Of a stretch of DNA of 64,000 nt, positions 1 to 64,000 are shown piece after piece. The notes under the pieces are model-generated. The model had not been told where the DNA came from, made no database searches, and saw only the letters and a list, made by a program, of their open reading frames with translations. A program made the position numbers and the translations under genes. Within the stretch, counting starts at the first letter, position 1; every line of letters starts with the position of its first letter. Origin of the DNA: Oidiodendron maius Zn (Eukaryota > Ascomycota > Leotiomycetes > Myxotrichaceae); assembly GCA_000827325.1 (NCBI GenBank), contig KN832873.1, positions 65,037 through 129,036 of the forward strand. Direction: 5' to 3'.

Positions 1-830
1 CTCAAATCTGCGCTCATCATCAAAGCGCTCCTCTCGTATCTCCCTGTTTTCGAACCTACGCTCCTCGTCAAGTCTGCGCTCCTCGTTAAGCCTGCGCTCC
101 TCCTCATATCGCCCTTCACCACGGTCCTCATATCGTCGTTCACCACGATCCTCGAAAGCATCCTCCACTCGGCGCTTATCCCCTTCGAACACGTTCTCTA
201 CGTGGTGTTTATCCTCTTCAAATCTATGATCTGTTCCTGATTAGTTCTACCGTATGTAAATGAGGGGCGGGGCGGAAGGAAACTCTACATACGCAATTTC
301 TCTCCCTCGTGCATTAACAGCGCTCCGCCAACAAGGCCGACTGCCACGCCTGCTGCACCATAGGCTAGGTTGTGGTTGGCAGCCTTCGGTGGTGCTGCTG
401 CTTGCCCCTGAGCGGGATTCTGACCCCGACCTGGGTATTGGCCCTGAGGCGGATATTGACCCTGAGGAGGGTATTGACCCTGAGAGGGGTATTGACCCTG
501 AGATGGGTATTGACCCTGAGATGGGTACTGGCCTTGAGATGGGTACTGGCCTTGAGATTGGTACTGGCCTTGAGATGGGTACTGGCCTTGAGATGGGTAC
601 TGGCCTTGAGATGGGTATTGGCCTTGAGGAGAATACCCAGGGTGTGGGTGTTGGAGGGTTCTCTCGCCAGTGCGCTCATTGATATAGACCATGTGCTGGC
701 CTTGCTCATCCCAGCGCGAAACCCAAGGCGGCGGCAGCGGGGGACCTTGCTGCTGTGGCGACGCCTGGCCTTGGCCTTGGCCTTGGTTCTGGTGTGCGAG
801 ACTGCCCGCGATGTTCTGGATGAAGTCCAT
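1..830 (-). CDS. WW-domain / glycine-zipper protein with GQYPSQ repeats (3' end beyond window)
   Basis: Two exons are seen: 830..293 and 230..<1. The intron (292..231, 62 bp) has a GTATGT donor, an ACTAAT-like branch site and a CAG acceptor, and it restores the frame exactly. The start ATG at 828-830 begins MDFIQNIAG. Order of parts: a Q/G-rich leader; a WW-like module (PPPWVSRWDEQGQHMVYIN, then T-x-P) at about residues 33-63; about a dozen GQYPSQ-type hexapeptides; then a hydrophobic glycine zipper (AYGAAGVAVGLVGGALL). Exon 2 encodes a charged tail rich in E, R and D (ERRY/ERRF units) that runs off the window. WW modules bind proline-rich peptides and Q/Y/P/G repeats are common in phase-separating or prion-like proteins, but the function here is unknown. 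The longer frame upstream of M830 has no supporting homology, so it was not used. Confidence 0.7.
424..640. repeat. Coding minisatellite, 18-bp unit (GQYPSQ)
   Basis: About twelve tandem copies of an 18-bp unit (plus-strand reading CCTTGAGATGGGTACTGG with variants). They encode the hexapeptide array of the WW-domain protein on the minus strand. Units near the 5' (left) side drift to PPQ/PGR variants while the central ones are almost identical, which suggests recent slippage. Long open frames on the other strand and frames across this array are by-products of the repeat. Confidence 0.85.
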
Positions 831-1818
831 CTTAGCTTCTCTCGAGAGTGCAAAATAGTCTAGAACAACAGTTTCTGACGAACAGAGGTTGGAGAAGCCA
901 GGTCGCCAGTGCCCAAGGGGAAAGAAATGCCTCACTCTTAACAGATTCGGTTCACGCCGCAATAGCCGAGACGAATCAGCACTGCCCGATAGGTCACGCC
1001 CGCTTGTCTCAGGGGCAATGCCCCCCTCCCATCTCAGCTATCATTGCGTACGTACTTTCCTAACTTCGTCTAGAATTAACACTACCCTCACACTGTCTTA
1101 GTATATGCTCTGTGCCTTATGCAAGGCGATCGACTGCGACAGATATGCCGTAAAATATCTGAAGTCAGTCGGCAGACGTTTTCTCCCCGAAAAGGACTTG
1201 GAACCTTTGAGCCAACCTGCTATGATTAATCTCTTTGGCCAGGTAAGTTAAACTAGAACTCCGTGGATCGTTTCAGGGTTGGTGCGACGGATGTTTCTTC
1301 AGAAATTCGAAACAAAAGGGGTAGCACACCGCCTTTATTCTGCCCCGACCAGCGGCTTTACCCGAGAATGCTAAATGACGTGATCGGCTCCATTCGTTCG
1401 ATCTCAACCGCGGGAATATACACTGAGCATTGTACAGCTCGCCATTATATATGATTATCCACCGCCTCTGATGTGCATGAATGGTTCTATTTAGTTTCCT
1501 CTGCAAGTATTGAGACCGCTTTCGAAGCCTGCGTCTGTCGCTTTGCAGCATACAGCTCCACTGCAATAGCTCTTTGATGGCGCGACGGATCCGTATTTCG
1601 TGGATGGCTTGAGTATCGAACCTAGGCACTTGTTTCAGTGCGGCAAGCTGAAAAGAAGTATCTCACTGCGCTTGGTCATGGAAGGGAGACTAGAGGCTCT
1701 GCAATTGATATATCAACCCCAAAATTGCTTGGGCAACCAAGTTCTTTAGTCAAGCCCGCACAGATGTAGATGGTCGCCTGTGGAAGCTATTTCTTACAAG
1801 AGATAGCCATATCATAGT
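831..1818. other. Intergenic, possible orphan exon only
   Basis: No recognised gene. One plus-strand ATG frame (1105..1242, 46 codons, beginning MLCALCKAIDC) ends exactly at a good GTAAGT donor. The nearest acceptor would give an intron of only 34 bp, too short for a usual fungal intron, and I recognise no family. It is left unannotated as a gene. Confidence 0.3.
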
Positions 1819-3561
1819 TTAGTACTCATCCTCAATACCATCATTATCCTCGAGAGAATCTGCTGCAACTTCCTCATAGTCACGCTCCAGAGCCGCAAGG
1901 TCCTCACGAGCCTCAGAGAATTCGCCTTCTTCCATACCTTCACCAACATACCAATGCACGAAAGCACGTTTAGAGTACATGAGATCAAACTTGTGGGAAA
2001 GAGTGGACCAAGCCTCGGCGATAGCAGTTGTGTTAGAAAGCATGCAGCTTATTGGTGTTAGTACTCGCACAATTTCATAAATAGAGGAGGATTGCACTTA
2101 CAGGGCACGGTTAACTTTAGCCAAATCTCCATCAGGCACCATCTGTGGGGGTTGATAGCAGATACCGATCTTGAAACCAGTCGGGCACCAATCGACAAAC
2201 TGGATGGTGCGCCTAGTCTTGAGAGTAGCAACCGCATCGTGAGCCTCTTTGGTAACAACATCGCCGCGGTATAACAAGCAGGTTGCCATATACTTTCCGT
2301 TCCGGGGGTCGCACTTTACCATCTGACTGTTGGGCTCGAAGCAGGATACGGTCATCTCCTGCACAGAATTGGCCTCATGGGATGCCTTAGCAGTTGAGAT
2401 GACTGGCGCGTATGCAGCAAGAGGGAAGTGGATGCGTGGGTAAGGGACTAGGTTAGTCTGAAATTCATTGAGGTCAACGTTTAGCGAGCCATCAAAGCGG
2501 AGCGATGCAGTGATGGAAGATACCACTGTCCATGTTGTTAACACTCCAGAACTATCTTGTCAATATATTTCAAGGTACCTTGCGCAATCAAACGATTTAA
2601 GTTCTCGACGTTAGGACGCTCTAGGCCCAAGTTTCTTTGACAGATGTCGTACGTAGCCTCGTTGTCGACCATGAAACAACAATCAGAATGTTCAAGGGTT
2701 GTGTGTGTAGCAAGGATAGAATTATATGGCTCAACAACCGCAGTGGCCATCTGTGGCGCTGGGTAGACGCAGAATTCTAACTTCACTTTCTTACCGAACT
2801 CTGCAGACAGACGCTCCATTAGAAGAGCGCCAAAACCAGAACCAGTTCCACCACCAAAGGAGTGGAAGACTAGGAAGCCCTGTAGGCCGGAGCAGTTATC
2901 GGCAACACGTCGGACCTTGTCGAGAACCTGATTGATTAACTCCTTTCCGACTGTATAGTGGCCACGAGCATAGTTGTTTGAGGCATCCTCCTTGCCAGTG
3001 ATCATATATTCAGGATGAAATAGGCTGCGGTAAGTGCCCGTACGGACCTCATCGACGACATTGGGCTCGAGGTCGCAATAGATAGCACGGGGAACATAGT
3101 TGCCTTGGCCTGAGGTACACAGAGGCTTGGTTAACGTGTTGCTCTAAGAAAATATGGCCAGCTTACTCACCTGTCGCAGCGAAGAAAGTGCTGAAGCCAT
3201 TATCAGGCTCAGCGGCCTTGCGCTCGTCGTTCAAGTATCCATCGGGCTAGGAGAATTTGCGTCAGTAAGCCCGCCAAGTAATGTCAACAGCCATCGAAGC
3301 TATACGTAGACATACCTGAATACCGTGCTCGAGACAGTAGAGCTGAGAACCGCATATGTCAGTTGACCGTACAAACAATACAGCCCAATTCAAGTATTTT
3401 AATTATGTCGAAGCTTACCTCCCAGCAAGAGTTGGCAATTTGGCAGCCGGCCTGGCCGACTAGAATTAACAGAGCAGTAAGTACAAGAGCTAAGCAGACA
3501 GTGGCGTGTGAGGTTTGAGGTGTGGCGGGGTCTAACCATTGACACTGATGACTTCCCTCAT
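1819..3561 (-). CDS. tubB: Alpha-tubulin (TubB-like isoform)
   Basis: Seven exons on the minus strand: 3561..3537, 3459..3419, 3342..3316, 3246..3171, 3109..2579, 2525..2102, 2047..1819. The joined length is 1,353 nt, giving 450 aa, the usual alpha-tubulin length. It starts [19 protein letters not shown], carries the GTP-binding tubulin loop GGGTGSGFG, the catalytic-loop region and an acidic C-terminus ending in EDEY with a terminal Tyr. Alpha-tubulin pairs with beta-tubulin to build microtubules of spindle and cytoplasm. The N-terminus resembles the second (B-type) alpha-tubulin of aspergilli more than the A type; the symbol rests on recalled sequence. Unusual points: three very small 5' exons (25, 41, 27 bp), a GTTAGA donor in intron 1 and an AAG acceptor before the last exon. 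All joins restore conserved residues, so the gene looks functional. Confidence 0.93.
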
Positions 3562-3728
3562 GGTTGTTTTTAATATGCAGTACAATGTTAACGGTAAAAT
3601 ATAGAGAGATCACAGCTTACTTTGCTTGCGAAAGGTCGGAAGTATGGCGAGGGTTGAACAAAGGAGTCCAGCTGTTAGTACAGAGATTACAGGAAATAAG
3701 TTAAGGCCGGTTCCCTTTGGCACAAATC

Positions 3729-3985
3729 GGGTACGCTTGGAATGGCGATATAGGCAACAAGGCAACAACGCTAAAGTATAAAACATATAGTAAATCTACT
3801 CTTGCCGCTTTTATTAGCTTAACTCGCCAAATAAATTACTTAGTGAAATTCAAAGACTCTAAAATTCTCTATATTATAATATAATAAAATAGCATGACTT
3901 AGCAATAATTTTCGCTTAGTTTACTTGATATAGTAATATTTAGCGTTGTTGCGTTGTTGCCTACGTCGCCATTCCAAGCGTACCC
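3729..3985. mobile_element. hAT-like MITE, 257 bp, with 8-bp target duplication
   Basis: Terminal inverted repeats begin with a perfect 19 bp (GGGTACGCTTGGAATGGCG) and extend to about 47 bp with a few mismatches. The element is bordered on both sides by the identical octamer CACAAATC (3721-3728 and 3986-3993). An 8-bp target-site duplication is typical of the hAT superfamily. The AT-rich interior has no coding capacity, so it would be non-autonomous. It lies 168 bp 5' of the tubulin start codon, in its upstream region. Confidence 0.88.
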
Positions 3986-3992
3986 CACAAAT

Positions 3993-4064
3993 CACAGAGC
4001 TTCTGCCTGATAATGCTGGGAATTTAAACCCATTCCGTTCAGCACAACCACAGAGCTTCTGCCT
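3993..4064. repeat. Pair of 16-bp direct repeats
   Basis: CACAGAGCTTCTGCCT occurs at 3993-4008 and again at 4049-4064, between the MITE and the next gene's start. It may be a duplicated regulatory site or a local duplication; no function is assigned. Confidence 0.6.
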
Positions 4065-4132
4065 AGAGGTCCCGCGACTCCAAGTTGTCCATCAACCCTC
4101 CTACATACTCTAGCAATTTTCGAAACGACAAT

Positions 4133-4969
4133 ATGCCTGTCAACTTCCTCGAATACATTCCCCGAGAAATTCGCGATAAAATATACACTTACGTCCTAGC
4201 ATGTCCGTCTGGCTCTGTGAGGCTCTTTCCGTGGATCTATTCTCCTCCCAATTTACGCTCCTACGCATTGGAGTTCGATCCTTCTCAAAATATCATTACC
4301 GGTGACAAAGACCCAATAGATCTCTCTCTTCTCAGAACATGCAAGCAGATACACAGGGAATGCAAGGATATCATCTGGGAACACAATGGGCTCCGCCTTC
4401 GAGAGCCGCCCAATCTCTTCCACAAATTCAAACGATATACCACATTCAGAAAGATTCGTTATATAAAGCATATCAAAATACAGCTAGAGCTACTGGATTG
4501 GGATGAGCTGGAATGGATAAGCAAGGCTCTCAAAGCGCTTGTCATATTGGCACAGGAGGGTAGCCTAGAATCGATACGGCTAATCGCAACAAAAGATAGA
4601 CGGCGACGTCTGGTGGAATTTGAGCATCTTTCAAACCTGAAAAAACAGGGAGAGAATATGGACGGGAGGTGGTATCGAGCTGCTTCAATTTCGGGGGTTC
4701 AATCGCTCTCGCAGAGAACCTTCGCTATTAATACAGGATGGCCACGATTTTCACATTGGGGGAAGCAAAACTGGCTGCGTGTGATGCTGTTGGATCCAGT
4801 CCAACCCAATAGATTACTGAAGGAAATTCACGACACCTTCGGGGGTGAGTTGTACGCTAATGGATTGTTGTGCTACAAGGACCATACGAGGGTCGTGGAA
4901 GAATTCGAACTGGATCTGCATGAAGGAGAAATTAAGATTGTACCAAGCCGTAAGCAAGCCAACGTATAA
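4133..4969 (+). CDS. F-box/2EXR-like hypothetical protein
   Basis: Single-exon frame of 278 aa starting at ATG 4133 (MPVNFLEYIPREIRDKIYTY). The open frame extends upstream to 4085 but without an ATG. The opening pattern (F-L-x-Y-I-P-x-E-I-R-D-K-I-Y-x-Y-V-L) is the usual start of fungal F-box-like/2EXR proteins, followed by LLRTCKQIHRECKDIIW, the second recurring motif (L-L-x-T-C-K-Q-I). These large lineage-specific families are usually annotated as hypothetical; some act as substrate adaptors of SCF ubiquitin ligases, but that is not shown here. The rest is polar with no TM segment. The frame is intact and lies just beyond the MITE. Confidence 0.7.
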   Translation: MPVNFLEYIPREIRDKIYTYVLACPSGSVRLFPWIYSPPNLRSYALEFDPSQNIITGDKDPIDLSLLRTCKQIHRECKDIIWEHNGLRLREPPNLFHKFKRYTTFRKIRYIKHIKIQLELLDWDELEWISKALKALVILAQEGSLESIRLIATKDRRRRLVEFEHLSNLKKQGENMDGRWYRAASISGVQSLSQRTFAINTGWPRFSHWGKQNWLRVMLLDPVQPNRLLKEIHDTFGGELYANGLLCYKDHTRVVEEFELDLHEGEIKIVPSRKQANV

Positions 4970-7824
4970 TTGGAATCAAGATATTGAGAAATCTTTGTTC
5001 AATATACCCATTTTAGTTTTCGTACGATACTTAGTCCATCTAGGTTGTAGGGCTGCTGCCACAGACGCTGGTTATGGAGAAACTACCAAATAAATGCATC
5101 TGATAAGTCTGCTTCCACTGGCCCATATGGAAGAACCATAGATTCAAATCTCCATCGGAATTCCGAAGAAGGAACGGAGTTTTGTGGGCGCTTTGGATTG
5201 TACCATGTCCGGGAATTGCTTGCCTATGCGAAGCGAGATTTAACTTAATCCATGCCTCTATCCAGCGTATTAAACCCGTCTTTCTAGGGTTAACGCGCTA
5301 GTAAAGACTTTTAGGGAGGGATTAGAATACCTTGCTATTCTAGCAGGCAACAATATTAGCCTCAATTTTACTGGCGAGACTCCATAGGCAACTAAGAAGA
5401 AGCCTGTATTTAAGAATAAATAGTAGTGTATAAGTAGCCCCAATTTTCACTTGACTATCTATATATGAGTGAATAGTAAGCTGAAAGTGCTTGTAGTATG
5501 TTTAACGGCCGTAAGCTCAAAGAGCGTGTCCGATATTATTTCCGTCAAAGAACGCAGCCAAGGTAACAATATGCTCTTTATGACTGCGTGTCCTCTCGTT
5601 TGCAGTATCTAGGTCAAATGATAATTACTAGGTTATAAATACCATTAGTTTCGTCTTAGTCTCTTGGCTAGGCTTCAGTTTTTGTCTGTACTCCCATAGC
5701 CTAGTTGTCCCGGCAAGTAACTCTTACCAGCTCTTATCGTAATGCTCTAAAAAGACGTCGAAGTCTAGACTACATACTAGAATATATGATCCAGCCTGAT
5801 TGATGGCGAGTACATGAAACCTAATTCGTTTTATAATACCATGAGTATCTTATTGACTTACGTCACTCCTTATCGTATCGCTCCTTCGGGAGAGTAGTTC
5901 TAGTGCCTTCTCATAAAACATAGTTGATACACCGGTACAGAAGGGAGGACCTCCTACGCGCTCACTCCGGAATCGACGAAAGACTTGCTGCAGCTATATA
6001 GCTCTGCTCGCAAAGCGCTCAGTTACATCATTATGCAGATGTGAACAAAGGAATTCCGTATACAGGAAGACGCTAGAAGTATCAGACCCTCAGTGCGGGA
6101 GTAGAAGAAGCAACCAAAGAGTGCCTAGGTCCTTTTGGCGTACCCGGAGTTTACAGACCCCAGGAAAGAGATATGGGAAAGATGCAATCTGAGACAGGCA
6201 AGAATGGGCTTGCGAGAAATCTTTAACATGCTCAACGAGGTCAGGGAAGCAGAACCCCTCATGACTTTGACGAGACTCCACCGCAATTTGGAGCAATAAC
6301 AGAGAACCAGATCACAACAGGCAACCACTGAGTTCTTTGGGTATCATAGTACAGAAAAGGTTCAAGAGAACCCACTTCGAGGATCTTGACTATCAAGGTT
6401 ATCTCCTACCTTGGCTGTATAGAGAGCGGTCGCGTAGCCGGGTCAGCTTTAATACATTGACGAAATAGGCCCAGCCTGGCAATGATTAATACATGAGTTT
6501 ACGATGGCGAAAACTGCCCTATCCCCTCGTACGTCGCGGAAATCCACAGCTAGCAGGGACAACCGATCCAATAATACATCTTATTTAGCTTTCGATGATC
6601 TTCATAATTAACAAAATCAGGGAAAGTAAACCATAAAATCGTTCATTTTTCTCTAGAGCAAATCAGAGTCGGATATTCGGATAAACTCTACAAGTTATAG
6701 TTAGACTAGACTTTATACAACTTATATTTCTAGATAAAACTACTTTAAGTTATAATATACTACTTTTAATTAACTTAAGGTTTTATATATCTTCTACTAT
6801 AAGTAATCCTCTATCTTATTGTTAGATGTCTATCGTACAGAGTGGAAGAGTCGACCAAGCAAGGGTTGTTCAGCAGGAAAGTAAGGGTAGCTGGGACCTC
6901 GCTGGAGGTTCACTAGTAGTTTACAAGAGCAGAGCTGGATTCAATGACTGATGATTAGACTGATCGCTGGGGCCCCTTAAAATGAGGGTTCCGTTAAGCA
7001 CATATACATATAATTAATTAGCTGTCCCGAGCATAAGTCGTGCTATATAGCTAGGTGCTACCCTCTAGCGTCCCTATAGATTTGCACCTGACATAATTGT
7101 AGTAATAAAAAGAGATTAGAAATATTAAATTAGCTAAATTAATTTATTTTAGGGCTGTATTTAAGCTTTAAAAGGGCTATATTTAAGCTTTAAGAGAGCT
7201 ATATTCAATTTAGGACTATTAAGAGTCTAGGTTTAGTAAATATATATCTAGATAAAGAGAGGGTATACTAACTATAAAGGGATATACTAGTTATATCTAT
7301 ATCCTAGTTGTCTAAAAGGGGTAACCCTACTAATATAAGCTGAAAAGGGTAATTGATCAACTAGTATATAGATTTTACATAAGTGCTAGTATATAGATGT
7401 AATATAAGCCTATTAAATTGGATGCATAGTCATTTAGCAAGGGTTCAAAAGGACATTTGCCTTCTCAAATCGGCTCAGGATACATCAGCACCACTTAGCG
7501 GCCCTTATATTCTCACCCTTAGTAATCAGATACTCTTTCTGGATATTGGGCTGTAATCCGGAATCAATATGAAACTTAGTGTATTGAGACATACTGTAGG
7601 ATCTGTGCGCCCCGCCAGTTGTCCGAACCCTGGAAGCTTACCCCGCATCTAGCGATTAGTTCATAGGTTCAGCTCATCCCATAAACTGCTTCTATTCTTT
7701 TCTCAATTCTGCACCGCGGATATTGGCATCTTAGCGATATTCCCCACACGCAACAAAGTCAAATTCCATCTTAATTCCTTAATAATAAAGCGGAGACGTG
7801 TCCGCGGTTGTTGTGACTCTTTAA
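4970..7824. other. Gene-poor, AT-rich interval
   Basis: No intact gene seen. Contents: an 83-bp block at 5308-5390 shared with 11308-11393 (see the repeat entries), AT-rich stretches dense in TA steps (about 6700-7400), and short TTTAAGCTTTAA-type duplications at 7155-7200. The pattern fits old, RIP-damaged transposon sequence. Open frames here (for example 6090-6328 minus) show no family signature. Confidence 0.6.
5308..5390 (-). repeat. Dispersed repeat copy A (relic of a repeated coding element)
   Basis: Matches 11308-11393 at most positions. The minus-strand reading of both copies gives a similar peptide around YGVSPxKLRLILLPARIA followed by SNPSLK, so this is probably a coding remnant of one repeated element. 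I could not identify the element. Confidence 0.6.
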
Positions 7825-9370
7825 ATGTATGATGGAATAATTTTCAAGATGCCATGCTCCTGGATATTACCAATTGCAACTTTGCTAGTCGTTACTGTTG
7901 CTGTGCAGGTGGATTTGGGGAACGCGGCTGCAGAATCTCCTGCTTGTTCGGTAGGCATTAAGCCCCTCCTTTCAAAATCAGAAAGATTGCTCACATTTCT
8001 TTTCAGACACAGTGTACTGTGACAAATCTGGCGATTGCGCAATGCCAGTTAACGAATGTTACGAACTGTTTATGTACAAACACAACTCTACAATACGAGC
8101 TCTCAATCTGCGTACAAGAAACTTGCAATCTTACAGAACAGGCCAGTATGTGTTTCCAGTGATTTACGACTTCAAGCTTGAGATGGGGAAAGAAATTGAA
8201 TATATATAGTTGCCGCCACTATTCTCCAAGATGAGCTGTGTGCAGGAGTTCCCCAGCCTTCACGGAGCGCCGATATCGTTCGGGTGACCATTATTGTTAG
8301 CGTTATCACCTACACCGTCTTCATTTTAAGATGTATATCGAGATATATAATGGCCCTTCAGATCTGGTGGGACGATTGGGCTCTTATTTCGGCAGTAGTG
8401 AGCCCTCTCAGGGAAGGAGCTCGGAAGAAGAAATGCTAAAACTGGCAACAAGCTCTGCACAATTCCAATAACGATCATTCCCATTTACAGTAAGTTACTA
8501 CTCTCCGTATGGCTCTGCTAGAGATTCTGACCATCACTAGATGCCCCCAAAGGCTTTGGGAAACATGTTTGGGACATCCCGCCGGCTAACCTACGAAATT
8601 TACGTCTGGTAGGAGACCTGTTTCCTTCCGACACTTAAGCTGAATAGAGGTAGCTTTACTATGTCTGTCAAATACTCTACTCCTACGTGCAACCTATAAC
8701 CAAGATCTCAATTCTTCTCCTCTACTTTCGGATTTTTCCAAATAGACGCTTTCGCATTGTCGTGATCGTCTCATTGGCGTGGATGATTTGTCACCTAATC
8801 GCCTTCATCCTTGCAGTCGTCCTACAATGCCTCCCTATCAAAAGCCTTTGGAATTTGAGAATGAATGGTAAATGTACCGAGTTCGAAGCGAGTATCTACG
8901 CGGGTGCCGGCCTGAGTATTTTCGAGGATCTTGTGATCATTACCCTTCCGATTTTCGTATTGAAGGACATTAGCTTAACCACGAAGAAGAAAATCGCTTT
9001 ATGTTTGTTATTTGCTCTAGGATCCTTGTGAGTACAGCTCCCATGCATGGAGTAGCGTGAACAAAGACTAATGTCATTATTCAGCGCCTGTGTCACAAGT
9101 ATGGTCAGGTTAAGATTTATCGTCAGCTTTGCACGCTCGATGGACATAACTTGTAAGTTAATTATATTTTAGCTTCTTTAATAGTATAAGTCCTTAACCA
9201 CAACGTCAGGGGATGATGTTGATTTGATCATCTGGTCAATGATCGAAGTCTACACGGCCATCATTTGCGCTTCTCTCGTATCCTTTCGACCCTTGATCAT
9301 GAAGTTAATCCCAACCCTCTTCCCCACCAGTAGAGCGAAAGACGGACACCAACAGCAATGTAACTGGTAG
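7825..9370 (+). CDS. CFEM-domain PTH11-type GPCR
   Basis: Eight exons: 7825..7950, 8007..8145, 8210..8397, 8453..8489, 8541..8608, 8654..9027, 9085..9152, 9210..9370. Total 1,161 nt, 386 aa. A signal peptide or first hydrophobic segment (MPCSWILPIATLLVV, with alternative ATG 7849) is followed by a CFEM domain. Its eight cysteines are visible across exons 1-3 (PAC, QC, QC, NC, LC, IC, TC, LC). Then come seven hydrophobic segments with the family landmarks WWDDWAL, GKHVWDIPP, ITKISILLLYFRIFP, FEDLVIITLP and WDDVDLIIWSMIE. PTH11-type receptors are fungal plasma-membrane GPCR-like sensors involved in surface and host or nutrient sensing; the CFEM part is extracellular. All seven introns have GT-AG ends and keep the frame. 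The cytoplasmic tail is very short after the last TM (stop at 9368-9370), shorter than in many relatives. Confidence 0.88.
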
Positions 9371-9551
9371 TGCAACCGTCTGGTCGTTGAAAGTAACCTC
9401 AAGGGTTCCAAAAAAAATTCACAGTAACTGTGGTATCGAATTGCATAGTGAGGATGTCAAGGGAATAACTGCACAGAGTGAACTGGTTAACTATCAATGG
9501 GTAATAGCAGGGTGCAAGTGGGTTTAAGGGACTTCGCTAGTAGGTCACTAG

Positions 9552-9801
9552 TACGAAGTACGACTCCAAAAGTTTTCAACCACGCTAGCAGGGATGCGTC
9601 CCTCTGGGCGGTCGCCTAGCAACGGGAGCCAACTGAAAAATTAGTGACTTACAGGCTCACATCCCCTAATTTTACAGCGCCTATAGCCCGTAGCGATCAC
9701 TGTTACTCACTAATTTTTCAGTAGGCTCTAGTTGCTAGGCGACCGCCTAGAGAACGCATCCCTGCTAGCGTGGTTGAAAACTTTTGGAGTCGGACTTCGT
9801 A
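9552..9801. mobile_element. Foldback/MITE with ~97-bp inverted repeats
   Basis: The left arm 9552-9648 and right arm 9706-9801 are near-perfect inverted repeats around a loop of about 57 bp. They share, for example, ACTCCAAAAGTTTTCAACCA. The element begins TACGAAGT and ends ACTTCGTA, so a TA dinucleotide borders each end, compatible with a Tc1/mariner-type TA duplication; the superfamily is uncertain. Several arm mismatches are C/T or G/A transitions, as RIP would leave. It has no coding capacity and lies between the GPCR gene and the Helitron relic. Confidence 0.8.
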
Positions 9802-9879
9802 GTTCGAAGTGATAAATATATTTCTACTATGAAAAAGATTACTAATGCTAGGTTATTAAATGAGGGGTCACTAGGAGTT

Positions 9880-10720
9880 CACTAGCTATTCCATGCCACG
9901 GCTGTCACTGGATGGCCTCCTGGAATGCCCTCCTCTTCAGCTTGGAATTGGGAAAGGTGACCACTAAAGATAACGGTTGCCACGTGAGACTTCTTGCGGG
10001 CCAAGCGCTGCACTTGTATTCCGTGCCTAAGGTGCTTGGGATCAAATTCTATATCTATCGCTATCGCATCACGGACATTCTTGGACTGCACCAGCATGCA
10101 GTATTCGAAGGATAGGTGGGCCAGGTGAGGGCCTCGCCACAGATAGTTATCGAAACGGCTCACGAAACCGTATCACTAGGTCGGTAAGCACACTGCTCTT
10201 CACCCCTCAAGCCAGTCGTGCCGTCGCTAGGGGATTCAGCACAATCTACGGCTGCAAGAACATATTTCCTAAGCCACCAGAGATTTATCTACACAAAATT
10301 ATAGTTGCTAGTGTAGTATGTCGGTAGTTGAAGCACGGAACTCGCAACCTGGACACCACTGATCTCACGGTCGTGAGAGAGTGTGTTGAAGCATCGAAGA
10401 GCAAAATGGTCATGTCCTTCTTCCTAATCCACAAATCTCTGGCATCCGGTGTCAAAGTTGCCTTCACCTTCTCAATCGACTGTTTTAGTAATGCAGCCTT
10501 GACTAGCATTTGGTAAGGAGATATATCATCTTTCGTTGCATAGTTCATGACGTAGTAGATAAGACACAACGCCTTCACCACAGTCGGGATCCATGAGATG
10601 CCCTGATTTGAACGAATGCACGTCGCAATCGCCGGTTACCATGGGTTAACCCAGCCATCGTTGCGAGCCAGGTGAATTACCCCTAGCTCATCGACCTCAG
10701 AGCTAGACCGCAGGAAAAGG
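9880..10720 (-). pseudogene. Helitron Rep/helicase-like relic
   Basis: Reading the minus strand across frames gives a recognisable stretch of fungal Helitron protein: LGVIHLARNDGWVNPW, then IATCIRSNQGISWIPTVVKA, LCLIYYVMNYATK, then LRCFNTLSHDREISGVQVAS, LPTYYTSNYNFV, INLWWLRKYV, FDNYLWRGPHLAHLSF, EYCMLVQSKNVRDAI and GIQVQRLARKKSHVATVIF. It is interrupted by stops (TAA after NPW, TAG after NYNFV) and at least one frameshift near 10400. No ATPase/helicase core or Helitron terminus was found, so this is an internal fragment. Identification rests on remembered family motifs. Confidence 0.7.
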
Positions 10721-11533
10721 GACAGCTAGGTATTTCCCTATGTGCACACAGATACGCCTGTGATTCTCTACCTTACATCAAACACGGCAACTGTAGAACA
10801 GTGCCGTGAGATTTTGTAGCTTAGATGGCGGATGCCTAGGCCGTGGATGTGGTTTGAAAGTGGGAAAGACAACCTCTCACGCTCTAGTTTCAAGAATGAA
10901 GTCGATAAATCGTCCCCAGTTTTGTCTGTCTACAACACCATTAGACAGACGAGGATACATATCGAAACCGGCGTCGATTCCCATGACTACGCTTTGCAAC
11001 TGAAATCACGCAAACGAAGAGTAGTAGATGATGAAATTGATAGGAACGAGTTCGCCGATGCCATACTTAACCCAGGAGAAAAGATGCAAAAGGCGGTGAA
11101 TTGATAATTCAATGGCCCTATGTTGTGTAACTGTAATACTACCAATAAGCAGATGACACATAGCCAGCGGTTGAAACATATCACGATGTTTTGTGCTCTA
11201 AAGGCTATAAAAGGGATAAACTTCATTCGTATCGGTTGTCCAAGGTCGGACATTTGTTGCAATACTTAACGACAATATCTTCTTCATATGGTGGCGCACA
11301 GCCGCAAAGCCTTTTAGAGAGGGATTAGAAGACATTGCTATTCTAGCAGGTAGCAATATTAGCCTCAATTTTATTGGCGAGACTCCATAGGCACTTATAT
11401 ACAAATCTTCGGGCGAAGCGAATAAGACTCCACGGACCGTATTCACTTAAATATTTCAACTCCATTGGATAGCTTAATGTCCACTAGTAGAGTTGAAGTG
11501 GCGTAACTAAGTCCTTTGTCTTCAAAGTCATTA
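10721..11533. other. Non-coding / unrecognised interval with dispersed repeat copy
   Basis: The plus-strand frame 10832..11104 (90 codons) has no recognised motif. The stretch also carries the second copy of the dispersed repeat (11308-11393). No convincing gene. Confidence 0.45.
11308..11393 (-). repeat. Dispersed repeat copy B
   Basis: Second copy of the block at 5308-5390, sharing TATTCTAGCAGG and AATATTAGCCTCAATTTTA with scattered substitutions. Same orientation as copy A. Confidence 0.6.
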
Positions 11534-14500
11534 TTAAAGATCTCTCGGCAGGAGGGGACGTTGACTATTCTCCTCCCGGCTACTGATCCACTCTCGAGAA
11601 CCACTCTGTCGACCGTTAGGTTGCTCAGCAGGTAACTTGAATTTAGGATTATCCAAGGCGTGAGGTTGTTCGGAGCTATTTGCTGACGAGTCTCCGAGGT
11701 GAATACTGCGTATAACAGAGTTAGCAAGTGATGCCACGATATAGCCTCGTAGCTCCCTGTCTTCCCTCGCACCCTCTTTCTCGAGGCGGAAGCGCTCTGC
11801 CCTTGACATACTTGATCGTCGAAGGTTGCGGATTTCATTTATGATGTACATTAACACATCCTCAGGACATCTACTTCGCTCGAGAGCTTGTTCGGACTTC
11901 CGTACATAACGGCGGGTAACGTCTGTTGCGCCTTCAACCGAAAAGGCAATGCAGTATGACATCTTCTTGCCCCATCCGTCACAGTATAACCGTGGGTTGT
12001 CCCAAGCTTTTTCGCAGGGGTCGACGTGGATCCATCGTTCTTGCAATTCGGAGTATACCTCAGTCCAGATATGATCCTCGGCATTCCAAACCCATCGTGC
12101 ACGGCTACCCACAGCACGGCAAAGCATAGTAAAGACGTTGCCCCATTCTCCGCACCGCCCTCTTCTCGTCTGAAGCAATTGCCAAACGTCACCGTATCGA
12201 GGGAAACGCGCATACCCCCCACAGTGCGTTTCATCAGAACATCGGTATCCTTCTACTCGCAAAGCGCCATAGGCAGCCTCTTCGGGCGTTGGAGGTATCA
12301 TACCGTCCGCAATCGTAGGTCCTTGGCAACTTGTGCAGTGTGGATTATTTACCCACAAGAAGAAGGATCGGTGGAACCACGTCAATAACGCGCGGATTAC
12401 ACAGTCTTGATATCCCCATTCAGGTTGTCGCCCATCTCCAATGCTCTTTGCTTGTGCTTCTAATACCTCGCTCTCCTCTTGTGCCTCTTTGTAAATCTGC
12501 TCCAGTGGAATAGCCTGTAATGCTTCGTCCAATAAATACGGATTTTCGTATTTTAGTGGAGTTTGTGATAATGAAATCAATAGGTTCCGAAATTTTTGCG
12601 ACTGCGCGTCAGAAGGTGGTTGAGGAATTTTTGGCAATTTTGCCAGAGAGGAATATGATGGTGGCAGTGCTGAAGGATTACTTGCTGAGGTTAATGGTCG
12701 ATAACCTGATACGTTTGGTGTATGGAGAGAATCAGAGGTTGATGATGCTGGCAAGGGACATACGGAGCCACTTTCCCGGGCCGCAGGATAGTTAACTCTA
12801 CTGCGATAGAATTCATTTAAACGTTTGGTCCGTAATAATATCTCGAACTGGTCTTGTAATATCTTTGCCCAGCTCTCATCGTCTTCTGTCTGCAGCCAGA
12901 ATCCTGGCTCGGGAATAGTTAAGGCGCACTGCTGATTATCTGGAACTAGCTCTCTATCTTTTGTAGACACGATTTCTGAGATTGAATCATCCACAGGGTC
13001 TGGGAATTGTTTGGGAACGTCTTTGGCCAAATTGTGGGTTTGCGTACAGCCAATCATGTTTTGTGATGTTTGGAGGACCTTAGGTGTAGTATCGTGGTAC
13101 CAAGTTGAGGTGGCATCATGTCTCGTGGTCCCATCTTCTGCGGGGATCTCGCATATGGCATCAATTCGCCCCCCAACTGGTGGCAGAGATGGCTTTCTGC
13201 AGTCTTTTTTCTGACCCTCGGCATCCGCCTGTTTGTATAGAAAGAGTTTTGCAGCTTTTCCTCTCAACTTCGACAAAAACGTCCTCTTTGTAATTGGGCG
13301 GGGAAAGATATTCTCTTCATGAGCTTTATTCACTGCAATAACAACCCCACCTCCAGGTGCCAGTCCCGAAAAAATTTCAACTCCAAATTGTCTTTCTGCT
13401 TCCATTGCAGCTTGAAGTAATTCTGCGCCGTTCGCAACGCCGAAGTCATCTGTCTTGGAATAATGAGCAGCAAGACTTGCCATCAAGACTCCTGGCTTTG
13501 GTAAAGATGTCTCCTTAGCTCTAAACGCCTGGCTTATTTGGTACATGGTGTTTTGAAGTGGGACTACATAGGCTTCGTTAAGAGGATTCGATGCAACTAC
13601 ATGGCCATAGACTTCTAGTGTCTTTTGGTTTACAACCAAAGAACCGCAATCGCCATCAATAATAGCTGAATAGATCCTGTCAACAAAAGACTTTCTTCGA
13701 GGATTGTGAAACTCACGCGTGGAGTCGTCCAAAATTACGTTCCATGTTTGACACAGATTTTCGCCTAGCCTTCCTCCAATATAAGAATTGCAATTAAGAA
13801 TCACACCCTTCTGTATTCCGCTAGCCCCAGAAATCATGAATACCGCAATTCCGGTTGTTTCGGGAGCTTTAGCTAGTCTCGTTAAGAACTTAGGGTTTCC
13901 AGGGTCGTCTTCTGAGTAGAACGCATTAGGTCGCTCGAAATATCCATCATCAAACTCAATCAAGGCCCAATCAAGATATGGCATGGAAATATCTGCGGGC
14001 TGTATTGAATCCAACTTGTGGCCATTTAAGGACAGGCTGTATTGTCCAGTTGGCTCCTGGCCCGTATCGATTTCTGCACAAACTTCTCCCGACACTACCG
14101 ATCCGATATTCGAAACTCTCAGATTATTATCCAAGTCTTCATATGCTACATCATCAATCCATGATTCGACAGCTTGATTTTCCTCGGTATCGCTTTCATC
14201 AATAAGGAAATCTGGCTCCTTTATAAACATCGGCTGTTGTTCTTCCTTTTGCTTGTTAAACAAATGGTCCACAGTCAATCCATACAGTTTAGAATCGACG
14301 TCAATAAGAATACCCAAAGTGGAAGTGCGATCCCCATGTCTCACTAACGACCCACAGATGGTGAGTACTGATTGATTCCGAGCAACGACTTGTTCCAATG
14401 CAGATCTTCGTTGCGTGGGTGTTGTTTGTTCCCGCCAAAATACAACTTTAAAAGGTACTATTGCGTTAACAGGTACCTGTAAACGTGGCTTGTTTGGTCC

Positions 14501-15223
14501 AAACGAAAACCTATTTGGTGTATATATGCTCTCTACTTGATATTGTCGCCTGATATGTCTGCTGCTCAACAATGATCGCAGAGGCTTAAAAATAGCCTCC
14601 GTGCAGAAGATAATAATAGACGCAACCGCATTCAAAGGAGTACTTCCACATAAGCGTAGCTCGTAGTTGATCATTGATGTGTGATGTTTCAGAACTTTGT
14701 GGATATCTACAGCTTGTTTGAAAAAATCAACAAGTTGTGGATAGCGCTCGTGGAATTCGGGGGCGATGGGGGCACGTGAATAAATGTTTTGGTCCGTGCC
14801 GGGAACCCTTTTTGGGTCAGCAAAATCCGTTGAGGGCCGCTGCGAGCACTGCTCTGTTGAAGATCTATTGAAAACCTGAGGAGGGTCTAGGGGGACCCGA
14901 AGGCTATATTCGGGTGAGGAGCAAGCATGGTTTTGTCTCGATCCACGATCTTCACTGGGAGTATTTTGGCAGGAGTCTGTCGATACTTTCGGATCTAATG
15001 TGTCTAGTTCGGAGAAGCGTAATCTAGCGACTCTGTCGCTCTCTGAAGCCGATTCTTGCCATTCGTTATTCAAACTTGATATTTGCTGGCGATTGTTTGC
15101 ATGGTCTCTCCTGAAAGAAGACCACCTGGAGGGGTCTCTTTGCGTTATATCTTCCGAGTTATCGGTGCGGATCTGGATTCTGGGTACCGGTGGGTGTCCG
15201 ACAACGACAGTTTGAGAGTTCAT
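11534..15223 (-). CDS. Chymotrypsin-like cysteine protease-PNGase (transglutaminase-like) fusion
   Basis: One uninterrupted 1,229-aa frame from ATG 15223 ([12 protein letters not shown]). The frame extends 12 codons further upstream without an ATG. Residues 1-170 are polar and probably disordered. Residues about 260-560 resemble the trypsin/chymotrypsin-fold domain of fungal multidomain proteins, with His320 (LTVDHLF), Asp418 (DWALIEF) and Cys526 (GDCGS) in the catalytic places, so the nucleophile is Cys, not Ser. After a polar linker, residues about 860-1165 match fungal peptide:N-glycanase PNG1: the zinc-type CTSC and RCSDETHC pairs, then Cys1024 (GRCGEWGN), His1051 ([10 protein letters not shown]) and Asp1068 ([10 protein letters not shown]). 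The 27 and 17 residue spacings equal those recalled for yeast Png1 (C191/H218/D235). PNGases remove N-glycans from misfolded glycoproteins. As I recall, most filamentous-ascomycete PNG1 copies have lost the catalytic Cys and His; this copy has both. It is divergent to the next gene. Confidence 0.85.
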
Positions 15224-15649
15224 TTTGTGAATGGTCACCGAATACGGGGGTATATCCAACGTCGCCTTGGAGTTGAGATCCGAGCGGCAAAACTAGGGGA
15301 TGATGCGATATTGAATTTCATTATTTCTTGATATCAAAACAGATTGTCTTCTAAGTTACAATACAACATAGCAGAACGCGCGTTGTGGCTTGGCAGTGCG
15401 GAATAAAATGCATGCAGCTGTCACTGATGGTCATTCGAGGCTTATACTGCAGGTGCTGGGGTTAAGCGGCGAGTTCTTATAGGAGTGAAGTTAGGCGAAA
15501 AAGGCAACTTGGAAGCCGCGCGTTCTAGTTTGAGGCGCTGTGGCAAGACGCGCAGTAGGATTTGCTTTTGTCCTCTCAGCCTTGCGCAATATGAAGAAGT
15601 ATGGAACTTCACTTATGGAAGAGAGGTGGCATCTCAGACAGCAAACAAA
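15224..15649. promoter_or_regulatory. Shared bidirectional intergenic region
   Basis: 426 bp separate the divergent start codons of the protease-PNGase gene (15223, minus) and the two-TM protein gene (15650, plus). Open frame continues into it from both sides but no in-frame ATG was found. A shared promoter is inferred from spacing only; no specific operator was identified. Confidence 0.4.
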
Positions 15650-16842
15650 ATGAGAATCGCTACACCCGCCGAGAAAAGGTCAATCGTGAGAGACTTGTTT
15701 GGTGCCGAGGAAAAATTCCGTTCTTTCAGCACCTACTTCAAGACATACGACTCTCTGACGGCTCCGCAACATACGACGGTTCAGATATATCCCTCTGCTG
15801 TAAATTCTCATGACGATCTTCGAAGACTAGCGCTTGAATTGAGGGCAGATCCACAATATACCCGTGAAGAATTCAGGAACAGAATTTTCCCCCCAGATGT
15901 TAAAGATCCCGAGACTATTATTGATCAGGAGCGTGCGATTAACATCGCTGTGCAGCTCACGTTCATGATTGATTGTTCCGACAAGGATCGCCACTGCGAA
16001 GGTTATGAGGTTGGCGGCTTCAGGCCAGTGAGCTGGGACAACTCGGAGCCTTTTATTGATTTTGTCGGAAAGGTCTTTCCTGCTGATGTCCATGACCATG
16101 GAAAGGTTCGCACAGCAATAAAGGAGAAAAAGTCGTTGAAATGTTGGAAGTTAAAGAAGCGTGCGCACATCAAGTTTCTCCCTACAGATAATTTAGCGGA
16201 GCATCTTCTATATGATCCGCAGGATGACGTAGTTCGTATATTCCATCAAACTGCATTTTTGAAAGCTCATCTTCGCCTTTCCGCAAAAATGCCTCTGAGC
16301 TGCGGACTTAAAGATAGTCTACGAATGTGAGACTCAATTACCTTCAAATAACTTATTTCAGTCCACTGGATCTAACTCGTATTTATAGGGGAACATTGCC
16401 ACCACAACTGCTTTTGGAGACATTACACTCCTTGCAATGCATCCTTTTCCCTCCAGTCGATGAGAAGTCGTCCATGTTCCTAGAGAGCATCGTTAAAGAT
16501 GCGAACCCCGGCTTCGATCCTGATTGTCTCCTTTACGAGGGATACACTAGGCCGGTCCCAGAAAATTTTGAATATCACTATTGGGGTAACCGACTTGTTA
16601 GGCTGCACCAAGTTGTAACAAACCCGAAGCCAAGGCATCGTATTAGCCTCTGGATACAAAGACATGCTTCGGAGAGGAATGCTTTGTTCGTGGCTATACT
16701 TTCGCTTGTTCTTTCTGCATTCTTTGGGTTCCTGAGCGTTGTTTTGGGACTTTTGCAAGTCTGGTTGTCGTATCAGTCTTGGAAACTCCAAAAGCTTCCT
16801 CCACCAGCATCTGATATTTCATCTTTAGCGCCTAGAAGATAG
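15650..16842 (+). CDS. Fungal conserved protein with two C-terminal TM segments
   Basis: Two exons, 15650..16326 and 16389..16842, joined across a 62-bp intron (GTGAGA donor, CTAAC branch, TAG acceptor) to 376 aa. The join yields DSLRMGTLPPQLLLETLHS, matching the pattern of a large uncharacterised ascomycete family with KFRxFSTYFKTY near the start, FHQTAFLKAHLRLS in the middle and two adjacent hydrophobic helices near the end (about 325-362). Relatives are frequent near NLR/HET-type genes in my recollection, but no function is known. The start was chosen at ATG 15650 (MRIATPAEKRSIV), as the longer frame upstream lacks an ATG. It may be co-expressed with the divergent protease-PNGase gene. Confidence 0.8.
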
Positions 16843-17072
16843 GCCCCGCGCGGGTATAACTAGATAAGACTTAGGATCTTCCTTAAGTATATTTGCTTAT
16901 AATATATAGAGCAAAGATGGGATGCATTAATAACTATAGTATCGGCAGGCCGTTGGTGGCGGCGTGATATTTGCCCTCGCAGCAAAGCTAGAAGAACTCC
17001 GTCTCGGAAGGAGACGGCCTGGTGTATTGTTTGTTAACTAATACTACCGTAATGAGAGACCGACTTGGTATT

Positions 17073-17430
17073 TTACTGTGATAACCTACCTATCTTCACA
17101 AACACTCTGAAATATACTTCTTCAATCATGTAGTTATGATAGGAATAGAAGTTGCATCCATATACGATACTAATGACATCGCCTTTCTGCACGGATTCCG
17201 GTGCAAGTCCCAAATAGCCGTTAGTTGTGGTTATCAGCTTGCGACCGACGAGCGAAATTATGCACGACGTCATACTAGGAATACTACCCGAGATTTCTAT
17301 GTCTGCATCTGGACCAAAATTTGACATGTCGGGGAAAGAATTCACGCAAGCTTGTTCCAAGAATAGAAAAGTGTGTATTTGTATGGCGAAGCCTGTCGAA
17401 GGACTTCCATCATTGCATATCTACAGTATT
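17073..17430 (-). pseudogene. HET-domain protein C-terminal remnant
   Basis: The minus-strand frame contains GRKLITTTNGYLGLAPESVQ and KGDVISIVYGCN. These match the conserved C-terminal segment of fungal heterokaryon-incompatibility (HET) proteins (R-R-F-x-T-x-x-G-Y-x-G-L-x-P followed by GDxVxxxxG). There is no ATG for this frame, no HET domain upstream, and a TAG interrupts the frame at about 17420. It is a decayed fragment or the last exon of a gene destroyed by the insertion of other sequence. Confidence 0.6.
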
Positions 17431-17553
17431 CTCTTGGCATTCGTTAAGGCATCCCCACACAAATAACTGACAAAATTACAAGTTGACAACTCCTACTCAC
17501 CTAACCCGACGTGAAAACTGTAAACCAAAGAGAAAGGATCAAACGCCTCGAGC

Positions 17554-19267
17554 TTAACTATCATCTTGCCCGATATCGTCTGGTCCCAAGAACTCATAAA
17601 TCTCTGCTCTTAGTACATCTAACTCAGTTTCTCGCCCCCATTCTTGAAGCCAAGACCTTAAGTAGGTCTTGAGGTCCAAGACCAACGCATTATTCTCGCC
17701 ATAATACTTTGCCGCCATTTTAATCGCTCCTCGAAGATTGGACTCGGCGTCTTCTTTGTGATCTAAAAAGTACTGGCATTGTGAAACCAGCTCAAGCATG
17801 TCGATTACGCGAGGTTCTTGTCTCCCAGACGGTCTAAGGTAAATAAGTATACCTTCCAGTACTTCTATTGCCTCGGTATATCGCCGTTGCTTATATAGAG
17901 CATTTCCATAAGAATACTTAATATAAGAAAGACGCTCATCGAATCTGTCAAATTCTTGTTCCCCTTGTACCAAAAGACAATGGAGAAGTTGGGGACCATT
18001 TGACATACACGGGCTGTTAAGGTATCTAGCGTAACACTGAACGACTGTAGGGTGAAATTGCCCCAAAGAGCTAGTAAATTTGTCGGAAATACATCTCCAC
18101 GCTTGTGTAAGGCCAAGCTCGAAATGGGAGTCTCCCAGGTTGCTGATATGGCAAAAGATGTGTCGAAAAGGATTTTCTTCGACAAAAATATTGATTACCA
18201 TCTCGCGCGCTAGGTTTTGGAAGATTCTTGCTACCTCGCTGTACCCGTTAAGCCTCAGAGCTATAAGAAAGTCCAAAAACATTTCCAATGCTCTTGGATG
18301 CTGTTCTCGAAGCAGGGGATTCACAACGTCAGAAGCCTTGGAGAAATACCGACGGCCTTCGGCGAATGACTTTGATTGCATCAGCCGTATCCCCGTATAG
18401 CTTAAATGTCGAAAGATATTCGGTGATTGGGTCCCTTTTGCACTAGCGGAATCGAGATAACCGTTATCTTTCTCCATAAAAAGCCCACCATCAAACGCGC
18501 CCTCAAAATAGGACGTAATGCTAGCGAAAAGCTTCTCATATACAAGTAGACTTTGAGGAGGCAACGGAGAATCTGGTACTTCAAAGGATTGGATCTCGGG
18601 ATTGGAAAAAAGGATTTGTCGAGTTTGGTCCACGCTAAGATACGTATTTACCACGTTGCCTTGCGTAGCATCCAGAGACATATATGAGACGCTACCCATT
18701 TCTGCACCCAAAGGTTCGTAAAAGTCGACTCCCAAACCTCCAGGTCCCAGGGTGGTTGCATATCCCGGCTTCGGTGTCAGTGGTGGTGTCCAACACTCAA
18801 TCGCTGTAGACATGGAAGCTTCAGCAGTCTGTGGCACGACCTCAGGATCCAAAATGCCTTTCCTCTTAAAGTATCGCAGAACATCGTCGATCGTCATTGT
18901 CTTTCCTCTAACGCGAAATACGGAGTCTTTCCCAATCGCAGCCCTCTGCACTTTCATGTTCAACATTGCTCTCGCCTCGGTTTCTTTGGTCTTCTTGTCA
19001 AGATTCCATTTCTTGATTCTGTCTTTGTACATCTTGGCCCTAAGTATTATCAGCGAAGGTCCATGAATGGCAAAATTATTTCATCACCTACGTTGCGCGG
19101 AGACCATAGTCTCGTTCCATAACGGCCATTACTTCTTTGAGTGTCTTTTTTTCGTCGGCGTAGAGACGTTTGATCATCGGACGGCAACGATTCCACTCTG
19201 CACGAGTGGGCTGTGCGTAAGATAAAGTCATGGCCATCTCTTCAGGCCCCGAAAACAATCGCTCCAT
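17554..19267 (-). CDS. Clr5-domain TPR-like protein
   Basis: Two exons, 19267..19092 and 19039..17554 (52-bp intron, GTAGGT donor, TAG acceptor), encoding 553 aa. Residues about 18-80 form a Clr5 domain (EWNRCRPMIKRLY, KTLKEVMAVMERDYGLRAT, KMYKDRIKKWNLDKK), which the splice rebuilds exactly. Clr5 domains are short, probably DNA-binding modules first named from fission yeast Clr5. The rest (about 220-540) is helical with repeat-like AxxY/ALxxYxxG patterns (YSYGNALYKQRRYTEAIEV), suggesting tetratricopeptide-like repeats. Proteins of this architecture are numerous and variable in filamentous fungi; the target is unknown. The frame is intact. Confidence 0.82.
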
Positions 19268-19925
19268 TTAGAGTTAAAGATAAGCCGTGATACTCAATCA
19301 CCGCGTTGCGGCTTAGCAGTGGGAAAGTTGTGATAAAAGAATTGGAACAAGTTGGAATGATATCTGCGGTAGCTATAACGTGCCTACAAAATCTCCAGGG
19401 TAGCACAAGGGTTCTCATCATGATAGAGAGCATGCCTATATAGACGAAGACTGTCGGAGTGAGGCTGGAGCAGAGCATGAAACTGTGACAGATGCAGGTG
19501 GATGCGTATTAATTGGGTGGTTATTCGATCAAAAGTACTATGCAGACGCAACCCATGCGCCGGAGCGAGAAAGTAAGGCGGATGACTCTATTTTGCCAGC
19601 CAACCACGTTTGATTACTCGGTGACTGGGTAGAATATACTTAGCAAATAGCACGTGAAAGGTACAATCAAGTACTAGGCTCAGTACTTCCATTCTCTGTA
19701 CTGCGGCTGCCATCGGGAATTTGTCTGGGTGCTCTCCAACATGACAGGTCCCCTTCAATATCTTTTGCGATGACACTTACTGCAATATCATACTTTATAC
19801 ACTATACGGACAGTCCTCCAATGGTATTCTATGACACCTTTACGTAAGGCGCACGGGCCACTTCCCTCCAACTCACGTCCCAAGCCAAGAGATGAGATCG
19901 CTGCCTGGTATAACCAAGACTATCC
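19268..19925. other. Intergenic
   Basis: Upstream region shared by the divergent Clr5 gene (left) and HET gene (right). Only short unrecognised frames; nothing annotated. Confidence 0.5.
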
Positions 19926-22305
19926 ATGATAAAAGCGCTATGGTGCTCACATTGTTGTGGGAATCCTTGTAGCTTAAAGCACATCAATATGAATAGCGAT
20001 TACAATTCCTCCCATCCTGGAGTCGGAGCCGAAGGTCATGAACAGATGCTCGGCTCTGAGAGGAAAGTCTTCAAAGAATGGTTTCAAGAATATATGGCCA
20101 TAGAAGGGGATGATCTCTTTAGGGATTCTAATATTATTCAGGTGGTAAATTCTGATAAGCTTGATGTGGACTTCGTTGAACAACGAATACGGAAATTAGC
20201 ACCGAAAGCTCCTGTCACGAATGGATTCTGCGCCAGTTGTCGAGATCTCTTCGACAACTGGCCTACACTAGGTGGCTCATTGACTAGAGAACATGACTCA
20301 GAGCCAGATCTAGACGAATATGGATGGGAGTGTACTACTGCGCGGCTATGTAGCACTTTTGAACTGGAAGGGTCGGCAGGCTTTAGATGCAGATTCTGCA
20401 CATTCTTGCTGCAAAGCCTGAAAGACAGCGAATTACTTGACATATTTCGCAAGATTGAAGTACGCCTATACCATCTCGACGAGAATGCAATGCTAGCCTT
20501 GTCTATACAGAATTGGGGTACATCTATGCAACTCTTGTGGCTGAACTTGCCTGGTAAGGTTTGCACTCACTGCAATAAAGGCATAGCCGTGGATACATCA
20601 GTAGAGTCATGTTTCCTTCCAGCATCAGGTGCGTCATGCTTTACTGGTATGATAGTTGAATCTTGCTAACGCCTTGAAGCCGATTGTTACAATGACCCAC
20701 TTGACGTATTCAATATCGCGAGAAGCTGGTTGCTAAATTGCTCTGAAAGTCATGAACTTTGTAGAAGCAATGAGAACAGCATACTACCCACTAGACTGAT
20801 CTTAATCTCTAGTGAATCGCCACGGTTGCTACTAACCTCAGAGTGTACCAGGAGGCCCCAATATGCAACTCTATCACATAGCTGGGGTTCTTGTGATATG
20901 ATCAAGCTCACTTCAGAAAACCTCGACTCTTTTATTAAGATGATACCTGTCAAGAGGCTCCCGAACACTTTCAAAGATGCTATCGAGATCGCACAGCAAT
21001 TAGGTTTAGATTACTTATGGATTGACTCGCTATGTATTATTCAAGATAGTGAAGATGATTGGCAAAAAGAATCGGCCCTAATGAGTTCAGTGTACAGTGG
21101 TTCGACCATTACTATAGCTGCGTCTTCTGCTCGTGATAGCAATCATGGCTGTTTTCTCAAACCATCCAACTTTAGCGGCGGACTTCGAGCTCGAATCACT
21201 ATTGATGGGCAACAAAGAGGGCAAGATTTTCGGAGTAAGGAAGTCTACGATCTTTCAACCTTCAATACCCATTTAGGAACCAGAGCCTGGGCGCTCCAAG
21301 AGAAATTGCTACCCCCTCGAACGATTCATTTTGGCGATCGAGGTGCCTTCTAGGAATGTAGGGAGATAATTGCGTCTGAATACTTGCCAGATGGGTTTCC
21401 AGGGATGCTGGTTTCCCCACTCGTTCGTCGAAAGGGGAAATTTGAACGGCTCTGGCCTCAAATCATACAGCTTTATTCCGCAGCGAATCTAACTTTTGGG
21501 AAGGATAAACTAGTAGCACTTTCCGGAATCGCAAGGATTGCGTATAATGAAACCGGCGATCAGTATCTTGCGGGATTGTGGCGGGGTCAAATTATAGAGC
21601 AATTATGCTGGCGCCGTTTGGGATCTAAATCCAGAGTGAAGCGACCAGCTTGGCGGGCACCGACTTGGTCTTGGGCCTCTGTGGATGGAAGGGTATTCTG
21701 GCTTCCACTGCAAGACGGGTTTTTGGAAACTAAGTACGTGCAAGTCTTAGATGCAAACACGGAAAAATACGGTTATGATCCGTTTGGGCAAGTCGCTAAT
21801 GGAGTAATTCGTCTTGCTTGCTCTACTATGGTAGGCGGCCTACTTAAACAAATCCAGTGAATCGGAGGCCAAAGAATGCTCCATTATTGTGTCACACGCC
21901 AGCAACGAGGAGCAAGAACTTTCTATCCAGATAGACTGTTTGGACGATGGCTACCAAGAAGACAATAGACAAATTTATCTCTTGCCTCTCCTTGGTGGCA
22001 GAACTGGCCGCGCGAGTACGAAAGGCTCGGCAGACAAAGACTTGTTAGACGAGTTAATGATTCAGGGCATTGTGCTTCGGGCATCGTCATTCATAAAAGG
22101 CGATTTCTCTAGGATCGGATCTTTTAACTTCTATAAAAATAGAGTGTTCTTTCGCTCTCATAGTGAAGACGGCGAGAACGAGGCTTACGAGACCTTTCTA
22201 CAAATATTACAAGAACATGGGACATCGAGCGCTGAGGCAGCGTGTGCTGAGGTTATATCGAATCCCAAATATCCCGATAAACGATATGTCATCACTCTTA
22301 CATGA
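19926..22305 (+). pseudogene. HET (heterokaryon incompatibility) protein, inactivated by a TAG and a frameshift
   Basis: ATG 19926 (alternative 19989). Exon 1 ends at 20628. The intron 20629-20679 has a GTGCGT donor, GCTAAC branch and AAG acceptor. Exon 2 carries a full HET domain: YATLSHSWG, LPNTFKDAIEIAQQLGLDYL, WIDSLCIIQDSEDDWQKESA, SSVYSGSTITIAASSA and TRAWALQEKLLPPRTIHF. The frame then meets TAG at 21351-21353 where the family has Trp (GDRGAF-W-ECRE), a single G-to-A change. Similarity resumes at once and continues through LFGKDKL-like and APTWSWASVDGRV motifs, then shifts frame near 21830-21860 before ending with ECAEVIS-like codons around 22250. HET domains trigger cell death on non-self recognition. 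This allele is broken unless the stop is an assembly error. Confidence 0.82.
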
Positions 22306-22745
22306 AGGAGTTGCAATGGCAAAGGCCATTATAGAATTTGCCAGCGATCTACAGAACAAAGCTAGTGTTACTGTAAGAGGGGTGTTGCCTGGCGGGTTGT
22401 GGGCGGTGTGGGCTATTGGGCCATGAAGTACAAACAAGAAAAGACACTGGAGCAAGCAGAATAGAAGGGGAATTTGTGAGGCTGTCATTTACTGTTATTT
22501 TATTATGCATTAGTTTACTCGAATGCTAAATCCTTTATCACGCTTGGAGCTCACAACTCTTCTATCTCCAGTCCTGTATACCTAAAATGCCCTCTAGCAC
22601 TACACAAGCTTTGGCGCCGTTCCCCTCAATACTGTGCTCTCTTCGGCATGATATTTACAGTATCTATCATCACAATATGTTGAAAAAGACACCTGTCTTC
22701 TTGGCGAAAAAATGCCCGACGGAAGCCGCAGTACAGGAGAATAGC

Positions 22746-22907
22746 AGTACACAGTACTTAGTTGTACCTCTCACGTGCTATATGCTAAACAGCTAAGACA
22801 TGGGTACAAATGTGCTAACCGTATATATACTAGTTACCGTGATAACACTCTGCAAATTATAAAAACTTATAGAGTTTAGACTGAAGCTGGTTTCGAATGC
22901 TACTGTA
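22746..22907 (+). repeat. Family-R repeat, copy 1
   Basis: About 160 bp, from the GTACxTCACGTGCTA region to TTTAGACTGAAGCTGGTTTC then a TACTGTA end. Abuts copy 2 in tandem. Non-coding. Confidence 0.75.
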
Positions 22908-23050
22908 CTTAGTTGTACCTATCACATGCTATTTGCACCTGGGACATGGAGTAAATCTGCTAACCGTATTAGTGATATTTAGCGAGAAGGTCTTAGCAAA
23001 TTATAAAACATATACAGTTTAGACTGAAGCTGGTTTCGAACATTACTGTA
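22901..23050 (+). repeat. Family-R repeat, copy 2
   Basis: Direct tandem neighbour of copy 1, sharing GTTTAGACTGAAGCTGGTTT and the TATCACATGCTATTTG block. About 80 percent alike by eye. Confidence 0.75.
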
Positions 23051-23124
23051 TATAAAATACTAAGTATCTTAATAAGCGAGCAAGGATTTATTACACTTTA
23101 CCCAATACTGTAGTCGCAGCCATA

Positions 23125-23262
23125 TAGTAATATTCGAAACCAGCTTCAGTCTAAACTCTGTGTCTTTATAATTCGCGGAGAATTTTCTAACTAACTAGTA
23201 CAAATACAGTTAGCAAATTCGCACCTAAGCTGCTTAGCACATAACACGTGATAAGTAACTTA
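23125..23262 (-). repeat. Family-R repeat, copy 3 (inverted)
   Basis: Same family in reverse orientation: TAGTAATATTCGAAACCAGC near the left end and ATAACACGTGATAAG near the right. It lies about 315 bp upstream of the NLR start codon and pairs as an inverted repeat with copy 4 beyond the gene. Confidence 0.75.
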
Positions 23263-23577
23263 CACATAGGTAAATAATACAAACAAGTCAGCAGTTTAGA
23301 TCGGCATTTCATATAATCGTAGTTCTAGAAGCTTCTATATAATAGTATATTGCACAGTATTGCAGATATCCATGCGTAACTTTCTTGATCCCGCATAGCC
23401 ACGTATTTCAAACCTTCAAAAATGGTTTGCTCTGCTATACTGGGTCGCTTCTGCCTGGCGCGCCGCGTGACACTACTCTATTTCGACCACCTGCTGTTAG
23501 CCATGCACTTAACAACTTAGAGTCAGGTTTCTTGCAGCTCCTTCACTAAGACACAGTACCCAATAACGGTTTTTCAT

Positions 23578-26500
23578 ATGGCCGAAGCTCTAGCTACTGT
23601 TGGTGTTGTCTCTAGCATCGTCCAACTCGTTGACTTCAGCGCTAAAGTTGTACATCGTCTCGATGAGTTCTACTCTAAAGCAGGATCAATCCCGAAGGCT
23701 TTTCGACACGTCAAGACTGAGCTCCCTCTATTAAACATCACGCTTCAACGAATTAAAGAAGCTAATGCTGCGAGCTCCATGGCAGACGTAATAAAAAAGA
23801 CCCTCTCCCCTGTCATAGCAGGATGCCAAGAGCAAATCACTGAGCTGGACAATATCCTTATCAGGACACTGCCAGAAATCGATGACAGCTGGCGGAAAAG
23901 GGGCAAGAAGGCAATATTAAGCCTACGCCAAGACACCAAAGTTGAGAGCGTTACGAAGATCTTGCGAAATTATACTAGGATTTTAACGTTCTACTACGCT
24001 GCCACATCGTCAACCTTGCAGCCTCTTATAGGCAAGTGCCTTGTTAACGATTTACACTAACTTTAATCTAAGTATTCCACTGTAGATACAAAAGTCTCCA
24101 AGATCAACCGGTGGCTGTCTGCGCCAGACCCGTCTACGAACTACCAAATAGCGCTCAAGCAACGGCAGGCCGATACTGGACTTTGGCTCCTCGAGAGCGA
24201 ACAATACGCTCAATGGAAGACAAAAATTGCGTCACCCCTCTGCCTGTATGGAATCCCAGGGTGCGGAAAGACTGTCCTAAGCTCTAATGTCTTGCAAAAT
24301 GTGCTCCAACACTGCCACGATGATCCTGGAAAGGTGACCGCGTATTTCTTCTTCGATTTTACTGATGTGCAGAAACAAGACCCGGAGTTAATGCTGCGCT
24401 CGTTGCTCTGCCAGCTCTTACAGCAGTCCATTCAGATCTCGCCAAGTCTTGATGCCCTGTTTTCGTCCTGTGAAAATAGGCAGCGACAGCCATCAGTACA
24501 TACGCTATTAGAAGTGATGCAACATATAATGCAGGAGTTCCCGCAGGTCTATGTTGTTCTTGATGCTCTAGATGAATGCACCCGACGTACAGAGTTACTG
24601 GACATCCTTGAAACAATGGTGCAGTGGCAGCTTCAGAGCTTGCACCTTCTAGTAACGAGCCGAAGAGAACGGGATATCGAGAACACCTTAGAGGGTATTG
24701 CAGATCTACAGAACAGAATCTATATTCAAAGCGAACTAGTGGACAAAGATATACAGCGATACGTTCGACAAAGATTACTAGACGACCAAAGCTTGCACAA
24801 ATGGGCAAAAGACATTGGCATTAGGCAAGAGATTGAGGCCGCCTTAATGAAGGGAGCTCGTGGAATGTATCTGTCTTCCTTTAGCTCTCAGGGAATTTCT
24901 GTTGACGACTATCATAGGTTCCGATGGGCTGTATGTCAGCTAGACACGTTAGGAAAGTGTCGAAATCGAACAATGTTGCGCAAATCTCTCGCTGCATTGC
25001 CACCAACATTGGACGAAACATATGACCGTATTCTTCTTGCCATAAGCAAAGAGGATTCCAAGTACGCGGTCCGCATCCTACGGTGGCTGACATTCTCGGC
25101 TCGGCCACTTTTAGTAGAAGAAGTTGCCGAAGTCGTCGCTATTGACACAGAGCGTGACCCTGTATTCGAGCGAGATGAGGTTCTGGAAGATCCGCTAGAA
25201 GCGTTAAACATCTGCTCTAGTCTTATTACTATAATTACAGACTACGAAGGTGATTACGACGATGACTACGAAGGTGGTTATGATGATGACTATGAAGATA
25301 ATCACGATGATGACCACGAAGATAATCACGATGATGACCACGAAGATAATCACGATAACGACCACGAAGATAGACGGCCAAGGCCAACGAGACAAGTTAT
25401 CGCGTTGGCGCATTACTCTGTCAAGGAGTACCTCCTCTCGGACAGAATCCAGAGAGGCCAAGCAGCGCAGTACGGAATGGAAAATGCAACGTGCCATGAT
25501 GCTATAGCAAAAGGCTGCATTGGATACCTTCTTCAATTCCAACAACTGGAGGGGCTCTCTGAAGCAACCTTCAAGGGATTCAAGCTCGCACGATACTCAG
25601 CGGAGTTCTGGATCGGCCACGCCAGAGAGTCAGCTGAGCGAATGGAAGAATTGAGCCTGATTGCAATGAATCTATTCTCAACAGAAAGTGCTGCCTACCT
25701 TAACTGGATGCGGCTATATAATCCAGATAGGGCTTGGAAGTGTTTTCAACTAATACCAGAACTTATACCGGCTCCGCTATACACTGCAGCGCGCTCAGGC
25801 CTGAGGCAGGTAGTGCAGCTACTGCTCGATCGCGGCGCCGACGTCCACGCAAATCGTGGTAACCTCGGATACGGATATGCGCTGGAGGCAGCTTCGCGTA
25901 AAGGTCATAAAGAGGTCGTGCAGCTACTACTTGATCGCGGCGCCGACATTAACGCACGAAGTGGTAGTGGCTTTAGCAATGCACTACAAGCAGCTTCGTT
26001 TGGAGGTCATAAAGAGGTTGCTCAACTACTACTCGATCGCGGTGCCGACGTTAACGTGCGAAGTAGTGGCTTCTGTGGCAGTGCAGTAGAGGCGGCTTCG
26101 CTTGCGGGTCATAAAGGGATCGTGCAGCTGCTATTTGATTGCGGCGCCGACATTAACGCACCAAGTTGTAGTGGGTATGGCAATGCACTACAGGCAGCTT
26201 CGTTTAGAGGTCATAAAGAGGTCGTGCAGCTACTACTCGATCGCGGTGCCAACGTCAACGTAAATGGTGGTATCCATGGCAATGCACTATCGGCGGCTTC
26301 GTATGCAGGTCATAAAGAGGTGGTGCAGCTGCTACTTGATCGCGGCGCCGACATCAACATCAATGCGCCAACTAGTTGCTTCTATAACGATGCACTATGG
26401 GCAGCTTCAGTTAAAGGTCATAAAGATGTCGTGCAGCTGCTACTCGATCGCGACGCCGTCGTCAACGGACAAAGTAGTGACTATAGTAATGCACTACAAG

Positions 26501-26583
26501 CGGCTTCAGATGCAGATAATAAAGAGGTCGTGCAGCTGCTAGTGAAGGCAGGTGCTAATGTTATAGTTCCAGAAATGCAATAA
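23578..26583 (+). CDS. NLR-type protein: SesA-like N-domain, NACHT, ankyrin repeats
   Basis: Three exons, 23578..24031, 24086..24866 and 24918..26583, giving 966 aa. The first intron uses a GC-AG pair (GCAAGT donor); the second is 51 bp, in frame, and its removal restores RGMFRWAVCQLDTLGKC. Residues 1-150 form the SesA-like helical N-domain (ALATVGVVSSIVQLVDF). The NACHT NTPase has Walker A GIPGCGKT (about 207-214) and Walker B VVLDALDE (about 308-315), and LPPTLDETYDRIL follows. An acidic D/H/E tandem linker sits near residue 515-565. Eight ankyrin repeats (about 699-966) have near-identical cores, HKEVVQLLLDRGAD. Fungal NLRs sense non-self through the repeats and trigger cell-death responses through the N-domain. 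The gene looks intact and is bracketed by inverted family-R repeats. Confidence 0.88.
25236..25376 (+). repeat. Coding tandem repeat, D/E/H/N-rich (24-bp unit)
   Basis: Within the NLR coding region. An imperfect DYEGDYDDDYEGG segment grades into three nearly identical 24-bp units encoding NHDDDHED. It lies between the NACHT-associated helical region and the conserved HYSVKEYLLS motif, so it is an insertion in a normally compact stretch. It also creates a hydrophobic-looking open frame on the opposite strand, an artefact. Confidence 0.8.
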
Positions 26584-27004
26584 TGCAGTCAGGGAAATTG
26601 TATTTATATCATTAACATCGAGCTGTATTGCGCTATGATTTAGAGAAATAAGTTCCTAGGTAGTGAGAGATCTTCTAGCTATAAAAGAAGGATTCATAAA
26701 TATCAGTGATAAGTATTTGCTACTAGTAAGGCATAAAAAATGGTACTAGTACTCAGCGCGAAATAAAGAAGAGCAGAGCAAGTGAGATCAAAGTAGAAAG
26801 GCATTCTTCTAATACCGGTGCTGAGAGCGAAGCCGTCCTTAGAAGGGCTTCTAGCAAAATCGAAGAGCGATGGTGATTTGGTGATACTCGACGCCCTCTG
26901 AGTGCATATTTTAACCAAGCATCAGCCAATAGTAGCCATGAGCGAAAGGGCATGAGTGAGGTGGGAAGCCGAAGCTAAACACCCGATGGCAGCAAAGAAA
27001 TGGA

Positions 27005-27170
27005 AGTACACTACTTAAATCTACCTATCACGTGCTATTTGCTAAGTAGTGAATGCATGGGTGAAATGTTGCTAACTGTACCCGTACTATTTAGCGAGCG
27101 AGCTAGCGAATTATAAAACATATAGAGTTTTAGACTGAAGCTGGTTTCGAATATTACTGTACTAACTTAA
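27005..27170 (+). repeat. Family-R repeat, copy 4
   Basis: About 165 bp. Contains CTATCACGTGCTATTTGCTA and AGACTGAAGCTGGTTTCGAA and ends ATTACTGTA. Opposite orientation to copy 3; together they bracket the NLR gene over about 4 kb. Confidence 0.75.
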
Positions 27171-27679
27171 CTAAATCGTATTTTATTACGTATTATAAAT
27201 ATGTCATGTGGACTGTGAGGTTCTGGAATTTTTTACTCAAATTACTCAAATAACTGTCATATGGATATTATGACCGTTCCTATTCTGCTCATTACTGATA
27301 ATATAAAAAGTATTGCTTCTTAAAGGTTGGTGAATTTGTTGAAGTGAGTGGCCTTAGAAAAGGTACTCAGTCCTGAGCTTTCGGATTTTGTTGCTATGGA
27401 AGAGGGAAAGTACAAGGGGATAAGTGGGTTTCAGTATGTGGCTAGTCCTGTTTTGACGTGCGGTAGTGCTTATAATATAATACTCAAAGAGGGTCAAGAC
27501 TTCGTTATTTCAGGCTAATGTCAAATCTCTAAAGCTCTATCGCTATCTACTACAAGCTAGCAGTTATGATGTCCGATTATAATGCCCCTCTTTCTCTTGG
27601 AATAGCACTCTTCGTCTTTCCGATAAACTCCCCACCCCCCGAAGCTGACAACAACGCTTTTTGTTCCTAAGCACAATAT
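27171..27679. other. Intergenic
   Basis: AT-rich spacer downstream of the repeat and beyond the 3' end of the methyltransferase gene. No recognisable gene. Confidence 0.5.
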
Positions 27680-29362
27680 TTACTTCGGGAAAGTCGCTTT
27701 TCCGGCGGCGCGACTTGCAGCAAGAGCGCCAGAAAGGCCGAACTGGGACGCAAAACCGTTGATGCGGTGGGTGGCATTCAGATTCTTGACCGCGACCATC
27801 TGGAAGCAGGTAGCACTGCCCTGACGCGAGGCAATTGTGGACCAGGCTAGGAAGAGTTCCCAGATACGGTACCAGCGCAAGCCGTACTTGGCTTTGATGG
27901 TCTCGGCATTGCCGAGCCAGTTGCGATACCAGCGCCAGATGGTGCCCGAATAATGGACGCCGACCGTGTCGATGCTGGGATTGGGGTTAGTATGAATAAC
28001 GAGTTCGTGTTGTTACTTGTGTGCTCACCTCTTGATCTCCCATCCGGCGCCCTCAAGACAGCCAACGTAATTAGCAAGCGGGGTTGAGGCGTCGGCGCCA
28101 GGAAAGATGTATTTGTTCAAGAAAAGCCCCCAGATGAAGTCCTCATATTGCCACGCCTTACGCAGACCAGAGAGCTGGACATACATGGCGCCGTCATCCT
28201 CAAGCATATCATAGCACTGGCGGAAGAAGGTCGTAAGTCTGCGAATGCCCACATGCTCACCCATCTCGAGCTGAGAGATCTTGTTGAATTTTCGCGCCGG
28301 TATATCACGGTAGTCCATACACAAAAGGTTGCTTTGGCTCTCGGGGATACCCGCACGGCGGAGAGCGTCATTGCCCCAGGCGGCCTGGTTACGGGCAAGG
28401 GTAGCACCAGTGACGTGGGCACCATAGTTGACGCTGGCGAACTTGGCAAGGGTGCCCCAGCCACAGCCGATGTCTAAAAGTGATTCTCCTTCCTTGAGAG
28501 CGAGCTTCTCACAGACAATAGCCATCTTGTTGTCCTGCATCTCCTCCAGCGTCTCTTCGCGGGTGGGATCGGAGAAGATGCCGCTCGTGTAGACCATGCG
28601 GGGGCCGAGAAACCACGAGTAATGGTCGTTGCCACGGTCGTAATTGGGGCGGATCTGCTCCTCGTCCTGTTTGCGTGAGTGGAAGAGCACATCTGGGAAG
28701 AAGGTGAAGAAGATGAAATGGAAGAGAGCCCGTGTGAAGGAGAAGTTGGCCCAGTCATGGCGGTACTCCATAATATCGAGGCAGTCGCCATTGAACTCCA
28801 CGTCACCGTCGAAGTACATCTCATAGAATGTCTTCATTGGGATCTTGTTACGGCCGCTCCATCGCTGGCGGTCTTCTTCCTTCTTGAAAGTTATGTAGTG
28901 CTCGACGGGGCGGCCTGGAAGCTTGACTTTGTCGTTGATGTTTGGCGAGTAGGCCGAAGTAATGGTCCAGAAGCCGATCAAAATGGGCAGGAAGAAGACC
29001 AGAATGAAAAAGACGGTCGTCTTAAAGCCGCCACCGAGGCTGCGAGCGACAATGGTCGGGATGCCGAGCACCAGAGCTCCGAGGAGGTAGTTCGAGAAGG
29101 ACTCAGAACCGGGTCCCTCGGCGGGTAGGGGAGCATTATGGATGGTGGGAAACTTAAGTAGGCGTCAGTTTGAGTCAGCAAGTAGCCAATTGGTGTCAAT
29201 TGATGTCAATTGACTTGGTACAGGGAGCTCAATGGGACTCACAGTGGTGACTTGGACGCCACAGTCCTCGCCTGTCGCAAATTTTGAGGGCACAGCTGCG
29301 GGAGTCGCGATGAAGGTAATATCGCCCTCGAGCTCCTCGCCCTGGCGTTTCTGCGAAGACAT
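27680..29362 (-). CDS. Sphingolipid C9-methyltransferase
   Basis: Three exons, 29362..29243, 29152..28029 and 27974..27680, joined to 1,539 nt, 512 aa, close to the family length. The N-terminus is soluble (MSSQKRQGEELEGD). Two membrane segments follow (SNYLLGALVLGIPTIV and TTVFFILVFFLPILIGFW), then a cyclopropane-synthase-type SAM methyltransferase core with LLDIGCGWGTLAKFAS as SAM-binding motif I and EMGEHVGIRRL further on. The C-terminal exon (RWYRIWELFLAWSTIASRQG) matches the family end. The enzyme puts the C9 methyl group on the sphingoid base of fungal glucosylceramide, in the ER, after desaturation. Introns have GTGAGT/GTGAGC donors; the second has a TACTAAC branch. Intact. Confidence 0.92.
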
Positions 29363-29858
29363 GACAGTGGTGGCGGTTTATTGAAACCTTCTCAACTCTT
29401 GGGTCGGTGTTGTGATCTGTCTTGGAAGTATTCTGTTGCGGTATCCGGAAGCTAGTCCAGTTTCGGTGCTGAGTAACCACCACAAGAGCCGCACCAGAGG
29501 CTGTCAGAATTGATGGCACAGGCACCACTATAGCTGAAATCCCACATTAGCAAATGGAGCAACATTAAAATGGAAAAAGTTCGTGCGCATATATCTGAGA
29601 TGTCTAATCGATGTAAATTGGTAGTGGAATCTGGTAGGAGAGCGCGTTATAGTAATATAGAAGAAGAAATTGGGTATGCACCTGTGCCATCAATTCTGAC
29701 ACCCCGCTTCTTATATTCCGGGAAAGCGGCACGCGCCTTGCCGCCACATATTTTACCAGATAGATCTAGACAAGGTTGATCAATCTAACCAGGCCCGCAA
29801 TTCTGTCCGTGCTCTGAAGCTACGCAGTGCTGCTACTCCCTTTTATCCCCATTCTACC

Positions 29859-31662
29859 ATGAGGTGCATTCTCAGCCTTCTATTATGTGTATTGTTGGCG
29901 GCTGAGCCTTCGGTGGCTGCCTTCTACTACCCCACAGCCCAAGTCTCGCTGCTGGACCACATCCTCGTTGACAACTGGGGAGCCTACGCCTCCAACTTTT
30001 CGTCTGCAATAACACCATGCACCAACTATGTGACGGAAGTAGGTGAGCCAGCACTCATCAGTGGGCGAACCACGGCTGCGCAATGGATACGCGTCGCATT
30101 CCACGACTATGTGACCGCCAATGTCACGGCAGGAACGGGCGGCCTTGATGCCAGTATTGGCTTTGAGACGCTTCGTAGCGAGAACTCCGGCAGCGCGATG
30201 AATGATAGTTTTACGTTCTGGCGCCCATTCATGAATGATGCAGTATCTAGTGAGTTTTCTCTGGTTCCGCAATATTGGAAATGGAATCGCATGCCAGTTC
30301 CCAGATCGGCTTTCAGGGTTCGGCAGTGTCATGGCGAGTTTACTAACTTTGGCAGTGTCTGATCTCGTTGCCATCGGAACGGTCATGTCCATGAGCCTCT
30401 GCGGGGGGCACAAACTTCCATTCCGGCCTGGGAGGGTCGACGCGATGGCGGCCGACCCAACCACTGGCGTTCCCGCACCAGAAACAGACCTCAACACCAC
30501 TCTGCTATACTTTGCAAGGGCTGGCTTTGACAGGTCAGATGCCATTGGCCTGACGGCGTGCGGTCATACAATGGGCTCTGTCCATCACGTAGGTCCAACA
30601 CCAAAATGAGGACAATAAGGGGCATTAATACCTCACAGGGCGGATTTCCAGACGTCGTGCCAGTATCGGCCGTGACCGCCAACAACACTAACGGTGGTAT
30701 CAACTTTGACACCACGCGCGGCGTATTTGATCCCCTCGTGGTGCATGAGTATATCGACTGGACTGGGCATATGGGCGGTCCGCTTGTCACTACAGACAAC
30801 GTGACCACTCGATCCGATCTCCGCCTCTATGAAAGCGACAGCAATTCCACCATGCGTGCTCTCTATGCGCAAGGGGAAGGATTCCTAGATACTTGTGTTA
30901 ATTTAATGGGCCGTATGGTTAATACCGTGCCCTCGGGCGTAACTTTGGGGGATCCCATCCAGCCAATGCTGATCAAGCCGATCAACGTAACCTATGACTT
31001 TAGTACCGATGGGAATCTGACGCTCTCGGGACGGATTAGGGTGAATAGAATTTCAGGCAAAGAAGATGTAACTGAGACTGACAATTCTGCAGGTCTTGAC
31101 ATCAGCCGGTGAAACTGCTCCATCATACTTAACGCTGAAGGCTGGTAGTTCTAATCAGCAGCTGACCTCCGAGGCTGAGACTGGCACTTCAGTTTTTGGT
31201 GCTAACATTAAATCGACAGCCTCAGCGTATGGAACGACGACGTACTTCCCATTTATAATCGCAGGAAGACAAACGGCAGGAGCTAAATCATTTACCATCT
31301 CTTGGCCAGGGCGGAAGACTGCAACGTTCCCAATCCAGGACGACGTCTTCGTAGTTCCAAGCGCTACGGAAATATCGGGAACGGTGATAAACGCAACTGT
31401 TGCAGCTCGCTCTGGGATCAATGGTGGGGCTTACAGTATCCAGATTGCCGCACCGACTGCGCAGATGGGGACCTTAGGACCTAAGGTAATCCGAGCAACG
31501 CTGAACATGAGGAGGCTTCCCGGTATGAACGATGGATATGCGCTGTGGCAAGGGTCGGTGGACTTGGGTAAGGTGCCAACAGGACTGGTTAGCGTTAGCG
31601 TCATGAGAGAAGGGGCTACTATCGACACGTTTATGGTTAATCCTGGGGCTGCTGGGTGGTAA
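29859..31662 (+). CDS. Secreted class-II-like haem peroxidase
   Basis: Four exons, 29859..30249, 30356..30588, 30639..31040 and 31093..31662; 531 aa. A signal peptide is visible (MRCILSLLLCVLLAAEPSVAA). The peroxidase fold shows the distal pair Arg78 and His82 (WIRVAFHDY) and the proximal His201 (TACGHTMGSVHH), with LVAIGTVMSMSLCGGHKLPF and PGRVDA between. This is the plant/fungal peroxidase superfamily (class II-like; AA2 grouping). Several N-x-S/T sites fit secretion. The C-terminal 200 residues are beta-rich and longer than in lignin or manganese peroxidases, as in the ascomycete branch. Substrate unknown. All introns are GT-AG with good donors, and intron 1 has a TACTAAC branch. Confidence 0.87.
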
Positions 31663-32150
31663 TTCCTCGTAGAACAGACGAGGCGCGGTGAAGGAGATAT
31701 TTGAAGATGAAGACAAAGATTGTAAGTAATGTCTTTGAACGTGTAGTTGGTTTATGTTTACGAGTCTCACGATGAAGCTCATCCATGGCCATGACATGGG
31801 TGTGTCCACCTCGTATTTGACGCCCTAGATATGCGAACTTACCCAGCGCTTGACATTGGGTGGGGTGTCACCCTAACACGTAGTATACCTCATTCGCTCA
31901 AGATGCGGAATAGGAGGGTTATTCCGGTGACGATAGGTGTGCCAAGCAGAAGTGGTGTTGGCACCGGAATAGATATACTGACTTTCCGTTATGATGAGAA
32001 ATGCAGCTCGCCACTATAGCCGTCTTTTTCTTCCCACCAGGGCAGCTAAGTAGCTTCTTCCAAATTACGGTATAAAGGTCCAGTCCCACAGAAGTATTCC
32101 GACTAGCGACAAGTAAAGCGCAAATTAAATTCTCTTTAGCCGACTTGATA
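31663..32150. other. Intergenic
   Basis: Spacer between the peroxidase and lyase genes; no recognised coding or RNA feature. Confidence 0.5.
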
Positions 32151-33673
32151 ATGGCTATTAGTGTACTTGATTCTTACCTTTTCAAGAACCTCTTCAGCTC
32201 AGATGCCATTCGCAGAGTTTTCTCGGACTCATCGTACACTCAGTATCTCATAAATGCCGAGACTGCCTTGGCTAGGGCCCAAGCGAAGGAGGGTGTAATA
32301 CCAGCACAAGCAGCCACTCTTATTACCATCAACTGTGTCCTATCGAAAGTAGAGTTTGTTCTCCTATTTCTGCTCCTGCTTTTGTTTACAAGGTCTGACA
32401 ACTACATCAGCGTTGACCTGTTAGCAAAAGAGACTTCAATTGTTGGATACCCAGTACTTCCGCTGGTGGAACAGCTCGTAGCCATGTGCCCTTTGGATGC
32501 TGGAAAGTATGTCCACTGGGGAGCGACAACCCAAGACATTATGGATTTAGGGTCTGTTCTGCAAATGCAGAAAGGGTTACAACTTATTAGGCAAGAGCTG
32601 GTTAGCTTGGTCCAGTGCCTGACGGCTATGTGTGTCAAATATCGAGACATGTAAGAAACTCCTCTGGTATCAATAACTTGCTTATAAAATCTGAGTGATT
32701 TTGTTTCAGACCAATGGCTGGTAGAACCCACCTTCAACACGCTTTGCCCATAACATTTGGATACAAGTGCGCTGTTTATCTCTCCTCGGTTCAGCGTCAC
32801 CTTAGCCGCCTTGACCAGCTCGAGCCTCGATGCCTTCTGGTGCAATTGGGAGGTGCTGTAGGGACGTTAGCTTCATTAGGAACAAGTAGTGTAGGAATAA
32901 GAGTTCGAAAAGCTCTAGCACAGGAGTTGGGTCTCTACGATACTAACATCACCTGGCATGTTGCTCGAGATGGTATTGCGGAGATCATCAATTTCCTCGC
33001 TTTGGTAGGAGCATCATTGGGGAAAGTGGCCCTGGACCTGATTCTTATGTCTTCGACAGAGATTGGGGAGGTTTCAGAGCCATTCGTGCCGCATCGTGGC
33101 GCGTCCTCAACAATGCCGCAGAAACGAAATCCTATCTCAAGCGAACTCATTCTGGCTGCATCTAAAGTATTGAAATCTAACGCATCCATAGTTCTTGATG
33201 CAATGGTTTCGGATTTCGAACGTGCCTCTGGTCCATGGCACTTGGAGTGGATCGCAATTCCTGAATCATTTATCCTCGCGCATGGCGCATTACAGCAAAC
33301 GGTGTTTGTAGCGTCAGAATTGTGTGTTAATAATTCGAAAATGTTGCAAAACCTTAGCTTATCTCGAGGCCTGATCGCAGCTGAAGCGGTAATGATGGCA
33401 TTGGCAAAGCATACAGGTCGTCAACAAGCGCACAGCATCGTCTATAATGCCTGCAAGACGTGTATAGAGACAAACCAGAACCTTGCTGATATACTGATTG
33501 GCATCAAGGATGTTCAAGACACCCTCACCGCAGAAGATTTAAGGCATTTGTGCGATCCAATTAACTATCTGGGGAGTTGTCAAGTAATGATTGACAATGT
33601 TGTTAACGCAACTAAAGGTGTTCTTCTTAAAAAGGCTTGGCTGGGACCTATCACAAATGGTGACCAAGAATAG
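32151..33673 (+). CDS. Fumarase/aspartase-superfamily lyase (3-carboxymuconate cycloisomerase / adenylosuccinate lyase-like)
   Basis: Exons 32151..32650 and 32710..33673 (intron with GTAAGA donor and TTTCAG acceptor) give 487 aa; the frame runs 6 nt further 5' without an ATG. Family landmarks: HWGATTQDIMD, MAGRTHLQHALPITFGYK and the superfamily signature SSTMPQKRNP with its catalytic loop. Members eliminate fumarate or lactonise carboxymuconate. This subgroup resembles bacterial-type 3-carboxy-cis,cis-muconate cycloisomerase, but substrate cannot be fixed from sequence. A hydrophobic 19-residue insertion (about residues 64-82, FVLLFLLLLLF) sits where relatives have none. It reads like an unspliced T-rich intron, yet I found no GT/AG pair that removes it in frame. 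It is the first gene of the apparent catabolic set. Confidence 0.82.
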
Positions 33674-34044
33674 TCGTACATATAGTTATATATTAAATGA
33701 ATGACGTTCGATAACCATAGGGATTTTTTTCTCTGCTTCATCAAGGTCTGCTTGAAGCTGGTGGTGATATGTCAGTCAAACTAAGAGGCAGTGGTGATTA
33801 CTGGACACCATCGTCAGGGTAAGTTTTGACATGTGGAGCTGCCGCGAATCACGGCGAAGAGTGCAATCCCGGATGGTCGTTTTCGGGATAAGAGACAACC
33901 TGGTTAGCTTGCACACGGCCAGCATCTGTTCGGCTAATTTTGTAGGTATCACAGTAACATAGTCACTTAAAACAATATTAAATCCTCTTATACCAGTAAC
34001 ATAATTATTCTTTATTGTCGATCTGGAATAACCCCGCCATTCCA

Positions 34045-35498
34045 ATGAGAAATATGCCCAGCTCTTTGTTTTCAGACCTTCCGATCATACAGCCGGATGA
34101 GGGGTTTCCCTTACTAGCTGACTTTGAAAGTGACACAAGCAATAAGAAGGTAAGCCTGGGAGCCGGTGTGTACAGAGATGAGGATGAGCTTCCGTGGATC
34201 TTGCCGGTAGTGAAAAAGGTAGGTATCCAACATGTTCACTAGTATCTAGTCCTGATGAAAATAAAATTAGGCGGAAGATAGATTAAGGAAAGATCCATCT
34301 ACAAACCATGAATATCTTCCAGTTGAAGGGTTGCCCTCTTTCATTTCGCATGCTCGAGATCTAGCCCTGGGTACAATATCGGGTTGTGATGCTCTTTCGA
34401 TTATATCAATACAAACCATATCTGGTACAGGTGCCAATCATTTAGGGGTGCGATTTGTCGCGGAAAATCTAAAACCACGACGGGTTTGGATATCTGATCA
34501 AACATGGGCCAACCACAGCCTGTTATGGTATTTGGTCGGAGAAGTTCAACAGAGCTTCTACCCATACTTTGACCCTGTTAGCAGAGGCTTTGACTTTGCA
34601 GGAATGATGACAAAGCTGGAGAAGGAAGCTATGGCAGGTGATATCATTATATTACATGCTTGCGCCCACAATCCCACAGGGGTGGATCCATCGAGGAAGC
34701 AGTGGGAGAGTATCGCAGATCTGTGCGAGAAGAAACAACTATTTCCCTTTTTTGATTCTGCGTAGTAAGCTCGGTTTCTGCAATATGAGACTGACTTGCT
34801 GACAGCTGTAGCCAGGGCCTCGCTACAGGTGATGTCGATGATGACGCTTGGGCTGTAAGGCATTTCTTTCGCCGTGGCACGATTGAAATGTGTATTGCAC
34901 AGTCTTTCTCTAAAAATTTCGGTCTTTACGGCGAGCGAGTTGGGGCTCTGCACCTCATTACTCATATACCTCAAGCGGCAGTGAGAGCGAGAAGTCAGCT
35001 CGTGAGACTCCAACGAGGAGAGATTTCTACTCCCCCAGCCTACGGCGCAAAGATAGTAGCGACAGTCCTTGGGGATGTCGACCTTCGACATGAGTGGGAA
35101 GCCGACCTGAAAACCATGACTTCGCGACTAGGAGGCATGAGACAGGCCTTATACTCGCAGCTGATAAATCTAGGAACACCAGGGAATTGGGAACATCTTA
35201 GATTGCAGGTATGAGCTGACCCATCTACACGTTTCAGTTAAAGTCCGGTGGATGCACGTGTTAAATGTCTTCTCATTTAGATTGGCATGTTCTCCTACTC
35301 GGGCTTGACGAAGATGCAAGTGGACGCATTGAAATCAAGGTTTCACATTTTTGCTTATAGCTCGGGTCGTATATCAATTGCTGGACGTGAGTAGAGCCTC
35401 AAAGCTTCAGGTTTTTCTGACTCGTAGATCGTCTAGTAACTCCAAGAAATATCGATTACGTCGCCGCGGCTATTGACTCAGTTGTGCGGGAGGTTTGA
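34045..35498 (+). CDS. Aspartate aminotransferase-like (class I PLP transaminase)
   Basis: Five exons, 34045..34218, 34271..34764, 34812..35208, 35281..35386 and 35428..35498, giving 413 aa, the normal size. Landmarks: VSLGAGVYRDEDELPWILPVV, SGTGANHLG, HACAHNPTGVDP, FFDSAYQGLATGD (rebuilt across intron 2 with a GTAAGC donor), PLP lysine Lys257 in QSFSKNFGLYGER, and MFSYSGLTKMQV. The enzyme interconverts aspartate/2-oxoglutarate and oxaloacetate/glutamate; the exact amino-acid preference is not certain for this paralogue. The clustering with lyase, dehydrogenase and aldolase suggests it handles an amino group from a pathway intermediate. No mitochondrial leader is evident. Confidence 0.88.
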
Positions 35499-35654
35499 GG
35501 CATCGCATGCGAAGAGTTCTTCAAATCTTCATTGGTGCATCTATGTATTCACAGAAAATGCATCAATAGGCTAAACTCAATTACAGTGATAAAATAAAGG
35601 AGGATAAATGTGAAGTTTTGTGGCCTCTTCTGCATTGTGTAGTACTCTCATTTA

Positions 35655-36707
35655 TCAAAGTTGATTTAGGGGGGTCAATGGACGTCCATTCTTCCCGAAA
35701 AAGAACTCTTCCAGATTGTCCAGACACCCTCTTTCAAAATTCCGCCAGCTCGATTTTGAGCAAACTCCAATATGAGGCAGCAAGGTCGTCATGTAGTTGT
35801 CCTTTAAGTCCGGGTGGAGACTGGGCTCATTTTCATGAACGTCAGCAGCCCAGCCTACCACTTTGCCGCTGCTCAATGCCGCCACGAGGGCATCCTCATC
35901 CACTAGCTTTCCCCGGGCAACATTTATTATTCTAAGACCAGACGGTTTCGCCAGCGCGAATTGAGGTGCTGATAGCATATGTCGTGTTGCAGCGGTGTAA
36001 GGACATGCTAAACATATGCAGTCAGCCACTCTCACCAAACCTTCAAGAGTCGCATGGTAAGTTGCCCCTTCTGGGAGAGTAGCTTCTGCAGAGCGCTTCA
36101 CATGCGGATTGTGGTAGTGGATTTTCATTCGCAATGCAGACGCCGCCTTTTGTGCAATAGCTAGTCCTATGTCCCCTAACCCTACAATGCCGAGAATGTG
36201 GTTGGAAGGGTCTTGGGATATTGTTCCAAGTTGTCGGCTACGTGTCCATTGATCGGTTCGCATGCAGTGTTCGCCGAAAGAATAATAGCGATAAGCACTG
36301 AGGATGAGATAGAGTCCAGTGTTTGCTACAGCTTCCGTCGCGCCGTTCGGCGTGTTACAATACCAGATGCCGGCCTTTGTTAATGCGGCTAGATCAACAG
36401 AGTCATAACCGTGACCGGTGCAACAGATCAGCTTTAGTGATGGTGGATAGTTGCCAATAAAGCTTTGTTGAAAAATTCTAGTGTCGATAAATGGACCACC
36501 ATTGCGCCAGCCTGTTCGAACAATCGCCTCGATATGTGCGTATTGTCCCCCCGGTCGTAAACGAGAGATGAACATATCAAGGTCCTCCCCACAGTCGTAG
36601 ACAATGATATTGAAGGTGTCGGCCACCCTTTGCCACTGCACATCATCAATCTCTCGTACTGGAGATGCAATAAGGAGGAGAGTCGGTTTGCGCATTCTGA
36701 CTTGCAT
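35655..36707 (-). CDS. D-isomer-specific 2-hydroxyacid dehydrogenase
   Basis: Single exon, 350 aa, from ATG 36707 (MQVRMRKPTLLLI). The N-terminal substrate domain is followed by an NAD(P)-binding Rossmann core with GIVGLGDIGLAIAQ (GxGxxG). The catalytic set is present: Arg in INVARGKLVDEDAL, Glu in VHENEPSLHPDL and His in LLPHIG. The family reduces 2-keto acids to D-2-hydroxyacids (glyoxylate/hydroxypyruvate reductase or phosphoglycerate dehydrogenase-like); the substrate is unknown. It is convergent with the aminotransferase gene, 156 bp from its stop. Confidence 0.88.
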   Translation of the reverse strand: MQVRMRKPTLLLIASPVREIDDVQWQRVADTFNIIVYDCGEDLDMFISRLRPGGQYAHIEAIVRTGWRNGGPFIDTRIFQQSFIGNYPPSLKLICCTGHGYDSVDLAALTKAGIWYCNTPNGATEAVANTGLYLILSAYRYYSFGEHCMRTDQWTRSRQLGTISQDPSNHILGIVGLGDIGLAIAQKAASALRMKIHYHNPHVKRSAEATLPEGATYHATLEGLVRVADCICLACPYTAATRHMLSAPQFALAKPSGLRIINVARGKLVDEDALVAALSSGKVVGWAADVHENEPSLHPDLKDNYMTTLLPHIGVCSKSSWRNFERGCLDNLEEFFFGKNGRPLTPLNQL

Positions 36708-37195
36708 GTCAATTGAAAGCGAAAGCAGCTCGGGAAATAGTTATGTTTCTGGTGTCGACTACATGATGACAAATAAAATGTCGTTCATATTTTGATTTAA
36801 CTTTTGTAAATTATGGATGTCTCTCAAGTTGCACCGCCAAGCAGACCGATAGATCTGCAATTCGGAATAGGCCGGAATAGCGGATGGCCGGGTCAGTGAA
36901 TGTATAATCCAAAGAATGCTGGGATACCAATGCCGGGAATATTTTCCCTCATTACACACCCTCCGCAACGCCTAAAACACTCCTGTATGGCTACCTCGTA
37001 CAGTGGGCGATGCACCCGGCGGTCTGAATGGTCCAGGAAGGAGTTGGCCGGGTTAGGGTGGAATAAGGATGGGATTGAGCGGAATTGTACTGTTACGTTT
37101 ATGCGATTCCATATGTGGTTTATAGTTCATTTAACTGTGATTCAACACCTCTTCGTAACCAAACAACTTTATTTGACACTATACACATCAGAAAT

Positions 37196-38144
37196 ATGGC
37201 ACCATCAGCAGTAACCTTAGAAACTACACAGCGGAAGACTACTTCTGTCAAGGATCACAAGTTGAACGATGTTAACACAACTACCGAAAATGACTCTCAA
37301 GCCATTCCTGGATTTAAATATGGTGGAGTCCCATTATCTGGCACTCAAACCAAACCTATAATACAAATCCGCATCCCACACTTCACGAATCTCATTCACG
37401 AACGCGCCTTCCGCAAACTTCATCATGCTGTGGCCCTCCGTTGGCTGGGCTCACAGGGCTACAACAATGAAGGCGCTGGTGGGCACGTCACTGTGCGCGA
37501 TCCGATCCTTACTGATCATTTCTGGATGAACCCGCACGGGAAATCTTTCTCTTATATACTGCCAGATGATTTATGTCTGGTTAATGATCAGGGGGAGGTC
37601 GTTGAGGGGGGAAATATGCATGCCGTAAACCCCGCAGGCTTCTCGATACATGCTGCAGTTCACAAAGCCAGGCCAGATATCTTAGCGGTGGTACATTGCC
37701 ATAGTGTACCGAGCAAGGCATTTTCAGCATTAGGTTGCATGCTTGAGCCCATTAACCAGGATGCGTGTCGGTATGCTGGACGTCTGACAATTTACTTGAA
37801 GGCACTTGCTGACGTGGGCTAGCTTCTACAATAACCATTCGATGTACGCCGATTTCGGCGGGATTGCCTTCAAGCGCGAGGAAGGGGAGCGCATTGCAGC
37901 TGCTCTCGGTAGCACAAAGGCCGTCATTCTACGTAATCACGGCATCCTAATAGTGGCAAAGTCGGTTGATGCCGCCGCATTCTTGTTTGGGGCTATGGAT
38001 AGGTGTATTCAGGCACAACTCATAGCAGACGCTGCAGCAGCTGGGCGAGGGACACAAACACTCAAGATTGAGCATGAGGAGGCTGATTACACACGAAGTG
38101 TTTATACTGACGAGATGGAGTATATTATGTTTCAGCCTGCGTGA
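37196..38144 (+). CDS. Class II aldolase/adducin-domain protein
   Basis: Exons 37196..37770 and 37823..38144 (52-bp intron, GTATGC donor, TAG acceptor) give 298 aa. The ATG at 37196 was chosen because upstream codons lack homology. Landmarks: HHAVALRWLGSQGYNNEGAG, GHVTVRDP, HFWMNPHGKSFSYILPDDL, the zinc-type VVHCHSVPSKAFSALG (H-x-H) and VILRNHGILIVAK. The splice restores DACRFYNNHSMYADFGG. Members are zinc aldolases (L-fuculose-phosphate type) or related lyases of unknown substrate in fungi. The gene lies between the dehydrogenase (divergent) and the Zn2Cys6 regulator. Confidence 0.85.
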
Positions 38145-39368
38145 GTTGTCTTCTCTTCCATAATGCTTGTGGGACTAGGTAATAATTGTAGCAGCTTTGA
38201 GGATATTGTTCGGTCTTCAAATGGGGAACTTTCTATGATATCCAGAGGCGAACTCCCCAGAGATTAATCGGCCTGTCTCAATGTTAGATAACTCCTACTT
38301 CGGACACACACAAGCCCATGAGATGTAGCCAGTGAAGTAATTTTGCCGATCAGTGCCGGTAGAGCAGGTCGCCACGATTGCGCATTTGTCAGTATATCCA
38401 CGGCGGCAATTCATATGCATTTTTTACTCGCCTTAATCTTAGCACTGGGTGCATTCAGTTAGCTCCAGTATCTTGATGGTCACTTGAGAAATATGCTCAT
38501 TTACCATTGTAACATTTGAATCAAGGCGCTCGTGTAGGTATTGTGTGCTAAGTTCGCAAGCCAGGTAGGAACAAATCTTTGCGAGGAGTTGAGTTAAATG
38601 AGTATAAACCGCAAAAGGGTTTGATAAATGCAGTCCGATTCCATTTTTGACCCTTCTGTCTGGATTAATGTTTCTTGGTTCCGGAGAGAGAATCCAAATT
38701 TCCATATTTTTGGTCAGGTTCTCTTCGCTTCGGCTTGGTGTTGTTGAGAAGCGGCGGTGGCCATTCCTATTTAATCCATTCTTGCTTGAACAATAAGAAG
38801 CTGAAATTTAATTCTAATCATGATAGTCTAAACGTTTATGCTCTTGTCGCACAGTGTATGGATAATAATTGAGAAGTTTAGTGGTGGAATCATAATTGCT
38901 TGGTAGGCATCTGTTTACATGCTCAGTTGGAGACAGCCTACAAATCATACATATAACAGCCATGGGAAAGTGCCGTGGTATCAACGTAATCGCACGCAAA
39001 GTAATAGAACTAAATACGAAAACAACAACAGGTTAGAGAACCTTTTTGATTATGTCTTGCTGCCAGGCGTAAAGGTGGGGTCTTGATGTTCACGCACCAT
39101 ACGAAACATTACTGCAGTGATTTGTCATAAATATTACTTCGTCTTTGTATTTCGGCGCAGACAACATATGAAGGGCCATTCGTGAATCTTTGAGCATTCC
39201 ATTTCATCCAGGCTCCCAGGTACCTCCAACATTCTCTGTGCACTGTATACTTCACAGTCACTGTTATTGCGGTCCCCCCCACGTGACTTAGCCTATCCCC
39301 ATCAACTAGGTCGCAGAAGAATTTATACGTCCAACCTTTCGCAGAACAGTCAAGCCCGTGAAGCTGCA
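38145..39368. other. Intergenic / upstream region of the Zn2Cys6 gene
   Basis: About 1.2 kb without a supported gene. Frames 38439-38705 (minus) and 39109-39504 (minus) have no recognised motif; the second overlaps the regulator's first exon antisense. Confidence 0.5.
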
Positions 39369-42040
39369 ATGAGCGATGCATTTGATATAGGCGATAATTG
39401 GTCGAACCGTATATCGATAAGTCTGGATCCAATGCCACTGCAGCCCATCGGTTGGTCAAATCAAGTCTGGTAGGAGTTACTTCGCTGCTAACCCAGACAC
39501 CCATTTACATACCTAATTATATCCTAGCTAACACTCTATTTCTGCACACAGTGACCGTTGCAGAATGTATGCCCTCCTTGTATGGCTGCGCTCTTTGTGA
39601 TGCCTTAGACTGATATGTGTGTGAAGAAAGAAGGTTAAATGTGACGGGTTACTCCCATCAGTATACTTTCTCTATGCGCTAATCTGCTGTTGCTGGAAGC
39701 TAAGAACCCAACAGTGTAGCAAGTGTTGTGCCGCAGGGCAAAATTGTACTACATCAGTGCAGCTGCGTCGTAAAACAACTCCGCGAGGGTAGGTACTCTC
39801 AACACCTATGAACAATCATGCATCTGAAGAGTAGGATAGTTACTCGAGCCCAAAATCTCATCAGATTGACGAGCTTGCGACCCAAATGGCCAGCAGTAGG
39901 GAAAAGTTGCGACATGCTGCTGAGACAGAACAGAAACTGCGCCAGGAACTCAAGGAAAAAGACCAAGAGTTGGAAAAGCTCCGCGCCTTACAATCTGCTA
40001 ATGCCGTTTCTTCCTCCGCCGCTGAGCCAGCATATAATCGTACGGCGGATAGACAAAACATTCAATCAAGTCTTGGAAAACGGCCATGGTGTCAGGATTC
40101 AGATCCAGGTCCCACGATTACTCATATGGGCCGCCTTGTACCGAATGGTGCAGGGATTGAGTATTTCGCTGGATCCACGACTGGTGTTCATTTCGTTCTA
40201 TCTGTACAGAGCCAGTATCAGAAAGCCTTCAAGACTGATGAAACATTCCCAGAAGCCTTTCTCTGCGTCCACTCTTTCGATTCATATCCAACAGTGGCCT
40301 CCAACCATGCTCGGGAAGGAGCTGACACTAGCATATCGAAAAGCACTCTGGAGCTCGAGATAGGTCTCACTGTCATGAACGCCCACCTTTACCGGTCGGA
40401 GGTGGACAATTATTTCAATAACCTAGCATGCTTCTATCCAATCTTGGCTAAGAAGCAGTTCTACGAGAGCTTCGATAACCTTCATGATTCATTGTCTGCT
40501 GGTGAATCAAATCCCGAAGAAGAAGCTTTCGAATTCCAACTGTACTCCATTTTAGCACTCAATTCTTTCTATGATTATACTAAATCAGCGATATCTGATC
40601 TTCCATCTAGTGCGATGTTGAATCTAGCGACCAAATTTCAACGGACATTACAATTCCGTCTTCCTCAAATTATCTCTAATGGAAGCCTTTCTTGTCTTCA
40701 AGGATTGTTACTGTACCTTCTATTTGCTCAAGCAACTTCTCAACATGCCCTAGCGATCCAACTCAACGGCATGACTGTCAGAATAGCTCAACTTCTAGGG
40801 CTCCATCGTCACTCCAGGCGGTTTCAGTTTACGACCGGTGAAACAGAAATTAGGAAGCGCATATGGTCATGTGTTTATATATTAGACGTGTATGTTCAAG
40901 TCTGTCTTTGAATAAGTGAAGGGGTCATTTTAAGACTATCGCAGATATACTAGCATTTTTCTCGGCATGCCTCGCCTAACACAAGACTCTGATGTAGATA
41001 CCGATCTACCAGTGGAAGCTGACATAGATGATATGTCAGTTTCACAAATTCCTTACACCCTACCTGGAGAAGACCCCGAGTTCAGTTTGTTCATGGATCA
41101 TATGCGGATTAGCCGGATCTTATTCGACTGCCTCGATCAGTTGTATACCACAAAACGCAGACGTGGGGGGATTCAGAAAATTCTCCGTCTTGACCGGCGG
41201 CTGTTAGTATGGAAAGAGAATCTGAAGGGTGGAAGAGACATAATGGCAGCCATATTGGAAGACCTTAACAAAGAAAACAAGCCTCTGAAAGACCAACTGA
41301 CCCAAATTATGGTGGAAAGCCCGCTAGCCTTATGGACGCATCTTCTAGCAGAGCTAGCGACTGTGCTCATACATAGGCCAGCCCTCACTTTTGATCCTAA
41401 AAGCCCGCAGTTCTCTCAAAGTCTTCAAAGATGCGTAGAGGCGTCTGCAAACATTATTATCCTTCGGGCAATGCATGATGCTAATAGTTGGCTCTTTAAT
41501 ATGTGGCCTCTAGGCAGTCAAATCCTTCTCCAAAGCGCGTTGATGCTGTTGTTCAATTACTGGCACAGCAGGACTGGGCCATCGTGCGGACGATCAGCTA
41601 AGGCCGGCTCAGAGAACACACAGAGCTTAGTGGATATTACTGTAGATGTGCTCAGGCGTCAGCATCATGCCTTTGTAGCTTCGTCGACTCAGTCTCCAGT
41701 TGCTGAATTTCTATATCATTTGAGAATGAAATCATTTCAGAACAATTTGTCGCTTCAACCAATAGTCCAGGTCACTCCAGATGCAGCATCTCAGTTAAGC
41801 TTAGGTTTACCAAACCCACTACACGCACCACCCGCTATATCTGGCTCTATATTTGGGGAAAGAGACATGCAAGGTTCTGTCGTCGAAGGCAATGAGTTAG
41901 AATTGTTACACTATGAATCAGGCCCGAGTAATTTGGTGGATCCTTTCTCCGCCTGGGAACCAGGGCAATTACAGGAACTCAACTCCTTTGATACGACAAC
42001 CTGGATTGATACTGTCTTCCACTCCAATCAAATGAACTAA
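39369..42040 (+). CDS. Zn(II)2Cys6 transcription factor with fungal_trans domain
   Basis: Six exons, 39369..39469, 39552..39566, 39627..39660, 39715..39788, 39840..40889 and 40945..42040; 2,370 nt, 789 aa. Joining the small exons rebuilds a perfect zinc cluster spread over four of them: CDRC-x6-C-x6-C-x2-C-x6-C (CDRCRIKKVKC, DGLLPSCSKC, CAAGQNC). Exon 2 is only 15 bp. A linker and coiled coil (EQKLRQELKEKDQELEKL) follow, then a middle homology region typical of fungal_trans (SCLQGLLLYLLFAQATSQ, LGLHRHSRRFQF, RKRIWSCVYILDVYTSIFLG). The last join is at a GTATGT donor. Such proteins bind CGG half-sites and regulate clustered genes; the position next to the catabolic enzymes suggests it controls them. 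The frame is intact. Confidence 0.88.
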
Positions 42041-42726
42041 TATAGTAATCTTTATAGTAATACTAGTTATAGATATATCTCTATAAATGCTTAAGGTATA
42101 TATTATATAGACTAGAATCGTTAGCTCGTTTACTCCGCATCGGCTGACGATTAATAGAGCTCCAGACTCATGGCCACCCGTTTCGCCTATCGAAAACCGT
42201 CTACGAAACATACAATGCATTGACCTACTAGTCGTGCGTTTCTTGGATTCGAGGGTTCGTCAACACGGCCAAGTCAGCCATTCCGGACCTACCATTCCGA
42301 TTCAAATCCTTCCGAGAGGCTTAGTCAAGAGGCCCAATTAGGCGAATTACAGTTACAAACAAAGCTTCAAAGAGTTGAAAAGAGGAAGGTTATATTTCGA
42401 TATCTGACGACCCAAGTTTCTAAGGAATCAGACAATAGGGTCACTTTTCTTGTTGAAAGTTAAATCACAAGTCACTTACCATCACATTGTCGTGCATATT
42501 AATAGAAATCGGATGTTCAACTACTTAAGTACATTTTGCCCAAGCTACGATCCCACGCCGCTTTCCCTACTAGAAGTGCAGCGGCGTGTGCTTAAGCATG
42601 GCCGACGATTAGACTTCTACCGCGTAGACTATATTGCTTCACTCCTCGTCAGTCTGCATTCCATCTGGTCTTCTGGTCTTCCGACACTATATCCCGCAGA
42701 ACAACACAGTTGCTAATCTGTCCCTT
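42041..42726. other. Intergenic, AT-rich start
   Basis: TA-rich for the first 80 bp after the regulator stop. The frame 42450..42716 has no motif. Nothing annotated. Confidence 0.5.
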
Positions 42727-43746
42727 TCACTGCCTCGGTGCCACGTGCACCACCACCTTACCGGCACTGGTGCCTTTCTTCAGGTGTGCAAACGCCTTGG
42801 CCACGTCCGCAAAATCAAAGCACGAATCCATCACTGTCTTCAGCTTGCCCTCTCCCATCCACTGTGCAATTTGTACCAAATCATCATGCCTGTTCTTTGT
42901 AACGTACATTACAAACTTGTTCTTGCCACCACCCAACACTGCTGGTCGGAGCAACGAGCTCGCGAGGTTTGCGGCGCTCCTGAGTGACACTGCGCCGCCA
43001 ACAAATACATACTTTGCTTCTGGGAGGAGAAAAGCAGAAGACAACGAGTAGAGATTTGGAGGCGAGTTGCCCACGTTGTCGACAACGTGGCTGTAGGTGT
43101 GTCCTGATTTCTTTAGAGCCTCCGTCACATCTGCTGTCTTGTAGTCGATAATTTCGTCAGCACCAAGTTCCTTGCAAAGTGTAGCCTTGCTTGTTGAGCA
43201 GGATACTGTAACGTAGCAGCCCAAGATCTTGGCAATCTGGATGCCAAATGTCCCCGTGCCTCCAGAGCCGCCGTTGATAAAGATCTTGTCCCCGGCCTTG
43301 ACGTAGGGCTTAATTGACTGATATGCTGTCAGCGCTGTTGTCGGCGCACCGGCAGCCAGGTCGAGGTCAAACTCCTTTGGGAGCAAAGCGTAGCCATCAC
43401 GAGGCACAATAACATATTCTGAGAGCGATCCTGGTGCCTGGGTGGGGTCCAGGCGAGCCAACACGTTATCACCAACGTTGAGATCTGTCACGCCCTCGCC
43501 GACGGAGACGACCCGGCCACTGAGATCCATGCCGAGCGTTTTCGGGAACGTCGTGATGGCCCGGGCGGCAATGCCCAGCCCGGGCACCTTGTAGTCTGCA
43601 GGATTGATGCCCGCGCTGACGACTTGTACCAAGAGCTCACCGGCTTGAAGCGGCCGAGAGGGCTGGGGTTCATGGTCGACGAGAGTCAGTTTGTCCTCGA
43701 CCGAGCCAGGAGATAAAACCTGCCAAGCCTTCATATGTTCTGCCAT
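42727..43746 (-). CDS. Zinc-free MDR / quinone oxidoreductase-like protein
   Basis: Single exon, 339 aa, from ATG 43746 (MAEHMKAWQVLSPG). The GroES-like N-domain (GELLVQVVSAGINPADYKV) is followed by a Rossmann domain with GGSGGTGTFGIQIAKILGC and ELGADEIIDYK. No structural or catalytic zinc cysteine pattern is present, so it falls with NADPH quinone oxidoreductases/zeta-crystallin or enoyl-reductase-like MDRs. It catalyses NAD(P)H-dependent reduction of a carbonyl or enone; the substrate is unknown. Intact, no introns. Confidence 0.87.
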   Translation of the reverse strand: MAEHMKAWQVLSPGSVEDKLTLVDHEPQPSRPLQAGELLVQVVSAGINPADYKVPGLGIAARAITTFPKTLGMDLSGRVVSVGEGVTDLNVGDNVLARLDPTQAPGSLSEYVIVPRDGYALLPKEFDLDLAAGAPTTALTAYQSIKPYVKAGDKIFINGGSGGTGTFGIQIAKILGCYVTVSCSTSKATLCKELGADEIIDYKTADVTEALKKSGHTYSHVVDNVGNSPPNLYSLSSAFLLPEAKYVFVGGAVSLRSAANLASSLLRPAVLGGGKNKFVMYVTKNRHDDLVQIAQWMGEGKLKTVMDSCFDFADVAKAFAHLKKGTSAGKVVVHVAPRQ

Positions 43747-44697
43747 ATTAAATGCTTTCGTAAAGGAAATGCTCGATTGATCACATCCCCAGATCTCACG
43801 TATTGGACAGATGAAGTCGCATCAATGGACACATGTACAATGACGCTAAGGCCCTTACTTATGTCAGAGTTACACCGAAGACTAGTGAGCATGCAGAGAG
43901 ACTTAGGGCCTGTTCGGGGTCGAATATGGGTCGAATACGGCGGGCTTAGGATACATAGGCACCCACATGCAGCGTTTATAGCCTCAATGTTACATGTAAA
44001 TAAAACACATCTGAGTGCCAAGGCTGAAGGCGGAGTGACAATACTTTGGGCCTCTACGTTACCTCCATACATCGTTAAGATAAGCGTCGAAACCTTTGTA
44101 AGAAAAGTTGCTAACTGTTTATAGGATGTGGAGTCTTTTCGCCTAGCCTAACAAAGGCGTTAGTGTAGAAGCTAGAGGCGTGGTATGCATTATAGACTTT
44201 ACTAGAATTTAGAATAATGTATGCTACTACACTTAGTTTTAACGCTTGCCTAAAATTGGCACTATAATGCGATAGGCATCCCCTATTAATAAAATTTTAT
44301 GCTTAACAAGTTTAATAATCGTCCTACTACACGTTCTTATCCTCTCTAAGTTCTTATATTATTTAGATGATTAATGAAAGAGGGGAGGAAGGTAGGAAGC
44401 GCGTTTCACTTTCTTCTACATTATAATAAGTTCTTCCTTCGTTCTTTAGCTACGTCACATGTAGATCTCCTCTTATTCATCGGCCGGATTTTCGGTCACC
44501 AACGATACGACCTTCTCGTAGTCAACCCCGCATTCGTGCTCCCCTGCAACGGCACTTGCATCTGATGCTATTGGCAAGAATGGACTTGGCATGTTTAAAT
44601 AAATTCCGGTGCTTAACTCTTCGACCTTTGAAGTGTACTTTTATCTGCCAGATAGCTGTTGAATCTTATTCTGTATCGTTGACGTTTCTGGAACAGG
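43747..44697. other. Intergenic
   Basis: Upstream regions of the divergent MDR and beta-mannosidase genes. It is AT-rich at 44140-44400 with weak inverted similarity between GCGTTAGTGTAG and the TACTACACTTAG region, too weak to call a MITE. No gene. Confidence 0.5.
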
Positions 44698-47696
44698 ATG
44701 CGCACTTCACGTTTCGGCAAGGCGTTGCTACTGGCGGCAGGTCTTACGCTATGTACTATCGCGCAGCATGTAACTGATCTCGGCGGCAATGGCTGGACAG
44801 TGACAAACTCGGAAGGAAATGTGACCGTGCCTGGTTCTTTGCCATCGCAGGTACATCTGGACCTGTTTGCGGCAAATGTTATTGGTGACCCGTCTCAACC
44901 TCCTAATTCCTGAGTAATACTAACTCGAGATCCTTGTACAGGGGATCCGTAGGCGGAATTCTCACCACATATTAACCCAACTATTCTGACAGTAAGTTAG
45001 GTACTATGGCTTGAATGATATTAATCTTCGTTGGATAGCTTGGTCGAATTGGACCTATACCAGCGAACCAATAGCCGGACTGTGAGTTTGTGGCTTAATT
45101 CATTTGTTACAAGGTTGACCGCTACTCTAGACTTGATAGCGCAGCCGATAGTTGGCTTGTCTTCGATGGCCTGGACACCTTCGCGACTATCGAGCTGTGT
45201 GGACAGCCAGTTGGCACGGCGAATAACCAATTCCGCCAATGGACATACGATGTTTCAGGCATCCTCAAGTCTTGCCAAGGCGAACCCGTCATCAATATTA
45301 ATTTTGCCAGCGCTCCAACAATTGCAATTAACATCGCAAATGAATCAGGACAGGAAAGTGAGTTTTGTATTAAATATCGCTTGTTAAGATCATATGTCTA
45401 ACTGTTTACAGCGTTTCCTTCAGTCCAAAGCTACTTCGAATTTGATTATCATTACTTCATTCGAAAAGAGCAATCCGACTTTGGGTGGGATTGGGGCCCC
45501 GCTTTCTCTCCCGCAGGACCTTGGAAGCCGGCATATGTGGTGCAATTCCAGCCTGGTGATGGACTCTATGTGCTCAATACAGCCTTAGATATATTCCGCC
45601 AGGGTCAGATCAACTGGCTCCCTCCTGACCAATCCAAACCATGGGTGGTGAATGCTAGTATCGATTTTCTGGGGACGCTTCCTGAAGGAGCTTCAATGCA
45701 TATCGATATTGATGACTCTGGCACCGGCTCTTCGATTGCGTCAGGTTTGCTGGATGATGTCACCATTCTGGGGAATACGATTACGGGAAACACAGTTATA
45801 CAGCCAAACATCCCCAAGCTCTGGTGGCCACTAGATATGGGAAATCAGAACCTTTATAATGTGACAGTCAGCATCATGGATAAGAACAACAAGGCCCTGG
45901 CCACTGTGACCAAGCGGACAGGCTTCCGCACCATCTTTCTGAACCAAAGAAATATTACCGAGGAGCAGCTTGCACAAGGCATTGCGCCCGGGGCAAATTG
46001 GCATTTTGAAATTAACGGACATGAGTTTTATGCCAAAGGATCGAATTTCATCCCACCCGATGCCTTCTGGCCGAGGGTTACCGCAGAACGCATGAACAGT
46101 CTCTTCGAGACTGTGGTCGCCGGCAATCAAAATATGCTTCGAGTATGGGCATCCGGAGCCTATCTCCCTGACTTTATCTACGATATTGCTGATGCGCGCG
46201 GGGTTTTGCTATGGAGCGAGTTCGAATTCAGCGATGCGTTATACCCCGTGGATCAACCTTTTCTCGACAACGTCGCGGCCGAGGTCTCGTACAACGTCCG
46301 TCGCCTGAACCACCATCCGTCACTGGCAGTTTGGGCGGGCGGCAACGAAATGGAAAGTCTGGAGCTCCCCGAGGCGCAGTCTGACGATCCCTCTGCGTAT
46401 CCTAAATATCAGGCCGAATACGAGAAATTGTTTATCAGTTTGATTGCGCCTCTGGTTTGGGAGAATTCCCATTCCATTAGTTATATGCCTAGTTCCACAC
46501 AGAATGGATATATCACGATCGACCCTTCCCTGGCTGTGCCGATTGTGGAGAGATACCAAAATGTCACCGCGCACCACTATTATGGCGATAGCGACTATTA
46601 CAACTACGACCCCAGTGTAGCTTTTGACCTGAACACCTACCCGGTGGACCGCTTTGCAAATGAGTTTGGCTTTCACAGCATGCCCAGTCTACAGACATGG
46701 CAACAGGCGGTTGACAACGACGATCTGCAACTCAACAGCACCGTGGTTCTATTGCGAACCCATCACAACCCGCCCGGGGGCCTTGGGGTCAGCACGGCTG
46801 GCGGCCAAGGGGGAATGGACCAGATGACGAGCGCGGTACAGACATACTATCCGATTCCGTCCAGGGCAGATCCCCTGGCCAACTTCAGCTCGTGGTGTCT
46901 GGCAACCCAGCGATTCCAGGCCGACATGATGAAGTCGGAGATTGCGTTCTACAGACGCGGAAGCGGGATGGCAGAGCGACAGCTGGGGTCACTTTACTGG
47001 CAGTTGGAAGATATCTGGCAAGCGCCGACCTGGTCATCGGTGGAGACCGGTGGGCGTTGGAAGGTGTTACACTACGTTGCCACAGATATCTATAAACATG
47101 TGATTATTCACCCATACTGGGACTATAACGAGGGCGACCTGAATATCACCGTCACCTCTGACCTGTGGGAGTCCGTCTCAGGAACGGTTAAACTGACCTG
47201 GCTGGATCTCAAAGGCAAGCCACTGCACAAGAATGCGAACATGCCCTCCAAAGTGGATTTCACCGTTGGCGCCATCAATTCCACCAACGTCTACACTAAT
47301 AATATCAACAACATCCCTATCCCGGATCTCCGAGATGCTATCCTAATACTCTCCATGGAAGCGTCGGGCCACCTACCAAATAATGATAACGAGATCCAAT
47401 TTACGCACGAAAACTATTTCTTGCCTGTCTGGCCAAATCAAGCTAAGCTAGTCAATCCGGAACTCAGCCTTTCCTACGACGCGAAGACGACGGAATTTAC
47501 GGTCGAGGCCAAGGCAGGCGTCGCATTGTACACCTGGCTCGACTATCCTGCAGGCACCGTGGGATATTTTGATACTAATTCTTTTTTTCTTGTTCCTGGA
47601 AAGCCGAAGAAGATTCCATTTTCTGTGCAGACCGATACGTCAAATGGCGCGTGGGCAAAAGCAGTCACTGTAGAGAGTCTTTGGAACCAGAGCTAG
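44698..47696 (+). CDS. mndA: Secreted beta-mannosidase, GH2
   Basis: Four exons, 44698..44891, 45001..45081, 45131..45357 and 45412..47696, giving 928 aa, the length of fungal type-A beta-mannosidases. A signal peptide is visible (RFGKALLLAAGLTLCTIAQ). Family landmarks: YYGLNDINLRWIAWSNWTY, DSWLVFDGLDTFATIELCG, KEQSDFGWDWGPAFSPAGPW, acid/base Glu480 (GGNEMESLEL) and nucleophile Glu585 (NEFGFHSMPS). It hydrolyses terminal beta-1,4-mannose from manno-oligosaccharides outside the cell. The first donor reads GTCTCA, poor for a fungal donor, yet the join gives the conserved DPYYGLND. Many N-x-S/T sites. It likely acts with the neighbouring alpha-galactosidase on galactomannan. Confidence 0.9.
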
Positions 47697-48618
47697 TAAG
47701 AATAATTCCATAAAGGAACTCGACTGTCATATGGGCCAAGTGTCTAGTGATTCTCTCCAGCTTTCACAAAGTCTTTGGTCACGATGCAGTGGAGAAAAGA
47801 ACAAAAAAGATGTAGACAGTTGGTTTAAAGAGCGGGACAGAATATTAGGGCATGATGCCTATAAAACTTCTTGAACTGAGGCAATATAGGTGCACAGGTT
47901 GTAGTCAGGAATCAAGGTGAAACTCAGTGTTATATTAAGTGATGCAGAGACAACTAAAGTAAGAAGAGATTCAGGAGAACTAGAGCCTTTTATGCTCACT
48001 ACTATACACTCAATTGAGTCACCAAATAGGCTCCCACCTGGTTACCTTATAGGCACCAGTAGGCAGCCTAATAGGCAGATGTATAGTATGTGTAAATGTG
48101 CCTGAAGCCCTAGGACCTAGTCAATAAAACTTATTATGGTGAAAGCCCTATGATAAGAATGCAGGATATAAGAATATTGTGCTATAATTCTTGGTAATAT
48201 TCTTAAATTCCTGAGAATTTCCTCTGAGATTCATGGTTTTTCCCGGACATGAGTACCTTTTTATAACGTAGTTGTACTGTAAATATTTTGCATGACTCTT
48301 GGTTATCCACAACCAAATTGAGCACTTAATTTTATATCAAAGCAGATAAGTAAGGTACATTATTTGGCCAATTAAACCGTCATCGACTTTTGAGCAAGTG
48401 AGCTTCCATGTTCCAGTTGATACCCGCATATCTGAGACGCATAGACTTACCCTCTGATCTTACTAACAGAATGGCATGCTTTGATTATTTAAGTAGATCT
48501 TTAGAGAAGTATACACGCTTGATACATTTGCAACGGTCACCTTTAGGGTTGATGTTTAAACCTCATTAATAAGTTGCCACTATGTTGGTTCACTAAATAT
48601 CCTCGTCTTTCTTATTCT
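47697..48618. other. Intergenic
   Basis: Convergent spacer between two glycosidase genes; AT-rich, with no recognised feature. A short plus-strand frame 47917-48105 has no homology. Confidence 0.5.
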
Positions 48619-50421
48619 CTAGTGTCCCTTAATATTTAGAAGCTGTGACTCGTTTTCATCAAGATAAGCAGTATAAGAATGTAAGACCTTGCTCGAGTTC
48701 CCCTTCCAGACATCCGTGAATGTCCATGTTCCTTCGACACCCAAGTCATGGAGGGACACAGTTACAGGCTGCACACCAGTGACATACGTTCCGAACCCTC
48801 CCTCGCTCTCATCACTTCCATAGTTAGCAATAATTACGTAGCCTTCCTTGGCCGTGGTTGGGCCAGCAATCCACGCCTGTAGCTGTTGTGCGAGATTACT
48901 TCCAGTTCCAGGGTTACGAGGCTGCATCGGGTATTGAGCAAAAAAGTTCGCCGCTTGAACCGACTGTGAACTCGTTAATAATTTAATTCCGAGATCATCG
49001 AGTGTAGTGAGATCCGAGCCAATAATTAGATTTGCAGCAGCGCCAAGCCAGTGGTTCATTATGGTATAGCGTTGAGAGTCGCTCATTCCGGTCACATTTT
49101 GAGGGTTTCCCACAAAGAGATTATCCATATCTGGATAGATTGTGATAGGAACCTCACGTTGTTTTTGCAACGAGATAAATTGTCGATAGTTGTCAATTGC
49201 ACGTTGGACTTGTTGCCAGGCCACGAACGTATCTTGGCCGTAATTATTGATATCTTGATCCGTTCTCATAGAGTCAGCGAGACTGCTCCAGAGTGGTAAG
49301 TATGTCTCATTACGGCAAAGCTTCCAGGAGAGATCCAGTCGTATCTGCTGTCCAGATTTCTCAATGGCGTTTTGATAGGCTTGTACTGCAGGACTATTAT
49401 TACAGAGAATATTCGCTCCGTTTTGAGGGCTTCCTGGAGTAACAAAGTCGAGTTTAATCACATCCACACCCCAGGATACCCACAGCTCGATTAAAGAGTC
49501 ATGCCATTGTTGCACGCCGTCCTTAGAAAAATCCCAGTCACAATAATCAAGCGCATCATTGTTGCCGATGAGGACATCACTAACCGTGACGTTTGTTCCC
49601 ATGATTGTCTTATTTCCAGCTTCGCACGGAACGCCCGGAATGGCATAGACACCCATTTTTAGTCCGAGGCTATGGAGGAATGTGCCAAGTTTTGGTAAAT
49701 CAAATAATGTACTGTTGAAGTTGATTCTTCCATATTCATCAACAGAACCAGACCAGCCTGCATCTAAACTGCAGACATCATAGCCCATGGCTTTGAATTC
49801 CGGTTTGGCAAGGACTGAGCACTGTCTGATTACATTTTCCTGATCGAAATTAGTCCAGCTAGGAGTTGTCATAGGAGTAGCTTGAATGCCCCAGGAGTTC
49901 CACCCCCTTCCAGAGGAGTTAAACCCATTCCGAGTCCTGCCCGTTTCAAGGACCTGCAACTTTCCTCCGTGGTGTTCAGGCTGTGGATAACATCCATTAA
50001 GGACTCGGTCGTTTCGATTCTGAATGCAGAATTTAGGACCTATAGTACTTATAGTACCATTTGACGAGGAGTAGCAAGGGTCCTCTGCAGCCATCCAGTA
50101 CCACTGTCCGTCTGATCCATCATCCCAGGTGCCAGTTGTGTGCCCATTTAGAAGACAGAAGTTAAGAATATCGCCGAAGGCAGCTGCATATTGGCTGTTA
50201 CTCCCGCCAGAAGGCTGTTGCTCCATATAAAGAGTTCCTGCAAGATTTTGACAGTATTGCTGACTTATATTCGCACCAAACTGCTGAATACAGACTTGGG
50301 CCGTTTGCCAGCATTCTTCAGTGAAGTTCACTGATCCCGGTGCATAGTTGTAGCCACAATTCCATTGGGCAGCAACTGGGCTGATTGTAATAAAAAAAAG
50401 AACGGCAAGTTTTGGATCCAT
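48619..50421 (-). CDS. Secreted alpha-galactosidase, GH27
   Basis: Single exon, 600 aa, from ATG 50421. Signal peptide MDPKLAVLFFITISPVAAQ. Landmarks: GRGWNSWGIQATPM, GYDVCSLDAGWSG, the nucleophile in VIKLDFVTPG (Asp325) and the acid/base Asp in MRTDQDINNY (about 388-390), DLSWKLCRNETYLP, and a C-terminal beta-domain. It removes alpha-1,6-galactose from galactomannan and raffinose-type sugars. The N-terminal extension of about 165 residues (WNCGYNYAPGSVNFTEECW, cysteine-rich) before the catalytic domain is longer than in the classic AglB type, so this is a divergent branch. Intact; a T-rich stretch in the signal peptide region is coding. Confidence 0.88.
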   Translation of the reverse strand: MDPKLAVLFFITISPVAAQWNCGYNYAPGSVNFTEECWQTAQVCIQQFGANISQQYCQNLAGTLYMEQQPSGGSNSQYAAAFGDILNFCLLNGHTTGTWDDGSDGQWYWMAAEDPCYSSSNGTISTIGPKFCIQNRNDRVLNGCYPQPEHHGGKLQVLETGRTRNGFNSSGRGWNSWGIQATPMTTPSWTNFDQENVIRQCSVLAKPEFKAMGYDVCSLDAGWSGSVDEYGRINFNSTLFDLPKLGTFLHSLGLKMGVYAIPGVPCEAGNKTIMGTNVTVSDVLIGNNDALDYCDWDFSKDGVQQWHDSLIELWVSWGVDVIKLDFVTPGSPQNGANILCNNSPAVQAYQNAIEKSGQQIRLDLSWKLCRNETYLPLWSSLADSMRTDQDINNYGQDTFVAWQQVQRAIDNYRQFISLQKQREVPITIYPDMDNLFVGNPQNVTGMSDSQRYTIMNHWLGAAANLIIGSDLTTLDDLGIKLLTSSQSVQAANFFAQYPMQPRNPGTGSNLAQQLQAWIAGPTTAKEGYVIIANYGSDESEGGFGTYVTGVQPVTVSLHDLGVEGTWTFTDVWKGNSSKVLHSYTAYLDENESQLLNIKGH

Positions 50422-51770
50422 TTCGTTCTGAGTTACTTAAGGCTCCTCTCGGTGTCTGAATGATAATACTGTGAGAATTAAGTTTCTTCCCCTTTTCATA
50501 ACGGTTTCTCCCCCGCATTTCACCCCCGTGCAGTAACCCCGTCTTTAGGCTGCGGAGTACGCAATGTATTGCGGATTAAACTGCATGTGACCCCATTGTC
50601 GCGCAATGCGTTGCTCAGAAGAGGAATTCTCGGCGCGGTTCTCGGCCGGTAGAACGGTGGAGTTTGCAGGTCGCACAGCACATCCTGGAGATTCTTACCC
50701 CGCTTATATTCTTACTTTAGTTGTACCCTTTTACAACCTCCACTCAACCCTAAATCGGAGCAGATACTACCTACGCTGTAACTAATATCTAAGTAGACTT
50801 AGTATTACTTCAGCTACTACACTATACTCGTTACTTCTCCCCTTTCTCGAAGGTATTACCGGGCGTTCCTATTGGTATCAATAAGGCCTCGTGGTGGCTC
50901 TAGCAGTACTGTTATAAGCCCTTCGGTCACACCGCTAGCCTAGTGCCTCTACAACTAGCCCAGGCTTCGCACCTTAATAACTTCGCAGCTAACCTACTTC
51001 CACCGGAATACGACGATATGTAGAGGTACCTCAAGAGTAGGATCAATTATTTATAAGCTGTCCCAGCCTAGGTCTTACACGATATAAGCACTAGCTGCGC
51101 AGCATCCCGTGATGATTCTGGCAATAAAGGAATATGTGAGGGTGGTTTCAGTAAGTCTGGAATAAATGTGAGGGTTTAGTAAAAAGCCGTAGAATAATTG
51201 GTCGAATGTACAATTTATTGGGGGGATAGTAGCGGCTTGACCCTAACCTTATTCAGGGCTGCCAAGTACGCTATGTGTGGCTGCCGGGACGAGGGGTTGC
51301 CAGGGGTATGATAACGAAATATGGTCCAACTTGATGCAGCACCATCATGCTACGCTAATGCCGAGACCCCGCAGTTTCATGGATTGCACAAGAGTTGGAG
51401 AAACGCAGGAACCGGAGAACCGGAGATACTGGCTATGTCGCACAGTTTCTACCGTAATATGAGCGGATAGAGTCACGGTTAAAGACATAATCAAACCCGA
51501 GAAGCAGATCAGGACTCGAAACCAAGGGAAGGACTTGCTACTGCGTGTCCGTCGAGTTCGTCTGGGTCTCCCTCTCTTCCGCCACATAAACTGATAACCA
51601 GCTGGCCCACGGTATACTGATTTACCCGGCAACCTAGCCAACTTTTCGGGCGGGAAACGATCCAGACAGGAAGGAACAGCACCTCCACCGTGCTGTATAA
51701 AACCTAATATCCTCCTCCAGGAAGGTTAGGAAGCTCAAGCCAGCACCCGGGTCACTCTACAACCTCGCCT
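50422..51770. other. Intergenic with possible degenerate repeat
   Basis: At 50690-51260 the sequence is rich in TAC/CTA steps and short T-to-A transitions, with no open frame; it looks like decayed transposon sequence. The rest, including the 51345-51641 minus frame, has no recognised motif. Confidence 0.45.
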
Positions 51771-52290
51771 ATGTTTTATTCTCGGCATGCAATGGCCACA
51801 GCAATACTGACAGCAATATTTCTCTGGGTAGGCTCAACCACTGCGCAGTACCCAGACTGTGTGAGCGGCTCTCTGCAATATAATACTATATGCAATAGCT
51901 CGGCGACCCTTAGCATGAGGGCAGCAGACTTAGTCAGTCTCCTTACTCTTGATGAAAAGATCCAGAATATGCAGAGCAACAGCCCTGGAGGTCCACTCCC
52001 TGGAAATCCCGCATAGAACTGGTGGCAAGAGGGTCTACATGGCGTGGGAGGCTCCCCAGGAGTCGTCTTTCAAGTTAGCAAATTTGGATTACCTAATTCC
52101 ACTTATGCAACCAGCTTTCCGCAACCTATTCAAATGGGGGCCGCGTTTGACGATGAGCTGATATTTGATGTAGCGACCGTGATTAGTATAGAGGCCCGCG
52201 CTTTTAGCAAAAACTTCAATCGCTCTGGACTTGACTTCTGGACCCCCAATATTAATCCTTTCCGTGACCCACGGTGGGGCCGCGGCCGTA
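51771..52290 (+). pseudogene. GH3 beta-xylosidase, 5' fragment
   Basis: Starts with ATG 51771 and a secretion-type leader (AILTAIFLWVGSTTAQ). Homology to fungal GH3 beta-xylosidases follows (LSMRAADLVSLLTLDEKIQN, then WWQEGLHGVGGSPGVVF, FPQPIQMGAAFDDELIF, LDFWTPNINPFRDPRWGRG). A TAG at 52014-52016 stands before NWW where a Tyr codon is expected, and the gene stops matching after RDPRWGRG, losing about two thirds of the protein including the nucleophile domain. It is a broken relic next to two intact glycosidases. Confidence 0.78.
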
Positions 52291-52605
52291 AAGCCCCCTT
52301 TTTGTTCCCTCTCCGTAGGATAGCCAATTATTTCAATGTTGCTCCTTACGTAGTACAGTCGCTTGCACCGCCGGCTTCCCCTGCCCAGGGGTTCTCGGCG
52401 TTCTTTCAATACGGCTAAGCGTATCGGCCAGGTTCCAAACTAAGCCACTGCCCGATGATCCTTATGTACATAATAAAGCCCTCCCAACAGTATCTCACTC
52501 CGTCTGAGGAGAAAGCCGTTCGCCACTAGCCAAGCATCACCACACTCGTTTACCTCTAACTTAGTCGATCGTTAATACTTGCATAGTCTGAACTCGCCCA
52601 ATAAG

Positions 52606-53364
52606 ATGAAGTACACAACTGCCGCCGCTCTCCTGTCCCTGGCCTCGGCAGCCAACTTGAGCTACGAGATCAGCGATTTCTCGGCAGCCTGCACGCCCGG
52701 AAGCACCAACTGTTTGTCCGTCCTCCTACCCCCACCCCCCTCACACGCAAAGTCATGACTACCTAGACACTGACAGTTTGCACAATATAGGTACGAACTT
52801 ACCATAGCTACTAGCAACAACCCTGAATTCAAAGAGAGCTGTGAGGCGATAGGGGCGAGCAACAACGGCGAGCTGCCCGCTGTCGGGGCGACCCAATGCG
52901 GAACGTACACCATCTCGGTTGCCAAGTCGGACAATGGTGGATTGGTTTTGACAGTTAATTCGGTCACGGAATCGCTGACGGGAACCTTCACCATATCCAG
53001 CGACGACCTGACGACCACGACGTCGGGCGCGAGCACAGTGCAGTCGTACACAGGCGACTCCGCCTTCACCATCGACATCCAGAACGCGTCTTCTACTTCG
53101 GCTTCTACCTCGGGCACTACAGCTTCTGTCTCAGGCACTACAGCTTCTGCCTCCGGCACTACTGCTTCTACCCTCACTGCGTCATCAGCCTCCTCTGCCT
53201 CTTCATCTGCCTCATCTGTTTCTCCCACTGCTGCCTCCACGCCATCTACCACAGGCACTACAACTTCAAGCTCCGCCAGCCCTAGCAAGACCAATGGTGC
53301 AACTCGGGAGAGCGCATTTGCTGGTGTCCTATTTGCTATTGGTCTAATGGCCTGCACCTTATGA
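52606..53364 (+). CDS. GPI-anchored Ser/Thr-rich surface protein
   Basis: Two exons, 52606..52715 and 52791..53364 (donor GTCCGT, acceptor TAG), giving 227 aa. A signal peptide (MKYTTAAALLSLASAA) is followed by a small cysteine-containing domain with the order NLSYEISDFSAACTPGSTNC, YELTIATSNNPEFKESCEA and QCGTYTISVAKS, a pattern found in secreted fungal cell-wall proteins of unknown function. A low-complexity S/T/A tail (repeated SGTTASVSGTTAS) and a hydrophobic C-terminal tail after a small-residue omega site complete a GPI-anchor pattern. Cell-wall location is inferred. The splice donor is assigned by frame; the residue at the join is uncertain. Confidence 0.72.
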
Positions 53365-53879
53365 GCAACCGCACTCAGGGCGGACTGCAGGTTTTGTCCA
53401 ATCACACTTTGGATGTTCAACGGTGTATTCTGCTACCAACTAAACTATATCCAGCATCGACCACCTCCATTTGACCCCCCTGCCTTAAACCTGACCTCGA
53501 TATTTTCTCATGTCACTTCGCCTGTGCTTGTCCCTTTTCTATCAAAATACTCCTCATTATTGGCCAAGAGTAAGAAGAGGGCTTAGTTAATGTGGCCCAA
53601 TAGTCTATATACAATGAGAGACGCGTTGCATATTGCGTCTATGTTTCCAATACTGCCTTCTCTCGTGGCTTGTATGTCTGACTTTTATATATTGTCTTCA
53701 CGTTTGTGTGTCTGCCTTATTCTCTTCATAGTAATTCTATAGAAGAAACCCAATCCACCTATAGATCTCTTCTATTTTAATCCGCTTTGCACCAACTTGG
53801 CCCGCCTTCCTTCTCAGTATACCGTTGTTCTAGGCACGATTGTGTCTCATCTTAGGAAGCAGGTAGTAGCAAGTGTTTA
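53365..53879. other. Intergenic
   Basis: Spacer after the surface protein gene; pyrimidine-rich, no recognised feature. Confidence 0.5.
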
Positions 53880-54450
53880 TGGACGCTCAAGGGGTATAGC
53901 AGTTTCATCACCTTAGTTGCCTTTATGCATGACTCAACCTAGCTTGCGTCGGTCTCTGCCAACAGCACAGTAAAGATCGAGGACGTAGGCAGTGGCAAAT
54001 ACCTATAGACACTTGAGGGCTACAGTTGTTGGGTCCACTCAGCTGCCTTTGCACACAACTCAATGCGGCTTGCATTAGCGTTAGGCGACAGGACAGCCAA
54101 AATCTGGGATACAGGCAATGGCATGTGCTTACAGACGCTTAGTATTGGCAAGACACTCTTAAATGTATCATTCGATACCGCTGGCTCATATCTTCATACT
54201 GTAATTGGTACTATCGATATTGATGCTTTATTAGCTTCTAATATGACACTGAATGTCACGGAAACTCAAAATCCTTGATATCAAGGTTGGGCTCTAAGTT
54301 CAGATGGAGCATAGATAACATACAATTTGGAAAATCGTGTTTGGCTCCCTTCAGAGTATTGGCCTTTACGTTCAACTGTGTTGGGCAAAACAATCGGTAT
54401 TAGTGCTAGGTCTGGAAAGGTATGGATATACAGGTTTAACGTCAGCAATG
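53880..54450 (+). pseudogene. NACHT-WD40-type repeat relic
   Basis: The plus strand reads LASVSANSTVKIEDVGSGKY, a stop, TLEGYSCWVHSAAFAHNSMR, LALALGDRTAKIWDTGNG, and further on GWALSSDGA, a stop, ITYNLENRVWLPSEYWP and SGKVWIYRF. This is the usual WD40-repeat-plus-C-terminal-cap pattern of fungal NLR/WD proteins. Three TAG/TGA codons fall where Gln/Trp are expected. No NACHT part is present, so it is a truncated, RIP-like relic. Confidence 0.75.
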
Positions 54451-56237
54451 CTTAAGGAGGTTTACATAGAGATGGCTGAATAGCTATTCCATATTTTATT
54501 ATATCTCTATTTCACAGGGGAGTCTAGGGGTACAGGTGAATATATAGGCGCGTAATTTGTCACAGCAATGCTCCGAAAGCTCTCTATATTAGTGATGTGA
54601 TGACTATGGTTAGTATTTAATCTATGCCATTGGGTTTAACTACACTTTCTATAGCTAGTTGAAAATTTGAAACCTAAACCTTTAACCTAAACTCTAATTG
54701 CAGATATTATGCCTACTAAAACTAGTCGTGAGTTTCTAGTATTATGTCACGAATAAGATCGTGCTAGGAGGGAGCGAGGTTCAAGCCATAACTTGAAATA
54801 TAAGGTAATGTAGGTACAAATTGGATCAGTATATCATTCTAACTTAATACATATCTGGGGCATCTACTGTAAAAGAAGCACTTGATGAATGAAATGGCCT
54901 AGTCAATTGGTGTGATTGTGGCATACTGCACTTAGCTGCATTTAGAGAGTAGGCCAAGAACCCCTATTATATATACTAAAGGTAAATAGTTTGATAATCC
55001 ACTAGTAGTTTTTAGGATAGATTTTAGGGTCGCATTATCTTAAGAACTGTTCTACAGCTTTCACTTGATACATTCCATATAAGCAACATATCTCAGCATT
55101 TAATATATTAAGCCTTAAATACTCTCTGTATAAGTTCATCCACTATAGGTCGTCTTTTATAAGTTGTAACGTCTCTAGTATCTGATCTAGATCTCTAGAG
55201 CCGATATGAGTAGGGATATAGTAGCTTGGGTTTCCCTGTTTATATCCGTGATAGCTATTGTTAAATACTAAGAGTAGGTAGTCAATGATGTCCTAGTTAT
55301 TAGCTTGACTTTTATTCTTAAATATAAGGTACAAGATGTCTGCATGTACTATACCCACCAAGCTAGTACTGACGGATAACAGATAGTCGTCCATTATTGC
55401 TGAATAAGGCAGGGAAATTCGACTATGGAATAAAGAGACTCATAAGATAAATATCACGGTACATACCTGGCATAAGAAAAGCGCTGCCTTAAATGCAGAT
55501 TCCCTGTTTGAAGCACCAAATTCAAACTTTCTATTTCAAAGAACATGCAACCCGATGCTGGCGATCTGGGGTCGTGCGGATGGCGTGCAATTGGAGTCCT
55601 GCTGGAGGTCATGCAACCTGGAGGTCGTGCAACCTGGGGTTCAAAATCTTCACAATAGCCGATGTACTGTACAATAATAGGAGAGAAATTGGCTGCATAG
55701 CGCAGTAGCACCCCAGGAGGCGGGTGTTTCAGGGGTAGAATACAGGTCTGTCCTAGAGGAATGGGCAGTCATTACTACTATACTTCATGCGAGAAACCAT
55801 ATATGCAACTGACAAACCGGCTTTCTATTAACAGTCTCTGGTTTTTAGTATTCAATATCAGAGCAGCAGTACTATACAATAAATATCTAGCTATTCTTAT
55901 TATATTCCTATCTATATATATACAAGACGTTACTGTTGATTCTAATATCCTTCCTCTAAGGGATCTATTTTTTGAACTCATAGATAATACACTTTCAGAA
56001 ACGTTTTATGCTATATATAGCAACCAACTAGTATCTTTACAAAAAACACCTGTATAGTAGCTACTTCTTGATATATTAAGGCCAATGGATATCATATTAC
56101 TTGCAAGAGCAATAATGTTTTGCATTCGACCTATAGTACACAATATCAGCAGGAATCAACTAATAGACATCTTGGGACCTATATTTCCTGTACTGAAGTC
56201 TCTTCTCGCTTTATTAAGACCAATAGATATTCTAGCA

Positions 56238-56726
56238 CTAGTAAGAGTAACATTCTTTCGTGTCAGTCTTATAGGACAGGAGCTGCAAGTTTATATAAAG
56301 TGGTGGAGACAGGTGTTCCATACTATCGCATTCGTCAAGCACAATCCAAGTACAATAATAGTTTTCAGTAAGGACGTTTTTCGACTTAAGTCTACTCTGA
56401 AGCGGTGGGAATACTTTGATGTTACTAAGATATGGCTGCTTATTATAGTGGATAAGTCGGTTGATAAGAAATAGAGGGTTACTAGTATAGGAAACGAGGA
56501 GAGAAGTTTTTCGATCGGTTAGTATACCCTTTATATAGGACATCAATTTAAGCAGAATATCCAGACAACTACTAGTCGAGGCAATCGTGCTGTTCTTTAC
56601 AAAATAAAGGGTAGTAAGCTTCAAGCTAGACGCTCTGCAGTTGAATGACTTGTTAGATTGCAGTGGAACGTTTTCATCAATAATTAATAGAGTAGCATAT
56701 CTAGAAGGGCCTTCAGTATAAGGCAC
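56238..56726 (-). pseudogene. Unknown degenerate ORF (162 codons), possible helicase-like relic
   Basis: Stop-free minus frame in AT-rich sequence. The segment TWIVLDECDS resembles a DEAD/DEAH-type Walker B motif of helicases, but no Walker A is visible, so the assignment is only suggestive. Probably a decayed transposon-encoded protein. Confidence 0.3.
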
Positions 56727-57003
56727 AGTTTGTTAATCTGTACTATTTAGATTCTTTAACCTAACAGACCTCAACAAGCGCTCGTTTTATATTGGCAGTA
56801 TTCAATATAACTTAGTCGAATTATACAATCATGTTATATATCTAAGACAAGGCTGTCTGCTAAACCGCAGCTATAAACAAGGCCAAACACCCTCTATATA
56901 TACATTATATATAATATAAATTTAGTCCAAGAGAATATCGAGACTCTCTTCAAATAATAGAATAGACGTGTATAGAGGGAGATATATTCGAGAGATAAAC
57001 TTT

Positions 57004-57460
57004 TTAACTATCTCGAGCCTGCTTATAGCTTAAGAGCCTATCTCTTACTATATTATATGCCGTATCATTAAAGCATATAGGTAGAGATGCAAGGCTACCA
57101 GATACTAGCCTCGATCCATTGCGGACCAATATAAGCTCTTTGATATTGCAGATTATATACTCCAGGGCGTATTTAGAAGTCCCCCCAGCTAGCAAGAATA
57201 GTTTAGCATCTTCACTCTTATCCCTCTAGGAATAGCGAATGCGATTATCAAGCAGACTTGCAGTAGGGGTGCAGCCTTCTTTCAAACATTTATCTATATA
57301 CTCAAATACTTTGCAGTACCTATATAAGACTCTAAGTCTTTCTACTAGGGCACGTTTTCGCATTAGCGGTATATAACCAAGGTCGCTACAAATATCAAGG
57401 TCTAGGTAATCAGGCTTGGAAGTACAGACTTCTTGTAGCTATATCCTAGAGCTATATTGT
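57004..57460 (-). pseudogene. Unknown transposon-like protein relic
   Basis: The minus strand reads through a near-continuous frame with one TAG (about 57230, RIRYS-stop-RDKSEDAK): LGYIPLMRKRALVERLRVLY, CKVFEYIDKCLKEGCTPTAS and FLLAGGTSKYALEYIICNIK. Not recognised. It is adjacent to the solo LTR but has no gag/pol motif. Confidence 0.4.
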
Positions 57461-57508
57461 ATAATCGCTAGATCTAGACACGATCTGCTTGCTATCAGGG
57501 GAGAAGGC

Positions 57509-57761
57509 TGTGACAGCCTGGCTACTATAAGCTTCACAAAGGGAGACAGTGGCCAGTAAAGGTGCTGGATTCGACGAAGACAATTAAACTAAAGAGAGAA
57601 GGACTCAGTGCAGCGCGCTCAACTATATAAATACAGTTCGGCCCGGATTAAACCTAGCGCTGAAGGGACGTAGCGAATCGCTGGCGCCCGCTCCGGCACG
57701 CTAGTCCTAATCCGTCACGAATCCTCCTCAACCACACCCAGATCCTGGCTGGGCCATCACA
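57509..57761 (-). mobile_element. Solo LTR (about 253 bp)
   Basis: On the minus strand the segment begins TGTGATGGCCCAGCC and ends GGCTGTCACA, so TGTGA/TCACA inverted tips with TG...CA ends as in Gypsy/Copia LTRs. A TATATAAATAC-type box lies in its middle. No clear 5-bp target duplication remains (left AAGGC, right GTAAG), so it is old or partly deleted. No gag/pol is attached. Confidence 0.65.
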
Positions 57762-58223
57762 GTAAGATAAAGCAGTAAAATAGATAAGAAAAGAATAGAT
57801 TTAGTCTATTATATCTCCTTCTCTCTAAGGGGAAGGGGCCTCTATTTAAACTCCTATCTATAGCTATATAATCTAGTCTGCTATCCTATACTGATACTCT
57901 TACCCTACTATACTATAACTTCTATATTTAGGTTATAAAGAGGAAGGATAGATTCTATAGCCTTATTATCTATACTCCTTATAACTATTCTCCTTTAATA
58001 TATAATAGGTTTAAGGAACGGAACTCCATATAGTATCTTATAAGCTGAATTAAACAAGATATAGCTATTAACTACTATATCAAGCTAAAAGAGATATCCT
58101 AAAATACTGTATTTAGCATCCTTTGTTTAACTCCAAAAAGTTACTCAGCCAAAAGCAATTGTGTTTATCCATGGGCCGATCGATCTCTCCAATCAACGTG
58201 ACAGCGGATTCAAATGCCGTTTG

Positions 58224-58976
58224 TCACGCCAATGCGCCGCCAGTAACACAGAGATTTTGTCCGCTCACAAAGGAAGACAGTTTTCCCGCAAAGAACTCCG
58301 TCACATCGGCAACATCTTCGACGGTCCCCATGCGGCCCATTGGGACGCTTTTTTTGACGAAATCGCGCCAGTGGGTGTTGTCGCCCGCATCCGTGAACAC
58401 GCCGGCACCATCGATCGCCGTCGGAATAACGCCGTTGACGGTTATCCCGCGGCTCCCCAGTTCCAACGCTAAAACGCGCACCAGATACTGCGGCGCCGTC
58501 TTGCTACTCCCGTAAAGGCTAATACCGGGCACTGGGAGATCTGTCGACGTCGAGCCGATATAGATGATCCGACCGTGGTCAGAGACGGTCTTTGCCGCCT
58601 GCTGCATTGTGAAAAAGGCTCCCTTCACATTGATGGAGTAAAGGCGATCATACAGCTCTTCCGTAACATCGGCGAGCGGGATATCGATGGTCTCGACACC
58701 CGCATTTACGACAACAATATCAACCTTGCCGAATGTGGTAAGCGCTTGTTGGAACATGCCTTTTACCTCGCTCACTTCAGCGACATTCGCCTGAATCCCG
58801 AGCGCCCTGACTCCAAGCGCCTCAATTTCGCGGATCGTGGCGTCCCCGCTGGCCTTGTCGCGCGTATAGTTGACGACGATATCAGCCCCCCTGGAAGCGA
58901 GCCGTAGGGCGATCATCTTGCCAATACCACGGGCCGAACCCGTGACGAGCGCGACCTTGTTCTTGAGATCCGTCAT
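58224..58976 (-). CDS. Short-chain dehydrogenase/reductase (FabG-like)
   Basis: Single exon, 250 aa, from ATG 58976. Landmarks: TGSARGIGK (TGxxxGxG), VVNAG (NAG), catalytic Ser in YIGSTSTDL, Tyr-x-x-x-Lys in SLYGSSK, and ITVNGVIPTAID near the C-terminus, with a terminal GG-ALA. It would reduce a keto group with NAD(P)H. GC content is clearly higher than in the AT-rich flanks, and there is no intron. The pattern is closer to bacterial FabG-type enzymes than to many fungal SDRs, but this could simply be the ancestral form. Intact. Confidence 0.88.
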   Translation of the reverse strand: MTDLKNKVALVTGSARGIGKMIALRLASRGADIVVNYTRDKASGDATIREIEALGVRALGIQANVAEVSEVKGMFQQALTTFGKVDIVVVNAGVETIDIPLADVTEELYDRLYSINVKGAFFTMQQAAKTVSDHGRIIYIGSTSTDLPVPGISLYGSSKTAPQYLVRVLALELGSRGITVNGVIPTAIDGAGVFTDAGDNTHWRDFVKKSVPMGRMGTVEDVADVTEFFAGKLSSFVSGQNLCVTGGALA

Positions 58977-61516
58977 CGGATGTGTTATATGCGCACTGAT
59001 TTATGTAGTTGAAGGCAAGGCTTGTAAATTGAGGGGATGTCCTGGAGGTAATGAAAGAACAGCGTGAGTTAAACGAAGTGCGTTGTCTTAAGTAGGTACT
59101 TCCGCACACGTAGCTGGCTCATGGATTTAGCGGCGATAACGCTACTTCCAGTAGAACCAGTGTGTATGCAATGTGCTTACGCCAAGCTGATACCTTAGCT
59201 TATGATCAACTAACAAGAACGGCAGAGATAATTGAGGTTCCCATTTCCCTTGTGTTCCATCCTTCGTAGAAATATGAGCTAACAGTACACGCTGCTTACA
59301 CGTGCATTAGTGTCTACTTTATATGTGATACCATTGGTCATGGAGCTCCGTCCATTGTTTCATGCGTTACGACATAGTAGCAGAGGTCGGAGGTGCCAGA
59401 ATGGTTATGCCAGTACTCCTGGTCCGCCTGAGCTGTAATATGAGACCCGTATAGTGCAAATACACTAACCTCTTTACCGAGCAGTCTTTCAAACGATAAC
59501 GCTATTTCTCCTCGCTTCCCTCGCCAATAATTTGTAGACTGGAACATGACGATTACTGATAACTCAAGTTAGGTTAATAACAGAGGTGCAGCTGTCAAGA
59601 TAGGCATGAGTGATAGGAGAATTATCAAGCTCTTTGTTGTGCAATATGCAGATAGTAGGGTAGTATTGCTTTACTTTCGAGATGCAGTGTGCTGACACTT
59701 GCAGCGGGTAGATAAATAGCAAGGTTGGAGGGGCCTACGTTACAAACACACGACCCCCTGCTGAGATAATCGACACACCACCCGATTATCACTATCCTTT
59801 TCGGGGAGTGCGATATTACTAAGATTACCCCTTTCAGAACCGGTGGTGTATATGCAACTAGCGCATCCCTTTATGGCTGTATTAAGGCTATTTACCTGAA
59901 CGCGTCTAATAGACCTGAATCTAATGATTATAACGCCTACCTACCTATCTACTAACTAAGCAAGCCGGTATCTCTTACGTCGAGCCTTAATATCCCTCTT
60001 AATCTGACTCCTAAGCCCTCGAATACCACGCTCTATACTAAACCCTCCACGTATATCAAACTCAGCCTATACCTGCCTTTCAACCTCAATAGTCTCCTCT
60101 GCATCCCAGTCTAGCCAGGCTTCAACCTCTTTATCAGTCTAGTTAGGAGGGTGCTTAATATAGTCTAAGAGAGTCTCTGTCTCCAGGTCTAGTCTCTGAT
60201 ACCCTAGATACTTGCAATTCTCATTTAACTACGCCTTTAAGTACTGTGCTAGCCTTTGTGCGTTGCGATTCTGAGCCGGCTGAACGTCTGGATGAGCTGC
60301 AAGACCGGCAAGGCTGATGAGTAGATACTAAATTTTCGTCTCCAGCTACGGCTTTGCCTGTGACTTCTGATTGATCAGGAGGCCTGTAGAATCATGAAAG
60401 TGCGGGACGTGAATGCGGGACGTGAATTTAGCATTTCAGGTCGGCTTGACGCGCTAAAAGACACGCTACTGTATGCTCACGAGAGCCTGCTTACATCGCC
60501 CCTTGATCAGCATTTTCTCAGCCGACGACCCTTCTAACTAGAATAATCCTACGGGATCATTCAAGGAATGAAAAGGATCCAAAGGATCAATTCGAAGACT
60601 TTGGTGATCTTGACGTGCTTTTCCATCACTACTAGTTGTTGAATTTGGTATGAATTCAGGTGTGTCAGTTGCTTATAGGTTAGGGCCGCACCGCTGCCCT
60701 GGATAGGGTGACATCCCCTAACGCACCCTAGCGTGATGTTACATGATAGGCGAACCTGGAACTTACGTGTTGTATCAAGTGGTATATAATCGGCACTTAA
60801 TATAAATAGTCAGTGCTCTACTGATTGTCTATCCCTAGGGCTAGAACAAAATTCTGGGGAGAGGACAATACAACCACCTTAATCACTCCTATACCATATA
60901 TTGTGACACTATGGTAGGGTGGTGCGAATCTATCCTTACCCCCAGGGATATGGGTTCAAGCTATCACAGTCTTGCCTAGCAGGCGCCTACTTGGTCATGT
61001 GACAATTGAATTGTGAGCGAATACTGTACCTGTTAGATAATACGCGTATTGAGTGGTCCCCGGTCCTCCCCCCGTCCCTTCTGCTACTGTGGGTCTAGAT
61101 CCTCTTATAAGCTTTTGCCAAGAATACGGCTGTCCAGAACACCCCATTATCAGGAGCTGTGATGTAAGCTAGGAATGGGTGATCAGCAGATTAGCGCATG
61201 CAGCCTACTTGCGCCAAAACACTAAATTCGGCACTAACTGTGTCTCCTTCTAGCCCCCTGTAGGTGGTGCTTTGGTAATAATAGTAAGCCACCAAGTACA
61301 AAGTACTGCATTAGCGGGTTGACTACAACATAGTTAAAGCGGAACCCTCTATCAGTGAGTTATATAAAGCCGCGAATATTCCGTTTTGAAATCATCGATT
61401 TTCGATCGTTTCAATTACTTCAAAACTAGCACACATCAAGCGCTACCAGCTTAAGGATTTCATTACATTGCTTAACTCCTCCGTTAAAGCATTCGTCCTT
61501 AACTCTCTTTTTTACC
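58977..61516. other. Intergenic / transposon remnants
   Basis: Between the two SDR genes. Contains the degenerate minus-strand reading at 59880-60330 (separate entry) and otherwise no gene. Confidence 0.5.
59880..60330 (-). pseudogene. Unidentified transposon ORF relic
   Basis: Minus-strand text: NRNAQRLAQYLKA, stop, LNENCKYLGYQRLDLETETL, DWDAEETIEVERQV, stop, AEFDIRGGFSIERGIRGLRS, IKRDIKARRKRYRLA. The stops are TAG where Gln (CAG) is expected, a C-to-T pattern. A basic, Arg-rich C-terminus suggests a nucleic-acid-binding protein; the family was not identified. Confidence 0.4.
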
Positions 61517-62338
61517 ATGTCTAAAGTCTGGTTCGTTACTGGGTCCTCCCGCGGTCTTGGTCTGGCCATTGTTGAAGCTGCTCTAAGGTCTGGCGCCTCG
61601 GTCATCGCCACTGCTCGTAAGCCAGAACAGCTCCAACACCTTGTCAAAAAGTATGGCGACAAAGTGTTTCCCGTCGCCCTCGACGTAACCAACAACAGTG
61701 ACGTGCTAAAGGCTGTGAATGCCGGCCATGAAAAGTTTGGTCGCATTGACGTCGTCGTCAACAATGCTGGATATGCAGATACATCGTCCGTTGAGGACAT
61801 CGATATTGCAGATTTTCGTGCCCAGATTGATGCGAACTTCTATGGAACGGTTTACGTCTCCAAGGCGGTGATCCCTATCCTCCGCCAACAAGGCTCTGGC
61901 CATATCATCCAAGTCTCCTCTGTTGGTGGAAGGCTCGCGTCTCCGGGACTTGCTGCTTACCAGAGCGCCAAGTCCGCTGTTGGTAGATTTTCAGGCGTCC
62001 TTGGTCAGGAGGTGGCTCCCCTTGGTGTAAAGGTCACGGTCATCGAGCCAGGTGGAATGGCCACGGACTGGGCTGGGTCATCCATGAAGATCCCTCCGAT
62101 CAGTGAACCATACCGGCAGACCGTCGGCGCCTTCGCTGATTTTGTAAAGTCACAATCTGAAGACGGGCCTTCCAAGCCAGCAAAGGTTGCAGACATAATC
62201 CTGAAGCTCACTGACATCAATGACCCCCCCGCCAAGTTGTTGATCGGTCCTGACGCCTACCTACACGCCACGGCAGCTGGCGATGCCCTCCGTGCATCGG
62301 ATGAAAAGTGGGAAGAGCTTGGCAAGTCCTCTGTTTAA
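61517..62338 (+). CDS. Short-chain dehydrogenase/reductase
   Basis: Single exon, 273 aa, ATG 61517. Landmarks: WFVTGSSRGLGLAIV (TGxxxGxG), VVNNAGYADTSS (NNAG), IIQVSSVGGRLASPGLAAYQ with Ser-Tyr-x-x-x-Lys (YQSAK), and VTVIEPGGMATDW (PG motif). The sequence order matches classical SDRs acting on small alcohols, steroids or oxidised metabolites; the substrate is unknown. Neighbours are relic transposons, so no cluster role can be inferred. Confidence 0.9.
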   Translation: MSKVWFVTGSSRGLGLAIVEAALRSGASVIATARKPEQLQHLVKKYGDKVFPVALDVTNNSDVLKAVNAGHEKFGRIDVVVNNAGYADTSSVEDIDIADFRAQIDANFYGTVYVSKAVIPILRQQGSGHIIQVSSVGGRLASPGLAAYQSAKSAVGRFSGVLGQEVAPLGVKVTVIEPGGMATDWAGSSMKIPPISEPYRQTVGAFADFVKSQSEDGPSKPAKVADIILKLTDINDPPAKLLIGPDAYLHATAAGDALRASDEKWEELGKSSV

Positions 62339-62905
62339 GTAGGCATTGGGAAAAAGTACAGGATGCCTTGGTAGTTGTGACGGTTCAAGAGCACGAACGA
62401 GGTCAAATGCGACTTGGGTAAAGTGATTGTTTACAAGGAACCAAAGAGATTCATAAGGATATCCCTGACTTAAGCTATTTGCACAATATTCACAAATGAC
62501 ACTATTCACAAAGAGTATGGAAGTCACATGATCATCCATTCGATCGCACGGATGTGCTTAATAGGGATTTGCCTTAGGCAGTCAAGTGTGTTGTATTCTG
62601 TTGCCTAGCCCGTTGGCCCGGTTCAATCTATTAGATATACTTGATTTTGGTCTTGTCAGGATTACGAGCAATGCAGCGCTAAACTCAATACGGCTATAAC
62701 TACAACGTACTGGTAGTATCCTCTACGGATTATACAGACAGAACAATGAACCGTAAAGGGCACGTAAATACAGCTGTAAAGGGCGTGTAAGTATCTAAAT
62801 ATCTCGGGTACTAACTTCAAACTACTATGATGTGGTGTCTCAGTAAGCGGCGCACAGTATTTCACAACTTAGCAACTCTAACCCGCGCTTTCTTTATGGC
62901 AAGTT
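62339..62905. other. Intergenic
   Basis: AT-rich spacer between the SDR gene and the transposase relic; nothing recognised. Confidence 0.5.
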
Positions 62906-63760
62906 ATGCAGATGCAAACCCAAGAAGCAAGAATCATTTTAGCAATAGAGGCTATTCAATCATCTAGAAAATTAAGCCATTGAGCTGCGGCTAAGCTCTA
63001 CAATGTTCCTGAAACCACTTTACGTGCTCGAATAACTGGCCGGCCGTCTCGCGTCGAGACTCGGCCTAAAGTTCAACTTTTGACCGAATTGGAGGAGAGT
63101 GTGATTTTGCAGCATATACTTGATATGGATGAAAGATAGTTTGCGCCCTGGTTAGCTGGTGTTGAAAATATAGCGAATTATATACTTCAATCTCGCGGAG
63201 CACGACGCGTCGGAAAGCTCTAAGCCCATCGCTTCGTACAACGCTGTCCAGAACTGAAGACACGTTTTAATCGCGCTCACGACTTTTAAAGGGCCTTGTG
63301 CGAAGATCCTGCGCTTATCGACGCTGGTTCTACTTAGTCCAGAATATAAGGGCGAAATATAGTATTCTCGATTATGATTTCTACGAGACAGGCTTTATGA
63401 TTGACGTTATTTGCGCTAGTATGGTTGTTACCCGCGCCGATCGACGTGGGAGAGGCAAGGCTATACAACTAGGCAATCGAGAATGGGCTACAGTAATTTC
63501 TTGTATAGAATGGTGAAGATTGGAGCGTTCCTCTATTTCTAGTGGTTCAAGGCACCTACTACCTCGCAAACTGGTAAACCAAGACCTGCCTTCCTCGAGA
63601 TTGGGTTATCAAGCCGACGAGTAATGGATAGACTAATAACGAGACGGTTTTAGAATAGTTTAAAAACACTTCGACAAGCATGCTGCTAGACGAGCAAGGG
63701 GCCTACATTGAATGTTAGTATTAGGCGTACACGAGAGCCACACGTAGCTGACGCAAATGG
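62906..63760 (+). pseudogene. Fot1/pogo-like (Tc1-mariner superfamily) transposase relic
   Basis: Plus strand reads QTQEARIILAIEAIQSSRKL, stop, AAAKLYNVPETTLRARITGR, PSRVETRPKVQLLTELEESV, DMDER-stop-FAPWLAGVENI, LQSRGARRVGKL-stop-AHRF, then after a 1-bp deletion (at about 63324) LVQNIRAKYSILDYDFY, ETGFMIDVICASMVVTRADR, GTYYLANW and WVIKPTSNG. This is the helix-turn-helix plus DDE domain of fungal Fot1/Pot2-type transposases. The usual NFDETGF motif has lost NFD, removing the first catalytic Asp. Stops where Trp/Arg/Gln are expected fit RIP. No inverted terminal repeats were found. Confidence 0.78.
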
Positions 63761-64000
63761 TACAATGTAATGATTAAATTGAGTTAGATAAGCTGACAGG
63801 AGCATGCAGGAGATGCTTACGGTCATGCTAGTACAGCTTAGCGTAAGCTTGCTATCGGCCGACCACCCGACACTAACATATTACGAGAACACACTGCAGT
63901 GTCGGGATATTTGCACACGTTGAGAGACACGTGTTTTACCTATATTAGGTATCAAAGACGTGTGCACGGACAGCTACTCGGGGATTTGACAGATTCCAGG
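63761..64000. other. Window edge, no gene
   Basis: About 240 bp with no recognised feature. Short GACACGTG/CACGTGT-type words near 63920-63965 are too short to interpret. Confidence 0.4.

Follow-up and report, generated by a model that had tools for sequence, protein, structure and literature searches.

A protease and a PNG1 copy in one reading frame

The window analysed here, a stretch of 64,000 nucleotides of contig KN832873.1 of the ascomycete Oidiodendron maius Zn, carries a long reading frame that joins a putative protease to a copy of PNG1:

11534..15223, minus strand: protease-PNG1 fusion gene, from ATG to stop codon; 1229 codons, or 1212 without the predicted intron
13666..13716, minus strand: predicted in-frame 51-nt phase-1 intron (GTGAGT...TTGAC...TTCAG), with an intron at the same place in some paralogs
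12881..13447, minus strand: linker from the protease to the PNG1 copy, without a database match in whole-protein searches

The frame is uninterrupted over its 1229 codons, from the ATG at 15223 to the stop at 11534. The sequence-only reading had described a single frame of 1,229 amino acids holding two catalytic triads, and as a whole it was partly confirmed: the frame is open throughout and all the residues that it named (H320, D418, C526, C1024, H1051 and D1068, in unspliced numbering) are present, but it did not mention the minus strand and took no account of a probable in-frame intron, with which the product would have 1212 residues. A pattern scan of the whole fusion ORF returned one in-frame intron candidate, a stretch of 51 nt (13716..13666) that ends just upstream of the GDCGS motif; because its length is a multiple of three, the fusion frame reads through it. 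Compared with the paralog on C8, the fusion has additional residues immediately before GDCGS. As read from the DNA, the paralogs C16 and C5b have clear GT-AG introns of phase 1 at the matching place; in C18 an intron there fits only with a GC-AG donor, in C5a there is an intron-like stretch of ambiguous frame, and in C8 and C4b there is no insert and the frame reads through. The 51-nt stretch is probably spliced out, therefore, and the protein would probably have 1212 residues, with Cys509 as the protease nucleophile and C1007, H1034 and D1051 as the PNGase triad.

Of 100,000 single-base shuffles, 2 left the 180 linker codons open, and the linker stretch has 3 to 10 stops in each of the five other frames. 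We therefore reject two unrelated genes lying end to end, since the halves have no stop between them and chance would hardly have kept the linker open. Both halves would be transcribed as one mRNA; separate protease and PNG1 transcripts are possible.

The PNG1 half and the standalone gene

11537..12880, minus strand: near full-length PNG1 copy, with 303 of 435 aligned residues equal to the standalone PNG1 on C2
12152..12154, minus strand: PNGase catalytic Cys codon (1024 unspliced, 1007 spliced)
12071..12073, minus strand: PNGase catalytic His codon (1051 and 1034)
12020..12022, minus strand: PNGase catalytic Asp codon (1068 and 1051)

By sequence, triad and zinc-type cysteines, the C-terminal half is a member of the PNG1/NGLY1 family of cytosolic PNGases. 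Pfam matched the PNGase part only of the fusion (Transglut_core, PF01841, E 2.9e-16; Rad4, E 5.3e-14), and a PDB search returned mouse PNGase (2f4m, E 7.8e-61, residues 887-1147 of the fusion) and yeast Png1 (E 3.3e-56, residues 890-1160). The Cys1024/His1051/Asp1068 triad, at the 27/17 spacing claimed for it, is present and aligns with those of the mouse and yeast enzymes, and Cys963, 966, 995 and 1001 (ORF numbers), which we take to be zinc-binding, match cysteines of both. NCBIfam gave only a weak Rad4 match in the PNGase part, with 29.5 bits against a cut-off of 400.

In the genome (45.9 Mb in 58 contigs) there is one other PNG1-like place, C2:3093522-3094876, which is the separate PNG1 that had been looked for. 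Its product, as reconstructed, has 455 residues, and its alignment to the fusion spans from near the start to near the end, with pN 0.21 and pS 0.84 (saturated). The fused form differs from other PNG1/NGLY1 proteins in standing behind a protease and in being a second genomic copy, and it lacks the short intron of the standalone gene, an absence that would suit either a retrocopy or intron loss. In blocks of the fused copy, GC at third codon positions is 0.28-0.57, against 0.70 for the standalone gene. Mouse and yeast agree at 98 of the positions to which both fungal copies align; each copy keeps 76 of these, and the Cys/His/Asp triad is kept in both. The two are thus equally well preserved, and the triad of the fused copy is not special in this species. 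The proposal that an intact triad sets the fusion apart, as the mark of a special enzyme, had to be abandoned, since the standalone PNG1 shares it. That the PNG1 Cys and His are lost in most filamentous ascomycetes had been stated in the same connection: such a loss is stated for most filamentous fungi in the accessible part of PMC9102325, and the standalone PNG1 of this genome (C2:3091000-3097000, ORFs 2487-3053 and 3047-3907) is unlike that report in keeping Cys, His and Asp.

The remark that no described protein is known to have this pairing agrees, as weak evidence, with the open-access literature, where a protease-PNGase pairing was not found among the matches listed.

The protease half

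13490..14752, minus strand: family-specific N-terminal region and chymotrypsin-fold domain (the modelled stretch, 17 intron codons included)
14264..14266, minus strand: His320 codon, in a column invariant in 8 aligned family members
13970..13972, minus strand: Asp418 codon, in a column invariant in 8 aligned family members
13646..13648, minus strand: codon of the Cys nucleophile in GDCGS (526 unspliced, 509 spliced)

In the structure model (mean pLDDT 60) the N-terminal part is a chymotrypsin-like (PA clan) fold, as the sequence-only reading had it, and it resembles other chymotrypsin-fold proteases (the nearest solved ones are rice NAL1, S. griseus protease B and DegS) both in modelled fold and in the order of H, D and GD(C/S)G. 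The 8-member alignment of the family contains a His-Asp-Ser/Cys triad, with invariant H and D columns and with Cys in 5 and Ser in 3 members at the nucleophile column; the N-half of the fusion is a putative protease. In contrast to those proteases, the family's 8 members gave no match to a Pfam trypsin model with E as high as 10 allowed and HMMER's filters on, Cys replaces Ser in 5 of the 8 aligned members, and the His-to-Asp stretch is long, variable and often acidic. Pfam gave no S8 or CHAT match in the fusion protein or the family members, a PDB sequence search with the protease profile gave a best E of 0.28, and the C8 protease, used as a query, had no relatives in viral_contigs. A genome search with PF13365 (Pfam Trypsin_2) listed 3 places, all outside the protease family: C5:2309082-2309498, C1:5320503-5320988 and C4:400433-400873.

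A paired partner gene

15650..16326, plus strand: partner gene exon 1 (from the first in-frame ATG), head-to-head with the fusion, with 426 bp between the two ATGs
16389..16842, plus strand: partner gene exon 2, after an inferred GTGAGA..ATAG intron at 16327-16388
16690..16746, plus strand: C-terminal membrane anchor predicted for the partner (19 residues with a mean hydropathy of 2.61)

The partner is predicted to be a tail-anchored, largely helical protein. The protease family has 11 places in the genome, some of them relics, and at 8 of these a paralog of the window's partner gene (15650-16842) lies head-to-head with the protease, no more than 1 kb away; distances within the two families mirror each other (Mantel r 0.85). 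These comparisons of paralogs and pairs, like those of captures below, concern this one genome. The protease part of C5a (L007 3764-4565) and the partner of C17 (C17:984831-985849) hold stops, so that at most 6 of the 8 pairs look intact, and C17 and C5a are possibly decaying members of the family.

Against Pfam, the partner matched 15 families, at a best E of 0.0014, 14 of them in 1 of 17 members and one in two; for the three families with a printed cut-off, the matches lie below it. A PDB sequence search with the partner profile gave a best E of 0.77, and the C16 partner, used as a query, had no relatives in viral_contigs and genome_contigs. We found no sequence or fold match between the partner and gasdermin or another known executioner; a gasdermin, still possible, was set aside as the identity of the partner in view of that search. 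A known anti-phage relative was rejected, PADLOC having given no anti-phage match for five proteins.

Captured genes at the 3' end

Between any two of the 8 pairs, protease domain identity is no higher than 38%, and the C-terminal parts differ between loci (DUF7896, ankyrin, PigL_N, hydrolase-like and others). When 7 of the 8 paired loci were compared with the whole genome, leaving out C17 (PigL_N), 6 of the 7 C-terminal parts each proved to copy a different gene that stands alone elsewhere in this genome, with 55-96% amino acid identity, a raw count that is to be read without a baseline of ordinary C-termini having 55% paralogs. In 5 of these 6 captures (the window, C8, C5a, C5b and C16), a single open frame on the same strand connects the nucleophile motif with the captured part.

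The captures are as follows: (i) the window carries PNG1, at 70% amino acid identity. (ii) The C8 part, in frame behind a protease paralog (L025 2162-4933, against L049 on C2), is 96% identical in amino acids to part of a C2 ORF with a GMC-oxidoreductase domain, and its DNA is 90.7% identical over 1607 bp, including an apparent intron and continuing past the stop codon into the 3' flank; this extent indicates that it was copied as DNA, and recently. We take the C8 captured part to be hydrolase-like, partly on a weak PHA-synthase match (E 0.012). (iii) C5a has captured a C9 gene (77% in amino acids, 74% in DNA over 2149 bp), which we leave unnamed, as the label VPS9 had no Pfam support. (iv) C16 has captured a DUF7896 gene of C4 (73% in amino acids, 82% in DNA over 786 bp). 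(v) The C5b part, presumably CorA-like, is 55% identical in amino acids to a C1 gene and 52% to a C20 gene, and a relative of the second exon of the C1 gene lies downstream of C5b (29.6% over 223 columns). (vi) The C18 part, kinase-like below Pfam's cut-off, is 59% identical in amino acids to a C11 gene; it lies in the ORF after the one that holds the motif and ankyrins, and would be linked to the protease only if spliced. C4b, whose zinc-finger part is likewise in a neighbouring ORF and has a best genome match of 34%, was not counted as a capture.

Computed from codons in stretches over 35% identical, dN/dS between captured part and source is 0.20 (C8), 0.14 (C5a) and 0.31 (C16), so that these three parts have been under purifying selection, averaged over both copies; dS is saturated for C5b and PNG1. 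The sequence-only reading had missed the paired gene family to which the fusion belongs and the variety of captured genes that its proteases carry; given these, the PNGase is more probably a module that was swapped in than the system's core.

Neighbourhood

17557..19080, minus strand: TPR-containing ORF
20670..21347, plus strand: HET (heterokaryon incompatibility) domain ORF
23521..26577, plus strand: SesA ORF followed by an NPHP3_N/NACHT and ankyrin ORF

These HET, SesA-NACHT-ankyrin and TPR ORFs lie within 12 kb of the pair, in keeping with the immune-type locus that had been proposed. A protease joined to a triad-keeping PNGase in such a setting is supported in its domains and neighbourhood, and not in the triad as a distinguishing mark. 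Between 19914 and 21857 the window has three ORFs in one plus-strand frame with single stop codons between them, the HET domain being in the middle one; they are perhaps a broken gene or a gene with introns.

Comparison with known systems and a proposed working

The fusion belongs to a small protease family, and the arrangement looks like an immune or cell-death receptor kit. According to the accessible parts of three reports (PMC12881547, PMC10197012, PMC10989679), fungi have gene pairs that consist of a gasdermin and a sensor whose protease part cleaves it. About 80% of the gasdermin genes in fungi stand in such clusters, in most cases beside an S8 or CHAT protease, and ANK, TPR, WD40 or kinase-like parts are present in many of the sensors. 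Our pairs resemble these clusters (HET-Q1/HET-Q2, Q2L) in the adjacency of a protease-bearing multidomain sensor and a membrane-acting protein, in ankyrin or kinase-like sensor parts and in the immune-type setting, as far as these are described there (PMC12881547, PMC10197012), and a protease gene is clustered with a partner gene at 8 of 11 places, all 8 head-to-head. However, the Q2L proteases are mostly S8 or CHAT and the family here is chymotrypsin-fold, the partner has a C-terminal anchor and no detected gasdermin relation, and several members carry captured host genes.

In plant NLRs, integrated domains can be copies of host targets. As in those NLRs, going by the accessible parts of PMC9528084 and PMC4759852, a receptor-like gene here has an extra domain of unrelated origin, and an extra copy of a host gene is joined to the receptor gene in 6 of 7 parts (5 in one frame, C18 in the next ORF). 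Unlike them, the system has a protease core and no NB-ARC or NACHT, and belongs to a fungus; membership of the fusion among NLRs is rejected, as Pfam shows only Transglut_core and Rad4. A trypsin-like NLR domain was not found in the accessible parts of PMC4986451 or PMC9815663.

Since the pairs resemble gasdermin units in plan and the captures recall integrated decoys, we propose a protease receptor with a captured sensor, that is, a multicopy two-gene module in which a protease with a captured host protein as sensor or bait would act on a membrane partner, and we give this reading a probability of roughly 0.45. Its anatomy is well supported by the fusion frame, the paired and mirrored families and the captures, and from these we infer the mechanism. 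Gene 1 would encode a cytosolic chymotrypsin-fold protease, with a Cys or Ser nucleophile; in several members, a copied gene from elsewhere in the genome (PNG1 in this case) has taken the place of the 3' end of gene 1. Gene 2, divergently transcribed, would encode a largely helical protein with a C-terminal membrane anchor. The captured protein would be the sensing part, and would either report the state of the original protein or act as bait for whatever binds or alters it; once the captured protein is engaged, the protease would be released and would cleave the membrane partner as its substrate, and the cleaved partner would act at a membrane, with death of the cell or arrested growth as the probable outcome. 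A mere bait would have no need of an active site, and that of the PNG1 copy is complete, which counts against such a role.

A bolder form of the proposal, which we regard as doubtful, is a class of fungal immune receptors built on a gene-capturing protease, in which paralogs would acquire the 3' parts of various host genes by recombination at their own 3' ends, display the captured part as bait (here PNG1) and, on its engagement, cleave a co-inherited tail-anchored killer or arrester. If true, integrated decoys, described for plant NLRs, would also occur in fungi and on a protease core, and the gasdermin pairs would be joined by another type of protease/membrane-protein pair. Should the captured proteins be baits, candidate targets could be read directly from them (PNG1, the hydrolase-like protein and others). 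The stimuli that activate the diverse putative sensors are called a major open question in the accessible part of a 2025 review of fungal cell death (PMC12881547).

Other explanations

It is unlikely that the fusion is a bifunctional effector whose protease and active PNGase work jointly, for example by deglycosylating and cutting glycoproteins as a defence weapon, with the partner anchoring or delivering it. The PNGase triad and four zinc-type cysteines are intact, under constraint equal to that of the standalone enzyme, and the H, D and C/S columns are kept in the protease family, which speaks for it; however, other members carry unrelated C-terminal parts, from DUF7896 to PigL_N, so PNGase activity cannot be a general need of the pair.

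An equally improbable explanation makes the captured protein a targeting module that brings the protease to the original protein's partners, for substrate choice and not sensing. PNG1 has Rad23 and the proteasome as partners, the PNG1 copy is near full-length and constrained, and different captured proteins at each locus would give different targets, yet the pairing and mirrored distances with one membrane-protein family are left without a reason.

That duplication-prone DNA joined downstream copies by chance, with no role as one protein, is poorer still as an account: 3 of the 8 pairs are near contig ends (the pair in the window 76 kb into C4, those on C16 and C17 no more than 7 kb from the contig's end), relics exist (C13, C27) and the C8 capture is recent and DNA-based, but the 5 captures other than C18 have one same-strand open frame from the nucleophile motif, and the three cases without saturation have dN/dS values of 0.14-0.31. 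The first base of the window is 65 kb from a contig end.

Unpaired members of the two families

The 3 of 11 protease places without a partner are C1, C27 and C13, of which C27 and C13 look like relics or fragments. The C13 relative (L046 1450-1864), an apparent relic, has Gly at the nucleophile position, and the unpaired C1 relative (L029 3300-5704) is followed by reading frames that we take to be reverse-transcriptase-like. On the partner side, 4 of 12 places have no detected protease neighbour (C18:618755-619752, C8:1642073-1642901, C10:422350-422763 and C33:35641-36103), and the one on C10 contains several stops.
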